Below, one piece after another: positions 1 to 64,000 of a stretch of DNA of 64,000 nt. Location: NCBI GenBank assembly GCA_029287535.1, contig JARFQY010000007.1, positions 1-64,000 of the forward strand, given 5' to 3'. Origin of the DNA: Filomicrobium sp. (GTDB lineage Bacteria > Pseudomonadota > Alphaproteobacteria > Rhizobiales > Hyphomicrobiaceae). Numbering within the stretch: the first letter of the stretch is position 1; the number at the start of each line of letters is the position of its first letter. A program made the translations under genes and the position numbers. The notes beneath the pieces were generated by a model that saw only the letters and a program-made list of their open reading frames with translations, did not search any database and had not been told where the DNA came from.

Positions 1-792
1 AAAAGCTGAAATGCCGCAAACGAAAAAATACCGCATGCGGCTTCATCACCATGCGCTTTTTAGGCGTTGTGCATGACGTCATTGCGACAAATAACGATTC
101 GCGCTTTTGCAAGACCCCGCCTGTGAATAAACCCAAAAAAAATAGAACAGGGGATGGGCATGAGCAAAGCATGATCCTGCTCCGAACAATCCGATTGAAG
201 CCGCAAAACAACGGTTCCAGGCGTTGTCCTGTGGAGTTCACCTGGCTGATCGTGTGCTCCCGCCAGGGCCTCTGCAGTCGGCAACATTGCTGCTGAAGTG
301 GAAGGCCATGGCACAATGTCGCAAACAGGCACTGTGACCAACACCGGCCATTGACGGCAACGTTCTGGCTCCGTCGATGTCATCAACTTCGACATCAAGG
401 GGCAACCGCTCACGTATGTCGAATGCGAAGCGACTTATGGCGAACAGCTGCGAGCCGACGCTGGTTGTGTATTGGCGGTAACCTCGACAATTCAGATTGA
501 AATCGCGCGGGCAGATTTGGCGAGTTCCATTATCCTCGGTGGTAACGCGCTTATTGCGCATCCGCGAGGACCCGGAAAAGTGTGCCTGCGACCACTTCCG
601 TTTTCTCGCTTGGGCAGCCGAGGTCTGGCCAATGCCGGGCCGGCGGTTGGAACCGGTGAAGGGGCCACCCTGGCGCCGACGCATAAGATTCTTGACGGCG
701 ACAACCAACCAGGTCCCGAAAACAACAAAAGACCAAAGCGGCGCTTTGGTCTTAGGAGTGGGAAGTAGTCAGGAAAAGTAACTGCCGTTCGG

Positions 793-825
793 AAACAGGC
801 CGCTGGATGAACCGGCGGCCTGTTT
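793..825 (-). terminator. Inverted repeat just downstream of the porin stop, likely terminator
   Basis: AAACAGGCCGC ... GCGGCCTGTTT, 11-bp perfect stem immediately 3' of the minus-strand porin ORF. Confidence 0.55.
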
Positions 826-836
826 TATGAGAACGT

Positions 837-1655
837 TTATGGAAGCGCGATGCTGGCCGAGAAGACGAACCGCTCGTCGCACAGTCCTTTGTCGGCGCAG
901 AAGTCGGCACCGTTGGAATCCGTGTCCCAATAGCGGAAGTCGAAGGTGAACTTCTCAACCGCAAGTGCCAGACCAGCATTCCAGTAAACATAGTCGAGGC
1001 TGCTGTCGTCGAAGTAATAGGCCCCAACCGTACCGTCGATCGTCGGCGTGAAGATGCCGATGCTCTGGAATTCGTAGCCAACGCTCATCTCAGGCGTCCA
1101 TGCCTGTCCGGATTCGGCGAACTGGTCCGGAGAATAGTAGACCGCACCGCTGAGGCTCAGGCCGCGGATGGAATAGCCCGCGCCGCCTTTGATTTCGACA
1201 TAGTCGAGATCCGCTCCGGCGAGGTCCTGGGCACCAGGATAAAGGTAGCCGATCACACCGAGATCAAACTCGACGGGGCCGAGTTTCGGCTTGATGCCGC
1301 CGTAGACATCCACTTCGACGGATGCATCGCCACTGCCTGGAGGAGGGCTTCCTTCGACGAAGTCGACGCCCGATGCCCACACACCCGTGTAGAACATGCC
1401 ATATGAGAAATCGACGCCACCCTGAACCGTTGGGTCTTCCAAGGTCTGCGAAATGCCGCGGAAAACGTAATCCGAAGTACCGCCGATGTTGAACGACCAT
1501 TCGAATTTGCGTCCGCTGTCAACGACAGGGGCATCTTTCACACTGCCGGCAGCCTCGCGGTTGTAAAAGTCACCTGCAGCAGCCGGAGTTGCGACGACGG
1601 CGCCAGCGACGGCCATCGCGACAACAGAGCTCATGAGTCCAATTTTTGTATGCAT
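837..1655 (-). CDS. TorF-like putative porin (outer membrane beta-barrel)
   Basis: Signal peptide (MHTKIGLMSSVVAMAVAGAVVATPAAA); 'FNIGGTSDYVFRGISQT..PTVQGGVDF' resembles the N-terminal motif of the TorF/Gcw_chp family. Confidence 0.8.
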   Translation of the reverse strand: MHTKIGLMSSVVAMAVAGAVVATPAAAGDFYNREAAGSVKDAPVVDSGRKFEWSFNIGGTSDYVFRGISQTLEDPTVQGGVDFSYGMFYTGVWASGVDFVEGSPPPGSGDASVEVDVYGGIKPKLGPVEFDLGVIGYLYPGAQDLAGADLDYVEIKGGAGYSIRGLSLSGAVYYSPDQFAESGQAWTPEMSVGYEFQSIGIFTPTIDGTVGAYYFDDSSLDYVYWNAGLALAVEKFTFDFRYWDTDSNGADFCADKGLCDERFVFSASIALP

Positions 1656-2048
1656 AATCTGTAAACCCCCAGTTTCATTGCAGGTGTGAATGTCTCTATT
1701 CGCTGCCAGGAGCCCCCGTCAGGTTGAGCTATGAACAATCCCACCGTTAAACGTAAGAAACTGCATTCGCGTCTGATTCACAACGACAACGAGTACATCG
1801 CCCGCATTAGCAAAGTCGTTTGTAGTTAGAGCGCAACAAATCCGAGATTCTGACCAAGGACTGCGCACGGTGCTTCCAATCCACTCGTGTGGAATACTTG
1901 GAAAACGACTCAAAACTGGGCGATGTGCCTAAAAAGTAACCATCATCAGGTGTCGGAGGGTATTGCTCACATCTTAATTTGAACTGGTCCTGATTCATCA
2001 GCACCTCGTTATGGTTGTCCGAAAGCATGAATGACGGGTGACAGAACA

Positions 2049-2792
2049 ATGGCTCAGCGGTCAATCAACACACTTCAAACGGCTCTGGTCACCGGGGCTG
2101 CGCGCCGCATTGGCCGCGCAATCGCGCTGGCGCTTGCCGCTGAAGGGTGGCAAGTGGCGATTCATCACAATTCGTCCGGCGAAGAGGCCCAGCGGCTAGC
2201 CGATGAGATTCAAGCTACGGGCGGCCGCGCGGGCGTACTCCAGGGTGATCTCTCCAAAATCGAAGACGTCACGGGACTTATCGGCAAGTGCGCGGAAAGG
2301 TTTGGGGCGCCGACGTGCCTGGTCAATAACGCCTCCACCTTTCTTGAAGACACACCCCAGAACCTGAAACCTGAAGTCTGGGACCGGCATATCAACACGA
2401 ACCTGCGTGCGCCCATATTCCTCGCCACGTCATTTGCGAGCCATCTCCCAGAGAATGCTCAGGGCAATATCATCAACATTATCGACCAGCGCGTCTTGAG
2501 GCCCTCGCCCGAATTCTTCTCCTATACGGTCTCCAAGGCCGCCCTATGGAACGCCACCCGCACCCTCGCGCAGGCGCTGGCGCCACGCATTCGCGTGAAC
2601 GCCGTTTCGCCTGGCCCCGTCCTTCAGAGCATCCACCAAAGCAAGGAGGATTTTGACAAAGAGGTCGCGAGCACATTGTTGAAGCGTGCCTGCCCGCCCG
2701 AAGAAATCGCCGATGCTGTGCTTTTCATCCTGTCTTCACCTTCAAAGACCGGGCAGATGATCACACTCGACAGCGGCCAGCACCTGGCGTAA
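2049..2792 (+). CDS. SDR family oxidoreductase (FolM / pteridine reductase-like)
   Basis: ALVTGAARRIGRAIA Rossmann motif, NNAS, YTVSKAAL catalytic YxxxK; internal ATG at 2049 preferred over the 2031 start in the track. Confidence 0.8.
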   Translation: MAQRSINTLQTALVTGAARRIGRAIALALAAEGWQVAIHHNSSGEEAQRLADEIQATGGRAGVLQGDLSKIEDVTGLIGKCAERFGAPTCLVNNASTFLEDTPQNLKPEVWDRHINTNLRAPIFLATSFASHLPENAQGNIINIIDQRVLRPSPEFFSYTVSKAALWNATRTLAQALAPRIRVNAVSPGPVLQSIHQSKEDFDKEVASTLLKRACPPEEIADAVLFILSSPSKTGQMITLDSGQHLA

Positions 2793-3051
2793 CCGCGTAC
2801 ACCGGCCGGACTGCCGGCTCGGCCGGACATCGGTCCGGATCCTGGCCGCGTTCACCGAACAGCAGGCCTTCCGCCACATTTCCTCCCAAGCCTGCCCAAA
2901 CTCATGCCCCATTGATCAATCAAAGTTTTCAATGGACGGGGGCGAATCGTCCGGCACTTGTAAACCAACCGTTAAACTTAACGAATTATGACAACAGGGT
3001 GCGACGATTGCCCTTACGCCCGCGTTGTCAGTTTCCGCCTGAAGGTGCCAC

Positions 3052-4209
3052 ATGCTGAGCCGATCCGGAGTCTTCATTCTCGCTGCCGCAACCGCGGCAT
3101 TGAGTTCACCAGTTTTCGCCGCTTCTCTGCCGGCAATCAAAACAACAGCCTCCAATCAGGTTCCCGCCTGCACGACACCGGGCCGCCTGGGCAGTTTTCT
3201 GAAGTCTCGCCACCCCTCGCTGGACCGCCGCTTCGAAGATATCGCCATGTACTACATGCGTCATGGTGAAGACCTTGGCATTCGCTGGGATATGGCCTTC
3301 TACCAGATGGTCGTTGAGACAAACACGCTGCGCTACACCGGCGATGTGGACGCCGACCAGAACAACTTCGCCGGCCTCGGTGCAACCGGTGGTGGCGTCA
3401 AGGGTGAGTACTTCAAGACAGTCTCCGATGGCGTTCGCGCGCACCTCGAACATGTTCTGATGTACACGGGAACCCACATCGAGAACCCGGTCGCCGAACG
3501 GACGCGCAAGGTTCAGGAATGGAAGATTCTTGTCCCCTATCGCCGCTCCATTCGTGGTCCCCTCACATACACTCACATCGGCCGCAAATGGGCTCCCAAC
3601 GACCGCGGTTATTCCGCCGATATCAAAGCAATTTCGGACGTATTCATGCGGTCGTTCTGCAATATCCCGGATCCCCGTCCAGAGTGGGTTGCTCTTGCTC
3701 GCGGTGAACGCGGCAAAGCCGTTGCCAGCAAACAGAAGGCAACGTCTGCACCGACCATTGAAGTCGTCGACAAGCCGAAGTTGGACACCACCGAGCAACG
3801 CTCGGCACTTGGCGCAGGCTCTCTCATAGGATTGTCCCAGTCCGCCAAGACCGCTCAAGAGATGGCCGCAAGCGAGACACCGACGGTCATCAACGCCGTT
3901 GATGACAAAAAGCAGAATGCCGAACCGGTCAAAACCGCAATGGCCGGCAACCAGGCCAAGCAGCTGAAGCCCGTGGAGGGCAAGTGCCGGGTCTGGACCG
4001 CAAGCTATGGCGGCTCCAAGGCCATCATCATCAAGGCGCCAGGCAATGGCATGACCAATTTCACCGTTCTCGACGTTCATGCCGGCAAAGAGAAGCGAGA
4101 AGCGGACGCCTACATCGCGGCTTATGCTAAGGGCGGTAAGACGATCGGCGAGTTTCCAAGCCCGACGGCTGCTCTCGATAAGGCATTCGAGCTCTGCCCC
4201 GAGAAATAG
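3052..4209 (+). CDS. Secreted glucosaminidase-domain protein (putative peptidoglycan hydrolase)
   Basis: Signal peptide; 'DLGIRWDMAFYQMVVETNTLRYTGDVDADQNNFAGLGATGGGVKGEYFKTVSDGVRAHLEH' resembles Bax/FlgJ-type glucosaminidase domains. Confidence 0.7.
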   Translation: MLSRSGVFILAAATAALSSPVFAASLPAIKTTASNQVPACTTPGRLGSFLKSRHPSLDRRFEDIAMYYMRHGEDLGIRWDMAFYQMVVETNTLRYTGDVDADQNNFAGLGATGGGVKGEYFKTVSDGVRAHLEHVLMYTGTHIENPVAERTRKVQEWKILVPYRRSIRGPLTYTHIGRKWAPNDRGYSADIKAISDVFMRSFCNIPDPRPEWVALARGERGKAVASKQKATSAPTIEVVDKPKLDTTEQRSALGAGSLIGLSQSAKTAQEMAASETPTVINAVDDKKQNAEPVKTAMAGNQAKQLKPVEGKCRVWTASYGGSKAIIIKAPGNGMTNFTVLDVHAGKEKREADAYIAAYAKGGKTIGEFPSPTAALDKAFELCPEK

Positions 4210-4241
4210 CCCATTCACCGGGCAGCTAAGGATTTAAGAAG

Positions 4242-4275
4242 CGCGCGGCCACGAGTTATCGGCCGCGCGTTTTTC
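4242..4275 (+). terminator. Rho-independent terminator
   Basis: CGCGCGGCC-ACGAGTTATC-GGCCGCGCG followed by TTTTT. Confidence 0.8.
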
Positions 4276-4537
4276 TGTGGCCTCTCAAGGAGCTAGCAGC
4301 CAGATCCGCGGCAGATCATTTTTCAATTGCGCCGCTATCTGATTTGGACAATATCTGGTCGTGTGCTGCTCCGCACAATCACTTTCAAAAACTGGAGCCT
4401 ACCGACTCTCGTACAATAATTGCCGCAACGGGAACGAAAACTCGCGTCGGCGAGGCCGAAAAAACAACCCGGGCGGCCTGCTCGAAGAGAGTTCCTAACC
4501 AGATGCACGGTGAAGGACCAGAAGAAGAACCGCTGCC

Positions 4538-5035
4538 ATGGACTTTCGCTCCCACATCATCGGACGCATACCCAAACTGACACGCATAACGCGCCCGGAA
4601 GACGTCGATGAAGTCGACTTTGTCGATGGATTGGCCGAAGTCGAAGTGCCAGTCCGATTGCTTGATTTGGTCCCTCTAAAACATTCCGAACGACTGAATA
4701 GTCCAAGATTACAGCGGCTTATTCGGTCAATCCGAAGCGAGGGGTATTCGAGCCTTGAACCAATCGTCTGTCGCGTCGGTGCCTTGGGAAACTGGGTCGT
4801 TATCGACGGTGGGCACCGAATTACCGCCGCAAAGCTCGTGTCGCAGGAGTTCTTCACCAATCTGTTCGGCGGCAAAGTCGGCGACCTGACATTCATTCTC
4901 TTTCAGACACCGATGAGCTACTCCAAACTACGTCCTAAACTCGACAGCGACAGCGAAGGTCCCGACCGTCGCTACCGCGCGAAGCCGGCTTCCCGCAAGA
5001 AGCGCAAATCCCGCAAGGGCAAGAAGAAACACTAA
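4538..5035 (+). CDS. Stand-alone ParB/sulfiredoxin-like N-terminal domain protein with basic tail
   Basis: 'VRLLDLVPLKHSER...LIRSIRSEGYSSLEPIVCRVGALGNWVVIDGGHRITAAK' ParB-like boxes; C-terminus RKKRKSRKGKKKH. Confidence 0.6.
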   Translation: MDFRSHIIGRIPKLTRITRPEDVDEVDFVDGLAEVEVPVRLLDLVPLKHSERLNSPRLQRLIRSIRSEGYSSLEPIVCRVGALGNWVVIDGGHRITAAKLVSQEFFTNLFGGKVGDLTFILFQTPMSYSKLRPKLDSDSEGPDRRYRAKPASRKKRKSRKGKKKH

Positions 5036-5235
5036 GGCTTCACCGCCCGCGACGCGCATCCGAATGTTTGACGGTCATGTCCAGCGACGCCTGAAGGGTT
5101 GGGTCGTCGACCTCATTGCATCGAGTTTGGCTCTGCAGGAGTTCCTGGCTCGAACGGAATGCCTTGAACAAGCCGCTGGCGGATTTCTTGGCAGCGCGCC
5201 GTTTCTCAGAGGTCAAGGATGCATCGCCGTTGTGA

Positions 5236-6276
5236 CTAGCGAGCCGCCCCGCCTCCGGCTTCAGGACCAAGATACTTGACCGCCGCGGTCGAAAGCGCAC
5301 CACCGACAACACACGGGATGCCAAGCGCCACCTGGCCCAAGGCACTGGCGACGACGCACCCCACAGCCAGGGCGGTCGTGCCGTAGCTGCCATACTTCGA
5401 CCAGTCACGCGCGCTCCTCGGGCCCTTCGCACGCAACTCATCAATCCGTTTCAGCGCGTCCTCGCGAAGCCTTCCGATCTCGTATAGCTCGGCCGCCTGG
5501 ATCACTTCACGCAATTGCCGGCGCACGTCTTGCTCTTGATGGTTCATCTGCACCTTTGCCAAGTCGAGCAGATTCTTGTCGCGCGCCGCGTTGCTGGCGA
5601 ACGTCCACTTGGCCATCGAGCCAATGGTCAGCTTCTCAACGTCGTCTTCGTCATCCGCCCAAGCCAGAGCCGAGATGATGCGGATCCCTGGCTCCCAGGC
5701 TCCCGTCGCGAAGTAGTAGCCCCAGTGCACGTCGATGACGAACGGGTCATCCATGGTCAGATCGCCAAGAACCTTGCCGTTACCGAATAGGTACTTGCGA
5801 ATAAGCACCTTGCGCGCCGGCATACGCTCAACGAACTGGCCAAGAAGCTCCTTCCAGTCAGGAAGGCCCGAAAACACGATCGCCTTGATCAGGACGACCT
5901 GTTCCACCGGCGGCATGGGAAACATCTCAGAGATGAGTTCAGGCGCCTTCACCTGGTTTTCGCCGATCACGCCGGCAATGAACCCGGTGTAGACCCCGGC
6001 CTTTTCCGGATCCTTGATGACGCCGGTTCGCACCATCGCCTTGACCAGGGTGGGGACCCGCTCGGGCTGCTTGTTTTCCCGATAACCGTTGATGAACCGT
6101 AGGATGTCCTCCTGTTTCGCGAAGCCATCGCCTGCCGGTGCGGGTTTGTCTTGCAGCGGAGTGGCCGGACTCTGAAAGGTGTATGGCTGCGCGAAAGCCG
6201 CGCCCGCCCACAGGCAGACCAGCCATGTCAGGGTCAACTGAAGAACTAAGGCGCTACGGCGCGTGGCGCGAACCAT
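5236..6276 (-). CDS. Hypothetical secreted protein
   Basis: 346-aa ORF with signal peptide ([18 protein letters not shown]), divergent from uvrC. Confidence 0.7.
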
Positions 6277-6404
6277 GGTCAGTTACCAATCAAAAGTCAT
6301 TTGGGCCGATTGAAATACCCGTAATCCGGCCCTTTTGCGGCTCGTCCGGCAGCTCCTGGTCACGATCACTTGACGGCCCGTCCGCCACGGCCAATCTTCG
6401 CCCC

Positions 6405-8408
6405 ATGCCCAAGCCGCCCCCAGAACAAACCCGGACCGAACCGGAGACCGTGCCCCTTGGCGTTCCAGCGCCTGAAGCTGAGCAGCGTCGCACCGGCCCC
6501 CAGGTTATCGCCGAGTACGTCAAAACGCTTCCCTCGGGGCCTGGTGTCTACCGCATGCTGAATTCCGACGGCGACGTAATTTACGTCGGTAAGGCGCGTT
6601 CGCTCAAGGCGCGTGTTTCGAACTATGCACGTCTTGGCGGGCATACCAACCGTATAGCCCGGATGATCGCCGCCACGGCCTCCATGGAGTTCGTCACTGT
6701 CCGCACCGAAGCCGAGGCGCTGCTGCTGGAAGCCAATCTGATCAAGCGCTTCAGGCCCCGATTCAACGTGCTGATGCGCGACGACAAGTCATTCCCTTAT
6801 ATCCTTATGGCACGAGACCACGCCGCACCACGCATCCTGAAGCACCGTGGCGCGCGCAACCGCAAGGGTGATTACTTTGGTCCGTTCGCGTCCGCCGGTG
6901 CCGTCAACCGCACTATCGGCATGCTCCAACGCGTGTTCCTACTGCGCACCTGCTCCGACAGCGAATACGAAAATCGAACGCGACCCTGCATGCTTTGGCA
7001 GATCAAGCGGTGTTCAGCGCCGTGCACCGGCGAAGTCAGCATGGAGGAGTATGCCAAGCAGGTCGATGAGGCGGTTCGCTTCCTCCGAGGCGAAAGCCAA
7101 AACGTCCGTGAGAAATACCAGCAGCTCATGACCGAGGCCGCCGACAACCTCGAATTCGAACGCGCCGCCAAGTACCGAAACCGTTTATGGGCATTGGCTC
7201 ACGTCACGTCGGACCAAACGATCAGCGCGGCGGGCATCGAGGAAGCCGATGTCTTTGCTGCTCACCAAGAGGGCGGACAGACGTGCATCCAGGTCTTCTT
7301 CTTCCGCACCGGTCAGAACTGGGGCAACCGCGCCTACTTCCCGAGAGCCGATCGTTCTTTGGAGCCAAGTGAAGTGCTCGCGTCGTTTATCGCCCAGTTT
7401 TATGATGACAAGCCGGTCCCGCGTCTCATCCTGACATCGCATGAACTTCCCGAACGCGATCTGATGGCCGAAGCACTGACGACAAAGGCCGCCCGCAAGG
7501 TTGAGATCTCAAACCCAAAGCGCGGCGGCAAGACCGACCTGGTCGCACACGCCACCGACAACGCACGCGAGGCCTTACAAAGAAAACTCTCCGAGACGGC
7601 CTCGCAAACCGCGCTCATGAAGGGATTGGCCGAACGCTTCGGTCTGCCGCAGGCACCGCGACGCATTGAGGTCTACGATAACTCCCATATCTCCGGAACC
7701 GATGCCATCGGGGCGATGATCGTCGCCGGCCCGGAAGGCTTCGCCAAGAACCAGTACCGCAAGTTCAACATCAAGTCGCAGACTGTCACGCCAGGCGACG
7801 ATTACGCGATGATGCGCGAAGTCCTAACGCGCCGCTTCAAACGCCTCGCCTCGGATACCGCAGACTCCGTTTCCTCGACGGTGCAAGCTCCGAAAAACGA
7901 AACCGGAACTGGCCAGGACGGTGACGAAGATATCCTGCAGTCGGTGCCAACGAGACCCGATCTCATTCTCATCGATGGCGGTGCCGGCCAGCTTGCTGTG
8001 GCCCGCCAGGCGATGGACGAAGCCGGCATCTCGGATATCGCCGTCATAGGTGTCGCCAAAGGTCCCGAGCGCGACGCCGGCCGGGAGCACTTCCATATCC
8101 CAGGCGAGATGCGCCCACGCATGCTCGAACCCCGCGACCCGGTACTCTACTTCGTGCAGCGCCTGCGCGACGAAGCCCACCGGTTCGCCATTGGCTCTCA
8201 CCGCAGCAAGCGCGCCAAAGGTCTCAGCAGCAATCCGCTCGATGAAATCCCTGGCATCGGCCCAACGCGCAGGCGTGCACTATTACGCCATTTCGGATCC
8301 GCCAAGGCGGTCTCACGGGCCGCCATGGAAGACCTTAAGGCGGTAAGCGGCATCTCCGCTGAAATGGCCCAGAAGATCTACGACTTTTTCCATGAGAAGC
8401 GCGGCTGA
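6405..8408 (+). CDS. uvrC: Excinuclease ABC subunit C
   Basis: GIY-YIG domain '[34 protein letters not shown]', UvrC homology region '[12 protein letters not shown]', C-terminal HhH '[20 protein letters not shown]'; ATG 6405 preferred over 6138. Confidence 0.95.
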
Positions 8409-8606
8409 TACCGGCGCCGCGCTCAAGACAAAATTAACTGGAAAAGCCGATCGCGTTGGAACTTGTGTCACACCCGCGTGTAAGCGTTCATCCAACGTTC
8501 AACTTCGGCAGAAATACTGTCGGACACTGCCAGGTCACAAACCACGGGGACTGCCGGCCTTGGCAACGGGGTAGGGAATAAAGCTCTACAGCTAGGAGAC
8601 CAATTG

Positions 8607-8939
8607 ATGAAGACACTTGGCTTGCTGCTCGCGGCAATGATCATTTCGCTTGCCTTCGCAGCCCACCAACCCGCTGAAGCCGGTGCCATAGCGGCCACCG
8701 GACTGATGACATCCAATATCGCCCCAGGAACCGCCAGCGGCCTCGTGCATAAAACGCATGGTTGGCACTGCCGGGCGCGTCGCGGCTATGTACCCCGGCT
8801 CGGCTACCGGGCCTGGCATCGCCATGAGCGTGCTTGCCGTCGCCGGAGCCGCTGCTACCGTCGCAACGCTGTCTGTCGTAATCGCTGGGGGTATGGTGGG
8901 CGCTACCGGCGCTGCATGGCGCGCGGCCGCTGCTACTGA
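8607..8939 (+). CDS. Small secreted Arg/Cys-rich protein
   Basis: Signal peptide MKTLGLLLAAMIISLAFAAHQPAEA, then an Arg-rich domain with several Cys (HCRARRGYVPRL...RRCMARGRCY). Confidence 0.6.
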   Translation: MKTLGLLLAAMIISLAFAAHQPAEAGAIAATGLMTSNIAPGTASGLVHKTHGWHCRARRGYVPRLGYRAWHRHERACRRRSRCYRRNAVCRNRWGYGGRYRRCMARGRCY

Positions 8940-8963
8940 TCGACGCGCATCTCAAGAAAACCC

Positions 8964-8999
8964 GCCGGGTGGCACTCTGTGCCGCCCGGCTCTTCTTTT
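8964..8999 (+). terminator. Rho-independent terminator
   Basis: GCCGGGTGGCAC-TCT-GTGCCGCCCGGC followed by TCTTCTTTT. Confidence 0.8.
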
Positions 9000-9251
9000 G
9001 CACTCGCGAACGCCTCTTGCGCACAGTGGACATGCGATTTGATGAGTGAGCATACCCTTTGGGCGACGGTCATCGGCCACAGCGAGGTGGCTGATTAGAA
9101 GTGCATTTGCCTATCCAGCGGCGGTTTGTCATTTCGATCGATGGCAATGCCTGCCTGACAGTCTTCTGCGAAACTTGCATTGACCCATCCCGGTCCAATG
9201 CCTAGAGCCTGTTGCATCGATCTCAGATAGCGGCAACTGGTTTCACACCCC

Positions 9252-9851
9252 ATGCTTCAGACGTCACCGCATTCGCGGCCACTCATAAACCTACCGAATG
9301 CACTGACCATCGGCCGCATCATTGCCGTACCGGTCTTTGTTGCCGTGATGTACTTTCTGGAGGGCGACTTCGGCCGCTGGATTGCTCTGGCACTGTTCGC
9401 GGCGGCCTCGATTACTGATTGGCTTGATGGTCACCTGGCGAGAGCCTGGCAGCAACAGTCGCGTTTCGGGGCCATGCTCGACCCGATCGCCGACAAATTG
9501 CTCGTTGCCGCGGCTTTGATGATGCTCGTCGCCAACGGCACCGTCACCGGCCTTCACGTATTCGCGGCCCTAATCATTCTGTCCCGCGAAATCCTGGTGT
9601 CCGGCCTGCGGGAGTTCCTGGCCTCGTTGAACGCAATAGTGCACGTCACTCGGCTTGCAAAATGGAAGACGGCAATCCAGATGCTGGCTATCGGTCTATT
9701 AATCGCGGGACCGGCGGCTGAGCGGATCGTGCCCGGCACTGAGGCCGTAGGGTTGGCCTTGCTCTGGTTGGCCGCAGTGCTTACGCTCTGGACAGGCAGT
9801 GATTATCTCGTCGCCGCCATTAAACACGCATCCGGCGACGAAGGGAGCTGA
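9252..9851 (+). CDS. pgsA: CDP-diacylglycerol--glycerol-3-phosphate 3-phosphatidyltransferase
   Basis: 'LPNALTIGRIIAVPVF', CDP-alcohol phosphotransferase motif 'DWLDGHLARAWQQQSRFGAMLDPIADK'. Confidence 0.92.
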   Translation: MLQTSPHSRPLINLPNALTIGRIIAVPVFVAVMYFLEGDFGRWIALALFAAASITDWLDGHLARAWQQQSRFGAMLDPIADKLLVAAALMMLVANGTVTGLHVFAALIILSREILVSGLREFLASLNAIVHVTRLAKWKTAIQMLAIGLLIAGPAAERIVPGTEAVGLALLWLAAVLTLWTGSDYLVAAIKHASGDEGS

Positions 9852-9860
9852 CGGCAAGAC

Positions 9861-10139
9861 ATGACCTCGGGCCAGAATACGAACACCATAACGCTGCGTT
9901 ACTTTGCCTGGGTCCGCGAGAAGGTCGGGCTCGCCGAGGAGGAGGTTAGCTTGCCCGCGGATGTCGCGACCGTTGGCGAGCTTATGAAGTGGCTTCAGGC
10001 CCGCGGCGAGACCTATCAGGCGGCCTTCGCAAAACCCGAGATCATTCGCGCCGCCCTCGACCAGACTCATGCACGCGCCGACGCACCCATCGGCAGCGCC
10101 CGCGAAATCGCCTTCTTTCCGCCCGTGACAGGGGGTTGA
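9861..10139 (+). CDS. moaD: Molybdopterin converting factor subunit 1 (MoaD)
   Basis: 'ITLRYFAWVREKVGLAEEEVSLP', ubiquitin-like fold ending FFPPVTGG. Confidence 0.9.
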   Translation: MTSGQNTNTITLRYFAWVREKVGLAEEEVSLPADVATVGELMKWLQARGETYQAAFAKPEIIRAALDQTHARADAPIGSAREIAFFPPVTGG

Positions 10140-10142
10140 GCC

Positions 10143-10619
10143 ATGAGCGTACGCGTCCAGTCCGAGGACTTCGATATTGGCACCGAGATTTCCGCCTTGA
10201 CGGATCATCGCTCTGATATCGGCGCGGTTGTTACTTTCACGGGGACCGTGCGCGGAAGCGCGGGCGGGGCTCCGATAACCTCGATGACGCTCGAGCACTA
10301 TCCAGGCATGACAGAAGCAGAACTTGCTCGTGTTGAGGCGGAAGCCAACGCCCGCTGGCCGCTCTCGGCAAGTCTGATCGTTCATCGTATCGGCGAACTT
10401 CATCCCGGCGACAACATCGTTCTGGTGGTGACCGCTTCGGCGCATCGCCATGCTGCATTCGAGGCCGCAGAGTTCTTGATGGACTACCTGAAGTCGCACG
10501 CGCCCTTCTGGAAAAAGGAAGCCAGACCCGACGGGACCTGCAGTTGGGTGGATGCGCGAGAGACTGACGCCGCCGCGCTACAGCGCTGGCAGAAGTCCCC
10601 GTCGAAAGCCGCTGAATAA
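10143..10619 (+). CDS. moaE: Molybdopterin synthase catalytic subunit (MoaE)
   Basis: 'GAVVTFTGTVRG...LEHYPGMTEAEL...HRIGELHPGDNIVLVVTASAHRHAAFEAAEFLMDYLKSHAPFWKKE'. Confidence 0.93.
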   Translation: MSVRVQSEDFDIGTEISALTDHRSDIGAVVTFTGTVRGSAGGAPITSMTLEHYPGMTEAELARVEAEANARWPLSASLIVHRIGELHPGDNIVLVVTASAHRHAAFEAAEFLMDYLKSHAPFWKKEARPDGTCSWVDARETDAAALQRWQKSPSKAAE

Positions 10620-10751
10620 GAAAATATTTACGATTTTTTCTGCGCGATTCGGTTAGTGGAGCATTAATCTTAACCCTTCGTTTACCCCCGCCCGTCAAAA
10701 TCACAACAGTGCCCGATGGCGTCCTGGAAATAGCCATCTTCTGCGACGAGT

Positions 10752-12059
10752 GTGATCCTCACACAACAGCCTATTCGCGTAGACGGGGGTCAAACCGAGA
10801 TGGGTAATATGACGGAGCGCGTGCATCTGCGCGCGCTCGCTACTCTTACTTTTGCCGTTTTCTTGGCGGCAGCAGGCCTGATCGACATCGGACCTGCCGA
10901 TGCGGCCGGACCGGCTGCCTCAAAGAAGACCCGGTTCATTGTGGGTCTCGATCGCCAAGCCGACTTTCATATCATCTCCCTGTCGAACCCCGACCGCGTG
11001 GTTGTTGAACTGGGCAGCGTCAAGTTGCAGTTACCGCCTCAGCCGAAGTCGGGCCCTATTGGGCTGGTGAAAGGATTCCATGGCGGTCGGGCAGGCGGTG
11101 GCCGGTCACGCATCGTCATCAATGTGACTGAACCCGTGGTCGTTGAAAGCTCCGACATCAAGCGCGTCGGCAAGGGCTATCACCTCAATCTTGAGATCGC
11201 CGCAGTTGCCGGTCCCAAGCCGGCCCGCTCCCTGGAAGATGCGCCTTTCGATAAGCCGAGTGGTCTCGGTGCTGCTGGTGTCCAGCCACCCATGCCGCGC
11301 CAGGCGCTTTCTCGCAAGGCCGTCGAAAAGCGGCACGCCAAGCCCATCATCGTACTCGATCCTGGTCATGGCGGACACGACAGTGGGGCCAAGAAGAATG
11401 GCGCCATCGAAAAGGATGTCGTCCTGGCCTTTGCCAAGACGCTGCGTGACAAGCTTGAAGCATCGGGCCGTTACAAGGTGCTCATGACACGCGACACTGA
11501 TGAGTTCATTCCCCTCGCTGAGCGGCGCAAGTTTGCTGAACGGAACAAAGCAAATCTCTTCATGTCGATTCATGCCGATTACGCGCGCTCGTCGGCAAGT
11601 GGTGCGACCATCTTCTCGTTGCGTTCGAAGGTGGCCAAGCGTCTGAAGAAAAGCGCCATGAAGCGTGCCGGAAAGGTGGAATTCTCCGACGGCAGCGTTG
11701 CGCCGATGGGGCGCAAGGATCGCAACGTCGTTGAACGGTGGTTGTCCGATCTCGCCCGCCAGGACGTTCAAGCAACCCAGGCACGAACCGACTTGTTCTC
11801 GCGGTCGGTCATTCGCCACATGGGAAGCAAGACGAATTTCCGTTCCAAACCACACCGCACCGCCGCTTTCAAAGTCCTTAAGACGCAGGTGGTGCCGTCC
11901 GTCCTGATCGAGCTTGCGTTCGTGACCAACAAAGCCGACGCCAAGCGCCTGAAATCGGAAAGCTGGCGCCGGGAAGTGAGTTCCGGCATCTCCGCGGCCG
12001 TCGACAACTACTTCAGCCACAAGGCCGCCCGGCTGCCGATCCTTGCCGGCATCAACTAA
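10752..12059 (+). CDS. N-acetylmuramoyl-L-alanine amidase (AMIN + Amidase_3)
   Basis: 'IIVLDPGHGGHDSGAKKNGAIEKDVVLAFAK', 'MTRDTDEFIPLAER', 'LFMSIHAD', 'SVLIELAFVTNKAD'; start could also be 10800. Confidence 0.9.
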   Translation: MILTQQPIRVDGGQTEMGNMTERVHLRALATLTFAVFLAAAGLIDIGPADAAGPAASKKTRFIVGLDRQADFHIISLSNPDRVVVELGSVKLQLPPQPKSGPIGLVKGFHGGRAGGGRSRIVINVTEPVVVESSDIKRVGKGYHLNLEIAAVAGPKPARSLEDAPFDKPSGLGAAGVQPPMPRQALSRKAVEKRHAKPIIVLDPGHGGHDSGAKKNGAIEKDVVLAFAKTLRDKLEASGRYKVLMTRDTDEFIPLAERRKFAERNKANLFMSIHADYARSSASGATIFSLRSKVAKRLKKSAMKRAGKVEFSDGSVAPMGRKDRNVVERWLSDLARQDVQATQARTDLFSRSVIRHMGSKTNFRSKPHRTAAFKVLKTQVVPSVLIELAFVTNKADAKRLKSESWRREVSSGISAAVDNYFSHKAARLPILAGIN

Positions 12060-12097
12060 ACTCCAAAAAGAAGAAAAGCCCCCGATAACTCAAAGCA

Positions 12098-12130
12098 AAG
12101 GCCGATCCCTAAAAGGGACCGGCCTCTTTT
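12098..12130 (+). terminator. Rho-independent terminator
   Basis: AGGCCGATCCCT-AAA-AGGGACCGGCCT followed by CTTTT. Confidence 0.8.
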
Positions 12131-12850
12131 GTTACTTGTAGCCGGCTTGGCCGTCGCACACAGCCGCCGGCAAAAGCTGAATTAGGTGGGACTTGGGGGG
12201 TGGTGAAGTCTGAGGCGCCAGAGCAGTAAGAACAGCCGGTCGGTATCTTGAGAGGCAACTCGGGAGGCAAACCTACGTCTCAACAACTGGACCTGTACCG
12301 TTCGTGGAAGGAGGCGCTTCAGCATGGGCCGCTCCATCGTCGTGAAGGGTGCTCGCCACCGTCTTTGACGCGACTTCGCTCTCGATAACGAATAGCATTA
12401 AGGCCCGACCACGCTTTGTGGTCCGGCCGAAAAACCAAATGATATCGAGAAACGAGCGATGACGAGATTGTCCAGGATGGCTCGTGTGAGAAAGGAGCGT
12501 CTTTGCTGCTGGCGAAATCGCTATTGAATGGCTCCATCCAAGACCATTCGGACTTCGACCAGCTGATGCCGGTATGTTTTAGACCAGGCTCAAAAGACGA
12601 TAAGGGCATTCTGCCGCTTTGGGTCCTACGCGCACCCGCGAGACCTCGATATCCGATAGTTGCGGACCAAGGAGATCTCTTGAGAGGACCAACCCTCTCA
12701 CGCCTTGTACTCTAATTGATTCTTGCGACTCTTCTGTTACGTCGCGCCCAATTTAGAAAGTCAAACACAACAGCAAGTTGCTAAATTGCAATACTGTCAT
12801 AAACCTGACTCAATATTAATCAGGGCGCACGCTTTTCTGGCACGGGCAAG

Positions 12851-12874
12851 CTGGACGGGGCTGCCCCCGTCCAG
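12851..12874. repeat. Perfect inverted repeat downstream of rpoH
   Basis: CTGGACGGGG-CTGC-CCCCGTCCAG; no adjacent T-run, so terminator function uncertain. Confidence 0.5.
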
Positions 12875-12879
12875 AAATG

Positions 12880-13773
12880 TCACCCTATACTTGGCGTCTC
12901 ACCGCGACGAGCTTCAGACTGCACGGCCTTTTGGACCTTCTCAAAAGCACGCACCTCGATCTGCCGGATGCGTTCGCGGCTGACGCCGAACTCACCGGAC
13001 AAATCTTCGAGCGTCAGCGGATCTTCCGCTAGCCGGCGGGCTTCAAAAATCCGGCGCTCACGCTCATTCAGGGTCTCAAGCGCGGACGCCAGATACTCGC
13101 GCCGGCGAACCAGCTCTTCATTGTCGGCCAGCAGCTGTTCCTGGTCCGGGCTGTCATCGACGAGCCAGTCCTGCCACTCTCCACCTGAATCCGCATCCGC
13201 CCGCAGCGGCGCATTGAGCGAGCTGTCTCCTCCAAGCCGCCGGTTCATCGAGATGACGTCATCTTCGCTGACACCTAGCTTGGTGGCGATCGCCTTCACC
13301 TGTTCGGGCTTAAGGTCGCCGTCTTCCAAGGCCTGCAGCTGGGACTTGGCCCGCCGCAAATTGAAGAACAGCTTCTTTTGCGCGGCCGTCGTACCCATTT
13401 TTACCAGCGACCACGAGCGCAGGATGTATTCCTGAATCGAAGCGCGGATCCACCACATGGCGTACGTCGCCAGCCGGAAACCCTTTTCCGGGTCGAACCG
13501 CTTGACCGCCTGCATCAGCCCGACATTGCCCTCGGAGATCACTTCACCGATAGGCAGCCCATATCCGCGATAGCCCATGGCAATACGTGCGACGAGGCGC
13601 AAATGCGACGTCACGAGTTTGTGCGCGGCTTCGCTGTCGCCGTGCTCCTGCCAGCTCTTCGCCAGCATGTACTCCTCATTGGGCTCCAGCATCGGAAACT
13701 TGCGGATCTCATCAAGATACCGCGACAGTCCGACAGACCCAGTGCCAACCGTAGGTACCGTTTTTGTTGCCAT
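12880..13773 (-). CDS. rpoH: RNA polymerase heat-shock sigma factor RpoH
   Basis: 'AHKLVTSHLRLVARIAMGYRGYGLPIGEVISEGNVGLMQAVKRFDPEKGFRLATYAMWWIRASIQEYILRSWSLVKMGTTAAQKKLFFNLRR'. Confidence 0.97.
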   Translation of the reverse strand: MATKTVPTVGTGSVGLSRYLDEIRKFPMLEPNEEYMLAKSWQEHGDSEAAHKLVTSHLRLVARIAMGYRGYGLPIGEVISEGNVGLMQAVKRFDPEKGFRLATYAMWWIRASIQEYILRSWSLVKMGTTAAQKKLFFNLRRAKSQLQALEDGDLKPEQVKAIATKLGVSEDDVISMNRRLGGDSSLNAPLRADADSGGEWQDWLVDDSPDQEQLLADNEELVRRREYLASALETLNERERRIFEARRLAEDPLTLEDLSGEFGVSRERIRQIEVRAFEKVQKAVQSEARRGETPSIG

Positions 13774-14268
13774 CGTTCACCTCGCGCTTGGTCCCGAACC
13801 TAATCAGCTCCGACACACCGCAGTCGGTCGCCCGCAAATGATATGCTCTGATCAGACTCGAACCGTTTGAGCCGAAAGCAGCCGGACACTCAGCCATGCG
13901 ATTATGGCGGCACCATCACGCTTCGGGGATAAAGCCAGTCCGGACGGCCCTCTTATGCGCTAACTTTTACGCTCCCGGAGTGAGTCAACGCAAAGCACGT
14001 TCGCTCTCATTTTCGCGATCTGGGCGTTACCACTTATAATTCATAACGGTTTTCGCCCGAGATCGGTTCTGTATCGTTGGCTGAATAATCTTCATGCGTC
14101 AAATAGCTGTCGCGCTTAGGCAGGACCGCCATTGAGGACGGGCTCGCTTTGATCCCGCTGACCAGCGCTCCGCCAGAATGGCGTATCGCTTGACACCGGC
14201 AAAGATTATCCTCCAAAGATCAATACGTTAAGCTGAAAGTCCATTCCCCCTACTGAGAGTTTTTCAAT

Positions 14269-14787
14269 ATGAGTGATTTGGTTGTTTTGGGTTTCGATGG
14301 TGTCAACGCGGCCGATGAGGTGCTGACAAAACTGCGTGCACTGCAAAAAGAGCATTTGATCGACCTGGAGGATGCCTGCGTCGTAATCCGCGATGCGGAC
14401 GGCAAGGTCCAGATCAAGCAAGCCCTCAACCTGACGGCCTTGGGCGCCGCAAGCGGAATGAGCACGGGCGTTCTCGTCGGCGCGATTGCCGGCCTTCTCA
14501 TCATGAACCCGCTTGCGGGTATGGCTGTGGGCGGTCTGGCTGGCGCCGGTTTCGGAGCCCTGTCAGGCTCGCTTTCCGACTACGGCATAAACGACGAATT
14601 CATCAAGGAGCTGGGCGGGTCGATTTCCAACAGCTCTTCTGCACTCTTCGTCCTCGTAAAGCGCTCCACCGCCGATAAGGTCATTCCTGAGATCGAGAGC
14701 TTCAATCCCAAGGTGTTGAAGACATCGCTCTCGAATGAGCAGGAAGAGAAGCTCAAAGCCGCACTTGCCGCGCACTCAACAGCCTGA
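14269..14787 (+). CDS. DUF1269-like membrane protein with glycine-rich hydrophobic core
   Basis: 'DLVVLGFDGVNAADEVLTKLRALQKEHLIDLEDACVVIRDADGKVQIKQ' and a Gly-rich hydrophobic segment. Confidence 0.75.
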   Translation: MSDLVVLGFDGVNAADEVLTKLRALQKEHLIDLEDACVVIRDADGKVQIKQALNLTALGAASGMSTGVLVGAIAGLLIMNPLAGMAVGGLAGAGFGALSGSLSDYGINDEFIKELGGSISNSSSALFVLVKRSTADKVIPEIESFNPKVLKTSLSNEQEEKLKAALAAHSTA

Positions 14788-15004
14788 ACACCCAACCTCA
14801 GTGCAAAGCGCCAGGTTCGGCCACCCGAAACCGCATCCACTTGGGAAGCCGACCTGGCAGTGTGCCTGCCAGGGCCTGCGACATGGCACCTTGGTGCGCC
14901 ACCATCACGATCCGCAACTGCGCGCAAAACCGCACCGTTAAACCAACGGCGACGCTCTGATTTCTCCGCCGGACAGGATCGGCTAGAACAAGGCAGACGC
15001 TCTG

Positions 15005-16312
15005 TTGCGTCGGTCGCCCATGCAGCGGGAAAGGCAAGTGCAGATGCCCGCCAGCCAGATTCAGCCCAGGCTCTCGAGGAACCTCTCCATCCTCGCCATC
15101 ACGGCCGTGATCGCAGCCGTGTTCTTCAACATGATCCAGAGCTTCATAATCGCGTTGTTTCTGGCGGCTGTTTTCAGTGCGATGGCGTATCCGCTGTGTC
15201 ATTGGTTCGCGCAAAAACTTGGCGGACGCAGTGGGCTTGGCGCCGCGATAACCTTGCTGATTTTGATTTCTGCTATTTTGCTCCCCGGCATCGGCTTGTT
15301 GGTCCTTGTCGCCGAGCAGGCGCAAGAAGTCGGCCAACAGGCAATCCCCTGGGTCCAGCAGCAGTTGCAGGCTTCGGCCGGACACAAACTCCAGCTTCCC
15401 TCATGGCTACCATTTCACAAGCAGCTGGAGGCCTACGCGCCGACTATTGCGACCAAGATTGGAGAGCTCTCAACCACGATAGGAGAATTTGCTGTATCGG
15501 CGATCACCGAGCTGACTTCCGATGCCGCGCAGTTCCTCCTGAATCTCTTCGTGATGCTCTACGCCATGTTCTACTTTCTGAAGGAGGGTCCCGCTCTCCT
15601 TGATGCCTTGGAACATTACGCCTTGTCGCTCGCTGGCGTCCAAAAGCGCGTCTTCCAACGCGCCGTCGTGGTCACCCGCGCGACCGTCAAGGGCACACTC
15701 GTTATCGGCATTGTTCAAGGCATCCTTGGCGGCCTCGGCTTCTGGATGTTTGGGGTCGGTGGCGCGGCATTTTGGGGCGCGGTGATGGTGATCGCATCGA
15801 TGCTCCCGGTTGTTGGAACATCCCTGATCTGGATCCCTGGCATCATTTTCTTGCTGGCGACTGGCGAGACGAACGCAGCCATTGGACTTGCGATCTGGTC
15901 ATCGGTGATCGTTGCCAACGTCGACAATGTGCTCCGGCCGATTCTCGTGGGTAATGACACCGAGATGCCCGATCTGTTGGTCCTGATAAGTACGTTCGGT
16001 GGCCTCGGTATGTTTGGTGCCGCCGGCCTCATTGTTGGCCCAGTGCTGGCTGCGGTGACAATGACGCTGTTCGACATCTCCCACGAAACCCTAAGGGATC
16101 CCGCAATTGAAAAGCCGGAGATTCCTTCAAACGCAAACCAGAAGCCGGCCGAGGAACCATCGGAGCCACCGCCAACAGCAGATAACGAAGCGCCCGCGGG
16201 CAGTAGCACCAGCCTGCTGGAAGTCAGCCTTAGCGATGCTCAAAAACGGGAAGTCGAACTCCTCAAAAAGGAACTGGCCGACATGAAGGCTGCCAAGTCC
16301 TCTTCGCACTAG
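15005..16312 (+). CDS. AI-2E family transporter / permease
   Basis: Multiple TM segments; 'GLMFGAAGLIVGPVLAA'-type C-terminal motif (GGLGMFGAAGLIVGPVLAAV). Confidence 0.85.
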   Translation: MRRSPMQRERQVQMPASQIQPRLSRNLSILAITAVIAAVFFNMIQSFIIALFLAAVFSAMAYPLCHWFAQKLGGRSGLGAAITLLILISAILLPGIGLLVLVAEQAQEVGQQAIPWVQQQLQASAGHKLQLPSWLPFHKQLEAYAPTIATKIGELSTTIGEFAVSAITELTSDAAQFLLNLFVMLYAMFYFLKEGPALLDALEHYALSLAGVQKRVFQRAVVVTRATVKGTLVIGIVQGILGGLGFWMFGVGGAAFWGAVMVIASMLPVVGTSLIWIPGIIFLLATGETNAAIGLAIWSSVIVANVDNVLRPILVGNDTEMPDLLVLISTFGGLGMFGAAGLIVGPVLAAVTMTLFDISHETLRDPAIEKPEIPSNANQKPAEEPSEPPPTADNEAPAGSSTSLLEVSLSDAQKREVELLKKELADMKAAKSSSH

Positions 16313-16354
16313 GCTCCCAACAAGACACCTTCGGTGAGCGGCGGCATCGCCAGG

Positions 16355-16846
16355 TCACTTTTTCTTCGACCGCACGACCGTGGTGAAGGCGTTGATTGCT
16401 GGAACGAGAAGGGCTGGAGATAAAGTACCGATCGGATCCGCTGCAACCTTGGAAACGGTAGCACCTATGATTTTCACATCATCCCGGATCTGAACGAGCT
16501 GGGTTTGGAAAGCCTCGGCTTCCGTCTCGATTTCCGCCAGCGCGCTGTCTCGGAACTCCCGAACCATGTCGGTCTCCGGTGCGGTCTTCAACGACTGCGC
16601 CGAGACGCCCAGGATTGCTGCGACAATGAGGTCCCCCACAGCCACGGCAAGAGCCGCCGGGGCGTTCCCGTAACTGGTCGACAACCAATAAAACGCGGCA
16701 ACGTTAAGCATGATCAAAGCCAGCAGGCCAAACACGCCTGCAAGCACCAGGATCGTGATCTGACGCGAGGAACGCCGCCATTCAGCCTCGGCGATCAGTC
16801 GCTCCGAACGCCATAGGATGTTGAGATTTCGGGTTAGTGAATTCAT
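16355..16846 (-). CDS. Phage-holin-superfamily-like membrane protein
   Basis: Two TM segments 'ITILVLAGVFGLLALIMLNVAAFYWL' and 'ALAVAVGDLIVAAILGVSA', charged C-terminus. Confidence 0.55.
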   Translation of the reverse strand: MNSLTRNLNILWRSERLIAEAEWRRSSRQITILVLAGVFGLLALIMLNVAAFYWLSTSYGNAPAALAVAVGDLIVAAILGVSAQSLKTAPETDMVREFRDSALAEIETEAEAFQTQLVQIRDDVKIIGATVSKVAADPIGTLSPALLVPAINAFTTVVRSKKK

Positions 16847-16860
16847 CTCTCATGCTCTTG

Positions 16861-17163
16861 CTAACGTGACGACAGACGGCCGATCAGAATACCAAGCAGG
16901 AAGGCCGCGCCAACGGCGGCCACGGGATGCTCTGCGATATCAGTTTCAACTGCCTCGGCGAGGTCTCGGATCGCGGTCTCAAATTCTCGAAACTGCTCGG
17001 GAATATGCGCTGCAGTGTCCATGAAGCCCCCACCCACCGGCTTCGCGGGCTCACTATCAGCGCCCGGCGACAGGTCCGCACCGCGGACCTGCTGTGCCTT
17101 CAGGGCTTCGAATTCGGCCCGCAGCGCCGCAAGTTCGGCGGCAATCTTCTTGTCAGTGGCCAT
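16861..17163 (-). CDS. DUF883/YqjD-ElaB-like membrane-anchored protein
   Basis: Helical N-terminus, C-terminal TM 'HPVAAVGAAFLLGILIGRLSSR'. Confidence 0.55.
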   Translation of the reverse strand: MATDKKIAAELAALRAEFEALKAQQVRGADLSPGADSEPAKPVGGGFMDTAAHIPEQFREFETAIRDLAEAVETDIAEHPVAAVGAAFLLGILIGRLSSR

Positions 17164-17303
17164 ACCTGATGCAAACCCTTCTGCCTTCGATTGGAAAAGC
17201 AACACATGTGCTTAGATGAGTAAATTGATTTACCAAAACAGGGTCAATCGAGCCCGCGTGAGCACCGCCAGACGATTAGTAAACGGCAAAACTCCAGCAA
17301 ATC

Positions 17304-18299
17304 TCAGGAGCCGAGCGCCTTAAGCAGCCGCTGCAAGTCCTCAGGCAACGGGCTTTCAAACGCCAGGGCCTCACCGGTCACCGGGTGCTCGAAGCCGAGC
17401 TCCGCGGCATGCAGTGCCTGCCTCTTAAGGCTCTGCAGCGCCCTGCGCGCTTCATCGCCAAGTCGCCGCGCGCTTGCCTTGAAACCCGTCCCATAGACGG
17501 GATCGCCGAGAACCGGGTGGCGAATGTGAGCGAGATGCACCCGGATCTGATGCGTTCGCCCCGTCTCGAGTTCCAGCCGCAGCAAGGACACGGCATCCTG
17601 CCCCTCGCTGTCGGGGAAGACGTGCTCTCGCGAATACCGCGTTCGTGCATGCCGGCCGGCAGCTTCAGGGACAACGGCCATTTTTTTGCGGTTCAGCTGA
17701 CTGCGCCCCAGCGCTGCGTCGATAAGGCCGCTGGGGCGCTCCGGCACACCCCACACAAGCGCCCGGTACGCACGATGCAGCCGGCCATCACGCCCATGCT
17801 CGGCGAACTGCTCCGACAGGCCGGCATGCGCGCCATCCGTCTTGGCAACCACAAGCAGCCCTGATGTATCCTTGTCGAGCCGGTGCACGATACCGGGTCG
17901 TTTCACTCCACCGATCCCCGACAGGCTGTCTCCGCAGTGTGCAATCAGAGCGTTGACAAGGGTCCCCGAGCCATGCCCGGGCGCCGGGTGTACAACGAGC
18001 CCCGCCGGCTTGTCGATCACGATGAGGACCGGGTCTTCAAACACGACGTTGAGCGCGATGTCCTCTCCGCGTGGCACGGGATCTACAGCTTCGGGCACGT
18101 CGATACGGTAAACCGCGCCGGGTTTGACCCGCTCACCGACGTCGCCTATCGTCCCACTCTCCGTACTGACCGCCCCCGTCTTTATGAGCGCCTGAATGCG
18201 GGAACGGCTTAGTTCCGGGATCTTTGCCGCAAGCCAGCGGTCGATCCGATCACCGGCGTCATCTTCGGTGGCCGAAAGCTGGCGTGACGTTTCGCTCAC
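17304..18299 (-). CDS. rluD: RluA-family 23S rRNA pseudouridine synthase
   Basis: S4 domain 'DRIDRWLAAKIPELSRSRIQALIKTGAV', 'GIVHRLDKDTSGLLVVAKT'; GTG start at 18299 preceded by GAGGAG. Confidence 0.88.
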   Translation of the reverse strand: MSETSRQLSATEDDAGDRIDRWLAAKIPELSRSRIQALIKTGAVSTESGTIGDVGERVKPGAVYRIDVPEAVDPVPRGEDIALNVVFEDPVLIVIDKPAGLVVHPAPGHGSGTLVNALIAHCGDSLSGIGGVKRPGIVHRLDKDTSGLLVVAKTDGAHAGLSEQFAEHGRDGRLHRAYRALVWGVPERPSGLIDAALGRSQLNRKKMAVVPEAAGRHARTRYSREHVFPDSEGQDAVSLLRLELETGRTHQIRVHLAHIRHPVLGDPVYGTGFKASARRLGDEARRALQSLKRQALHAAELGFEHPVTGEALAFESPLPEDLQRLLKALGS

Positions 18300-18343
18300 C
18301 CGCGGGCTCCTCTTTTTGAACTTGAACGACGAACGGGCTTCAA

Positions 18344-18787
18344 TTGATGACGTCGAGCGACGCCAAACCGGAATCGGTCCCACCCAACGCCGAAACTGAC
18401 AGTAGCGAACACAAGTCGAATTCCTGGGTCGAACATCCCAGAACCGTCCAGCGACTGCAAATCATTGTCGTCATGCTGGGCATTATTCTGATCGCCGGCT
18501 TCGCCGCTGTCATAGGCCGCATTGTTTATCTCGCCCTGCAGCCCGAGCAGGAAACCACAGCCGCGAAACCAACGGCACTGGAGCCCGCCACCACATCAAC
18601 CACCCTCTTTCGCAACGAAGCGGCAGTCTCGTTGCCAGCCGGTGCCAAGATCGAGCATATGGCGATTGGCCCAGGCATTCTGGCGGTTCACTACAGGAGC
18701 GCCGACGGGCAGGGCATCTTGATCATTGATCCAGAGAGCGGAGAAACCAAACAACATCTGCGTCTGGTCCCCTCTGGCCAGCCTTGA
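18344..18787 (+). CDS. Single-TM hypothetical protein (DUF6476-like)
   Basis: Single TM 'LQIIVVMLGIILIAGFAAVIGRIVYLAL' and soluble C-terminal domain; divergent from rluD. Confidence 0.6.
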   Translation: MMTSSDAKPESVPPNAETDSSEHKSNSWVEHPRTVQRLQIIVVMLGIILIAGFAAVIGRIVYLALQPEQETTAAKPTALEPATTSTTLFRNEAAVSLPAGAKIEHMAIGPGILAVHYRSADGQGILIIDPESGETKQHLRLVPSGQP

Positions 18788-18857
18788 GATTGCCCTCCCC
18801 GGGTTCTCGCTTGATCAAAGCTCTTCGCGCGCCCATATCTGGTTAGCCGTTGAAGGA

Positions 18858-18932
18858 GTCCCGTTCGTCTAGTGGTTAGGACGCTAGCCTCTCACGCTGG
18901 TAACACGGGTTCGACCCCCGTACGGGACACCA
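18858..18932 (+). tRNA. tRNA-Glu (anticodon CTC)
   Basis: GTCCCGT...ACGGGAC acceptor stem, discriminator A, encoded CCA; TTCGTCTAGTGGTTAGGACGC D-arm; anticodon loop with CTC; GGTTCGACCC T-arm. Confidence 0.95.
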
Positions 18933-18966
18933 ACTCGGCAGTGCTTTCCAACGCGGCGATGCAATC

Positions 18967-19131
18967 ATGCCAGGTTCCTCCATCATCGAGCGCACCATTG
19001 CCGCGGTGGCCCGCGTCGGTGTCGCACTCGTTATCCTCACGCACCTTGGGATTTTGCTTAGTCTGGCCGGCTCGAAAGCACCGGCTGAGTTGCTCACGAG
19101 CATGCTCCGAACTTTCGGCTTTGGCACCTAG
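18967..19131 (+). CDS. Small putative membrane protein, 54 aa
   Basis: ATG...TAG ORF directly downstream of tRNA-Glu: MPGSSIIERTIAAVARVGVALVILTHLGILLSLAGSKAPAELLTSMLRTFGFGT; not in the ORF track. Confidence 0.35.
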   Translation: MPGSSIIERTIAAVARVGVALVILTHLGILLSLAGSKAPAELLTSMLRTFGFGT

Positions 19132-19275
19132 CCTGCCGTCGCCATCCTGGAAATCCGATCCGCATCCAACGTGTTAGCTTTCGTGGGTGGCTCTGGTCAT
19201 TTCAAAACCAACCGGCATTGGGTAGGCTCACGACGAGACGGCCATCAATAGGCCAGCGCACTGATTGGATGAGCC

Positions 19276-20187
19276 ATGACTGCGACGCCGACAATTCCCC
19301 CCGAGAAACTGGATACAATCGCCAATTTTCCACCCACGGCCGGCGCGCTCGCCGACGTCAACCAGGCCTTCCACAAGGTCTACGAGCAATTGGCCGCCGA
19401 ACTTCAGGCCGAGCTGGGCCACGACCGTCCGGTGATTATCGCGATCGAAGAAAACTTGAAACTGTTTGCTGACGGGACCGAGCGTAGCGAGACGTACATC
19501 CCCGACGACTATCATCGCTTGAAAGCCGTCTGCCACCATGCGTTTGGAGTCCAGTTGATGCTGTCGAGTAACGGCGAAGGGCCCTTGAACGACCTGACCG
19601 CTCGTCGCGGCGAGGAGGTCCGCACGCTCATTGATCGAGCCGTGGAACATTTGCAGGAACAACAACTGCCGAAGGAGGGTCGGGAATCCTCGAGAGCCAT
19701 TCTGCAATTGTCCCGCGAAGTGATAACGCAGGCCCTACAGTCCACCACCGTCCAGCCGGCCGCGGTCGAAGAGTTTGCGCGGCAGGTGGGGCCTCATCTC
19801 GCCAACAACATTTACGTCGCCACGCAAAAGGACCTCGATCACATCCACGAAATTGTCAGCGCATGGCGCCAATCACTTGGCGAGACAAAGTGGGCCAAGG
19901 TCTATGTCGTGCTGTGTGAAGGCCACCAGATGCGGGCCGGACAGGCGACCAAGCAGTACTTTCAGCGATTGCTGCACGATAAGGATGGCACCGGCGGTTC
20001 AATGGAAGACCGCGTCATCTACGCCGAAGGCTGCAAGGAGATTTCAGCGGCATTCGATCTCTTGTCCCGGCACATTATTGACCAAGGGTCCGGTCGCATC
20101 TTTTTTGGAGACCGGCACCGGCTCCAAGTGGATGTTCTCGCAGATGCGGCCCGCGAGTATCTCTGCCAACTGCTGCCTGACGATTGA
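19276..20187 (+). CDS. Hypothetical protein, no recognised domain
   Basis: 303-aa ORF, amphipathic and mostly helical composition. Confidence 0.7.
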   Translation: MTATPTIPPEKLDTIANFPPTAGALADVNQAFHKVYEQLAAELQAELGHDRPVIIAIEENLKLFADGTERSETYIPDDYHRLKAVCHHAFGVQLMLSSNGEGPLNDLTARRGEEVRTLIDRAVEHLQEQQLPKEGRESSRAILQLSREVITQALQSTTVQPAAVEEFARQVGPHLANNIYVATQKDLDHIHEIVSAWRQSLGETKWAKVYVVLCEGHQMRAGQATKQYFQRLLHDKDGTGGSMEDRVIYAEGCKEISAAFDLLSRHIIDQGSGRIFFGDRHRLQVDVLADAAREYLCQLLPDD

Positions 20188-20231
20188 CACCCCTCAAGCG
20201 GCCCCGGGGAGCATGCTGCAATCGCCAAGAC

Positions 20232-21206
20232 CTATGACGAACCACCAGCGACCGCCTGTGGCCTCACTCTGAACCATATGACAAGCGCAATACCGGCGAC
20301 GATCAGGCACCCGCCAACGTAATGATACCATTCGATCGCCTCGCCGAGAATCAGCCAGGCCAGAATGGTCGTGAAGATCATTTGTGAATAGACCAGCGTC
20401 CCCGCTCGCGACGCCCCGAGAATGTCGATGCTCGAGTTGTAGAGGAAGTACAGCACGGCGCCACCGGGAACCACGATGTACGCCAGCGCGAGATAACCTC
20501 GCATCGCCAAATGCGTGTGATACCCAAGCCAATACTCGACCGCGAAGAGGGGAAGCGTGGCGATCGCGCCGCTAAATAGCAAGACGACCAGCAACGGCAA
20601 ACGCGGCAAATCAAATTTCGCGCGTTTAAGCATGACCGTGTACACGGCGAACATGCACGCCGCCGCCAAGGTGAGCAGATCACCTCCGTTGAAATCAAGC
20701 CCCAGCAATCGCTGCAAGCTGCCATGGACCGCGATGACAACAATTCCTGCAAATGCCGTCAGCGCGCCGGCGATCTGCCACGCGCTCATGGGCTCGCGGA
20801 GAACGATGCGGGCCAGCGCCATGGTGAGGATTGGTGCCATCCCAAAGATGATCCCGAAACTCACGACCGTCGTGTAAGACAGCGCCGTAAAGGCAGTGCC
20901 TTGCGTAAGGCCTAGACCAATGGCACCGATGAACGCGGCTTCCCATCCTCGAGTCCTCACGAGCCCCAGGATCTCACGATGGTAATTCATGACAAAGGGC
21001 AGGAGGACAAGCGCGGCCAGGAACGCGCGCATACAGCAAAATGTCCACGGCGGCATTTCATTGTCGCTAAGCTTGATTGCAACAAACACGCTTGCGGCTA
21101 GAAACCAGGTCGCGAAACCTGCGGCATAGCCGACCGCCTCTGATGCGTCTGAGAGTAATTTCCCGTCCCCGGACGCCTCAGCAACGGACCAAAAGTGAAT
21201 CGCCAA
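20232..21206 (-). CDS. DMT superfamily / EamA-family transporter
   Basis: About ten TM segments in two EamA-like repeats. Confidence 0.85.
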   Translation of the reverse strand: MAIHFWSVAEASGDGKLLSDASEAVGYAAGFATWFLAASVFVAIKLSDNEMPPWTFCCMRAFLAALVLLPFVMNYHREILGLVRTRGWEAAFIGAIGLGLTQGTAFTALSYTTVVSFGIIFGMAPILTMALARIVLREPMSAWQIAGALTAFAGIVVIAVHGSLQRLLGLDFNGGDLLTLAAACMFAVYTVMLKRAKFDLPRLPLLVVLLFSGAIATLPLFAVEYWLGYHTHLAMRGYLALAYIVVPGGAVLYFLYNSSIDILGASRAGTLVYSQMIFTTILAWLILGEAIEWYHYVGGCLIVAGIALVIWFRVRPQAVAGGSS

Positions 21207-21399
21207 CGAATTTCTCCCCGTATCACTTCAATGAAATTGGTCCGAGCCCGTACAGTCTGTGGAGATGAGACCGCAGACAAACGGAAGCCGTCAATAGAAA
21301 ACACGCGACCAAGTCGCTCCCAGCGCCCGTTATCAGCTTGCAATGCTGCGCGGAACGGATGTCTTCTAGGTTGAGTTTGACAGGATAAAGGGCGCGACG

Positions 21400-22176
21400 G
21401 TGACGGCGATATCAAAACTCTACGTGCTCTTGTGCGGCTATGAGATACTACCCCGCTCCGTCTGCTTTCGCGGTGGCGGCGATCGCTTCGTCATGAGCGT
21501 GCCGATTTCGGCGTATCTCCTCGAAACTCAAAACGGCTTCGTCCTGTTCGACACCGGCTTCAACGCGGACCTCGTCCGCGACCCGACGCTACGCCATCAG
21601 CACTTTGCTGCGCACGGTTGGGAGCCACCGGTGGTCTGGCCGCAACACGAACTCCTCACACAAATGCGCGAGATTGGCGTTGCTCCGGAAGATGTCTGCC
21701 ACGTCGTGATGAGCCACGCCCACCTGGATCATACCGGCAACCTCAGGCACTTCCCGCATGCCAAGGTCTGGATGCAGAAAGCCGAGTACGATTTCGCCTT
21801 CAAAGGCCCTGAGCATCCGGCAGTGGTTCGCGCCGACATCGATGATCCTGGCCTCGACTGGTCGCTCATCAACGGCGACCACGAGATCATGCCGGGGATC
21901 ACGCTGGTGTCGACGCCCGGTCACACGCCGGGCCACCAGTCGGCACTGGTCTCTTTGCCCAAGTCAGGGCGCGCCCTGCTCGTCGGTGACGTCGGCGAGT
22001 GGATGAAGAATTTTGAAAATGAGATTCTGCCGGGTGAAGCCGCTGATGATGTCGCGGCCCTCGACAGCATTCGCAAAATCAATCGCATTCGCCGCGATGA
22101 AAACGCGCTCATGTTTGTTTGCCACGACCCCGACCTCATCCAGAAGCAGAAGCTCGCGCCGGAATTCTACGATTGA
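21400..22176 (+). CDS. Metallo-beta-lactamase fold, N-acyl homoserine lactonase-like
   Basis: 'VMSHAHLDHTGNL' (HxHxDH), 'TPGHTPGHQSALV', 'GDVGEWMKN'; overall resembles the AttM/AiiA family. Confidence 0.75.
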   Translation: MTAISKLYVLLCGYEILPRSVCFRGGGDRFVMSVPISAYLLETQNGFVLFDTGFNADLVRDPTLRHQHFAAHGWEPPVVWPQHELLTQMREIGVAPEDVCHVVMSHAHLDHTGNLRHFPHAKVWMQKAEYDFAFKGPEHPAVVRADIDDPGLDWSLINGDHEIMPGITLVSTPGHTPGHQSALVSLPKSGRALLVGDVGEWMKNFENEILPGEAADDVAALDSIRKINRIRRDENALMFVCHDPDLIQKQKLAPEFYD

Positions 22177-22592
22177 TCACGAACCGGCTGCATGGGGCTG
22201 ATTGACGACTTAGATCATTCAATCGGCACTTTCCAGTTAGAAGTCCGGAAAACGAACCCCATTTCCCTGGGTGTGCTGCGGGGGTAGCACGGAGTAGTCA
22301 GCGTCGTTGGCGTTGTCTGCGTTATATCGGGTATGAGCGCGAGCCCGCACTCTTTCTGACAGCCCAGGCTGCGCTCCCCGATTAAGCGGCCCGGCGTAGG
22401 GATGAACCGTCACCTGCGCCGGGCCCGCTTGCTTTTGACGGGATGCCTATTCGCCTGCGAGTCTTGCGGGCCAGGAAGCGCGGCGATGGCAGCTGGCTTC
22501 GTTCCTGGTGAGCCTTCGTTGCTAGGACTCGCATCCTAGTTGCGACACCCCGCGTACCCAACGGGTAGCTGATCGGTCGATCGTTGACGCTA

Positions 22593-22621
22593 TCCCGAGC
22601 GAACCCGTCGGGGGCTTTTTT
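22593..22621 (+). terminator. Rho-independent terminator in an otherwise unassigned intergenic region
   Basis: TCCCGA-GCGAACCCG-TCGGGG-GC-TTTTTT. Confidence 0.6.
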
Positions 22622-22646
22622 CGCTGAGCTAAATGGCTTGAACTGC

Positions 22647-22748
22647 TTACGGAGCGAATGGATTCACGTACATATCAACCGCCATAAAAATCGCCATCGC
22701 TATCAGCGTGAGTGCGACCACATCCTTGGCTCTGATCTGCCGTAGCAA
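22647..22748 (-). CDS. Micropeptide, 33 aa, one predicted TM
   Basis: TTG start after AAGGAG (7-nt spacer); MLRQIRAKDVVALTLIAMAIFMAVDMYVNPFAP; below the track length cut-off. Confidence 0.5.
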   Translation of the reverse strand: MLRQIRAKDVVALTLIAMAIFMAVDMYVNPFAP

Positions 22749-23031
22749 TTGTCATCTCCTTGGTGAGGTGAGCAGATGACCTCATCCAACCTGATTCGCT
22801 AAGACAAGATTAAGGCACGCGCGCACTCCAGCGGGAAGCTTGCACGTTTATGTTGGGTCCGCGCCCGAGCTTATGTGCAGATTGTCCTGGCGTTGGCTGT
22901 CGAATTGAACTTGCAGGAGAGGCGCCGAGACCAAACCGCTCCCGTACCCCGTTTAAATCTTCATGCCCCAGAAAGCCCTCGAGCCAGGCATCGGCGAAGC
23001 GCATTGATAGGTAAAGCTTCGGCCGCCCCCC

Positions 23032-23112
23032 TCAAATGATCGCCAGAACGAGCAACACGACCACGATCACGCCCAGGCTCAACGCCATTGTTGTGAACGG
23101 ACTGAACAACAT
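23032..23112 (-). CDS. Micropeptide, 26 aa, one predicted TM
   Basis: ATG...TGA: MLFSPFTTMALSLGVIVVVLLVLAII. Confidence 0.4.
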   Translation of the reverse strand: MLFSPFTTMALSLGVIVVVLLVLAII

Positions 23113-23121
23113 GGCGCGGCC

Positions 23122-23205
23122 TTACATCAGCGACATGTACAGCGCCATGACGACGAAGCCATAGAGAATGATCGCAATCGCGTCGTCGGGAATGAACTGC
23201 TTCAC
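23122..23205 (-). CDS. Micropeptide, 27 aa, one predicted TM
   Basis: GTG start after AGGAG (6-nt spacer): MKQFIPDDAIAIILYGFVVMALYMSLM. Confidence 0.45.
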   Translation of the reverse strand: MKQFIPDDAIAIILYGFVVMALYMSLM

Positions 23206-23361
23206 GCAAGACTCCTATCTCGTCACAAACACTTCACGCATCGTGACTGGCGGAAAAACCAAATCACGCCAATCCTTATCCGCAAGGTCGTCGCGAAATG
23301 CAATCGACCGGAATTGGCCGGGAAAAGGCCAACACAACCGTCACGATAAACGGAGTTGATC

Positions 23362-23682
23362 ATGAAGGTCTACACTAAGGCAATTGCCGTCGTCGCATTG
23401 GGCGCAACATTCGCTCTTGGAGCCCCCCTGCACACCCAGGCAGCGGGCCTGAATTCAGCGGCACTCGCGACTACCCAGGGAGGCCCAACTGTCACGCGGC
23501 AAGAGGTTCATTTCCGCGGCCGTCGCGGGTTTCGCCGCTATGGTGGCTGCCGCCGCTATGGTGGCTTCCGCCATCACCATTTCCGCCGCCATTACGGCTT
23601 CCGCGGTCATGCTTACGGAGTTCGCCGGTACGGAAGCTCCCGTCACCGCTTCGGTCATCTTCGCCGCTACAAGTTTCACTAG
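23362..23682 (+). CDS. Small secreted Arg/Gly/His/Tyr-rich basic protein
   Basis: Signal peptide MKVYTKAIAVVALGATFALGAPLHTQAA, then low-complexity RGRRGFRRYGGCRRYGGFRHHHFRRHYGF. Confidence 0.6.
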   Translation: MKVYTKAIAVVALGATFALGAPLHTQAAGLNSAALATTQGGPTVTRQEVHFRGRRGFRRYGGCRRYGGFRHHHFRRHYGFRGHAYGVRRYGSSRHRFGHLRRYKFH

Positions 23683-23825
23683 GCTGCGGTCACGACATCC
23701 AAAGTTCTGACCAAGACACGAAGAAATGGCGCCGCCCGTCGAAGCGCGCCATTTCGCAAAAGAGCGTTTGGAACAAGAAGTTCGCTGAGACGAAGAAACC
23801 GAGAGCCACAGCCGAAGCGCCGAGC

Positions 23826-25346
23826 TTACTCGCTGCCCTGTTTGCGGGTAATCCGCTCAAGAAGTCCACCACGGCGCGGTGACGCAGCTGACGGAGCCTT
23901 CTCGCCGGCAGCCTTGGCAACCGGTTCCTGCTCAACGCGGCTTGCGCTCGCTGAGCCACTACGACCTCGCACACCGCCGAGAGCCTTCAGAAACCCTGAC
24001 GCGCGCTCCATGTCTCGCATGTCGGCGCTTCCTTCCGCGACGGCGGAAGCATGCTCGGCTGACTGGTCCTCAGAGGATCCGACATCATTGATCCGATCCG
24101 ATAGGGACCGCCGCCCCGAAGACGCCGCGCGTCCGCGCTGCGGGGACGCCGTCGTCTGATACGTCCCGGCGCCAAGGCGGCGCAGTTCCTCGGTGAAGTG
24201 CGCCGCCTGCCGCGCCGTCCGCTCGTTGGCCGAGGCGATTTCCGCCCGCAGCCGCTGAATGATCCCCGTCTGCTCGGCAGTCTGTGATTCCAGTGACGCG
24301 ATTTTCGCCCGCATGGCCGTTTTGCCCTCACGCAGCGCCTTGTCACCAGCCTCGACTTCCTTGTAAGCGGCCAACTCGGCCCGCACGGTCTGAACTTCGG
24401 CCTGCAAGTCCTCATTACGGGACCGCAGCTTGGCAATTTCCTTGTCGAGTCGGGCGGCGTTCTCGAGACCGGCATCCGCCGAGGTCTGCACCGAGCGCAG
24501 CATGGCCTCTGCTTCGGTGAGCTCGTTTCTCAGGCGGGCGATCTCTTCATCGGAATTGTAAACGGCAAGAGGCGATCCATCCTCTCCCCCCTGTTTCTTC
24601 GCCGAGCCTTCATCGCCCCGTTTGTCACTGCCGGCGCCGACGCGGCTCCCGGTACGGCCCAACAGTCCTTGCAAACGCGCGATCATCGAGGACTGCTCGC
24701 GCGATTTTGCACGCAACGCTTCAAGCTCCGTGCGCAGGGCGACCTCGCCGTCCTGGCGTTCATCGCCATAGCTATCACGCCCGCGGGCCGCCCGCGCCGC
24801 GAGCGTCGCGTTGAGGCGCAACAGCTCATCGCGCCCCTTGGTGTTCATTTGAGCGGCTTCCTGCAAGGCCCGAGACTGGATGTCGGCGGTCTCCGATAAC
24901 TGAGCGATTTCGCGGTCGCGCTGCAGCACGAGACGCCGTGCCTCTGCCAACCGGCTTTCCACGCGCGGCAGGCGGTCCATGATTGTCTGCTCTAGAACGC
25001 GATGTGCGTTTTCATGCTCTTCCAGCGACCCGCGCAATCGCTCGAGCTCTCCCTCCAGGGCGCTGATGGCGGCGTCGCGGCGATTGATATCGACCCTTTG
25101 GCGAGCGTGGGCGAGCGTTGCCTTTTCCAGCTTGCTTTCCAGCTCGTGAATCGCCAGGACATAGTCCGCACGCAGCCGGTCTTTGTCAGCGCGGATTTCC
25201 GCCTCCGTCAGCGGCATCGAGCGCTTGATGGCTTCGGTGTTGAGCCGAATTGTCCGGCGCTTATACGCCGGTAAGATCAGCAGTCCACAGAACACGGCGA
25301 TAAGAAAGCCGAGCGCCGTGAGCATGACCGCTTCGATGCTCAGCAC
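23826..25346 (-). CDS. Membrane-anchored coiled-coil protein
   Basis: N-terminal TM 'VMLTALGFLIAVFCGLLILPAYKRRT' followed by a long Glu/Arg/Leu-rich coiled-coil. Confidence 0.75.
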   Translation of the reverse strand: MLSIEAVMLTALGFLIAVFCGLLILPAYKRRTIRLNTEAIKRSMPLTEAEIRADKDRLRADYVLAIHELESKLEKATLAHARQRVDINRRDAAISALEGELERLRGSLEEHENAHRVLEQTIMDRLPRVESRLAEARRLVLQRDREIAQLSETADIQSRALQEAAQMNTKGRDELLRLNATLAARAARGRDSYGDERQDGEVALRTELEALRAKSREQSSMIARLQGLLGRTGSRVGAGSDKRGDEGSAKKQGGEDGSPLAVYNSDEEIARLRNELTEAEAMLRSVQTSADAGLENAARLDKEIAKLRSRNEDLQAEVQTVRAELAAYKEVEAGDKALREGKTAMRAKIASLESQTAEQTGIIQRLRAEIASANERTARQAAHFTEELRRLGAGTYQTTASPQRGRAASSGRRSLSDRINDVGSSEDQSAEHASAVAEGSADMRDMERASGFLKALGGVRGRSGSASASRVEQEPVAKAAGEKAPSAASPRRGGLLERITRKQGSE

Positions 25347-25493
25347 GCCTTCGCCCCCAGCTTGTCTTCACCTCGATCGACCAATCGGCTGTCTCCACAC
25401 ATCGCGCGGGCACAGGGTTCTCACACACATTCACCCACACAAACCGGAAAGTTGTCAGCTGAGCTGCCCCCCGGCGAACCTTCATCCCATCCC

Positions 25494-26516
25494 TCAGAAG
25501 GGATTCCAAGTGGGAGTGCTGGTATACTTTAAATAACCCACATTCGCACCCAGGCGAAGCCCAACTCCGGAACGAATCAGTGCGAGCGTGACATCATCGC
25601 GCTGCATCAGCTGCAGTCCGACGCCCCCGACCAGGTAAGCTGAGCCCTGAACTCCCCCAAAACGTTGGTAAATCTGGCTCGGATCCCGCAAGTTGTAGAT
25701 GAGCACCATCGTCTTGGAACCTTCGGCACCAAAATCGTAGCCCAATGTTGGTCCCTGCCAATAGACCTTGGACGTCCCGGCATCACGCGTGTAGAGCCTG
25801 CCTTCGCCGTATCTCAGACCGGCGAAAAAGGCGCCTCCGGCATCCTCGCCCAGGATGTACCCATTCGGTCGGCCCTGCTCCTGGAAGGCCTTCTCGATGA
25901 CTTGCGCCAGCCCGGTACTGACCGAACCAAAAAATCCGTGTCCCGCCCGCATGATCTCGCTTTGCGAGAAGGTATCGGGGTCTTCGTAAGGTTCACCCGG
26001 CGGCGGCGCCCCATCTTCGTAGCGTTCATAGGGCTCTTCTGGTGGCCGGCCCTGGTCATAATCGGCGCGATCGTAGTCGCGGCCGGCCGGCGCAGGGTCG
26101 CGCGGCGCAGGCGCATCATAATCCGAGTAGCCGCCGCTGGTGCCGCCGCGATTGTAAGTGCTGCCCGAGCCATAGCTGTCGTCGCGATACCGCGACTCCG
26201 GCGCCACAAAATTGGGCAGCCGGTCCTGGCCAGTCTCGGGTGCTCGAGCGTCCTGCTGCGGCACCTCGCGATAGACGTCATAGTTGCCGCGGCTTTGCTG
26301 ATCCTTCCACGGCAGTTGTTCTTGTGCGCTGACCTGATTGCAAAAAACGATGATCGCGCAAGCAGCAATGACAGACAGCCGACCCACTAGGCTCAGGCCC
26401 CAAGGGTAAGATATTTCGGTTTTCAACATAAAGAGCTCACGTTCTCGTGGAGCGAACCAGTGATGGCCCACTTGCATCAAGTCCACACAACTTTCCAGCA
26501 GGGGTGTACCCATCAA
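25494..26516 (-). CDS. DUF1134 protein (EipA-like envelope integrity protein)
   Basis: C-terminal 'AGHGFFGSVSTGLAQVIEKAFQEQGRPNGYILGEDAGGAFFAGLRYGEGRLYTRDAGTSKVYWQGPTLGYDFGAEGSKTMVLIYNL' is DUF1134-like; Pro/Asp/Tyr-rich low-complexity N-terminal region. Confidence 0.8.
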   Translation of the reverse strand: MMGTPLLESCVDLMQVGHHWFAPRERELFMLKTEISYPWGLSLVGRLSVIAACAIIVFCNQVSAQEQLPWKDQQSRGNYDVYREVPQQDARAPETGQDRLPNFVAPESRYRDDSYGSGSTYNRGGTSGGYSDYDAPAPRDPAPAGRDYDRADYDQGRPPEEPYERYEDGAPPPGEPYEDPDTFSQSEIMRAGHGFFGSVSTGLAQVIEKAFQEQGRPNGYILGEDAGGAFFAGLRYGEGRLYTRDAGTSKVYWQGPTLGYDFGAEGSKTMVLIYNLRDPSQIYQRFGGVQGSAYLVGGVGLQLMQRDDVTLALIRSGVGLRLGANVGYLKYTSTPTWNPF

Positions 26517-26871
26517 AACCCTGCAGCCCGACGCGAATCCCTTCCAATCTTACCATTGCTCTGAAGATGTTACGAAAGTGTGGCCAAGTGGGCCGCTTTG
26601 AGCGATCAGGCTGTCGCAAGGCCGCCCGGCTCTGCTACGCTTTGACCGCTGTATTCGTACAAGTTTGGCCTGTGCCAGCGATGATTCTCAGGAGCTCTTG
26701 CCGTCGATGTATCGGTCCGCGAGCGCGCCGGGCGTTCAACAGAACCGAGAATCAGGCTCTAAGTGGAGCTGGCGGCCGCAGGCTCGGCTAATGCTTGGGA
26801 GCGGAAGGTGCCGAGCCCCGCAAACGTTGAACAAAAACCGTCCAGCACGGGCGACCAAGGGCGCGAAATCC

Positions 26872-27507
26872 ATGAAAATTGAACATCCGACCGACCTCGA
26901 ACTCGCTGCACTCATTTCAAGCAAGATTTGCCATGATGTCATTGGCCCGGTCGGAGCGATCTACAATGGCCTCGAAATCCTAGACGAGGACGACGACCCA
27001 GAAGCCAAGAGCTATGCCCTCGACGTTATCCGCAACGTCACCGAGCAAGCTTCGGCCCGCCTTCAGTTCGCCCGCTTCGCATTTGGAGCGGCAGGATCGG
27101 CCGGGGCTCAGATTGACCTGACAATGGCCGAACAAATTTCGCGCGGCTACCTGGGCAAGGGCAAGCACACGTTGGTCTGGAACGGTCCTCCCGGCCACAT
27201 GGCCAAGGACCTTGTGAAACTGCTTTTGAATCTTCTTTCAGCGTCCGTGACGGCGCTGCCGCGTGGTGGGGAGATCACCGTCTCGATCCTCGGGACGCTC
27301 GAACAGCCCGCCTTTGAAGTCCGCTGCAAGGGCACTAGCGCGCGGCCGCCTCAGTATCTGACGGACATCGTTGCTGGAACCTCCGACGGCGAACTAAACG
27401 CCATGAACATCCAAGCCTACTACACGTGGCGTTTGGCCGGGACGACCGGCATGCGCATAGAGATCCTGCAGGACGGCGAGGATATTGTTATTGGGGCGCG
27501 TGCCTGA
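26872..27507 (+). CDS. chpT: Histidine phosphotransferase ChpT
   Basis: 'DLELAALISSKICHDVIGPVGAIYNGLEIL' H-box and degenerate HATPase-like C-terminus; ATG 26872 preferred over 26665. Confidence 0.85.
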   Translation: MKIEHPTDLELAALISSKICHDVIGPVGAIYNGLEILDEDDDPEAKSYALDVIRNVTEQASARLQFARFAFGAAGSAGAQIDLTMAEQISRGYLGKGKHTLVWNGPPGHMAKDLVKLLLNLLSASVTALPRGGEITVSILGTLEQPAFEVRCKGTSARPPQYLTDIVAGTSDGELNAMNIQAYYTWRLAGTTGMRIEILQDGEDIVIGARA

Positions 27508-27649
27508 AGCTTGATCGAAAGCCAAATTCCGTCGTTTTGAGGCGAAAGTTGGCATCTTCGTACAATCCTCAACTCACTTTTAACGATTATAACGACAATG
27601 TATAATAAATGACGCCCACATCATATCCAGCGCACGGAAATTGCGACCA

Positions 27650-28030
27650 ATGAAGTTCTGCCTCATCGTCGACGACACGGACGTCGTACGCAAAGTCGCG
27701 TCCAAGATCATCGAAGGGATGGGCCACATCCCCATCGAGACGACAACAGCCGAAGACGCTCTCGAGCGCTGCAAGTCCTCAATGCCCGACATCGTCTTGC
27801 TCGACTGGCATCTCCCGACCATGAGCGCCCTGGAATTCGTCGCCTCTCTGAAGAACATCAGAGCCGAGGTCAGCCCTCAAATCCTGTATTGCGTGACCGA
27901 AGCCGACCCCAGCGAACTGCGAGCCGCCTTCGATGCGGGCATCAATGATTTTGTCCTCAAGCCATTTGATAGCAACACGTTGGCGCCGAAGCTCGCTGGA
28001 TTGCTAACCGTCGAAGACGCTTACGCCTGA
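27650..28030 (+). CDS. CheY-like single-domain response regulator
   Basis: 'CLIVDDTDVVRKVASKII', 'DIVLLDWHLPTM', 'DFVLKPFD' receiver motifs. Confidence 0.85.
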   Translation: MKFCLIVDDTDVVRKVASKIIEGMGHIPIETTTAEDALERCKSSMPDIVLLDWHLPTMSALEFVASLKNIRAEVSPQILYCVTEADPSELRAAFDAGINDFVLKPFDSNTLAPKLAGLLTVEDAYA

Positions 28031-28118
28031 TAAGCCCGACCGGTGTGCTACTGGCTGTTTGGTGCCATGACTGCTACTGCTGGAAAGAACCAGCATTGCC
28101 AATAAAGAGCAGTCATCT

Positions 28119-28769
28119 TTGCTTCGCGTCGAAAAACTAAGGATCGCAGGCCTGCCTTTGCTGAACTTCGAAGTCGGCGACGGCGAGTGCATGGCGATAG
28201 AAGGCCCATCGGGCATCGGCAAATCCCGCCTGGCGCGCGCCCTCGCTGACCTTGAGCCAGCAAGCGGGCATATCTTCGTCGACGGTGCTGAACGTATGGA
28301 AATCGCTGCGCCCGAATGGCGCCGCCTGGTGCGTTATCTTTCCGCGGAACCGGGATGGTGGACGGACACCGCGCGCGAAGCATTGCCAAAGGACAAGAAA
28401 TCCAAGTCTGCCGCTCACAGGCTGATGGCAAGTCTCAATCTCGCGCCTCAGCTGCTCGACAAACCCATTTCGGTCCTGTCGACCGGCGAGCGCCAACGTC
28501 TTGCGATTGTCCGCGCGCTCATCGACGCCCCTCCGGTTCTCGTCCTCGACGAACCGACCTCTGCCCTTGATCCGAGAAACACCGCACTCGTGGAAGAGGT
28601 CCTGAGATATCAGCTCCTCAACGGCCGCAGCATTTTGCTAATTAGCCATGATCGCGACCAGGTCGCGCGACTGGCGGACCTGCGTCTGCAGTTGGCCCCG
28701 GTTGAAGAAGTCACCAGCTCCCAACCCAATTCCTCAGAGCCGGTCATGCCTGATATCAAGACCCGCTAG
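28119..28769 (+). CDS. ABC transporter ATP-binding protein (FetA/YbbL-like)
   Basis: Walker A 'EGPSGIGKSRLARAL', signature 'LSTGERQRLAIVRAL', Walker B 'VLVLDEPTSAL'; adjacent to a FetB-like permease. Confidence 0.85.
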   Translation: MLRVEKLRIAGLPLLNFEVGDGECMAIEGPSGIGKSRLARALADLEPASGHIFVDGAERMEIAAPEWRRLVRYLSAEPGWWTDTAREALPKDKKSKSAAHRLMASLNLAPQLLDKPISVLSTGERQRLAIVRALIDAPPVLVLDEPTSALDPRNTALVEEVLRYQLLNGRSILLISHDRDQVARLADLRLQLAPVEEVTSSQPNSSEPVMPDIKTR

Positions 28770-28779
28770 AGCCTGTTTC

Positions 28780-29583
28780 ATGACCTATGTACCCCTCGAC
28801 TTCACCGACCTCTTACTTGCCGCCTCGTTGATGCTGATCAATGGCGCGATCTCGTGGGCCTTTGCCCTTGGGCTTGAGCGCACGCTGTTGATCAATTCTG
28901 TTCGCATGACCTTGCAGTTGGCGATGATCGGCTTCGTGCTGAAGTGGATCTTTGCGCAGACCTCACCGGTTTGGACCGCGGGTCTGGCCACCATTATGAT
29001 CCTCGTGGCCGGCTACGAAATCGTTTCGCGCCTGTCGCGTCGGCCGAAGGGGTTTTCCACTTACCTTCTCGGTTCCGGAACACTTCTTCTGGTGGGAACG
29101 CTCGCAACCGGTTTCGCGGTCATAGGCATCATTGGACCCGACCCCTGGTACCAGCCGCGCTACGTTCTCCCAATCCTCGGCATGGTTCTAGGAAACGCAA
29201 TGACCGGTATTGCCCTGACCACAAGCACACTGCTTGAAGCCGCCAACCGAGATAGAGCCGCGATCGAAGCGCGCCTGTCGCTGGGAGCCGATCGCTTTTC
29301 TGCGGTCGCGGAAACGTTGAGGCTGGCGCTGCGCACCGGTCTGATGCCGATACTGAACGCGATGGCCGCTTCGGGAGTTGTTGCTCTTCCCGGCATGATG
29401 ACGGGCCAGATATTGGCCGGCCTCGATCCTATCGAAGCGACCAAATATCAAATCATGATCATGTTCTTGATTGCAGGCTCCACGGCACTCGGCGTTGTCA
29501 TCGCCGGCTACGGCAGCGTCTTGCTGATTACCGACAACCGCCACAGGCTGAGGCTGGACCGTCTGCAATCGGGCTCCGCTTGA
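28780..29583 (+). CDS. FetB/UPF0014-family ABC permease
   Basis: 'LINSVRMTLQLAMIGFVLKWIF', 'LPGMMTGQILAGLDPIEATKYQIMIMFLI' conserved in the UPF0014 family. Confidence 0.88.
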   Translation: MTYVPLDFTDLLLAASLMLINGAISWAFALGLERTLLINSVRMTLQLAMIGFVLKWIFAQTSPVWTAGLATIMILVAGYEIVSRLSRRPKGFSTYLLGSGTLLLVGTLATGFAVIGIIGPDPWYQPRYVLPILGMVLGNAMTGIALTTSTLLEAANRDRAAIEARLSLGADRFSAVAETLRLALRTGLMPILNAMAASGVVALPGMMTGQILAGLDPIEATKYQIMIMFLIAGSTALGVVIAGYGSVLLITDNRHRLRLDRLQSGSA

Positions 29584-29652
29584 ACCTGGCGCGGGTCGCC
29601 CCCAAGCGACCCGCTATGCTCGGCCCACGCAATCCCCGAATCGAGGTGCGCC

Positions 29653-29961
29653 TCACCAGCAGACGCTGGCTTCCGCTCGGCACGTGTATTCGTCAAAGAC
29701 GATGAAGTCGAGGAACAGCTCGCACGTCACGTCTTTTTTGCCCGTGCGGTAGTTTGAAATGCCGTTCTCCGCTGTCCACTTGGCGATGTACTTGTCGAGC
29801 AAGTCTTTGGCATCCTTTGTGGGTCCCACTTTCCCATAGTCGTTCACCGAGAAAGCCAAGCGCGTACATTTGGCTTCGGCCGGTGAGGTGACCATGACGA
29901 AGGTTGAGGACACGAAAACGGCGGCAAGAAGTGTGATGACAAGGCGCATTGGATCACTCAA
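29653..29961 (-). CDS. Small secreted four-Cys protein
   Basis: Signal peptide then AKCTRL...TCELFLDFIVFDEYTCRAEASVCW. Confidence 0.6.
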   Translation of the reverse strand: MSDPMRLVITLLAAVFVSSTFVMVTSPAEAKCTRLAFSVNDYGKVGPTKDAKDLLDKYIAKWTAENGISNYRTGKKDVTCELFLDFIVFDEYTCRAEASVCW

Positions 29962-30088
29962 GCGATGTTGTTGGATGAAGAACCAGGCCAGACACTAATC
30001 GGAGCATATCGGCGTGCCTAGTGGCCCCGAACAGATTCCCCGCGACCCTTGCGGGAAGATCACACTTGTCTTTCTCTTGTGGAAAGAA

Positions 30089-30117
30089 AATGGGCCGCCC
30101 ATTGGGGACGGCCCATT
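30089..30117 (-). terminator. Rho-independent terminator (minus strand)
   Basis: Minus strand AATGGGCCG-TCCCCAATGGG-CGGCCCATT followed by TTCTTTCC. Confidence 0.65.
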
Positions 30118-30143
30118 GTAATAAAACACAAATTCCTAATGCG

Positions 30144-30461
30144 TCAGTTCATGTAGGGCGCACTTCCGCCTGCCAAACCGGTCGCACTGTCAAAGAAAAA
30201 GCCGGAATCAAAGGGCCCCATGATCGACTGGCGATCCACATCGGGATCGCGGAATTCATCCACATTGCCATAGGTGTTGATTGTGTCGAGATAGTCGTAC
30301 GAATAACCGCCGCGACGCTTCGTATAGCCTTTGTCCTTCTGCCCGCCGCGGGATTTCTTGTACCCGCTGTCACCGCGATAACCTCGTTCTCCCGCATTGG
30401 CCTGGACCGCAACAGCTGACATCCCAACCAGCAACGCAACGCTCAGCAACAGACACTTCAT
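30144..30461 (-). CDS. Small secreted Gly/Lys/Tyr-rich protein
   Basis: Signal peptide MKCLLLSVALLVGMSAVAVQANA, then GERGYRGDSGYKKSRGGQKDKGYTKRRGGYSY. Confidence 0.55.
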   Translation of the reverse strand: MKCLLLSVALLVGMSAVAVQANAGERGYRGDSGYKKSRGGQKDKGYTKRRGGYSYDYLDTINTYGNVDEFRDPDVDRQSIMGPFDSGFFFDSATGLAGGSAPYMN

Positions 30462-30698
30462 GACTTTACTCCTGTCCCCGGCAAAGAAACCCTCTGGGGA
30501 TTTGATGCGACCAAACTATCCCATCCAGACGACATCACAGCAGCGAAATCGCGCCTGGCAGAACACTAATTCTAGGGACTGAAGCAAATCTGTCGCTTGA
30601 GCAACCGATGACCGACAGACCATGGCTGGTGACTTCGGAGGAACCTCGAGACACCTGAGGCTCCCCCGTTCAATGGACCGCAATGAGCGGTGTGTCAC

Positions 30699-30950
30699 CT
30701 ATTTGCAGGCGCGCTGATTCGCAACGCAATGCGTGCCAAGCGGAGCTGGCTTGCATGTCAACAACAGTTTGCCCGAAGGCTTGAACCCATTGTTCTTGAT
30801 CGAGTTGTTGAGCGCGGCCTTGGCCATGAACTTCGCCATGTCTTCGGTGAGCATGGTTGATTCACCGCCCGCCTTTACACAGCCTGCCTGCGCTGCGGAC
30901 GTTGCGAAAGCTGCCGCGATCAAAGCGGCGGCAAGAACGAGAGACTTCAT
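30699..30950 (-). CDS. Small secreted four-Cys protein
   Basis: Signal peptide MKSLVLAAALIAAAFATSAAQA; GCVKAG...LTCKPAPLGTHCVANQRACK. Confidence 0.6.
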   Translation of the reverse strand: MKSLVLAAALIAAAFATSAAQAGCVKAGGESTMLTEDMAKFMAKAALNNSIKNNGFKPSGKLLLTCKPAPLGTHCVANQRACK

Positions 30951-31068
30951 TTCTACAAACCCCCAACTTCCCGGACGAGACCGGGAACTTTACTGAATTG
31001 AGCACTCCCGCGCGGTGCCCGGTGTTCGACTCCAACTGGGTCTTCTACAAACAGAAGCCAGCAAGAGG

Positions 31069-31383
31069 CTACTTCTTGCAGATCGTGGCCGTGCCGTAGC
31101 ACTCGTATCCAAGACCACCCTTTTTGCAGCGATACTTGCGCTTGCCAAAATCGTAACCGCTGGTCTGACCAGTCGCCATCCACTCGGCCCAGGCGCCCCA
31201 GTCGGTTGCCTGCAGCAGCACTTCATCAACCTGGAACTTTGCTCCAGACAGCGAGCCCGCCGTACCCTGTCCTGCTTTCTTGAAGCATGTCTTCGCTTCG
31301 GCCGTACCAGCACCAAAGCCGACGCCCAGAGCAAGCCCGGCAACAAGCGCAAACTTCGACGCATTCATCATGATTTTCTGCAT
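31069..31383 (-). CDS. Small secreted four-Cys protein
   Basis: Signal peptide; AKTCFKKAG...KYRCKKGGLGYECYGTATICKK. Confidence 0.6.
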   Translation of the reverse strand: MQKIMMNASKFALVAGLALGVGFGAGTAEAKTCFKKAGQGTAGSLSGAKFQVDEVLLQATDWGAWAEWMATGQTSGYDFGKRKYRCKKGGLGYECYGTATICKK

Positions 31384-31564
31384 GATCGTATCTCCTAAGA
31401 ACGCCCTTTAAAGGAGCCCCTTTCAATGGGCGGCACGATGCAGCATCAGAATCGCGTTGCCTATTAGGCAATCACGGTAATCCACGTCGTTTAGTTGTTT
31501 TCACGAGAAGCCGTGGCATGGGCGCTACGCTTTCGCACCTTATGCTCATATCTTGGCAAAGGCC

Positions 31565-32261
31565 TCACTGAGACAGCCAGTCGATCCCGAAACGAGCCCC
31601 ATCCCTTTGTTCTAGAACGCGAACCAAGAAAGGCAGCACAAGCCTTGAATCATCAGCCAACTTGTACGGGGGGTTGAGAACCACCAGACCATGCCCGTTA
31701 AGGCGGTCCAAATCATCGGTGGCTCGCATGTAAAACTCCACAACCAGCAGTTTCGCCAGCCCAAGCTCCAAGAGATCTCGCTTGAAGGCCGTAACCGCTC
31801 GCGGATCCTTAGATTGGAAACCACAACATAAGCGTGCGGTTTAAAAAATCTCCGGACGCCTTCACGCAGTCCGTCGACCAACCTTCCAAGTTCCCCTTCT
31901 TGCTCAAAGAGGGGATCAATCAGCACGACACCCCGTCGCTCTTTCGGCGGCAACATGGACTTCGGCGTCTCATAACCATCAAGCCCCGTCACCTTGCTGT
32001 TGCGATAGGCAAACAGAGGCGCAAAGAAAAAAGCTAGCTCATCGGGGATATCGGCCTCCAGCAAACGCCCGATACCCTCTCGCCATTCACCTGTCTTCGC
32101 CGCCCTGTCGGAATCAAGCTCGTACAAGCCCGCCCCGCGTGCGCGTCGATAACGCGAAATGGCGCCGGCTTGCGTCTCAAGTTCGTGATCACTTGCGAGA
32201 ACAGGAGAGGCTTCAAAACATCCGCGAAATTACCGGCGTGGAATGCGTGCCGATAGGTCAT
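31565..32261 (-). pseudogene. rlmJ: 23S rRNA (adenine2030-N6)-methyltransferase RlmJ, frame-disrupted
   Basis: MTYRHAFHAGNFADVLKP..DAHAGRA | LYELDSDRAAKTGEW..YVV | KDPRAVTAFKRDLLELGLAKLLVVEF..VVLNPPY spread over different frames (ORFs 32034-32261, 31612-32127, 31565-31771). Confidence 0.8.
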
Positions 32262-32316
32262 TGACCGATCCGCGTGTCGCCACGAATGAGATCGCAGAAC
32301 GCGGTCGCTTTCGCAC

Positions 32317-32766
32317 TCACGCCTTCTTCTCCCAACGGCCCTGCGAGTTCTGTTGCCAGTACGTTACGGAGCAACCAGCTGCCTTGGCCGCCTTCCATTG
32401 CTGCCGCGCCAGGGCCAGGGCCTCGCTGTCATGGCCATCGAGCAAGTGCACAATTCGAACGAAGCCATCGAGTTTCGAAGCTTCAGCCCCGTCGACCAGG
32501 AATAAGACACCGGCATCATTGGGCACGTCTTCACCGGTCGTCAAATAAACCGGCTGCAACTCAGAGTTTCCATCCGTCTGTTTGCCATGGGGAAGAAAGC
32601 TGTCGTCCCGGTAGGTCCAAAGAGCAAGGTCCAGCGCTTCCAACCGTTGTTCGCTGCCGCAGCGAACAACCGCCTTCCATCCGCGCTCCAGCGTCTTTTC
32701 GAGCAAGCTGGGTAGCACGCGATCAAGCGGTTGACGTTCCAGGTGGTAGAAGAGGACCTCAGTCAC
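32317..32766 (-). CDS. holC: DNA polymerase III subunit chi
   Basis: 'VLFYHLERQPLDRVLPSLLEKTLERGWKAVVRCGSEQRLEALDLALWTYRDDSFLPHG' and 'VYLTTGEDVPNDAGVLFLVDGAE'. Confidence 0.92.
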   Translation of the reverse strand: MTEVLFYHLERQPLDRVLPSLLEKTLERGWKAVVRCGSEQRLEALDLALWTYRDDSFLPHGKQTDGNSELQPVYLTTGEDVPNDAGVLFLVDGAEASKLDGFVRIVHLLDGHDSEALALARQQWKAAKAAGCSVTYWQQNSQGRWEKKA

Positions 32767-32837
32767 GACTTCCGATCAACATCGAACAGAGTGGGCGAGC
32801 GCCAGACAGTTTGACTTCGCCCAGACGCTCGAAGGGT

Positions 32838-33143
32838 TCAACGACGCTGGCGCGCTTTTTTGAGAAGGCTGCGCGGCACCATCCCATGATCGATCAGCGC
32901 GCGAACACAGACCCGGGACAAGCGTTTGCCATTTGAGCGCATGCACCGGTTGAGCTTGCTTGTACCAACCTTGTAGCGCGGGCAGAAACGATTGTAGTCA
33001 CTGCTGCATGCGACCTTGACGGAATCCGGCACGGAGCGCCGGGCACTTACTTCTGAGGTGTAACCAACAAGTGTAGAGGCGCCAACGATCAGGCCAATGG
33101 CCACTGCGGCGCGTCCCTTTTTGATCCTTTTTACAACCTTCAT
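32838..33143 (-). CDS. Small cysteine-rich-repeat (GLG1-like) protein
   Basis: 'VACSSDYNRFCPRYKVGTSKLNRCMRSNGKRLSRVC', four-Cys pattern C-x7-C-x12-C-x11-C; N-terminal hydrophobic segment. Confidence 0.6.
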   Translation of the reverse strand: MKVVKRIKKGRAAVAIGLIVGASTLVGYTSEVSARRSVPDSVKVACSSDYNRFCPRYKVGTSKLNRCMRSNGKRLSRVCVRALIDHGMVPRSLLKKARQRR

Positions 33144-33244
33144 GCTTGCAAGCCCTCTCCAAGGAAGCTGTGTCAACACGTGCACTTAATATGACTAATT
33201 AATACAAATTCTGACGTTCTGGGCCGTTTTATGCGGACCCTTGC

Positions 33245-34699
33245 TCATTTACCGCGACGTTTCGATGTCGCATACGGGTTTTCACCCTTTCGTAGGTTGA
33301 GACGAATCGGCACACCCGGCAAGTCGAATACGTCTCGAAGGCTGTTAGTCAGGTACCGCAAGTAGCTTTGCGGCACCTGCTCGGGACGCGAACAAAAGGC
33401 CACAAACGTTGGCGGTCGCGCCGATGGCTGCGTGATGTACCGAATTTTGATACGGCGCCCGGCAACCGCCGGCGGCGCGTGTCGGATGAGTGCTTCCTGG
33501 AGCCACCGGTTGAGCTCAGGCGTCGGCACGCGCCGGTTCCAGATTTCATAGGTTTCAAAGACGGCCCGCGTCAATCCCTCCAGACCCTTCTCGGCGAGCG
33601 CGGAGATCGTCACCAACTTGATGCCTGGCACCTGTGCCAGCCGCTCCTTCAGTGCCTGCCGCAGCACTTTGAGTTGTGACTGCTTTTCGGTGACGACATC
33701 CCATTTGTTGACAGCGATGACCAAAGCGCGGCCCTCTTTCGCCACCATATCCGCAATGGTTAGGTCCTGATGTTCGATGCCGCGCTCAGCATCAATGAGC
33801 AAGACGACGACCTCGGAAAACCGGATCGCGCGGATCGTATCACTGGCCGAGAGCTTCTCCGCCTTGTCTTGGACCTTGGCCTTGCGGCGCAAGCCGGCGG
33901 TATCGAACAGCCGCAGTTGCCGCCCGTCGATCGTTACGTCGGTTGAAACGGAATCCCGGGTCAGCCCCGGCTCAGGCCCGGTGATCATTCTTTCGTCGCC
34001 GATCAGCGCGTTCACTAACGTCGACTTGCCCGCATTCGGCCGACCGACAACGGTGACACGCACCGGCCGATCGAGCACCCGCTGGCGCCGGGCCTCGCGT
34101 TCGTCGCGTTTCGCTTGCTGATCACCTCCGCGGCGGCGACCCCGCTCCGAGGTCGAATTTTCGTCGCTCAGCCCGAGCGCCGACATCATGTCCGAAACGA
34201 GTTCGCCAATGCCTTCACCGTGCTCTGCGGAAATGGGAATGGGCGCTCCCAGACCAAGTTCGAAGGCCTCGTAGAATCCGTCCTGCCCAGCCCGCCCTTC
34301 ACACTTGTTGGCGACCAGAATGCTCGGCCTGCCGGCGCTGCGAACCACCCTTGCAAAAACGGCATCCGCCGGCGTCACGCCATCGCGTGCATCGATCACG
34401 AACAAGATGAGATCGGCTTCCGCGATAGCCTGTTCGCTTTGCTCGCGCATCCGCGCCTGGATCGAACCGGCCGCGGCCTCCTCCAGTCCCGCAGTGTCGA
34501 TCAAAACGACTTGATGGGAGCCTAGTTCCGCATCCCCCTGGCGCCTGTCACGCGTCAAACCTGGCAAATCGGACACAAGCGCCGTCGAGCGGCCGGTCAA
34601 GCGATTGAACAAGGTTGACTTGCCAACATTCGGACGCCCGATGATGGCGATCGTCGGGGGTTGGTTTCCTTCTGAGATTTCATCGTTGAAAGTAGCCAT
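33245..34699 (-). CDS. der: Ribosome biogenesis GTPase Der (EngA)
   Basis: Two G domains: 'IIGRPNVGKSTLFNRLTGRSTALVSDLPGLTRDR' and 'VVGRPNAGKSTLVNALIGDERMITGPEPGLTRDS'; KH-like C-terminal domain. Confidence 0.97.
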   Translation of the reverse strand: MATFNDEISEGNQPPTIAIIGRPNVGKSTLFNRLTGRSTALVSDLPGLTRDRRQGDAELGSHQVVLIDTAGLEEAAAGSIQARMREQSEQAIAEADLILFVIDARDGVTPADAVFARVVRSAGRPSILVANKCEGRAGQDGFYEAFELGLGAPIPISAEHGEGIGELVSDMMSALGLSDENSTSERGRRRGGDQQAKRDEREARRQRVLDRPVRVTVVGRPNAGKSTLVNALIGDERMITGPEPGLTRDSVSTDVTIDGRQLRLFDTAGLRRKAKVQDKAEKLSASDTIRAIRFSEVVVLLIDAERGIEHQDLTIADMVAKEGRALVIAVNKWDVVTEKQSQLKVLRQALKERLAQVPGIKLVTISALAEKGLEGLTRAVFETYEIWNRRVPTPELNRWLQEALIRHAPPAVAGRRIKIRYITQPSARPPTFVAFCSRPEQVPQSYLRYLTNSLRDVFDLPGVPIRLNLRKGENPYATSKRRGK

Positions 34700-34814
34700 G
34701 CGTGTCTATCGCACGGCTCGAGTGGTCCGCACAATTACAACCAAGAAAGCTTGGTTTCTGCTTCCCGCCTAAGAATGTCTGGTAGCTCGACGTGATTTTC
34801 GCGACGGCAATCGG

Positions 34815-36215
34815 TCAGTTCAGCGAAATCAGCGTTGCGTCATCGCGCATGACGTACATGCGCCCTTGCGCGACCACCGGAGCGATGAAGGCACCGCCGC
34901 CCACATCCTTTTGCGACACCACCCGTCCGGTGACGGGGTCCACCCCAACCAGCGCACCCTTGCCTGAGACCAGCCAGAGCTGCCCACCAGCCAAGGTCGG
35001 ACCTGACCATGTCTTGCCGCCCGACAGATTCATGCTCCAAACCGTATTGCCCGTCATGCGGTCGACCGCCATCAGCTGCCCGCCAGTGTCGACAACGAAC
35101 ACGGTCTCTCCGGCGACCCACGGCCGCTGAGTTCCAGGAACGTTCAGCGTCCACAAGCGTTCGCCGGTTTGTGCTTTGGTCGCCACCATCCGTCCGGAGT
35201 GGCCAACGGCAAACACAACGCCGTCTTTAATGACAGGGGTCGCGGCATCGCGCAGTGATGCGAGCTGCGACATGGCACGCGTCCGGGTGAGATTTTCCGA
35301 CCACCGCGCCGATCCGTCCGCCACGTTCAAAGCCAAGAGGTCTCCGGAAGGATAGGGAACCGCGACGATATCGCCATCGACAGCCGGGCTGACATTCATC
35401 ACCAGACTGGCCTTTTGCGGCAATCCTCGAACCACCCAAATCTCACTGCCATCAAGCCCATTGAGGCAGTAGAAGCGTCCTTCCATGCTGATAATGAACA
35501 GACGCCCGCCAGACGCCGTAGGCGCCGCTCTCACCGGCGTGCCGAGGTTCTTTTCCCACAACAACTTGCCCGTCGCCGGATCGAAAGCCGCAACGCGGCC
35601 AAATCCGCTGACCGCATAAAGCTGGCCGTTCTCGGCGGCAAGACCGCCGCCAAAACCTCCGACGGCACTCGAAGAGAATGTCATCTGCGACATGAACCCG
35701 CTGCCGGCATTCTGCTCGCTTTCTGGAACAAGCGACGCCCGCCAGATGGCCGAACCGCCTGAAGCGGAAAAAGCGCTAACCTGACCGGCTGCATCAAGAG
35801 TGAACACGCGTCCCCCGAAGACCAGAGGCGTGGCGGTGATGCGGCCAGCCTTGCTTGATCCGGTGCCGGCATCGGCACTCCAGGACTTGTTCAACGTTGC
35901 ATTGACGAGCAGATGGCCGGGAGCATTGTTGGCAACACCACCAGGCTGCGACCAGTCATCATTCACTTCTGGCGGCGGCAACACAATTGGCGCCGTGGCG
36001 GCCGCCAGTTCTTGCGGCTTCTTGTCATTGAGCTGGAGCACCGGGACACGACGACCCGGCAATGGCGTCTGCTTTTCAGCAAATGGGTTGAGCTGGCTCA
36101 CCTTCGGCAAGCTCGGAAGGCTGTCGGAACACCCCGATACGACGAGTGACAAACCGGCAACGCACACGGCAAGAACTGCCATGCGGTTTGATCTCAAGGT
36201 GTCCCTCGTCGACAT
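34815..36215 (-). CDS. bamB: Outer membrane assembly factor BamB / PQQ-repeat lipoprotein
   Basis: Lipobox 'LSLVVSGCSD'; repeated beta-propeller motifs; upstream of der. Confidence 0.88.
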   Translation of the reverse strand: MSTRDTLRSNRMAVLAVCVAGLSLVVSGCSDSLPSLPKVSQLNPFAEKQTPLPGRRVPVLQLNDKKPQELAAATAPIVLPPPEVNDDWSQPGGVANNAPGHLLVNATLNKSWSADAGTGSSKAGRITATPLVFGGRVFTLDAAGQVSAFSASGGSAIWRASLVPESEQNAGSGFMSQMTFSSSAVGGFGGGLAAENGQLYAVSGFGRVAAFDPATGKLLWEKNLGTPVRAAPTASGGRLFIISMEGRFYCLNGLDGSEIWVVRGLPQKASLVMNVSPAVDGDIVAVPYPSGDLLALNVADGSARWSENLTRTRAMSQLASLRDAATPVIKDGVVFAVGHSGRMVATKAQTGERLWTLNVPGTQRPWVAGETVFVVDTGGQLMAVDRMTGNTVWSMNLSGGKTWSGPTLAGGQLWLVSGKGALVGVDPVTGRVVSQKDVGGGAFIAPVVAQGRMYVMRDDATLISLN

Positions 36216-36270
36216 ATGTTATCCCCTCTTGTGCCGTCTCCCCCGGCAAGTATTCAGCCGATCCGCAAAA

Positions 36271-37164
36271 CTACTCCGTCGCTTTGGCAGGCTCCTTGGA
36301 GGTAGCCGCCTCTGGCTGCGCTGCTGCCGGCTTTGCCGCCTCGGACTGAGCTTCCTCAGGCTTCGCCGGCTCCGATGTCTTCGGCTCGCTCTCGGCCTCT
36401 TCAACTTTCGCCGGCTGAGGAGTCTTATCCTCAGAAACGACCGACTTTACGGCATCATCCTTTGCTGCGGCCTCGTCCTTTGCTTTGTCGGCTGCAGCCT
36501 CACCTTCACGCGCCGCGACCTGCGCCATTCTTAGCTCAGCGCGCTGGCGCATCGCCGGCGGCGCACCATTGTCACTCAGTATCTTTGCGAACAGTCCACG
36601 GGCCTCATTGAGCTGACCATCCCTCAGTGCGGCCAAACCCAGGAGCTCTTGCGCATTGAAGCGCCACGGACTCTCCGCTTTCACTAGATCGTTGAGCCGA
36701 TTCTGCATCTCGGTAAAGTCGGCTTCCCCAAGTCTTAGCGAAGCTGCCTGAAGAGCCGCAAAACCGCTCAGTAGACTGTCGACGCCGCTGCGTTTTGACA
36801 GCCCGTCGAACTTCTTGAGGGCTTCAGCCTTCTTGCCCTGCTCAACGAGCGTGGCCGCCATTTGCAGCTCCGCAAGTGTTGCATATCCCGTTGGAGCATC
36901 CTTACTCAGCTCGGCAAAAACGCCATCGGCTTCATCGAGTTTGTCGTCAAAAACCGATTGCAGCGCCTTTTGGTAGTCGGCACCGGCCTTTTCCGCGGCA
37001 TCCTGCGCAGACCAGCTCCATATCTGAAATCCGCCTACTGCTGCGATGACAAGGGCTCCCGCCACCACAATCACAGTACCATAGCGCTTCCAGAGGTTTT
37101 CCAGCCGCTCCCGGTCGATTTCTTCTTTAACTTCTCTAAGAAAACTGTCGTTGCTATCGACCAT
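36271..37164 (-). CDS. Membrane-anchored TPR protein (YfgM-like)
   Basis: 'REVKEEIDRERLENLWKRYGTVIVVAGALVIAAVGGFQIW' and TPR-like helices; Ala/Pro/Glu-rich C-tail; precedes bamB-der. Confidence 0.8.
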   Translation of the reverse strand: MVDSNDSFLREVKEEIDRERLENLWKRYGTVIVVAGALVIAAVGGFQIWSWSAQDAAEKAGADYQKALQSVFDDKLDEADGVFAELSKDAPTGYATLAELQMAATLVEQGKKAEALKKFDGLSKRSGVDSLLSGFAALQAASLRLGEADFTEMQNRLNDLVKAESPWRFNAQELLGLAALRDGQLNEARGLFAKILSDNGAPPAMRQRAELRMAQVAAREGEAAADKAKDEAAAKDDAVKSVVSEDKTPQPAKVEEAESEPKTSEPAKPEEAQSEAAKPAAAQPEAATSKEPAKATE

Positions 37165-37378
37165 GACGTTTCTTTGTCTTTGCCTTTTCTCTAGAATTCT
37201 AGGCTGGCGGTCACGCTATACTCTGCAGGGCAGAATACCTTCAATAACAGCCAGCACACCGGCAACACCGGCTCAGCCGCGCGATTGATAACGTCTTTTG
37301 CTCCGAAATCAACGCCGCTGGCCGCGCGAGCGCCCAAGCAGTGGTACTGTTTTGTGTTTTCCTAGAAGACAAGCCCAA

Positions 37379-38275
37379 TCAGTTGCCGGCGGTTTTCGAC
37401 TTTTTCGTGGCCCGGGCAGTGGCTTCGAAGGACCTGCCACCAGCTTCCTTGGGCGCTCCCTTCATGGCGTAGGTATGGTGTGGCTCCGGAAACGACCGTT
37501 TTCGCACCTCCTTGGCATACCAGCCAATCGCCTTGTCAATTGACTCTCCGATCCGGCCAAACTCCTTCACGAACTTAGGCACCCTGGGCGACAGCCCCAA
37601 CATGTCCTCCATCACAAGGATTTGTCCGTCACAGGCCGCCGAAGCGCCGATTCCAATCGTCGGAATAGGGATTGACCGGGTGATCTGGTCGGCCAGCGGC
37701 TCGGCCATGGCCTCCAGAACAACGGCAAAAGCGCCGGCTTGCGCCACCACTCTGGCATCCTCCTCGATTGCCGCCCACTGTGCCTCTTCCCGGCCCTGTG
37801 CCTTGAAACCACCAATGACATTGATTGATTGCGGTGTAAGCCCGATGTGCGCCATCACTGGAATGCCGCGCTCGACCAGATAATGGATAGTCGCCTCCAT
37901 GCGCCGCCCGCCCTCAAGCTTGACCGCGCCACAATCGGTTTCCTTCATCACCCGTGCGGCGTTGCGAAACGCGACCTCGGGGCTTTCCTCGTAGGAACCG
38001 AAGGGCATGTCGACAACGACCAGCGCGCGTTTGGCGCCCCGCACAACCGCCTTGCCATGCATAATCATCAATTCGAGTGAAACCGGCACGGTCGTCTCAA
38101 AACCATGCATGACCATGCCCAGGCTGTCTCCGACCAGGAGAAAATCGCAGTACTTGTCCGCAATCGCAGCAGTATGTGCATGATAGGAAGTCAACGAGAC
38201 AATGGGCTCGACGCCCTTCTTGGCGGCAATATCTGGCGCCATCAGACGTTTGGTCGGTGCGGACTGCGAGGACAT
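37379..38275 (-). CDS. panB: 3-methyl-2-oxobutanoate hydroxymethyltransferase
   Basis: '[45 protein letters not shown]' and '[20 protein letters not shown]'. Confidence 0.96.
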
Positions 38276-38646
38276 GGACGATTTTAGACTCCGGCTTTGG
38301 TCAGAAGTGGTCGAAGGGCGCCTGCGACACCCGAATTCACTGAGACCGCCGGAGCCTACACAGACAACGGCTTAAACGCCATTGGCCACAAGATTTCCGC
38401 GATCCAATGGTGAGATCCCTGATAAACTCGGTCTCATCGCCGTTGACGCCCGGCAACACTGGCTCCCTAACTCGCCGAGACAAGGCGAGAAAAGATGGCT
38501 GCCAAAGCCGAGTTCTGCTAACCAAAAATGAACCAACAAATGATCTAACTAAAGACGTTAACAAAATCGCTCGCCATGCTGACCGCTGGCGTGCCGGAGG
38601 CCAGGTGCGTCCGGGGCAGGGAAATTAGATTTATACGGATCGGAAG

Positions 38647-40278
38647 ATGCACACTGGTCAGAAGTCTCGTTTCTTAAGAGCCCTTTCAGTTTTTGGGTTG
38701 GCCGTTAGCCTGACGGCAACTTTAGCTTTGCTAGCGCCCCCTGCGGACGCTGCCAAGCGCAGCCGTAAGAAACCCAGACCCGCGGTTGAGGCGCAAGGCC
38801 CGCTGACACTTATGGTGTCGCTTAAGCGCCAGCGCGTTACCGTCTACGATAAGAACGGCAAGATCACATCAGCTCCGATCTCCTCGGGCCGGCGCGGAAA
38901 TCGCACGCCAACTGGCGTGTTTTCGATCCTGCAAAAGCGTCGCCGCCACTATTCAAATCTTTACGGTTCGGCCATGCCGAACATGCAGCGCATAACCTGG
39001 TCGGGCATTGCTTTGCACGCGGGCCCATTGCCGGGCTACCCCGCCTCCCACGGCTGCATCCGCCTGCCATACAGCTTCTCCAAGCGACTGTTCTCAATGA
39101 CGGAATTGGGAACCCGAGTGATCGTTACCCATCATGACGATAGCCCGCGGTCGTTCGCTCATACAAAACTCTTGAAGCCGCTGCCGCCTGGCAACCCCAA
39201 GAAATTCGCCTCGATCGCGAATTCTGGCCTCGAAGGCAAATCGACAGGCGCTGATGCCGCTAACCTGCTGCTCGGTGTGACGCCGGCCCATGCCAGCGAG
39301 AATTTCGGCGTGCCGGAAGGGGTAGAGCGCACCCGTGCTGCGGTCGAAGCCTATCGGCTCCGCGAAATCTCATCCCTCGAAAATCGGATTGAGAGCATCA
39401 AGGCGTGGCACAAAAAGGCATCGGGAAAGCTGAAATCCGCCAACGCCGAATTGCGGAGTGCCACCAAGGCCGAACGCGAACTGCAGCCGGAAGCACGCAA
39501 CATCGCACAGCGCCTGCGGGCCGCCGAAGCTGCCCAGTCGGCAACCAAGCGCTCATTCCGCGACTTCATGCTCCGCGCTGCCGCCAGCCAGGACGCTGAA
39601 GCCCGCAACAAAGCCGCGCTGGAAGAGGAAGCACTGGAGGCGACGGCGCTGCGTCATTTGAAAGAAATTGAACTCGCACTTTCGGACCGCGATGCGCTTG
39701 ATGATCTTATGGAAGAGCGCCGCGCCGCGATCGAAAAAGCGAAAACGCGCCGTGATATCCTCCAAGACCGGTTCGCGGCCGCCCGCAAGGCCCTTGCGCA
39801 AACGCGCTCCCGGTTGAAGGACGCCAAGGAAGCCTACAAGCGCCGTGAACGGCCGGTGACGATCCTGCTGTCGAAGAAGACCAGCAAGCTTTACGTCCGC
39901 CAAGGCTACGATCCGGTCCTGCAGGCCGACGTCACGTTCGACGATCCGGACGCGCCGATCGGTACCCATGTCTTCCATGCGCTGGAATACAACGCGGACG
40001 GGACGGAACTGAGGTGGCAAGCGGTCACCGCTGCCCGCAAGTACAAGAAGACCGTCTTCTACCGCAACAAACGCGGTCGCAAGCGTCGCAAGAAGGTCGT
40101 ATTGCCGCCTGGTCCGGCACAGACACCCGAAAACGCGTTGAAGCGCGTGACCATTCCGAGCGAAGTGTCCGACGTTCTGGCGGAACTCATTAAGCCGGGC
40201 TCAGCCATCATCGTCACCGATGAACGCAAGAGCAACGAGACCGGCAAGTACACCGACCTCATTGTCACCACGCGCTGA
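38647..40278 (+). CDS. L,D-transpeptidase (YkuD) with central coiled-coil and YkuD-like C-terminal region lacking the Cys motif
   Basis: Catalytic 'SHGCIRLP' in the N-terminal domain; coiled-coil approx. residues 235-400; C-terminal 'RPVTILLSKKTSKLYVRQGYDPVLQADVTFDDPDAPIGTHVFHALEY'. Confidence 0.88.
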   Translation: MHTGQKSRFLRALSVFGLAVSLTATLALLAPPADAAKRSRKKPRPAVEAQGPLTLMVSLKRQRVTVYDKNGKITSAPISSGRRGNRTPTGVFSILQKRRRHYSNLYGSAMPNMQRITWSGIALHAGPLPGYPASHGCIRLPYSFSKRLFSMTELGTRVIVTHHDDSPRSFAHTKLLKPLPPGNPKKFASIANSGLEGKSTGADAANLLLGVTPAHASENFGVPEGVERTRAAVEAYRLREISSLENRIESIKAWHKKASGKLKSANAELRSATKAERELQPEARNIAQRLRAAEAAQSATKRSFRDFMLRAAASQDAEARNKAALEEEALEATALRHLKEIELALSDRDALDDLMEERRAAIEKAKTRRDILQDRFAAARKALAQTRSRLKDAKEAYKRRERPVTILLSKKTSKLYVRQGYDPVLQADVTFDDPDAPIGTHVFHALEYNADGTELRWQAVTAARKYKKTVFYRNKRGRKRRKKVVLPPGPAQTPENALKRVTIPSEVSDVLAELIKPGSAIIVTDERKSNETGKYTDLIVTTR

Positions 40279-40335
40279 TCGGCTGCGCTCTGCGGTTGCC
40301 CATGAATTGACGATCTGGACGCCGCGGGATGGTCT

Positions 40336-40845
40336 TCATCCTGGCAGACGGCTCGTCTTTTCTGGTGGTCGCACCAAGACCTCTACCTCATCACCAATGC
40401 GGATTTCGCCTGGTTCCAGCACGCGTGAGGTAATGCCTCCGCGCCAATCTGGATGCAAAGCCCTAAGAAGCCCCGGATAGACATCGTCCATTCGCTTGCA
40501 GGGTTGCGTCGGATAGGTGACTTCCAACGTCACAGGTCCAATCCGAACCACCCCGCCGCGAGCCTTCGGCAACGCCACGCCCTGCACGAGCAGGTTGGCG
40601 CGCCGCACTGTCCATGGCAGCACAACCTCACCGTCTTCAGGCGATTGCGCCGCCAGGTCCCGCAGCGCGGCTTGCCATTGCTCGAGCGCCAGGACGGTTA
40701 TCTGGCGCAGCTTGAACTTGGCGCCCTTGTGGTCACCTTCGAGACCCGCCTCGCACGTGATCCGCCCCCGCGTCAGTACCTGCATCGGTTCAAGACGCTT
40801 CGAACGGCGAGCAATTCCGATGAGGCGACCGGTTTCAGCCATCAC
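40336..40845 (-). CDS. MOSC-domain protein
   Basis: 'RGRITCEAGLEGDHKG', 'RRANLLVQGV', 'CKRMDDVYPGLLRAL..DWRGGITSRVLEPGEIRIGDEV'. Confidence 0.82.
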   Translation of the reverse strand: MMAETGRLIGIARRSKRLEPMQVLTRGRITCEAGLEGDHKGAKFKLRQITVLALEQWQAALRDLAAQSPEDGEVVLPWTVRRANLLVQGVALPKARGGVVRIGPVTLEVTYPTQPCKRMDDVYPGLLRALHPDWRGGITSRVLEPGEIRIGDEVEVLVRPPEKTSRLPG

Positions 40846-40857
40846 AGCATCAAGCCG

Positions 40858-41439
40858 CTATCCAACAACCGGAACACCAATAAGGAAGGGGTGTCCATAA
40901 AACGCCATCAGAATATACAGCGTCAGACCGAGACCGACGACGATGGCGTCATTGACAAACGTGGCGCCCTCCGAACTGCGGCCAGGATCGCCGCGTCTTT
41001 TCAGCGAAATCCGGTCGTAGACGGCATACGAGAGAAATGAGCTAAACAGCACCAACGAAGCAACGTCGCCGTTGACCAGCAGATGCGCAAGGGCCCAAAT
41101 CTTCACGGCGATCAGCATCGGGTGCTTGAGAGTGGCACCGATGTTAGAGGGGATAAAAGCCGCCACCAGCGCGATGAATGCCGGGATCATCAATAAGAGC
41201 ACGAGGTGGCTCATCCAGGTTGGTGCAATCCACAACACTGGGTTCTTGGAACCCAGATAGTCCTGCATCTTCCCATATCCGTAGACGATGAGAATAAAGC
41301 CGATGAGCGAGGCGATCGAGAAAAAGGCTTTGTAGCCGCCCTCGCCGAAGCGCTCGACCAACCCGTTTCGCAGCTCGCGGTTGGTTGGAATGAGATGGAT
41401 GGTGAAGAACGCCACCAACCCAACGATCAACAGCATCAT
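40858..41439 (-). CDS. NnrU-family membrane protein
   Basis: 'HPMLIAVKIWALAHLLVNGDVASLVLF' with multiple TMs, NnrU/isoprenylcysteine methyltransferase-like. Confidence 0.8.
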   Translation of the reverse strand: MMLLIVGLVAFFTIHLIPTNRELRNGLVERFGEGGYKAFFSIASLIGFILIVYGYGKMQDYLGSKNPVLWIAPTWMSHLVLLLMIPAFIALVAAFIPSNIGATLKHPMLIAVKIWALAHLLVNGDVASLVLFSSFLSYAVYDRISLKRRGDPGRSSEGATFVNDAIVVGLGLTLYILMAFYGHPFLIGVPVVG

Positions 41440-41781
41440 GCGCGCAGACTCCAGTTCAGCATCATTGTCCCATTCAGGGCTTACCCCAGCTTAATTGCAC
41501 GCCCGAAACTGCTAGCCAACGGTTTAGAGCTGCAAGCAGACCGAACAGGCAACAGCGTGCACAGAGCAGTTGCGCCCGCAGTGCTTGCAATATAATGTGA
41601 AAAACGGGTCGGTATGGAACCGGCCGGTGCGCGTGTGGGGCGCGAGCGAGTTATGGGGGAATCTGAGCCGCGGCGGGCTTCGGGTCCTAGGAGGGTGTAT
41701 GTCTACTCCGATGGCCACGTGTTCGCGGCGAGTTCCGCGAAGACGCTCTCACGTCCGCATCGTGGGCGGGGAGCGGCGTCG

Positions 41782-42357
41782 ATGACTCCCGAAGCATTGA
41801 CAAAGAAACAGTCTCACCGTGCCGACGCTGTCGAGACTTCCAGTTGCGCTGATATCTCAAGCACTTCAAACGCGGACGAAACACGCCGTCGGCTGGAGTT
41901 CGAGCTTGCGGTCGTGCTCGCGCGTCAGCCCAAGCATCAGGGTTCTCCCGACCCCATTGACGGTAACGGCAATGGCCCCTTGGAGGTGCCGGAGTCGGCT
42001 CGTGTCACACGCGGTGCACGTGGCGGAGCCTTAGACACCGCGATTGGTGATGAGCCCATGGTGCCGGAAGCCGGGACTGATGTGACCGCTGGCGACCAGG
42101 TCGGGGCCCCGTCACTATCGGGCGAGGCACGTCGCAAACGCTGGTTGAGATCGACAAGGCGAACCACCGACGCGTGGTCGATGGGAACGGTCGCCTCTTT
42201 CGCTATCACTCTGCTTGTAACAGCCTTCATCTTGTCGCTTGTCGCGGTGTCGTTGTTTGGGGTTCCAACAAGCATCAGCGGTCAGGATGGCGCTCCCGGC
42301 GATACCTTCGCCAAGCAGGCGTCGCAGTCCGCTAAAGGAACCAAGCCAAGCCGGTAA
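41782..42357 (+). CDS. Hypothetical protein with a single C-terminal TM
   Basis: TM 'SMGTVASFAITLLVTAFILSLVAVSLFG'; ATG 41782 has an upstream GGGGAG; ORF open from 41614. Confidence 0.45.
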   Translation: MTPEALTKKQSHRADAVETSSCADISSTSNADETRRRLEFELAVVLARQPKHQGSPDPIDGNGNGPLEVPESARVTRGARGGALDTAIGDEPMVPEAGTDVTAGDQVGAPSLSGEARRKRWLRSTRRTTDAWSMGTVASFAITLLVTAFILSLVAVSLFGVPTSISGQDGAPGDTFAKQASQSAKGTKPSR

Positions 42358-42379
42358 CCGCGCGGTCAAACTGGCACTT

Positions 42380-43318
42380 TCAGGGCAGGTAGCCCTTGTC
42401 GAGGTCCATCTCCTGGCGCGTAATGACGTCACCGTCGGCCGTGACGAGTTCCGCGGTCCAGGCCAAATGCGTCCCGTCTTCAGGCGAGCTTGACGAGACG
42501 AATTGCGCGCCGAGCTGATGACCGGGCTTGATCTCTATCGGCTCTTCGAGTGGGAAATACAGTTGCTCCCAATGCGTCGCCACAGACTCCGGTCCCGTTG
42601 ATAGACTAAGACCAACACCAAGATCGGCCCGCCACCAGACGGCAAACCCATAAATCGTCGCCGGAGACTCAAAGCCCCAGTTAACCTGCCCGGAGCGATG
42701 CGTTTCAGCCTCCTGGCTGAGGTCGACGCGATCCCATTCGCGTTCACCGCACGCAAGAAGCTCACCCGCCTCAAGCCGCCGCACATACACGTTATTGAGG
42801 CTCATCATCTGCGGCAGGCTGAGGTCCAGATCGTACGCTTCACCGGCCTCTTCCCAAAGCCTCAGCTCGGCATCGAGCCGTGGTGCGATGACCGGGCACA
42901 CGCATTGAATAACCTCGCGTGGCAGGACGATGCCGCCAGGGACCAAAAAGCGCCGGCGCGCATCATTCAAGGTTGTGATGATGTCCTCTTCAAACGCGTA
43001 ATTGCCGAGCGTCTCCGAAATGATGACATCGACTTGCGGCGGGTCCTGCATCTCTGTCGAGTGGCACGGCATCAGCACGCAGTTCCGCAGTCCGCTGGCT
43101 GCAATGACGGCTTCCGCGACACCTGCGACTTCCGCAGTCTCGTACAAGAAAACCTCGCGAGCTCCGAGTCGGGAGGCCATGGCTCCAAGCAGGCCGGTGC
43201 CCGCACCGATGTCGGCAACGCGGGTCTTTCCAGGCTCTATGACAGCCTTCAAAGCCTTGTACAGGACGTCGTTGCGCGCCTGGTCTGCGATTAACGTACG
43301 GTGATACTCAATGCGCAT
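42380..43318 (-). CDS. Protein arginine methyltransferase (PRMT)-like SAM-dependent methyltransferase
   Basis: Motif I 'VADIGAGTGLLGAMASRLGAREVFLYE'; 'VDVIISETLGNYAFEEDIITTLNDARRRFLVPGGIVLP' (double-E loop); 'LSTGPESVATHWEQLYFPLEEPIEIKPGHQL' (THW loop). Confidence 0.75.
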   Translation of the reverse strand: MRIEYHRTLIADQARNDVLYKALKAVIEPGKTRVADIGAGTGLLGAMASRLGAREVFLYETAEVAGVAEAVIAASGLRNCVLMPCHSTEMQDPPQVDVIISETLGNYAFEEDIITTLNDARRRFLVPGGIVLPREVIQCVCPVIAPRLDAELRLWEEAGEAYDLDLSLPQMMSLNNVYVRRLEAGELLACGEREWDRVDLSQEAETHRSGQVNWGFESPATIYGFAVWWRADLGVGLSLSTGPESVATHWEQLYFPLEEPIEIKPGHQLGAQFVSSSSPEDGTHLAWTAELVTADGDVITRQEMDLDKGYLP

Positions 43319-43331
43319 CGAAGCGGAACTT

Positions 43332-44171
43332 TCAAAGGCTCAGGTGAGGCCGACGGATTTCGTACAGCGTCAGTGCCGTCGCGACGGCGAGATTAAGGGA
43401 ATCAAGATCGCCGGCCATCGGGATTTTGACCGTTCGCGAACAAGCCGCGGCGAGATCATCCGACAGGCCCGGCCCTTCGCTTCCCATCACAACCAGCACC
43501 GGCCCCCGGTACTTGGCATCCCGAAAATCTTGCGTCGCGGAGAGATGCAGGCCGACGACATCACCGGCCCAATCGGCGCGCCACATCAAAAACGCCTCCC
43601 GCGTCATCCGCACAAGCGGCACGGCGAAGACCGAACCCATGGTGGCCCGGATACACTCGCGCCCGTAAGGGTCACAACAGTTGCCAACCAGGATGACACC
43701 GCTGGCTCCCACCGCATCGACCGTGCGAATGATCGTCCCAAGATTCCCTGGATCACGCACGTCTTCCAAGACCAGCCACAGCCCGTCTTCCGCGATCCGT
43801 TCTGCCTGTGGGGCAACGGACCACCGCTGTTTGAAAACACCGAGAATCGCTTGCGGATTGTCCTTTGAGGCAACCTTCCCCAACACCGCCGGGGTGACCT
43901 CGAGCACCTCGCTATCGGCCTTCAACGCTAATTCAATGAGACCGCGAACAGCCGGGCTTTGGCCCCCGCTCGGTTCGTAGAGCAGCGTCTCGGGCTTCCA
44001 GCCGGCCTCTTGCGCGCTGATCAACACGGAGGCGCCTTCGGCGACAAACAGGCCCGTTTCCCGGCGCACCTTTCGCATGTCGAGCGCCCGGATCGCTTTG
44101 ATCCGCTCGTTTTGCAGACTGGAAATCGGCTTGGGCCCGGAGCCCGCCTTTGGTCCTCGCAAATCACGCAT
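43332..44171 (-). CDS. TrmH/SpoU-family RNA methyltransferase
   Basis: 'ISSLQNERIKAIRAL', 'VLEDVRDPGNLGTIIRTVDAVGASGVILVGNCCDPYGRECIRATMGSVFAVPLV', 'VMGSEGPGLSDDL..VKIPMAGDLDSLNLAVATALTLYE'. Confidence 0.92.
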   Translation of the reverse strand: MRDLRGPKAGSGPKPISSLQNERIKAIRALDMRKVRRETGLFVAEGASVLISAQEAGWKPETLLYEPSGGQSPAVRGLIELALKADSEVLEVTPAVLGKVASKDNPQAILGVFKQRWSVAPQAERIAEDGLWLVLEDVRDPGNLGTIIRTVDAVGASGVILVGNCCDPYGRECIRATMGSVFAVPLVRMTREAFLMWRADWAGDVVGLHLSATQDFRDAKYRGPVLVVMGSEGPGLSDDLAAACSRTVKIPMAGDLDSLNLAVATALTLYEIRRPHLSL

Positions 44172-45078
44172 GTGACGCCCACCGCACGAACAAGGACGTT
44201 GGCACAACGGCGCGACCGTCCTTCGAGCGGATCGCCAGCTCACCGAAATCAATCACGCCACCGGATTTGGTGAATGTCTCCGAAGTGAGCTCTGCAAACG
44301 CAACGGATGAAGCGCGTATGGCGTAGACCGTCAGCACCATCGCCGCGGACTTGGCGCTGGCAAGCCTGGCGCAGTCACTCAATAGCTCCGGCAGATCAGT
44401 GAACAGGTCCCACGTTTCATTCTTGGGCCCACGTCCGAACTTCGGCGGGTCGACAAGAAGGATGTGATAGTCCCGCTCGCGCCGCACCTCCCGAGCGGTG
44501 AACTTTCGGGCATCATCCAGGATCCATCGGATGGGGGCCTCGTCGAGCTTCGAGGCAGCCTGGTTGTCGCGCCCCCACTGGATCGCCTTCTTCGACGCGT
44601 CCACGTGCACGACCTCGGCACCTGCCGCCGCCGCCAGCAACGACGCTGCTCCTGTGTAGCCGAACAGATTCAGGACCCGCGGCCGTTCGATGCCCGCCGC
44701 CTTGACCGCCTCGATCTGTTTCAGCATCCAATGCCAGTGTGGCTGCTGCTCTGGAAACAACCCCAAATGCCACAGGCCCTGCAACCGGCACAGGATCCTC
44801 ACGCCATCAACATCAACGGGCCAGCTGTCGGGCACCGCGCGATCGAGCCGCCATTTGCCCTTTTCCTCATCTTCACCGGAAGCAGAGAACACCGCGTCAG
44901 CCCTTTCCCAGGTCGATCGCGGCAGCCGCGGCTGCCAAAGCGCCTGCGGCTCCGGCCGGTCCACGGTGATTGCTCCGAAGCGCTCAAGCTTCCGCCCGCC
45001 GCCGCTGTCGACAAGCTCATAGCCTGCAAAGCCGCGCGTCTCGATCAAATTGAGATTGTTCCGAACAAGAGGCGTCAT
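44164..45078 (-). CDS. RlmI/RlmK-like class I rRNA methyltransferase
   Basis: 'RVLNLFGYTGAASLLAAAAGAEVVHVDASKKAIQWGRDNQ', 'ILLVDPPKFGRGP'; the downstream TrmH-family ORF starts within its 3' end. Confidence 0.85.
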   Translation of the reverse strand: MTPLVRNNLNLIETRGFAGYELVDSGGGRKLERFGAITVDRPEPQALWQPRLPRSTWERADAVFSASGEDEEKGKWRLDRAVPDSWPVDVDGVRILCRLQGLWHLGLFPEQQPHWHWMLKQIEAVKAAGIERPRVLNLFGYTGAASLLAAAAGAEVVHVDASKKAIQWGRDNQAASKLDEAPIRWILDDARKFTAREVRRERDYHILLVDPPKFGRGPKNETWDLFTDLPELLSDCARLASAKSAAMVLTVYAIRASSVAFAELTSETFTKSGGVIDFGELAIRSKDGRAVVPTSLFVRWASHA

Positions 45079-45170
45079 GCCGAAGAGCCACCACCAACAA
45101 CAAAGCGTGCCTGTTAGCACGGCCCTCGCCAGCAGGTCGAGATTTCACACTGCCTCGCCAAAAACCGCGG

Positions 45171-45560
45171 TTAAAGGCTTTCGGTCGTTCGCCTGATGCG
45201 CTTCGCCATGAGTTGCATGACCGTCAGCGCAAACTGCGGGCTTTGCTGCACCAGGCTGAGAAACCCGCTGCGGCCCACCACGGCGATTTCTCCCGGTTCA
45301 AGCGCAATCGCGGTCGCGCTGCGCGGGCTGCCATCTATCAATGACATTTCGCCAAAAAGCCCGCCGGGTCCAACATTCTCCAACACCATGCCGCCCGCCT
45401 TGATGGAAACCCTGCCCGAGCGGACAATAAACATCTCCGTACCGGTCTCACCAGCCAGGAAAATACGTTCATCCGCCGCGACAGACCTTAGCGGAATGTT
45501 GCCTTGCGATAGCAAACTGAAGTCGAAGGGAGCGTTTTCATCCATGGGGACACCTAGCAT
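45171..45560 (-). CDS. Cyclic nucleotide-binding (Crp-like sensor) domain protein without HTH
   Basis: 'GTEMFIVRSGRVSIKAGGMVLENVGPGGLFGEMSLIDGSPRSATAIA'; ends before any DNA-binding domain. Confidence 0.8.
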   Translation of the reverse strand: MLGVPMDENAPFDFSLLSQGNIPLRSVAADERIFLAGETGTEMFIVRSGRVSIKAGGMVLENVGPGGLFGEMSLIDGSPRSATAIALEPGEIAVVGRSGFLSLVQQSPQFALTVMQLMAKRIRRTTESL

Positions 45561-45665
45561 CGCAGTTTCTTATCAAGGCCTGTTGGAAGTGTAGGCCTCG
45601 ACGGTCCCTTCGCTCAAGCAGCTGTTCTCGGGTTGCTAAACTTGTGCCACCCGCGGCGCGCCGGC

Positions 45666-46797
45666 CTACTCCACGTCTTCGACCTCCAAGGCCGCCCCAC
45701 CCGAAACGCGCTGCGCCAGGGCTGCTTCCATGAATTGGTCGAGATCGCCGTCCAGAACACCTTGCGGATCCGTGCTCTGGACCGCAGTCCGCAGGTCCTT
45801 CACCAACTGATAAGGCTGCAAGACATAAGACCGGATCTGGTGCCCCCAGCCAATCTCCGTCTTGGCGGCAGCTTCCGCGCTGGCTTTCTCCTCGCGTTTT
45901 TTCAGCTCCAGCTCATAGAGCCGGGACTTCAGCATCGCCCAGGCGATAGCGCGGTTCTTGATCTGCGAACGCTCCTGTTGGCTGGCCACCGCGATCCCGG
46001 TTGGAATGTGCGTGATACGCACCGCGGAATCCGTGGTGTTGACGTGCTGACCACCGGCACCCGAGGCGCGATACGTATCGATACGGCAGTCGCCATCGGC
46101 AATGTCGATCTCGATATCATCATCAATAACGGGGTAGACCCATACCGAGGCAAAGCTCGTGTGGCGTCGCGCATTGGAGTCATAGGGTGAAATTCGCACA
46201 AGCCGGTGCACGCCGGACTCGGTCTTGAGCCAGCCGTATGCATCCTGCCCCTTGATTTCCAGGGTCGCAGACTTGATGCCGGCCTCTTCGCCTGGGCTTT
46301 CTTCAATCAGGCTCACCCGATAGCCCGCGCGCTCAGCCCAGCGCGAATACATTCGCGTTAGCATCTGCGCCCAGTCTTGGCTTTCCGTTCCGCCAGCCCC
46401 GGCATGAATCTCGACAAAAGTGTCGTTGCCGTCGGCTTCTCCTGAAAGCAGGGCCTGGACAGAGCGACGCTGTGCTTCCTGCTGGAGTTTGGCGAGCTGG
46501 GCTTCGCCCTCGTCGACCGTCTCTTGATCGCCTTCGGCTTCACCCAGTTCGATCAGCGTGACGCAGTCTTCAAGATCCTGCTCGAGGCTCTCGTAGCTGG
46601 TAATGGCCCGCTCAAGGGACTGGCGCTCGCGCATGACCTTTTGCGCCAGCTTCTGATCATTCCAGAAGGACGGGTCTTCGGCTTGGGCATTCAGCTCTTC
46701 GAGGCGGGCTTTGGCGGTATCCCAGTCAAAGATGCCTCCTTAGGAGAGCCATCGCCTCCTTGATTGAATCGACGTGTTTTTGCGGCTCAGCGCGCAT
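45666..46797 (-). CDS. prfB: Peptide chain release factor 2, with programmed +1 frameshift
   Basis: '[29 protein letters not shown]', '[25 protein letters not shown]' (GGQ); short upstream frame ending ...CTA AGG AGG CAT CTT TGA C at 46726-46743. Confidence 0.95.
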
Positions 46798-46969
46798 TCA
46801 AGTGCCCCGCTTATCTTCGTTTTGATGGGTATCGCAGGGATATAAGACCGCCCAACGCCTGTGTAAACCGAACGCTTCAAGCGGGTTGGTGAACACCGTT
46901 CTAGTCATTGCCCGGAAGCTGGCCACGATGGCTCCCGCCGACGAAGGCTCGCAAAGACCTGACCGGAGA

Positions 46970-49543
46970 CTACCAGAGACCGCCGCCTGTGCCGACATTA
47001 CGCCGCGGCGGGCGCCGCGCCTGGCTGCCGCCATAGGGTGCCTGATCGTTGTAGGGCGTCTCTTGCGCGCCGAACGCGCTTCCATCGCCGTCGCTGAAGC
47101 CGATGATCGAATACTCGTCATCAGGCCCCTCATAGGGCTTGAAGGCTTCCATGACAGCAGTCTTATCGCCCGGCTGGGCTCTGAGGCCTGTCTTCAGATT
47201 GATGCGCGCCAGCGTAATGCCGGGAGGCTGCCGGAAGGGCGTAATCGGCTTGCCTTCAAGCGCCATCTTGATGAAGTCGCCGAAAATCGGCGCAGCGACC
47301 TGCCCGCCCGTCATTCCCTTGCCCATGGCCTTGGGCGTGTCATAGCCAACGAAAACCCCGACAACCATGTCGGGCGAGTAACCGACGAACCAGGCATCTT
47401 TTTCCTCATTGGTGGTACCGGTCTTGCCGGCCAACGGGATGCCCAGTTTCTTGAGGCTACGCGCCGTGCCGCGCTGAACCACACCCTGCAAGATGGAGGT
47501 CATCTGGTAAGAGGTGTGCGGATCGACGATTTGCCTGCGGTCATCAGGAATCTCGGGCTCTTGCTGACCCTGCCAGGCGTCGGCCTTGCAGCCCTCGCAA
47601 GGGCGCTGATCGTGACGCCAGATCGAGCGTCCCCAGCGGTCCTGAATGCGGTCAATCAAGGTCGGATAAACGCGCTTGCCGCCATTCGCGAGGATGCAAT
47701 AGGCGTTCGTCATGCGCAGAAGCGTGGTCTCACCGGCACCAAGCGACATCGAAAGGACTGGCAGCAGATCATCGTAAATGCCGAACCGTTTGGCGTATTC
47801 GGTGATGAGGGGCATGCCCATGTCCTGGGCCAGCCGAACCGTCATCTGGTTGCGCGACTTTTCAATGCCGATGCGTAGCGTTGTCGGACCGTAGGATCTG
47901 CTCTTGTTGTAGTTCTCCGGCCGCCACACGTCCTGGCCGGGCCCCTGTTCGATCTCGATAGGCGCATCCAGAACGATGCTGGTCGGTTTGTAGCCGTTGT
48001 CGAGAGCGGTCGCGTAAACGAAGGGCTTGAAGGATGAACCCGGCTGCCGTTTGGCCTGAATAGCGCGGTCGAATTGGCTGATATCAAACGATAAACCACC
48101 AACAACCGCCAACACACGGCCGGTATGAGGGTCCATCGCAACGATCCCCCCGCCGATCTCCGGGACCTGCATCAAGGACCACGTCCCGGTCGGATTTTGA
48201 GGGTCATCCGGCGCAACGAAGATCACATCGCCAAGCGATAGAACTTGGTTGACGGCTTTTGGTTTCGCACCTTTCGGTTTCTTCGCCCATTCGACTTGCT
48301 TCAGTGCGAGCTTTACCGCCTCACGCTTTTCTTCCAGCTTTCCGTCTTTAAGCTTGCGTGGCTTCAACCCCACAACGGCGTTCGAAGCATCAACGTTGAG
48401 CACGACACCCAGCCGCCACGGCTGGAGATCTTTTGGTGCCTCCACCTTGAATAGGGTCTCGCCCCAATCCCCGGCGATATCGATGGTCGAATGCGCGCCT
48501 CGCCAGCCCTTTCTCCTGTCGAATTTCACCAGGCCGTCGATGAGGGCTTTGCGCGCATAACGCTGCAGCTTGGGATCGAGCGTGGTGCGCACCGACATGC
48601 CGCCACCATAAAGATCGCCCTCACCATATTGAGCAAGCAGTGCCCGCCGAACCTCCTCGGCGAAGAAGTCGGCTGCGAAAATGTGTGCCCCGAACCTGCG
48701 GAGCTTGACTGAAAGTGGCTTGGCTCGTGCCTCTTCAGCTTCTTCCTTGGTGATGTACCCGTTTTCGTACATCTGACCGATGATCCAGTTGCGCCGAGCA
48801 ACGGCCTTCTCGGTGTCCCGGATCGGATGATAGTTGTTGGGAGCTTTCGGCAATGCGGCAAGGTAAGCCGCCTCTTCGATCGAGAGGTCCTTGAGTTCCT
48901 TCTCGAAGTAATTGAGGCCGGCCGCCGCAACGCCATAGGAGCCGATTCCGAAGTAGATTTCATTGAGATACAGCTCAAGAATCTTGTCTTTCGAGAACGT
49001 CCGCTCAATGCGGATCGCAAGAATTGCTTCCTTGAGTTTGCGGTCGAGCGTCCGGTCGCTTGTCAGCAAGAAGTTCTTGGCCACCTGCTGGGTGATTGTC
49101 GACGCACCCTGCACCCGAGCCCTGCGGCCTTGAACCTTGTCCATGACCAGTTTGAAGACGGCCCGCGCAATGCCTTTAAAGTCGAGGCCGCCGTGTTCAT
49201 AAAAACGGCTGTCCTCAGCTGAGAGGAATGCGGCGATGACGCGCTTGGGCACCGTATTGATGGGCACGAAGATTCGCCGCTCGCGCGCGTACTCTGCGAT
49301 CAAAGAGCCATCGTTTGCGTGGATCCGCGTCATGACCGGCGGTTGATACTCGGCCAGTTTTTCGTAATTCGGCAGGTCCTCCGAGGCTTGCATCAGCATG
49401 TAGCCCGCAGCACCGGACCCAACAATGAACAAAACCACGAACGCCGCGAAGCCGAACCCCAGCAGGCCCAGCACAATACTGCGCTTACGCCGCTTCTTCT
49501 TCTTCTTTTTCGGCGCAGGTGGTGGAAGGATCGGCGCGTTCAT
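46970..49543 (-). CDS. Class A penicillin-binding protein 1A
   Basis: Transglycosylase 'AEDSRFYEHGGLDFKGIARA', 'GASTITQQVAKNFLLT'; transpeptidase 'QPGSSFKPFVY', 'KTGTTNEEKDAWFVGYSPD'. Confidence 0.96.
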   Translation of the reverse strand: MNAPILPPPAPKKKKKKRRKRSIVLGLLGFGFAAFVVLFIVGSGAAGYMLMQASEDLPNYEKLAEYQPPVMTRIHANDGSLIAEYARERRIFVPINTVPKRVIAAFLSAEDSRFYEHGGLDFKGIARAVFKLVMDKVQGRRARVQGASTITQQVAKNFLLTSDRTLDRKLKEAILAIRIERTFSKDKILELYLNEIYFGIGSYGVAAAGLNYFEKELKDLSIEEAAYLAALPKAPNNYHPIRDTEKAVARRNWIIGQMYENGYITKEEAEEARAKPLSVKLRRFGAHIFAADFFAEEVRRALLAQYGEGDLYGGGMSVRTTLDPKLQRYARKALIDGLVKFDRRKGWRGAHSTIDIAGDWGETLFKVEAPKDLQPWRLGVVLNVDASNAVVGLKPRKLKDGKLEEKREAVKLALKQVEWAKKPKGAKPKAVNQVLSLGDVIFVAPDDPQNPTGTWSLMQVPEIGGGIVAMDPHTGRVLAVVGGLSFDISQFDRAIQAKRQPGSSFKPFVYATALDNGYKPTSIVLDAPIEIEQGPGQDVWRPENYNKSRSYGPTTLRIGIEKSRNQMTVRLAQDMGMPLITEYAKRFGIYDDLLPVLSMSLGAGETTLLRMTNAYCILANGGKRVYPTLIDRIQDRWGRSIWRHDQRPCEGCKADAWQGQQEPEIPDDRRQIVDPHTSYQMTSILQGVVQRGTARSLKKLGIPLAGKTGTTNEEKDAWFVGYSPDMVVGVFVGYDTPKAMGKGMTGGQVAAPIFGDFIKMALEGKPITPFRQPPGITLARINLKTGLRAQPGDKTAVMEAFKPYEGPDDEYSIIGFSDGDGSAFGAQETPYNDQAPYGGSQARRPPRRNVGTGGGLW

Positions 49544-49827
49544 CAGCCCTCGGCCCGTTCAAGGGATCTTACTGTTTGCGCTGCACAACTAACTCGCCGC
49601 AACGCACAAAAGTACGAATGTCACGCCATACTCTAGCTGGCAATGTGGCATCACATCGTCGAAATGGATCGCTTCTATTGAAAACAATCCTTACAGCACG
49701 ACCCGATAACGCCAATGCCGCAGTGACCAATGTTGAGTTTTCCGGTACCGCGACGCAACAGTCAGTTTCAGCACACTTCAGCACATTCCCACAAAGGCAA
49801 TAACAGACTGCCAACGCAGCGGAAAAT

Positions 49828-51069
49828 TCACCGGGCCAAAGCCGTCCGGCGATCGAAGTACGCATCCACGGCTTTCGCGATGGATTGAGTCACATCAATT
49901 CGCCATTTCGACGACGTCAGGCGCTTTTCGTCCTCTGAGTTGCTGAGGTAACCCAGTTCCACAAGGACAGAAGGCGTCCCGGTCTGTTTGAGGACCTTGA
50001 ACGCCGCCGAGCGTTGCGGCTTGTTGGATAGACGAACCCGCTTCCGCAACCGCCCCACCAGAGTATTTGAGAAATCGGCGGAAAAGTTCGCGGTTTCACG
50101 TTTTACCAGGTCGATCAGAATGTCTCTGACGTCGCCGTCACCCTTGTCATCCATCCGCGGCAGACCCGCGATGGCATCGGCATTGTTCTCCTTTTCGGCC
50201 ATCCGCCTGGCGGTCTCGTCAGAGGCCTTGGCCGACAGCGTGTAAACCGTTGCGCCCCGCACCTGAGACGCGAAGCGGCTATCCCCAATCGAATCAGCGT
50301 GCAGGGAAATGAACAGATCAGCGTCGTTTTCTTCTGAAAATTCAAGCCGTTTGTCGAGCGACACAAACACATCATCGGTGCGCGTCATGAGAACCGTATA
50401 GGCTGCACGCTTCTCGAGTTCACTGCGCAGGAGCTTTGCAACCGCCAAGACAATGTCCTTTTCATAGACATTGCTCTTGCTCAGAGCTCCAGGATCAATG
50501 CCGCCGTGCCCAGGATCAATCACGACGACCGGGCGGCTCGCTCTCCTCTTCGCCTTGATCCGCGGCGCGCGCTTGGTGCGCCGGGCGGACGACTTGCTCG
50601 CCCCCGTACCCGCGCCGAACGTCGCCGCGTCAATCGGTTTGAGCGAAAGCTCAAGTCTTACAGCACCACGATCGACGGCAAGTAGCTCCGCATTCGTGAT
50701 GCCAACCGGCAACACTGTGTCAATCACCATACGGGCCTTGCGGGCGGCAAACAGCCCATATCGGTAGGCCTTGATCAGCCCCTTGCCCTGGCGCCCGGCG
50801 TTCTTAGCCAGCTGGAACGAGACATCAGGCATATCGATGATGACACGGTAAGGGTTCGCGAGCGTGAACACCTCTAGTGTCACACCCTGCGACAACGTTA
50901 TCGCGAACTCCGTACCCGACTTATCGCCTGTAATCGCCGCATCGGTGGCCACTACCGTAGCGCTCAATGGGCTTGCCCCCACCCAAGCGAGGCAGAAAAT
51001 CATCACAAAACGGATCACGGAAACCAAATCTCTCATTGAGCCGGCCAATGGTGCCCCCAAAAATGCCAC
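49828..51069 (-). CDS. N-acetylmuramoyl-L-alanine amidase (AMIN + Amidase_3), second copy
   Basis: 'VVVIDPGHGGIDPGALSKSNVYEKDIVLAVAKLL', 'MTRTDDVFVSLDKRLEFSEENDADLFISLHADSI', 'SVLVELGYLSNSEDEKRL'. Confidence 0.92.
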   Translation of the reverse strand: MAFLGAPLAGSMRDLVSVIRFVMIFCLAWVGASPLSATVVATDAAITGDKSGTEFAITLSQGVTLEVFTLANPYRVIIDMPDVSFQLAKNAGRQGKGLIKAYRYGLFAARKARMVIDTVLPVGITNAELLAVDRGAVRLELSLKPIDAATFGAGTGASKSSARRTKRAPRIKAKRRASRPVVVIDPGHGGIDPGALSKSNVYEKDIVLAVAKLLRSELEKRAAYTVLMTRTDDVFVSLDKRLEFSEENDADLFISLHADSIGDSRFASQVRGATVYTLSAKASDETARRMAEKENNADAIAGLPRMDDKGDGDVRDILIDLVKRETANFSADFSNTLVGRLRKRVRLSNKPQRSAAFKVLKQTGTPSVLVELGYLSNSEDEKRLTSSKWRIDVTQSIAKAVDAYFDRRTALAR

Positions 51070-51867
51070 CGCCTCGTCCCCAGAGAATCCATACTATCTT
51101 TTGGTGGCCGAGTGCCACCCCCAGTGGCCGTTAACCAACTGTTAGGACAGACTCTCGATGATTACCTGGCCCGCTCCGGCCGATCCTGAGCTGGCGAGCG
51201 TGACACTTGCATGTCCGCCGCCAAGCACGTAAACAATCAATCGGCTGGATGTGTCTCTGCGTTCGGAGAACCGGGTTTTAGGCCCGCGTCTTCCCTGCAA
51301 AAGCACCCCGCTCGAACGCGTCATTGTTTCGACAGGGTCAGCCGCGAAGCTCATTACCATCGGCTCTGCCGATGTGAGTAACATAACTCGCGGTTGCAAG
51401 CAGTCCTGAGCGCGCTCTGTCTTCTTACCGTGTACGGCAATCATGCCTCAATCTGAGTAAAGCGGTAAGCCGGTCGATGTCGCCGCCGAGGTAGAAGCGA
51501 ATCTCCTTCTCCTCCGCTGGCGCATGAACCGGAGGTACGCGAGAGACGCTGGATACAACCGCCCAGGCCTTCCGCTCGGAAGGCCGCACGGCTGGTCGGC
51601 GCATGTACTGCGCCAGGTCCGCCGCACCTGAAAGCTATGACCAATGCAGAATGCACGCTCGTCACGAAACTCTGATTGCCGATCCCATGAGATCGGATGC
51701 TGGCGCCACACATCGCGCCAACAGAGGCTGACGCGCGCCGCTACCGCCACAACCATCATTCACACCAAAATCGCTAAAGAGCGCGCCACCTCGAGACCTA
51801 TGGCTGCCGAAGGCTTTCCGGCAGACCGTGCCTTGAGATTCACTCGGCGCGCTGAGGAACAGCATCG

Positions 51868-54800
51868 ATGTCAGACAATAAAATGCTTATCGATGCCGCG
51901 CACCCGGAGGAAACCCGGGTCGTGGTACTTCGCGGAGGCCGGGTAGAGGAGTTCGACTACGAATCAGCTGCCCGTAAGCAGCTGCGCGGAAATATTTATC
52001 TTGCCAAGGTGACCCGGGTCGAGCCTGCCCTGCAGGCGGCCTTTGTCGACTATGGCGGGAACCGCCATGGCTTCCTGGCCTTCAACGAAATCCACCCGGA
52101 CTATTACCAGATCCCGGTCGCCGATCGCCTTGCGCTTCTTGAAGAGGAAGCCGCCGAAGCCGTCGAAGACGATGAGATCGAACTGGAAGCCATTGAAAAC
52201 TCCGACAATGGCGACGAGTCAGATGACGCGCCGGATGACGAGTCCGATGACGATGGTCTCATGGATGAGCCCGTCGATCTCAGCACGATCATCGAAGACG
52301 ACGAAGAAGATGACGTGCTCAGCGCCGCTGATGACAGCACCAACCCCGAGGACAACACAGACCTCATCGAAGAAGACGAACAGCGCGATGCCGCTGCTGA
52401 AGACGCAACCGAAGACGGGCCCGGCGAGACGAATTCCGACCCAGCACCGGATGGCGAAGACGATGCCGATGACGATAACAACGGCGATGACGACGACGGG
52501 CGTTCAACAGTGCTGTCGCAGGCCATGCAGCGCGACGAGGCACTGAGCGAGGACCCGCGCGGACAAACCTCGAACGAGTTCGCAGACCATACCGATAGTC
52601 TCAACGAACCCAGCCCAGAGTCCGAAGAATCCGCCTCACAGCCTGCACTGTCGCAAGACGACGACGCACCGCAAACGTTCGCGGCCGAAGACCCTGAGCA
52701 GACGCCGGAGTCAATCAACACGCCAAAGCCCGACTCGGAGGCCGTGGAAACCGAGCAGGACGACGCCAGCTTCGACGATGCCGTATCCGCAACAGCCGAC
52801 GGCGAAGAGGCCGCGACTGAGGCAGATGACGATTCCGAAGAGACCGAGGCACCCACCGGGCGCCGCGGCCGTCGCACGTCTGCTCGTGGCAGCCCCGGCC
52901 GTCGTCGCCGCGGTGGCCGCTCGCGCCGCCAGCGGTCTCGGGACACCGACGTGTCGGGCGACGATGATATCGATTCCGTCGACCAGGTCGGCAACGAGGA
53001 TGCCCTTGAGGAGCTGCCTTCTCGTCCGCGCCGCTCACGCCGCAGCTACAAAATCCAGGAAGTCGTCAAACGCCGCCAGGTTCTACTGATCCAGGTTGTG
53101 AAAGAGGAACGCGGCAGCAAGGGCGCCGCATTGACGACGTATCTTTCGTTGGCAGGCCGGTACACGGTCCTTATGCCGAACACGGCGCGCGGCGGGGGCA
53201 TTTCGCGCAAGATCACCAATCCACAAGATCGCAAGCGCCTCAAAGCCATCGCAGCCGAGCTTGATGTTCCCGACGGTATGGGCCTGATCATCCGCACTGC
53301 CGGCGCTGCGCGCACCAAGCAGGAAATCAAACGAGACTTCGAATATCTCCTGCGCTTGTGGGAGAGTGTCCGCGAGCTCACGCTGCAATCAACGGCACCA
53401 GCGTTGGTCTACGAGGAAGGCGACCTGATCAAGCGCTCGATCCGTGATCTCTATAACAAAGACGTTGATCAGGTCCTGGTGGCCGGCCATGAGGCCTACC
53501 GGAGCGCAAAGAGCTTCATGCGCATGCTCATGCCGAGCCATGCCAAGAACGTCGTGCACTACGAAGAGCCCGAACCGCTCTTCACGGGCCATGGTATCGA
53601 GCGGCAGCTCAATGCCATGTTCAGTCCTTACGTGCATCTGCCATCCGGCGGATACCTGGTGATCAACCAGACCGAGGCACTGGTCGCCGTTGACGTCAAC
53701 TCGGGCCGTTCCACACGCGAGTTCTCCATCGAGGAAACCGCGCTCAACACGAACACTGAAGCGGCTGAGGAAATCGCGCGTCAGCTCAAGTTGCGCGATC
53801 TCGCGGGTCTTATCGTCATTGACTTCATCGACATGGAGGAACGGCGTAACAACCGTCATGTCGAACGGCGTATGCGCGACGCGCTTCGTTCGGATCGCGC
53901 CCGCATTCAGGTCGGGCGGATCAGTCCGTTCGGCCTTCTGGAAATGTCGCGCCAGCGCCTGCGCACCGGTGTGCTCGAAGGTTCGACATCGCCGTGTCCG
54001 CACTGCCAGGGTACCGGCATCATTCGGTCGGTTGAATCAGTGGCATTGGCTGTACTGCGCGGATTGGAAGATACCGTCATGGCCGGCTGCCGGACCTCAT
54101 TGATTGCCAACACCACAGCCGAGGTGGCGCTCTACATACTGAACAACAAGCGTGAATTCGTGATCGACATGGAGAAACGTCTCGCCATGCCGATCGCGAT
54201 CCAAGCCTCCGCCAAAATGGCTGGAGCGAACTTCAGTATCGACAAGGGAGAGGCGCCGGCCGTCACCGCTGCCAAAGACGGCAGCTCGGATGCGATCAGC
54301 GTCGATTGGGGCTTTGAAGGCGGTAAGACCGAAGCTTCCGAAGCCCGTGCAGAAGGTGACGAGGGCCGTTCACGCCGCCGGCGACGGCGCCGTGGTGGCC
54401 GCCGGTCAGACGAACGCCCCGCCGCCGAGAGCATCGAAAGCATCGACGTCGAGCTGGAGGTCGACTTTCAGGCCGTCGCCGATGACGACATGGCACAAGA
54501 CCTGGAAGCAAATGGCGAAGATCAGGAGTCTGCGGAAGAGAGGTCGGGCCGCCGTCGTCGTCGTGGGCGCCGCGGGGGCCGCCGCAACCGCGGCCGCAAT
54601 CGCGATACCGATACCGATACCTTGCTTGCAGATGATGTCGAAGCTGCCGCGGAATTCGATGAAGGCTTCGCGACCCCAAATCTGTCAGACGGCGATCAGG
54701 ACGAAAGCGACAACGCAACGCCTTCGGCTCCCGAAACACCGCCGCTGGCGGCCGCAGGGGAATTGGTCACGCCGATCGAGATAAGATCGGAGATCGGCCA

Positions 54801-55161
54801 ATCGGAGACGGTGGAACCCGGCCAATTTGACACCGAGGCCACCTCCCAGGCGGCGCCGGCTTTCGAAAACAATGGTCAGGCTGTCGACGAGAACGCGACA
54901 CAATCAAGTCCGATGGAGCCCGAGGAAGAGGCCACGCAATACACCGCTGAAGCCGACGGCCGACGCTCGCGCTCTGGACGTGGCGACCCCGTCTCAAGCG
55001 AACCACGCATCGAGCGAATTACGGTTAGCCCCAATGGGCAGACGGCGAGTTCCGACACGGCACCGCCCGCCGAGGCAGATGATGCCGCTGAACAAAGCGC
55101 GCCATCAGAGCAGCCGACCCGGCGGGGCTGGTGGCAACGCAAACTACTTGGCGAAGCCTGA
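51868..55161 (+). CDS. rne: Ribonuclease E
   Basis: 'MLIDAAHPEETRVVVLRGGRVEEFDYESA', 'LVAVDVNSGRSTREFSIEETALNTNTEAAEEIARQLKLRDLAGLIVIDFIDM', Zn-link 'CPHC', Arg-rich C-terminal repeats; about 300-aa acidic insertion within the N-terminal S1 region. Confidence 0.95.
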   Translation: MSDNKMLIDAAHPEETRVVVLRGGRVEEFDYESAARKQLRGNIYLAKVTRVEPALQAAFVDYGGNRHGFLAFNEIHPDYYQIPVADRLALLEEEAAEAVEDDEIELEAIENSDNGDESDDAPDDESDDDGLMDEPVDLSTIIEDDEEDDVLSAADDSTNPEDNTDLIEEDEQRDAAAEDATEDGPGETNSDPAPDGEDDADDDNNGDDDDGRSTVLSQAMQRDEALSEDPRGQTSNEFADHTDSLNEPSPESEESASQPALSQDDDAPQTFAAEDPEQTPESINTPKPDSEAVETEQDDASFDDAVSATADGEEAATEADDDSEETEAPTGRRGRRTSARGSPGRRRRGGRSRRQRSRDTDVSGDDDIDSVDQVGNEDALEELPSRPRRSRRSYKIQEVVKRRQVLLIQVVKEERGSKGAALTTYLSLAGRYTVLMPNTARGGGISRKITNPQDRKRLKAIAAELDVPDGMGLIIRTAGAARTKQEIKRDFEYLLRLWESVRELTLQSTAPALVYEEGDLIKRSIRDLYNKDVDQVLVAGHEAYRSAKSFMRMLMPSHAKNVVHYEEPEPLFTGHGIERQLNAMFSPYVHLPSGGYLVINQTEALVAVDVNSGRSTREFSIEETALNTNTEAAEEIARQLKLRDLAGLIVIDFIDMEERRNNRHVERRMRDALRSDRARIQVGRISPFGLLEMSRQRLRTGVLEGSTSPCPHCQGTGIIRSVESVALAVLRGLEDTVMAGCRTSLIANTTAEVALYILNNKREFVIDMEKRLAMPIAIQASAKMAGANFSIDKGEAPAVTAAKDGSSDAISVDWGFEGGKTEASEARAEGDEGRSRRRRRRRGGRRSDERPAAESIESIDVELEVDFQAVADDDMAQDLEANGEDQESAEERSGRRRRRGRRGGRRNRGRNRDTDTDTLLADDVEAAAEFDEGFATPNLSDGDQDESDNATPSAPETPPLAAAGELVTPIEIRSEIGQSETVEPGQFDTEATSQAAPAFENNGQAVDENATQSSPMEPEEEATQYTAEADGRRSRSGRGDPVSSEPRIERITVSPNGQTASSDTAPPAEADDAAEQSAPSEQPTRRGWWQRKLLGEA

Positions 55162-55205
55162 CCGGCCGGCAGTCACCAGCGCGGTCGCGAACGCCTCACA
55201 AAAAA

Positions 55206-55237
55206 AGCCCCTCAGCGTCATTTGACGTTGAGGGGCT
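55206..55237 (-). terminator. Rho-independent terminator (poly-U on the minus strand)
   Basis: Minus strand AGCCCCTCAACGTC-AAAT-GACGCTGAGGGGCT followed by TTTTTT. Confidence 0.75.
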
Positions 55238-55479
55238 CCGAGGCGTCCGGGTGCGGTCGACAGGGAGGAACGACCGCCTTGGGGGAAGGACGGGGGGCAA
55301 ACCCAGACCAGCCTCGTACTTGCCGCCGTGGCTTGATGCCTCTCTCTGTTGTTGGCATCGGGGGTCTAGCGCGGCGACAAGGACAACCTAGGCGTCACGC
55401 CAGGCCGTCGCTGTTCCGTTGGTTACAGTTTCAAAAAAGGATTGCAAACGTGCGCATGGCACCTGGCAGACCGTGCATT

Positions 55480-56133
55480 TCAGCGCACGCGCTTCCCGAT
55501 CTGCGCTAGAATCTCGTCAGATGAAGCGCCATAGGGCAAGCGATGAAAATCCGTCGAAACCTTGAGTGCCTCTTCCAAACGCGACTGGAATTCCTCACGA
55601 TCGACTTCGACGGTCCCGAACTGCCGCAGATGCTCGGTAACAAACTGCGTATCCAGCAGGACAAAGCCTCCAGCGATGAGGCGGCCGCACAAATGAACCA
55701 GTGCGATCTTCGAAACATCGCGTTCCACCGAAAACATGCTTTCGCCAAAGAACGCGCCGCCCAGGGCCACGCCATAAAGGCCACCAATCAGCCGTGTGCC
55801 ATCCCAGACTTCCACCGTGTGGCAGTGTCCAAGGTCGAATAACTCGCGATAGAGCTGGCGAATACGGCTATTGATCCAAGTTGAACGCCGTCCAGGTCTC
55901 GACGCCGCACACCCTTCAATCACGCCATCGAATTCGGTATCCACGCGCACTTCGACGTCGGCGTTGCGAATAGTGCGCCGCAATCGCCGCGATACATGCA
56001 CGTGATCGAGTGGCAGAATTCCGCGATGCTGCGGTTCGATCCAGTAGAGCGCCGGATCGTACGCGCTCTCAGCCATGGGGAAAATTCCGCAGCTATAGGC
56101 CTTGAGAAGGACCTGCGGCGTAATCTCGATCAT
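55480..56133 (-). CDS. aat: Leucyl/phenylalanyl-tRNA--protein transferase
   Basis: 'LLKAYSCGIFPMAESAYDPALYWIEPQHRGILPLD', 'LGHCHTVEVWDGTRLIGGLYGVALGGAFFGESMFS', 'LLDTQFVTEHLRQFG'. Confidence 0.96.
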   Translation of the reverse strand: MIEITPQVLLKAYSCGIFPMAESAYDPALYWIEPQHRGILPLDHVHVSRRLRRTIRNADVEVRVDTEFDGVIEGCAASRPGRRSTWINSRIRQLYRELFDLGHCHTVEVWDGTRLIGGLYGVALGGAFFGESMFSVERDVSKIALVHLCGRLIAGGFVLLDTQFVTEHLRQFGTVEVDREEFQSRLEEALKVSTDFHRLPYGASSDEILAQIGKRVR

Positions 56134-56239
56134 GATGTCGTCGCGCGAAGCCACGAACGGTGTCACTCCAGAAAAAGAATGGGCCTGCCAACCTTATAAG
56201 CAGTGGAGCGGCCTACCTCAGCAGATTCAGTGCTGAAAA

Positions 56240-57595
56240 TTATGGCTTGCTGAGGAATTTTTCGAGCCAATGAATGTCGTACATGCCATTTGCAATGTCC
56301 GGCTGCCGAATAAGCTCGTTGAACAGCGGGATCGTGGTCTCGATTCCGTCGATAACGAACTCCGACAAGGCCCGTTTCAAACGCATCAGGCACTCGTTGC
56401 GCGTCTTGCCGTGGACCACCAGCTTACCAATCAGGCTATCGTAGTAGGGCGGAATGCTGTAGCCCTGGTAAACGCCTGAATCAACACGAACTCCGAGCCC
56501 ACCAGGGGGATGCCAATAAGTAATGCGCCCCGGCGATGGCCGGAACGTGCGTGGGTTCTCGGCATTGATCCGGCATTCGATCGCATGCCCGGAGAACGTC
56601 ACATCCTCCTGGCTGATGGTGAGCTGCGATCCTGAGGCGACCCGAATTTGTTCAAGCACCAGGTCAATCCCGGTGATCATCTCTGTGACCGGATGCTCGA
56701 CCTGGAGCCGGGTATTCATCTCAATAAAGTAAAACTCTCCGTCTTCGTACAAAAACTCGACGGTACCCGCGCCGCGATAGCCAAGCTCACCAATGGCCTT
56801 GGCCACGGTATCTCCAATCCTCTTGCGAGAATCAGCATTTAGGGCCGGAGACGGGGCCTCCTCGAAAACCTTCTGGTGGCGGCGCTGCAATGAACAATCG
56901 CGCTCACCGAGGTGAACCGCGTTGCCCTGGCCATCACCGAAAATCTGGATTTCGATATGGCGGGGTTTGGTCAGAAACTTCTCCATATAGACCGTGTCGT
57001 CGCCAAACGCCGCCTTTGCCTCCGCGCGAGCCGAGGCCATGGACGACAGGAGATCTTCGGAGCGGTGCACCACTTTCATGCCGCGTCCACCACCGCCTGA
57101 TGCGGCCTTGACCAGCACCGGATAGCCGATGCTCTCGGCCACCTTTCGAGCTTCCAGCTCGCCGCTGATACCGCCTTCGGAACCAGGAACAACAGGGATG
57201 CCCAGTTGCTGCACCGTCTCTTTGGCGGCGATCTTGTCACCCATAATGCGGATATGTTCCGAGCTCGGCCCGATGAACGTGATGTTGTGATCCTCGAGAA
57301 TCTCTGCAAAGCGAGCGTTCTCGGATAGGAAACCATACCCAGGGTGGACGGCATCCGCGCCCGTGATCTCACAGGCCGCCAACAGCCTGGGAATATTGAG
57401 ATAACTATCAGACGCCGGCGGCGGCCCGATACAAACGCTTTCATCAGCCAGCCGAACGTGCATGGCCTCGGCGTCGGCGGTGGAGTGCACGGCCACCGTC
57501 GCAATCCCGAGTTCTTTGCAGGCGCGCTGAATTCGCAGCGCGATCTCTCCGCGGTTGGCAATGAGGACCTTGTCGAACATGGCGCCCGCCGTCAT
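56240..57595 (-). CDS. accC: Acetyl-CoA carboxylase biotin carboxylase subunit
   Basis: '[25 protein letters not shown]', '[15 protein letters not shown]', '[12 protein letters not shown]', '[24 protein letters not shown]'. Confidence 0.97.
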
Positions 57596-58068
57596 TCGAT
57601 GATGATGAGCGGCTCGCCGAACTCGACGGGCTGGCCATTCTCAAACAGGATCGCCGCTACGGTCCCAGCCTTGGGCGCGGGAATGTTGTTCATCGTCTTC
57701 ATCGCTTCGATGATAAGGAGCGTGTCGCCTTGGTTGACGCGGCTGCCAACCTCAACGAACGGTGGTGCACCGGGTTCCGGAGCACGATAAGCAGTACCGA
57801 CCATCGGCGACTTCACCGCCCCAGGATGCCGTGCCGCATCGCCTCCGGCCGTATCGTTTGCAGCGGCCTGACCGCCAGAGCCCACCGCCGGAGCCTCAAC
57901 AGCCATGGGTGGGCCCGCCGTCACATTGATTTGCCGGGCAACGCGCACGCGCAGCCCGCTCTTCTCGATCTCAATCTCACTGAGACCGGTCTCATTGAGC
58001 AACTCGGCCAATTCCCTAATCACCTGGCTTTCGGTGATGGCGCTCTGTTTGCCGTCCTTGGCGGTCAT
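57592..58068 (-). CDS. accB: Acetyl-CoA carboxylase biotin carboxyl carrier protein
   Basis: '[47 protein letters not shown]' biotinyl Lys motif; 4-nt overlap with accC. Confidence 0.96.
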
Positions 58069-58121
58069 GGCCTTCTGCCCCCTGGTGTTCGGCCGCTTAT
58101 CGGGCCGCCCTTTGTGTTTCG

Positions 58122-58571
58122 TCACGATCCTTGCTTCTTAATAATCTCTGCAACTGCTTCCACCGCAAGTTCATAACCCTTGGCACCCAGGCCACAGATC
58201 ACACCATTCGCTCCAAGGGAGATATAGGAGTGTTGGCGAAATGGGTCGCGCCGGAAGATATTAGAAAGGTGAACTTCGACAACAGGCAATTCCGCTGCTT
58301 GTAGTGCATCGAGCAACGCCACCGATGTATGGGTCAGGCCGGCTGCGTTGACAATAATCGCCCCGGCAGTCTCCCTCGCCTCTTGGATCCAGTCGACAAG
58401 TTGCCCCTCATGGTTGGATTGGCGAAAGTCGATTTCCAAGCCAAACTCCCGTGCGCGTGCCTCGGTTCGCCCGCGAACGTCATCAAGCGTTTCGGTGCCG
58501 TAGATTTCGGGTTCCCGCTTGCCAAGGAGATTTAGGTTGGGTCCGTTCAGGACAAAGATGGTCTTGCGCAT
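58122..58571 (-). CDS. aroQ: Type II 3-dehydroquinate dehydratase
   Basis: '[19 protein letters not shown]', '[17 protein letters not shown]', '[19 protein letters not shown]', '[21 protein letters not shown]'. Confidence 0.97.
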
Positions 58572-58847
58572 TTCCACGAGTTGTCTTGCAGGGCACTATC
58601 GCAAGTGCACGACCAAATGTTGGTCGACGGCCTAAGTTGCGGCGCGAATTGCAAAAAGTTCGCCGTTGAAGCCTCTATCAGCTTTCTTGATGGAGTCAAA
58701 GCACGGCGCCGCCGCAGTGCACGACAAAGATCCAAAGATTACCGCAATGCACACCGTTTATGAAAAGGGCAGCGGCTCGTTTTGAGCCCCTGCCCGTTCT
58801 TCAAATTGACCTGTAAAACCAGCCGCTAAGAGGCCAGAGGTACAACG

Positions 58848-59693
58848 TCAGCAGACTTCACAACCGTTCTCGCGCAGGTCTTTGACGTGACCGGCCAGCT
58901 GCTCGTAGAGGTTCTCCGGTGCACCCGGAATGGTCCGATCGCCGACGAGGAAGTGCGGCGTGCCGTTAATGCCCATTTTCTGGGCAATTTCTCGAACCTT
59001 CTCGATTTCGGCCGTTACTTCCTTAGAATCCTTGTCTCTATTCAGCTTTTCAACATCCAGCCCAAGCTTGCCGGCGACGCGCATCGCGCTGTTCCCGTCA
59101 AGCGCACCGCGGTGGTTGAGAAGCGCACTGTGGACCTCCCAGTACTTGCCCTGTTTCTTGGCCGCAAGCGCGATCCGCGAAGCCTCTTCGGAACCCTGTG
59201 AGAGAATTGGCAGCTCTTTTAAGACAACCCGCACCTTCTTATCGTTGTCGATGAGCTTGCTCAACTGAGACAGGCCACGCTTACAGAAACCGCAGTTGTA
59301 GTCGAAGAACTCAACGACTGTGACATCGCCATCGGGATCACCGGCCATCGGTGCATCCGTCCGCCGATAAAGTTCCTCCGCATTCGACTTGATGGCGGTC
59401 TTCATCCGTTCCGCCTGCATCTCTTCGGCCCGCTTCTCAAGCAAATTCTGGACCTCAAACAGAATCTCGGGGTTCGCCAGAAGATACTCGCGGACGATCG
59501 CTTCGATGCCGGCTTTTTGCTGTTTCGAAAACGCCTCGATCGCTTTTGCCGAAGCCGCCTTTTCAACCGGCGCCTGTGCGGTGGCTCTGTCAAACAACCC
59601 GCCGAAAGCTGCGGCTCCGCCTAGGAAGGCCACAGCGGCCACTAGCAACCCCCGGGTCGCGAATGAACCAGGTGTCAGTTTCGTCGGGTTCAT
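58848..59693 (-). CDS. DsbA-family thiol oxidoreductase (Com1/BdbD-like)
   Basis: 'VTVVEFFDYNCGFCKRGLSQLSKLI' CxxC motif, cis-Pro 'INGTPHFLVGDRTIPGAP'. Confidence 0.9.
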   Translation of the reverse strand: MNPTKLTPGSFATRGLLVAAVAFLGGAAAFGGLFDRATAQAPVEKAASAKAIEAFSKQQKAGIEAIVREYLLANPEILFEVQNLLEKRAEEMQAERMKTAIKSNAEELYRRTDAPMAGDPDGDVTVVEFFDYNCGFCKRGLSQLSKLIDNDKKVRVVLKELPILSQGSEEASRIALAAKKQGKYWEVHSALLNHRGALDGNSAMRVAGKLGLDVEKLNRDKDSKEVTAEIEKVREIAQKMGINGTPHFLVGDRTIPGAPENLYEQLAGHVKDLRENGCEVC

Positions 59694-59800
59694 AACAGGT
59701 CCTTTTTCCACTTCAATCCAATGTCCTCGCGGCGAAACCGGCGCCGGACCACGGTCTTATTCTAAATTAGAACGATAATTCGTAACGCAACCTGAATGGA

Positions 59801-61174
59801 TCAACCCTTCGGCCGGTACCTCAAAATATCTTCATTCTTAATCCATTCCGGTGAGCCCGCCTTCAAAGCTCTGTGAGCGCGTTGCGCGAAGATCTTCGCC
59901 TGCGGCAGATTTCCTTCAAAGAAATGAGCTTGTGCCGTCATGGCGTCAGCCTTCGGACGGTCACCCTTCTTGTAGTATGCGTTGGCCAACAGCCTGTAGG
60001 CATGAGGGTTTTTGTCAGCATTAAGGGATGCCTTCAAGAGCCTCACGGATTCGGAAAGCGATGCGTTCTGACCGATATTTTGCAGCGCCCTGGCAAGCTG
60101 CACGCGGATAAGCGGAGTACGTCCGCCAGATAGTGAGAGTGCCTTACGCAAGTGAGGCACCGCCTGTTTGGACTTGCCCGAACGCATCAAGAGGTCGCCC
60201 TTGACCTCCCAGAAGTAGGGATATTTGGGCTTGTTCTTGATGAGATAATCGATTTCCGCCAGGGCAGCTTGTAATCCCCCCTGCCCCCCTTGGAAGAATT
60301 TGGCGATACCGCGCGCGTAGCGCGCAGGCAGCGACGTATCCGTCCGCGGATACCGGTTAAACACCGTGGCTGGAGATTCCAGATATCCCGACAGCTTCGC
60401 CCGCATCAGGTCATGGCGTAGCTGCAGTTCCGGTGAATCGACCGTGTTGTAGTATTTGCTGCGGTGAGCCTTTTGGCGCAGCTGATTAAGCCGGTTGGTA
60501 GCCACTGGGTGGCTACGCACGAATGGGTCCTTGTAGGTGTCCGAAATATACTCTTGCTGAGCGAACCGTTCGAACGTCTCTAGCATGCCGCGGCCGGATT
60601 GCCTCGTCGCATTCAAATAGGCTAGCCCGGCCTGGTCGGCAGCCGACTCCTGCGAGCGGCGTTCCGCCAAAATCCCACGCATAATAATATCGTTGCTGCC
60701 ATACAGCACACCTGTGCCGGCTCCTGCTACGTCACTCGATCCTGCAACCGCCCCGGCCCCCATAAGGCCGACCGCAAGGATTTGCAGCAGCAAACCCCGC
60801 GTTTGGTCCTTCGCGATACGATGTCTTAGCGCAGCCATATGACCGCCGGCGATATGTCCGGCCTCGTGGGCGATGATGCCGATCACCTCATTGGGTGTCT
60901 TTGACTGCATCAACATGCCGGTGTGAACAAACACGTTGCGGCCGTCGACAACGAATGCGTTGAAGCTATCGCTGCGCACGATTCTCATGGCGATACGGCC
61001 AGAGCCAAGCCCAGCCGCCTTGAATATCGGCCGCGCGTAGTCGTTGAGAAGTGCTTCGATCTCACTGTCGCGGATCAATGACAACCCGCGTGCGTGCGCC
61101 GGGACCAAGCTGTTCGTTAGCCCGAGTAAAAAGAGGCTTAGCAACAAGCCGGCCCGAAATCTTGCGAAAATCAT
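59801..61174 (-). CDS. M48-family metalloprotease with TPRs (BepA-like)
   Basis: 'GIIAHEAGHIAGGHMAALR' HExxH; 'RRSQESAADQAGLAYLN'; C-terminal TPR region. Confidence 0.92.
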   Translation of the reverse strand: MIFARFRAGLLLSLFLLGLTNSLVPAHARGLSLIRDSEIEALLNDYARPIFKAAGLGSGRIAMRIVRSDSFNAFVVDGRNVFVHTGMLMQSKTPNEVIGIIAHEAGHIAGGHMAALRHRIAKDQTRGLLLQILAVGLMGAGAVAGSSDVAGAGTGVLYGSNDIIMRGILAERRSQESAADQAGLAYLNATRQSGRGMLETFERFAQQEYISDTYKDPFVRSHPVATNRLNQLRQKAHRSKYYNTVDSPELQLRHDLMRAKLSGYLESPATVFNRYPRTDTSLPARYARGIAKFFQGGQGGLQAALAEIDYLIKNKPKYPYFWEVKGDLLMRSGKSKQAVPHLRKALSLSGGRTPLIRVQLARALQNIGQNASLSESVRLLKASLNADKNPHAYRLLANAYYKKGDRPKADAMTAQAHFFEGNLPQAKIFAQRAHRALKAGSPEWIKNEDILRYRPKG

Positions 61175-61551
61175 GATTTCCTTACCCCCGAGATACGGAC
61201 CACACGGTGGCCTTCACCCGCGAATGCAAGCGCATCCCAATTTGCACGGCAATAGGTTCAAGTCTTGGTTTTCTTGGCACTGCCTATCGCCACAATCTCA
61301 GCAGTCTAAAAGTTTGCGCGAACCTAGTGTTGTGCCCAGCAAGCGTCAACGTACGGACCGCTATGCAATACTCGCGGTGCCTGCTCTGATGAGGCAACGC
61401 CCAATGGACAATCTGGATCGGGGCGAACGCATATGCTCAGATCATCTCCCCGATATCATCCCGATCAACGTGCCATATTGCGGCATCAACAAGGCGGTCC
61501 GTGATCTCAGCGCACTGCCGTTAGGGTAGCAGACCCAACGAAAGAGGCCGT

Positions 61552-62763
61552 ATGACCGACACTGACACAAATGAGAATGCTGCGATCGAGCGCACAAGAG
61601 CGCACGCTGCCCGCAGCGCGATCGACAGCTTTATTGTCATGGACGTCATGCGCGCTGCTACCGCCAAGGAAAACGCCGGACAGCGGGTCATACACATGGA
61701 AGTCGGGCAACCAGGCACCGCCGCCCCTGAGGCCGCTCGCAATGCCCTCCGCTCGGCTCTCGACACGGATAGTCTTGGCTACACCCTTGCCCTAGGCATG
61801 GACCCGCTTCGCGAACGCATTGCCCGCTACTACAAGGAAACCTATGGGGTCGAGGTCGCTCCAGATCGCGTAATTGTGACCTCGGGATCCTCCGGTGCGT
61901 TCATTTTGACCTTCATCGGCCTATTTGACGGCGGGTCCACGGTGGCCCTGCCCTCACCGGGGTATCCCTGCTATCGCCACATATTGAAAACCCTGAACCT
62001 TGTTCCGCAGCTCATAGAGACGTCTGAAGCCGATCGCTGGATGCCGACGGCACAATCGGTAAGCTCCTGCCACGCGCAAGCCGGTTTGAGCGGCCTACTC
62101 GTCGCGTCGCCCGCGAATCCAACCGGGACCATGCTGAAACCTGCGCGGCTGCGGGAGCTGTGCGAGGTCTGCGACAAATTGGGCCTGTGGTTCATCTCCG
62201 ATGAAATTTATCACGGCCTCACCTACGAAGCGCCAGCCGCAACGGCGCTGACGTACTCCGACGACGCCATAATCATCAACAGCTTCTCGAAATACTTCTC
62301 GATGACTGGTTGGCGCGTCGGCTGGATGATTGTTCCCGATCGGCTTGTGCGCGTCTTTGAGCGGCTTGCCCAGAACTTGTTCATATGCGCACCCGCCGCC
62401 TCTCAGATGGCGGCCTTGGGGGCCTTCGAGGCGCGCGACGAGTTGCAGGCAAACAAAGCCACTTACGCAAGAAACCGAGAGTTGCTGTTACGCGAATTGC
62501 CCAAGGCTGGCTTTGACAAGATCGTCCCCGCCGACGGAGCCTTCTACCTTTATTGCGACGTTTCCGCTCTCAGCACCGACAGCGCGCAGCTGGCAGGTCA
62601 GATCCTTGAACAGGCTGGTGTTGCGGTGACGCCGGGGATCGATTTTGATCCCGCGCGCGGGACCCGGTATTTGAGGTTTTCTTACGCCCGCTCTCACGAG
62701 GACATCGCCGAGGCAGCCCGGCGGCTCATCACATGGCGGCAGGGCGGAGTTGTGCAGTCATGA
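61552..62763 (+). CDS. PLP-dependent class I/II aminotransferase
   Basis: 'VASPANPTGTML', 'FISDEIYHGLTYE', 'INSFSKYFSMTGWRVGWMIVP' PLP-lysine motif. Confidence 0.93.
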   Translation: MTDTDTNENAAIERTRAHAARSAIDSFIVMDVMRAATAKENAGQRVIHMEVGQPGTAAPEAARNALRSALDTDSLGYTLALGMDPLRERIARYYKETYGVEVAPDRVIVTSGSSGAFILTFIGLFDGGSTVALPSPGYPCYRHILKTLNLVPQLIETSEADRWMPTAQSVSSCHAQAGLSGLLVASPANPTGTMLKPARLRELCEVCDKLGLWFISDEIYHGLTYEAPAATALTYSDDAIIINSFSKYFSMTGWRVGWMIVPDRLVRVFERLAQNLFICAPAASQMAALGAFEARDELQANKATYARNRELLLRELPKAGFDKIVPADGAFYLYCDVSALSTDSAQLAGQILEQAGVAVTPGIDFDPARGTRYLRFSYARSHEDIAEAARRLITWRQGGVVQS

Positions 62764-62844
62764 CCGCAGGTGCATCAGGACGAAAAAAGCGGCAGTCCAT
62801 GACCGCCGCCTTCTTGCGTACCCGGTAACCTGCACCCGAAATCG

Positions 62845-63595
62845 TCAATCGCATTCAAGATAGCCGGAATACGACAGCAGGTTGTTCCGCTCGTTTGTTT
62901 CATTGATGAGATTAAAGGGGTCAACGACGGCGAAAACAGTGATCTTCGTGCGTCCCTGATCGTCCTTGATGTTCTCCGCCCCACCGCTGTTCGAACCTGG
63001 GTTCAACGAAGCAATCTTTGCGGCGGTCTCTTTGTTCCAATCCCCGTTTCCGGGCAGTCCTGCACCCTTTTGGAAAGCCGCCAGCGCGCGCTTGGAGCCA
63101 CGCCCCCAGTCACCGTCAACAACCACCGAATAGGCCCTGTCCTTGAGGAATTGCTGGACGTCGCGCGCCAGGTCATCGTCGTACTCCAGTGCATCCGGGT
63201 TCGTCGGCAAAGCGCCACCCGAAGCGCCGTTTTCATAACCATTATAGCTGCGGCCACGCTTGACTTTGTTCCGGCCAAGACTGAACGTCACCGGGCTCGA
63301 TTTTGCTGCGCTTGGTGTCCTTGTCGATAAGATCGATGTTCTCTGGAACGTAAACAGCAACAAAGCTGCGGAAGAACTCGCCCGCGCCGCGCAGGTTCGC
63401 CGCTGAGTCTCCTTCATTTCGAATGACGATGCGGCCTTCTGCGAGCGGCTGTCCTTTTTCGCAACCGATGAAGTCGACCTTCGAGTCGGAAGCCTGGATG
63501 ACAAGGTCCGGTTCTGCCCGTGCCGTATGCGCGAAAATGGCAATACTGACGACAGCACCCATCCACATGAGCGCCTTGTGTAACCATACTTGCAT
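62845..63595 (-). pseudogene. Secreted CARDB-like protein with inserted peptidoglycan-binding-like domain, frame-disrupted
   Basis: Signal peptide and CARDB-like start in ORF 63242-63595; PG_binding_1-like 'DVQQFLKDRAYSVVVDGDWGRGSKRALAAFQ' and CARDB-like end 'VFAVVDPFNLINETNERNN' in ORF 62845-63558; transition near 63280-63292. Confidence 0.65.
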
Positions 63596-63795
63596 TGGAT
63601 GTACCCCTAAACATCAATCAAACGGCTGAGACCGGGCCCAACAATGCAAAATGTCCTTGGTCGAATCAAGCAAGGGAAGAGATCGCACAATCAATCAACA
63701 AATCGCAGTGTGTCTCGTTTGCCTCAAAGCAGTAAATGCTATGCACTGCACAATGCGCACGGGCGACGAGGTCTCACCTCCCGCCGCGCGCACCA

Positions 63796-64000
63796 TCATT
63801 CCCACTCGATGGTTCCAGGCGGTTTTGAAGTAATGTCGTAGACAACGCGGTTGATGCCGTTGACTTCATTTATGATGCGCGTGCTGGCACGGCCCAGGAA
63901 GTCATGGCTGAAGTCGAAGTAGTCGGCGGTCATTCCATCCATCGACGTCACTGCTCGCAGCGCACAAACATAGTCGTACGTGCGTGAATCTCCCATCACC
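63796..64000 (-). CDS. guaA: GMP synthase (glutamine-hydrolysing), C-terminal part only (window edge)
   Basis: '[64 protein letters not shown]' C-terminal GuaA signature. Confidence 0.95.

Follow-up and report, generated by a model that had tools for sequence, protein, structure and literature searches.

A PRMT-type gene downstream of two RNA methylase-like genes

The window, by which we mean the whole 64,000-nt stretch of Filomicrobium sp. DNA analysed, carries on its minus strand, at 42380..43318, an ORF with an ATG start whose 312-aa translation resembles protein arginine methyltransferases (PRMTs). The start codon is kept across homologs, with in-frame stops close upstream. Thirteen nt before this start lies a minus-strand gene for a SpoU/TrmH-family RNA 2′-O-methylase (43332..44171; PF00588, with an MRM3-like substrate domain), and this is overlapped by a further minus-strand gene (44164..45078; PF10672) for a class I SAM methyltransferase resembling RlmI/RlmK, for which the RlmK/RlmI models scored below cut-off.

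The four motif strings quoted in a preliminary description of the locus were all present in the minus-strand translation of 42380-43318, and their conservation was assessed in an alignment of 52 sequences, in which the other members are 38-69% identical to the window protein. Residues 6-15 (HRTLIADQAR; 43274..43303, minus strand) correspond in the PRMT6 alignment to PRMT1 H45..R54, which forms helices alphaY/alphaZ; the segment had been described as 'H..ML.D..R', and its PRMT1 counterpart was indeed found, but the Met48 position is occupied by Leu9 and the segment reads 'H..LI.D..R'. D12 and R15 within it are invariant (52/52). Motif I, the putative SAM-binding element VADIGAGTG (43193..43219, minus strand), contains D36, G38, G40 and G42, which are likewise invariant in all 52 members. 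The double-E loop, S101-E111 (SETLGNYAFEE; 42986..43018, minus strand), carries E102 and E111 at exactly the nine-residue spacing that had been proposed, both without exception in the 52 sequences; T103, L104 and N106 are also invariant and differ from PRMT1, and residue 110 is a Glu as well. Pro133 (42920..42922, minus strand; 52/52), at the Rossmann/barrel junction, occupies the position of the PRMT cis-proline, the result concerning the presence of the proline. A helical barrel insert is predicted at residues 146-174 (42797..42883, minus strand; helices 147-152, 154-161 and 167-174), where the PRMT dimerisation arm belongs, and the THW loop, residues 248-250 (42569..42577, minus strand), has H249 and W250 in all members and Thr in 50 of them, the other two having Ser. 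Taken together, E102, E111, R15, D12, D36, the motif I glycines, P133, H249 and W250 show no variation in the alignment, and motif I, the post-I acidic residue, the double-E pair and the THW-type loop are invariant or nearly so. The structural study of TbPRMT6 (PMC3911951) names the junction cis-proline, the alphaZ Arg and the THW His as PRMT features.

Sequence, profile and fold comparisons place the protein in the PRMT family

Using phmmer with the single sequence against solved structures, the best PDB match was PRMT6 (E=2e-30 over residues 3-284), followed by dozens of further PRMT chains (PRMT8, 1, 4, 2, 3, CARM1, 7, 9 and 5), and a 20-row family profile reached E=9e-39. The Pfam model PRMT_C (PF22528) matched the window protein over residues 146-276 with 33.7 bits against a cut-off of 27, and matched 52/52 scanned members at E 0.001 or better. 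At the sequence level, the motif match is far past what chance would be expected to give.

The AlphaFold model built with the 52-sequence alignment had a mean pLDDT of 95.2 and a pTM of 0.91. The predicted elements follow the PRMT order, with the Rossmann fold, the SE loop after strand 96-101, the barrel strands and three helices within 147-174, and THW is placed just ahead of predicted strand 252-263. Structural comparison with PRMT folds had been named in the preliminary description as the check on its assignment; in the Foldseek search with this model, PRMT6 (E=5e-28, TM 0.81) and CARM1 (TM 0.85) aligned over the whole chain, and among the matches listed the best 50 were all PRMT6 or CARM1, with the beta-barrel and dimerisation arm included and no PrmA-like top match. 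Relative to the nearest ortholog, dN/dS was about 0.13-0.15 (dN 0.14, dS about 1), indicating purifying selection. The earlier proposal of a bacterial PRMT-family enzyme is therefore supported by the sequence and profile matches, the predicted fold, the unvarying catalytic residues and the purifying selection, and on sequence and model grounds the predicted PRMT-fold enzyme was confirmed as a full-length PRMT relative.

The family departs from type I PRMTs at the active site and the N-terminus

The eukaryotic type I enzymes PRMT6, PRMT1 and CARM1 are about 25% identical to the window protein over the whole length and share with it the Rossmann domain, barrel, arm, double-E Glu pair, THW, alphaZ Arg and junction proline. 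In type I enzymes a YFxxY helix precedes the H-E-E-M-L segment, as is visible in the PRMT1 and CARM1 sequences. This N-terminal alphaX helix was absent family-wide, all homologs beginning at the H45-equivalent segment. Since many homolog loci have an in-frame stop 1-8 codons upstream, the helix was not lost to annotation, and an N-terminal extension through an alternative start was ruled out by the same stops.

The type I double-E consensus is SExMGxxLxxExM (PMC12153873), and the counterpart in the window protein, SETLGNYAFEEDI, does not match it. The position of PRMT1 Met48 holds Leu, Met or Ile in 41, 6 and 5 of the 52 members, respectively. Both active-site Met positions are thus aliphatic in the window protein, being Leu and Ile, and SEWMG is replaced by SETLG, whereas the eukaryotic enzymes have SEWMG and the two Met residues. 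Because the YFxxY helix is missing, SEWMG reads SETLG and both Met positions are aliphatic, the sequence does not single out one product type.

The type II enzyme PRMT5 was compared in the same way. Its SELLGSF recalls the SETLGNY of the window protein, and PRMT5_C of Pfam matched 51/52 members, the window protein itself falling below cut-off; however, PRMT5 has FSW where the window protein has THW, its N-terminal TIM barrel is missing here, and the PRMT5 profile match was far weaker (2e-17 vs 9e-39).

The family forms a separate clade among bacterial and eukaryotic PRMTs

A tree of 57 sequences, in which the eukaryotic references had been taken from PDB records or compared with them, recovered the window family as one clade with 100/100 support, outside the PRMT1/6/CARM1 clade and outside the clade of PRMT7/9 and TPR proteins. 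Joining the family to the eukaryotic type I clade was not rejected (p-AU 0.22 and 0.46); with its long branches, the tree is compatible with more than one position of the family relative to the PRMT types. Since the clade stands separately on the tree, a recent transfer from eukaryotes appears unlikely.

Other PRMT kinds were found in bacteria. The bacterial TPR-PRMT proteins, which are PRMT9/PRMT7-like, likewise have a PRMT core with a double-E loop and [T/S/N]HW, but are 500-700 aa long with N-terminal TPR repeats and cluster with PRMT7/9 and not with the window family. Six alphaproteobacterial proteins of this build (L102, L104, L106, L107, L111 and L113; about 500-600 aa, with N-terminal TPRs and a C-terminal PRMT core) had their best PDB PRMT matches in PRMT9-type chains, PRMT9 also having TPRs, and fell on the PRMT7/9 side of the tree. 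A different type came from each of two single-contig genomes, both from one further family within the same phylum: L115 (SEWMGHCLFYEAML) groups with eukaryotic PRMT1/6/CARM1 and L116 (NELIGDFGTDE) with PRMT5, and these are possibly host-derived genes. A further alphaproteobacterial PRMT-like clade (L117, L118 and L119) has a double-E loop like CDHIGYFGFDYGI and no THW; it seems to have kept the PRMT fold with the guanidinium-binding residues lost, and may perhaps act on another substrate. Predicted PRMTs without known function are also described in Legionella (PMC10117894), which are likened here by description as bacterial PRMT genes and not by sequence.

Distribution and gene neighbourhood

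One copy of the gene was present in 90/103 Hyphomicrobiaceae genomes (69/76 among the better ones), with no internal stops. Named carriers comprise Filomicrobium, Hyphomicrobium and further Hyphomicrobiaceae, scattered Gammaproteobacteria (HdN1, Stenotrophobium) and Candidatus Peribacteria/Peregrinibacteria. In the class containing one Peribacteria carrier, the gene was found in 8/117 genomes, and the Peribacteria carrier genomes measure 1.2-1.4 Mb. Across 399 sampled genomes of the phylum, any PRMT-like match at 1e-20 was obtained in 21. Because nearly every member of the Hyphomicrobiaceae has exactly one copy, some arginine is probably methylated in this family.

Among the 75 loci with enough sequence, the SpoU gene lies directly upstream of the PRMT gene in 40, at a median gap of 4 nt, and is accompanied by the RlmI-like gene in 39 of these 40, in the order RlmI-like, SpoU, PRMT. 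The same three genes stand in a row (L089:5074-6918) at L089, whose protein is 43% identical to the window protein; there, a further gene follows the PRMT gene, its start overlapping the PRMT stop. With this exception, no conserved neighbours were found in distant members. The gene order points to putative co-expression with RNA modification in many genomes and not to a biosynthetic cluster. Roughly half of the loci lack the operon, as do nearly all distant members, which makes the link to translation weak; the gene order does no more than hint at a substrate tied to ribosomes or RNA.

RNase E is not favoured as the substrate

The RNase E encoded in the window at 51868-55161 had been described as having an RRGG-rich tail and as a conceivable substrate. 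Two RRGG boxes were confirmed in its Arg-rich tail. Across the order, such boxes turn up independently of the PRMT gene, and relatives lacking it have the same boxes (e.g. G011, G017, G023, G032, G045, G046 and G054). Between carriers of the PRMT gene and non-carriers, no difference was seen in the number of RRGG boxes per RNase E tail, the counts being rough, each of the three regexes having missed some loci and a few rows being short spurious ORFs. Being general in the order, such a tail is no evidence for the PRMT of the window, and RNase E is not favoured as its substrate.

Proposed function and alternative readings

We propose that the window protein is a cytosolic arginine N-methyltransferase of the PRMT fold. 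SAM would be held by the Rossmann domain via motif I, E102 and E111 would grip the arginine guanidinium at the pocket, R15 would order the active site, and H249-W250 of the THW loop would complete it, while the inserted helices would make a PRMT-type homodimer. A methyl group would thereby be placed on a guanidine nitrogen of arginine in a cellular protein, giving monomethyl or asymmetric dimethyl arginine; because the gene is often in the RNA-methylase operon, the substrate protein would most likely be tied to ribosomes or RNA. From these comparisons we infer catalytic activity, the dimer, a protein as substrate and the translation link; taken as a whole, the proposal seems to us reasonably probable. 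Within it, the protein is very probably an active PRMT-fold enzyme, judged from sequence and model, and acts most likely on protein arginine.

A narrower claim, towards which the preliminary description leaned in naming type I hallmarks, is that the protein is a true type I PRMT, which would place asymmetric dimethylarginine on RGG proteins including RNase E. The double-E and THW loops are present, PRMT6 and CARM1, both type I, are the closest among solved structures, and grouping with the eukaryotic type I enzymes, which the best tree does not show, is not rejected. However, the two loops do not define type I as had been assumed, since both also occur in other PRMT types; the YFxxY helix and the SExMG consensus are missing, Met48 is unmatched, the later Met is Ile, and RNase E RRGG tails are alike with and without the gene. 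The type I assignment is thus only partly supported, and this reading is doubtful.

The main rival to a protein-directed PRMT is an N-methyltransferase of free arginine or a small guanidine like SznE, which makes N-omega-methyl-L-arginine for streptozotocin. There is a precedent in SznE/StzE, an arginine-guanidino methyltransferase from bacteria (PMC11705231), and a distant relative of SznE served as the marker of a different antibiotic cluster (PMC12637814). The window family also lacks the type I N-terminal lid, and the shortened N-terminus could open the pocket to a small molecule. SznE/StzE is alike in being a bacterial arginine methyltransferase but differs in its free arginine substrate and its antibiotic cluster, being set apart here by description and not by sequence. 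Against such a role, conserved biosynthetic neighbours were not found around the window family, where the genes nearby are RNA methylases, prfB and one for a penicillin-binding protein, or show no conservation; near-universal single copy and the small-genome Peribacteria carriers speak more for a core function than for secondary metabolism; and the dimerisation-arm region is retained. We regard this rival as unlikely.

A catalytically dead PRMT relative with a structural or regulatory role could be suspected from the family-specific residues by the active site (T103, L104 and L9), but the SAM- and guanidinium-binding residues are invariant from Alphaproteobacteria to Peribacteria, which makes this very improbable. 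That the protein is a PrmA-like enzyme or a generic class I methyltransferase whose PRMT loops are only superficial is scarcely credible, for although the PrmA Pfam model also scored above cut-off, through the Rossmann part, the full-length PRMT6 match including the barrel, the PRMT_C match of every member and the listed PRMT6/CARM1 Foldseek matches refute PrmA-type identity at the fold and sequence level.

Implications for arginine methylation in bacteria

Protein arginine methylation is viewed mainly as a eukaryotic modification, and to our knowledge predicted bacterial PRMTs are mostly without known function. The open literature yielded no work on a PRMT from Hyphomicrobium or on the window family, subscription journals being outside the search. 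What is new here, as judged from the sequences, is a clade of putative bacterial PRMTs that are encoded by a core gene and lack the N-terminal helix; the PRMT fold itself is known. Roughly nine of ten genomes of a family with cultured species (Filomicrobium insigne, Hyphomicrobium facile and H. zavarzinii) have one copy of a PRMT whose catalytic set is intact, and such a minimal PRMT without the N-terminal helix would be useful for probing the role of that helix. We advance more tentatively, at somewhat less than even chances, the fuller view of a bacterial PRMT lineage not recently derived from eukaryotes, a family core enzyme kept also in small-genome Peribacteria, which would use a lidless site to methylate the translation machinery. 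The window family is relevant to the question of a bacterial origin of PRMT diversity, and if the fuller view holds, protein arginine methylation would count in parts of Bacteria as a housekeeping modification native to them.
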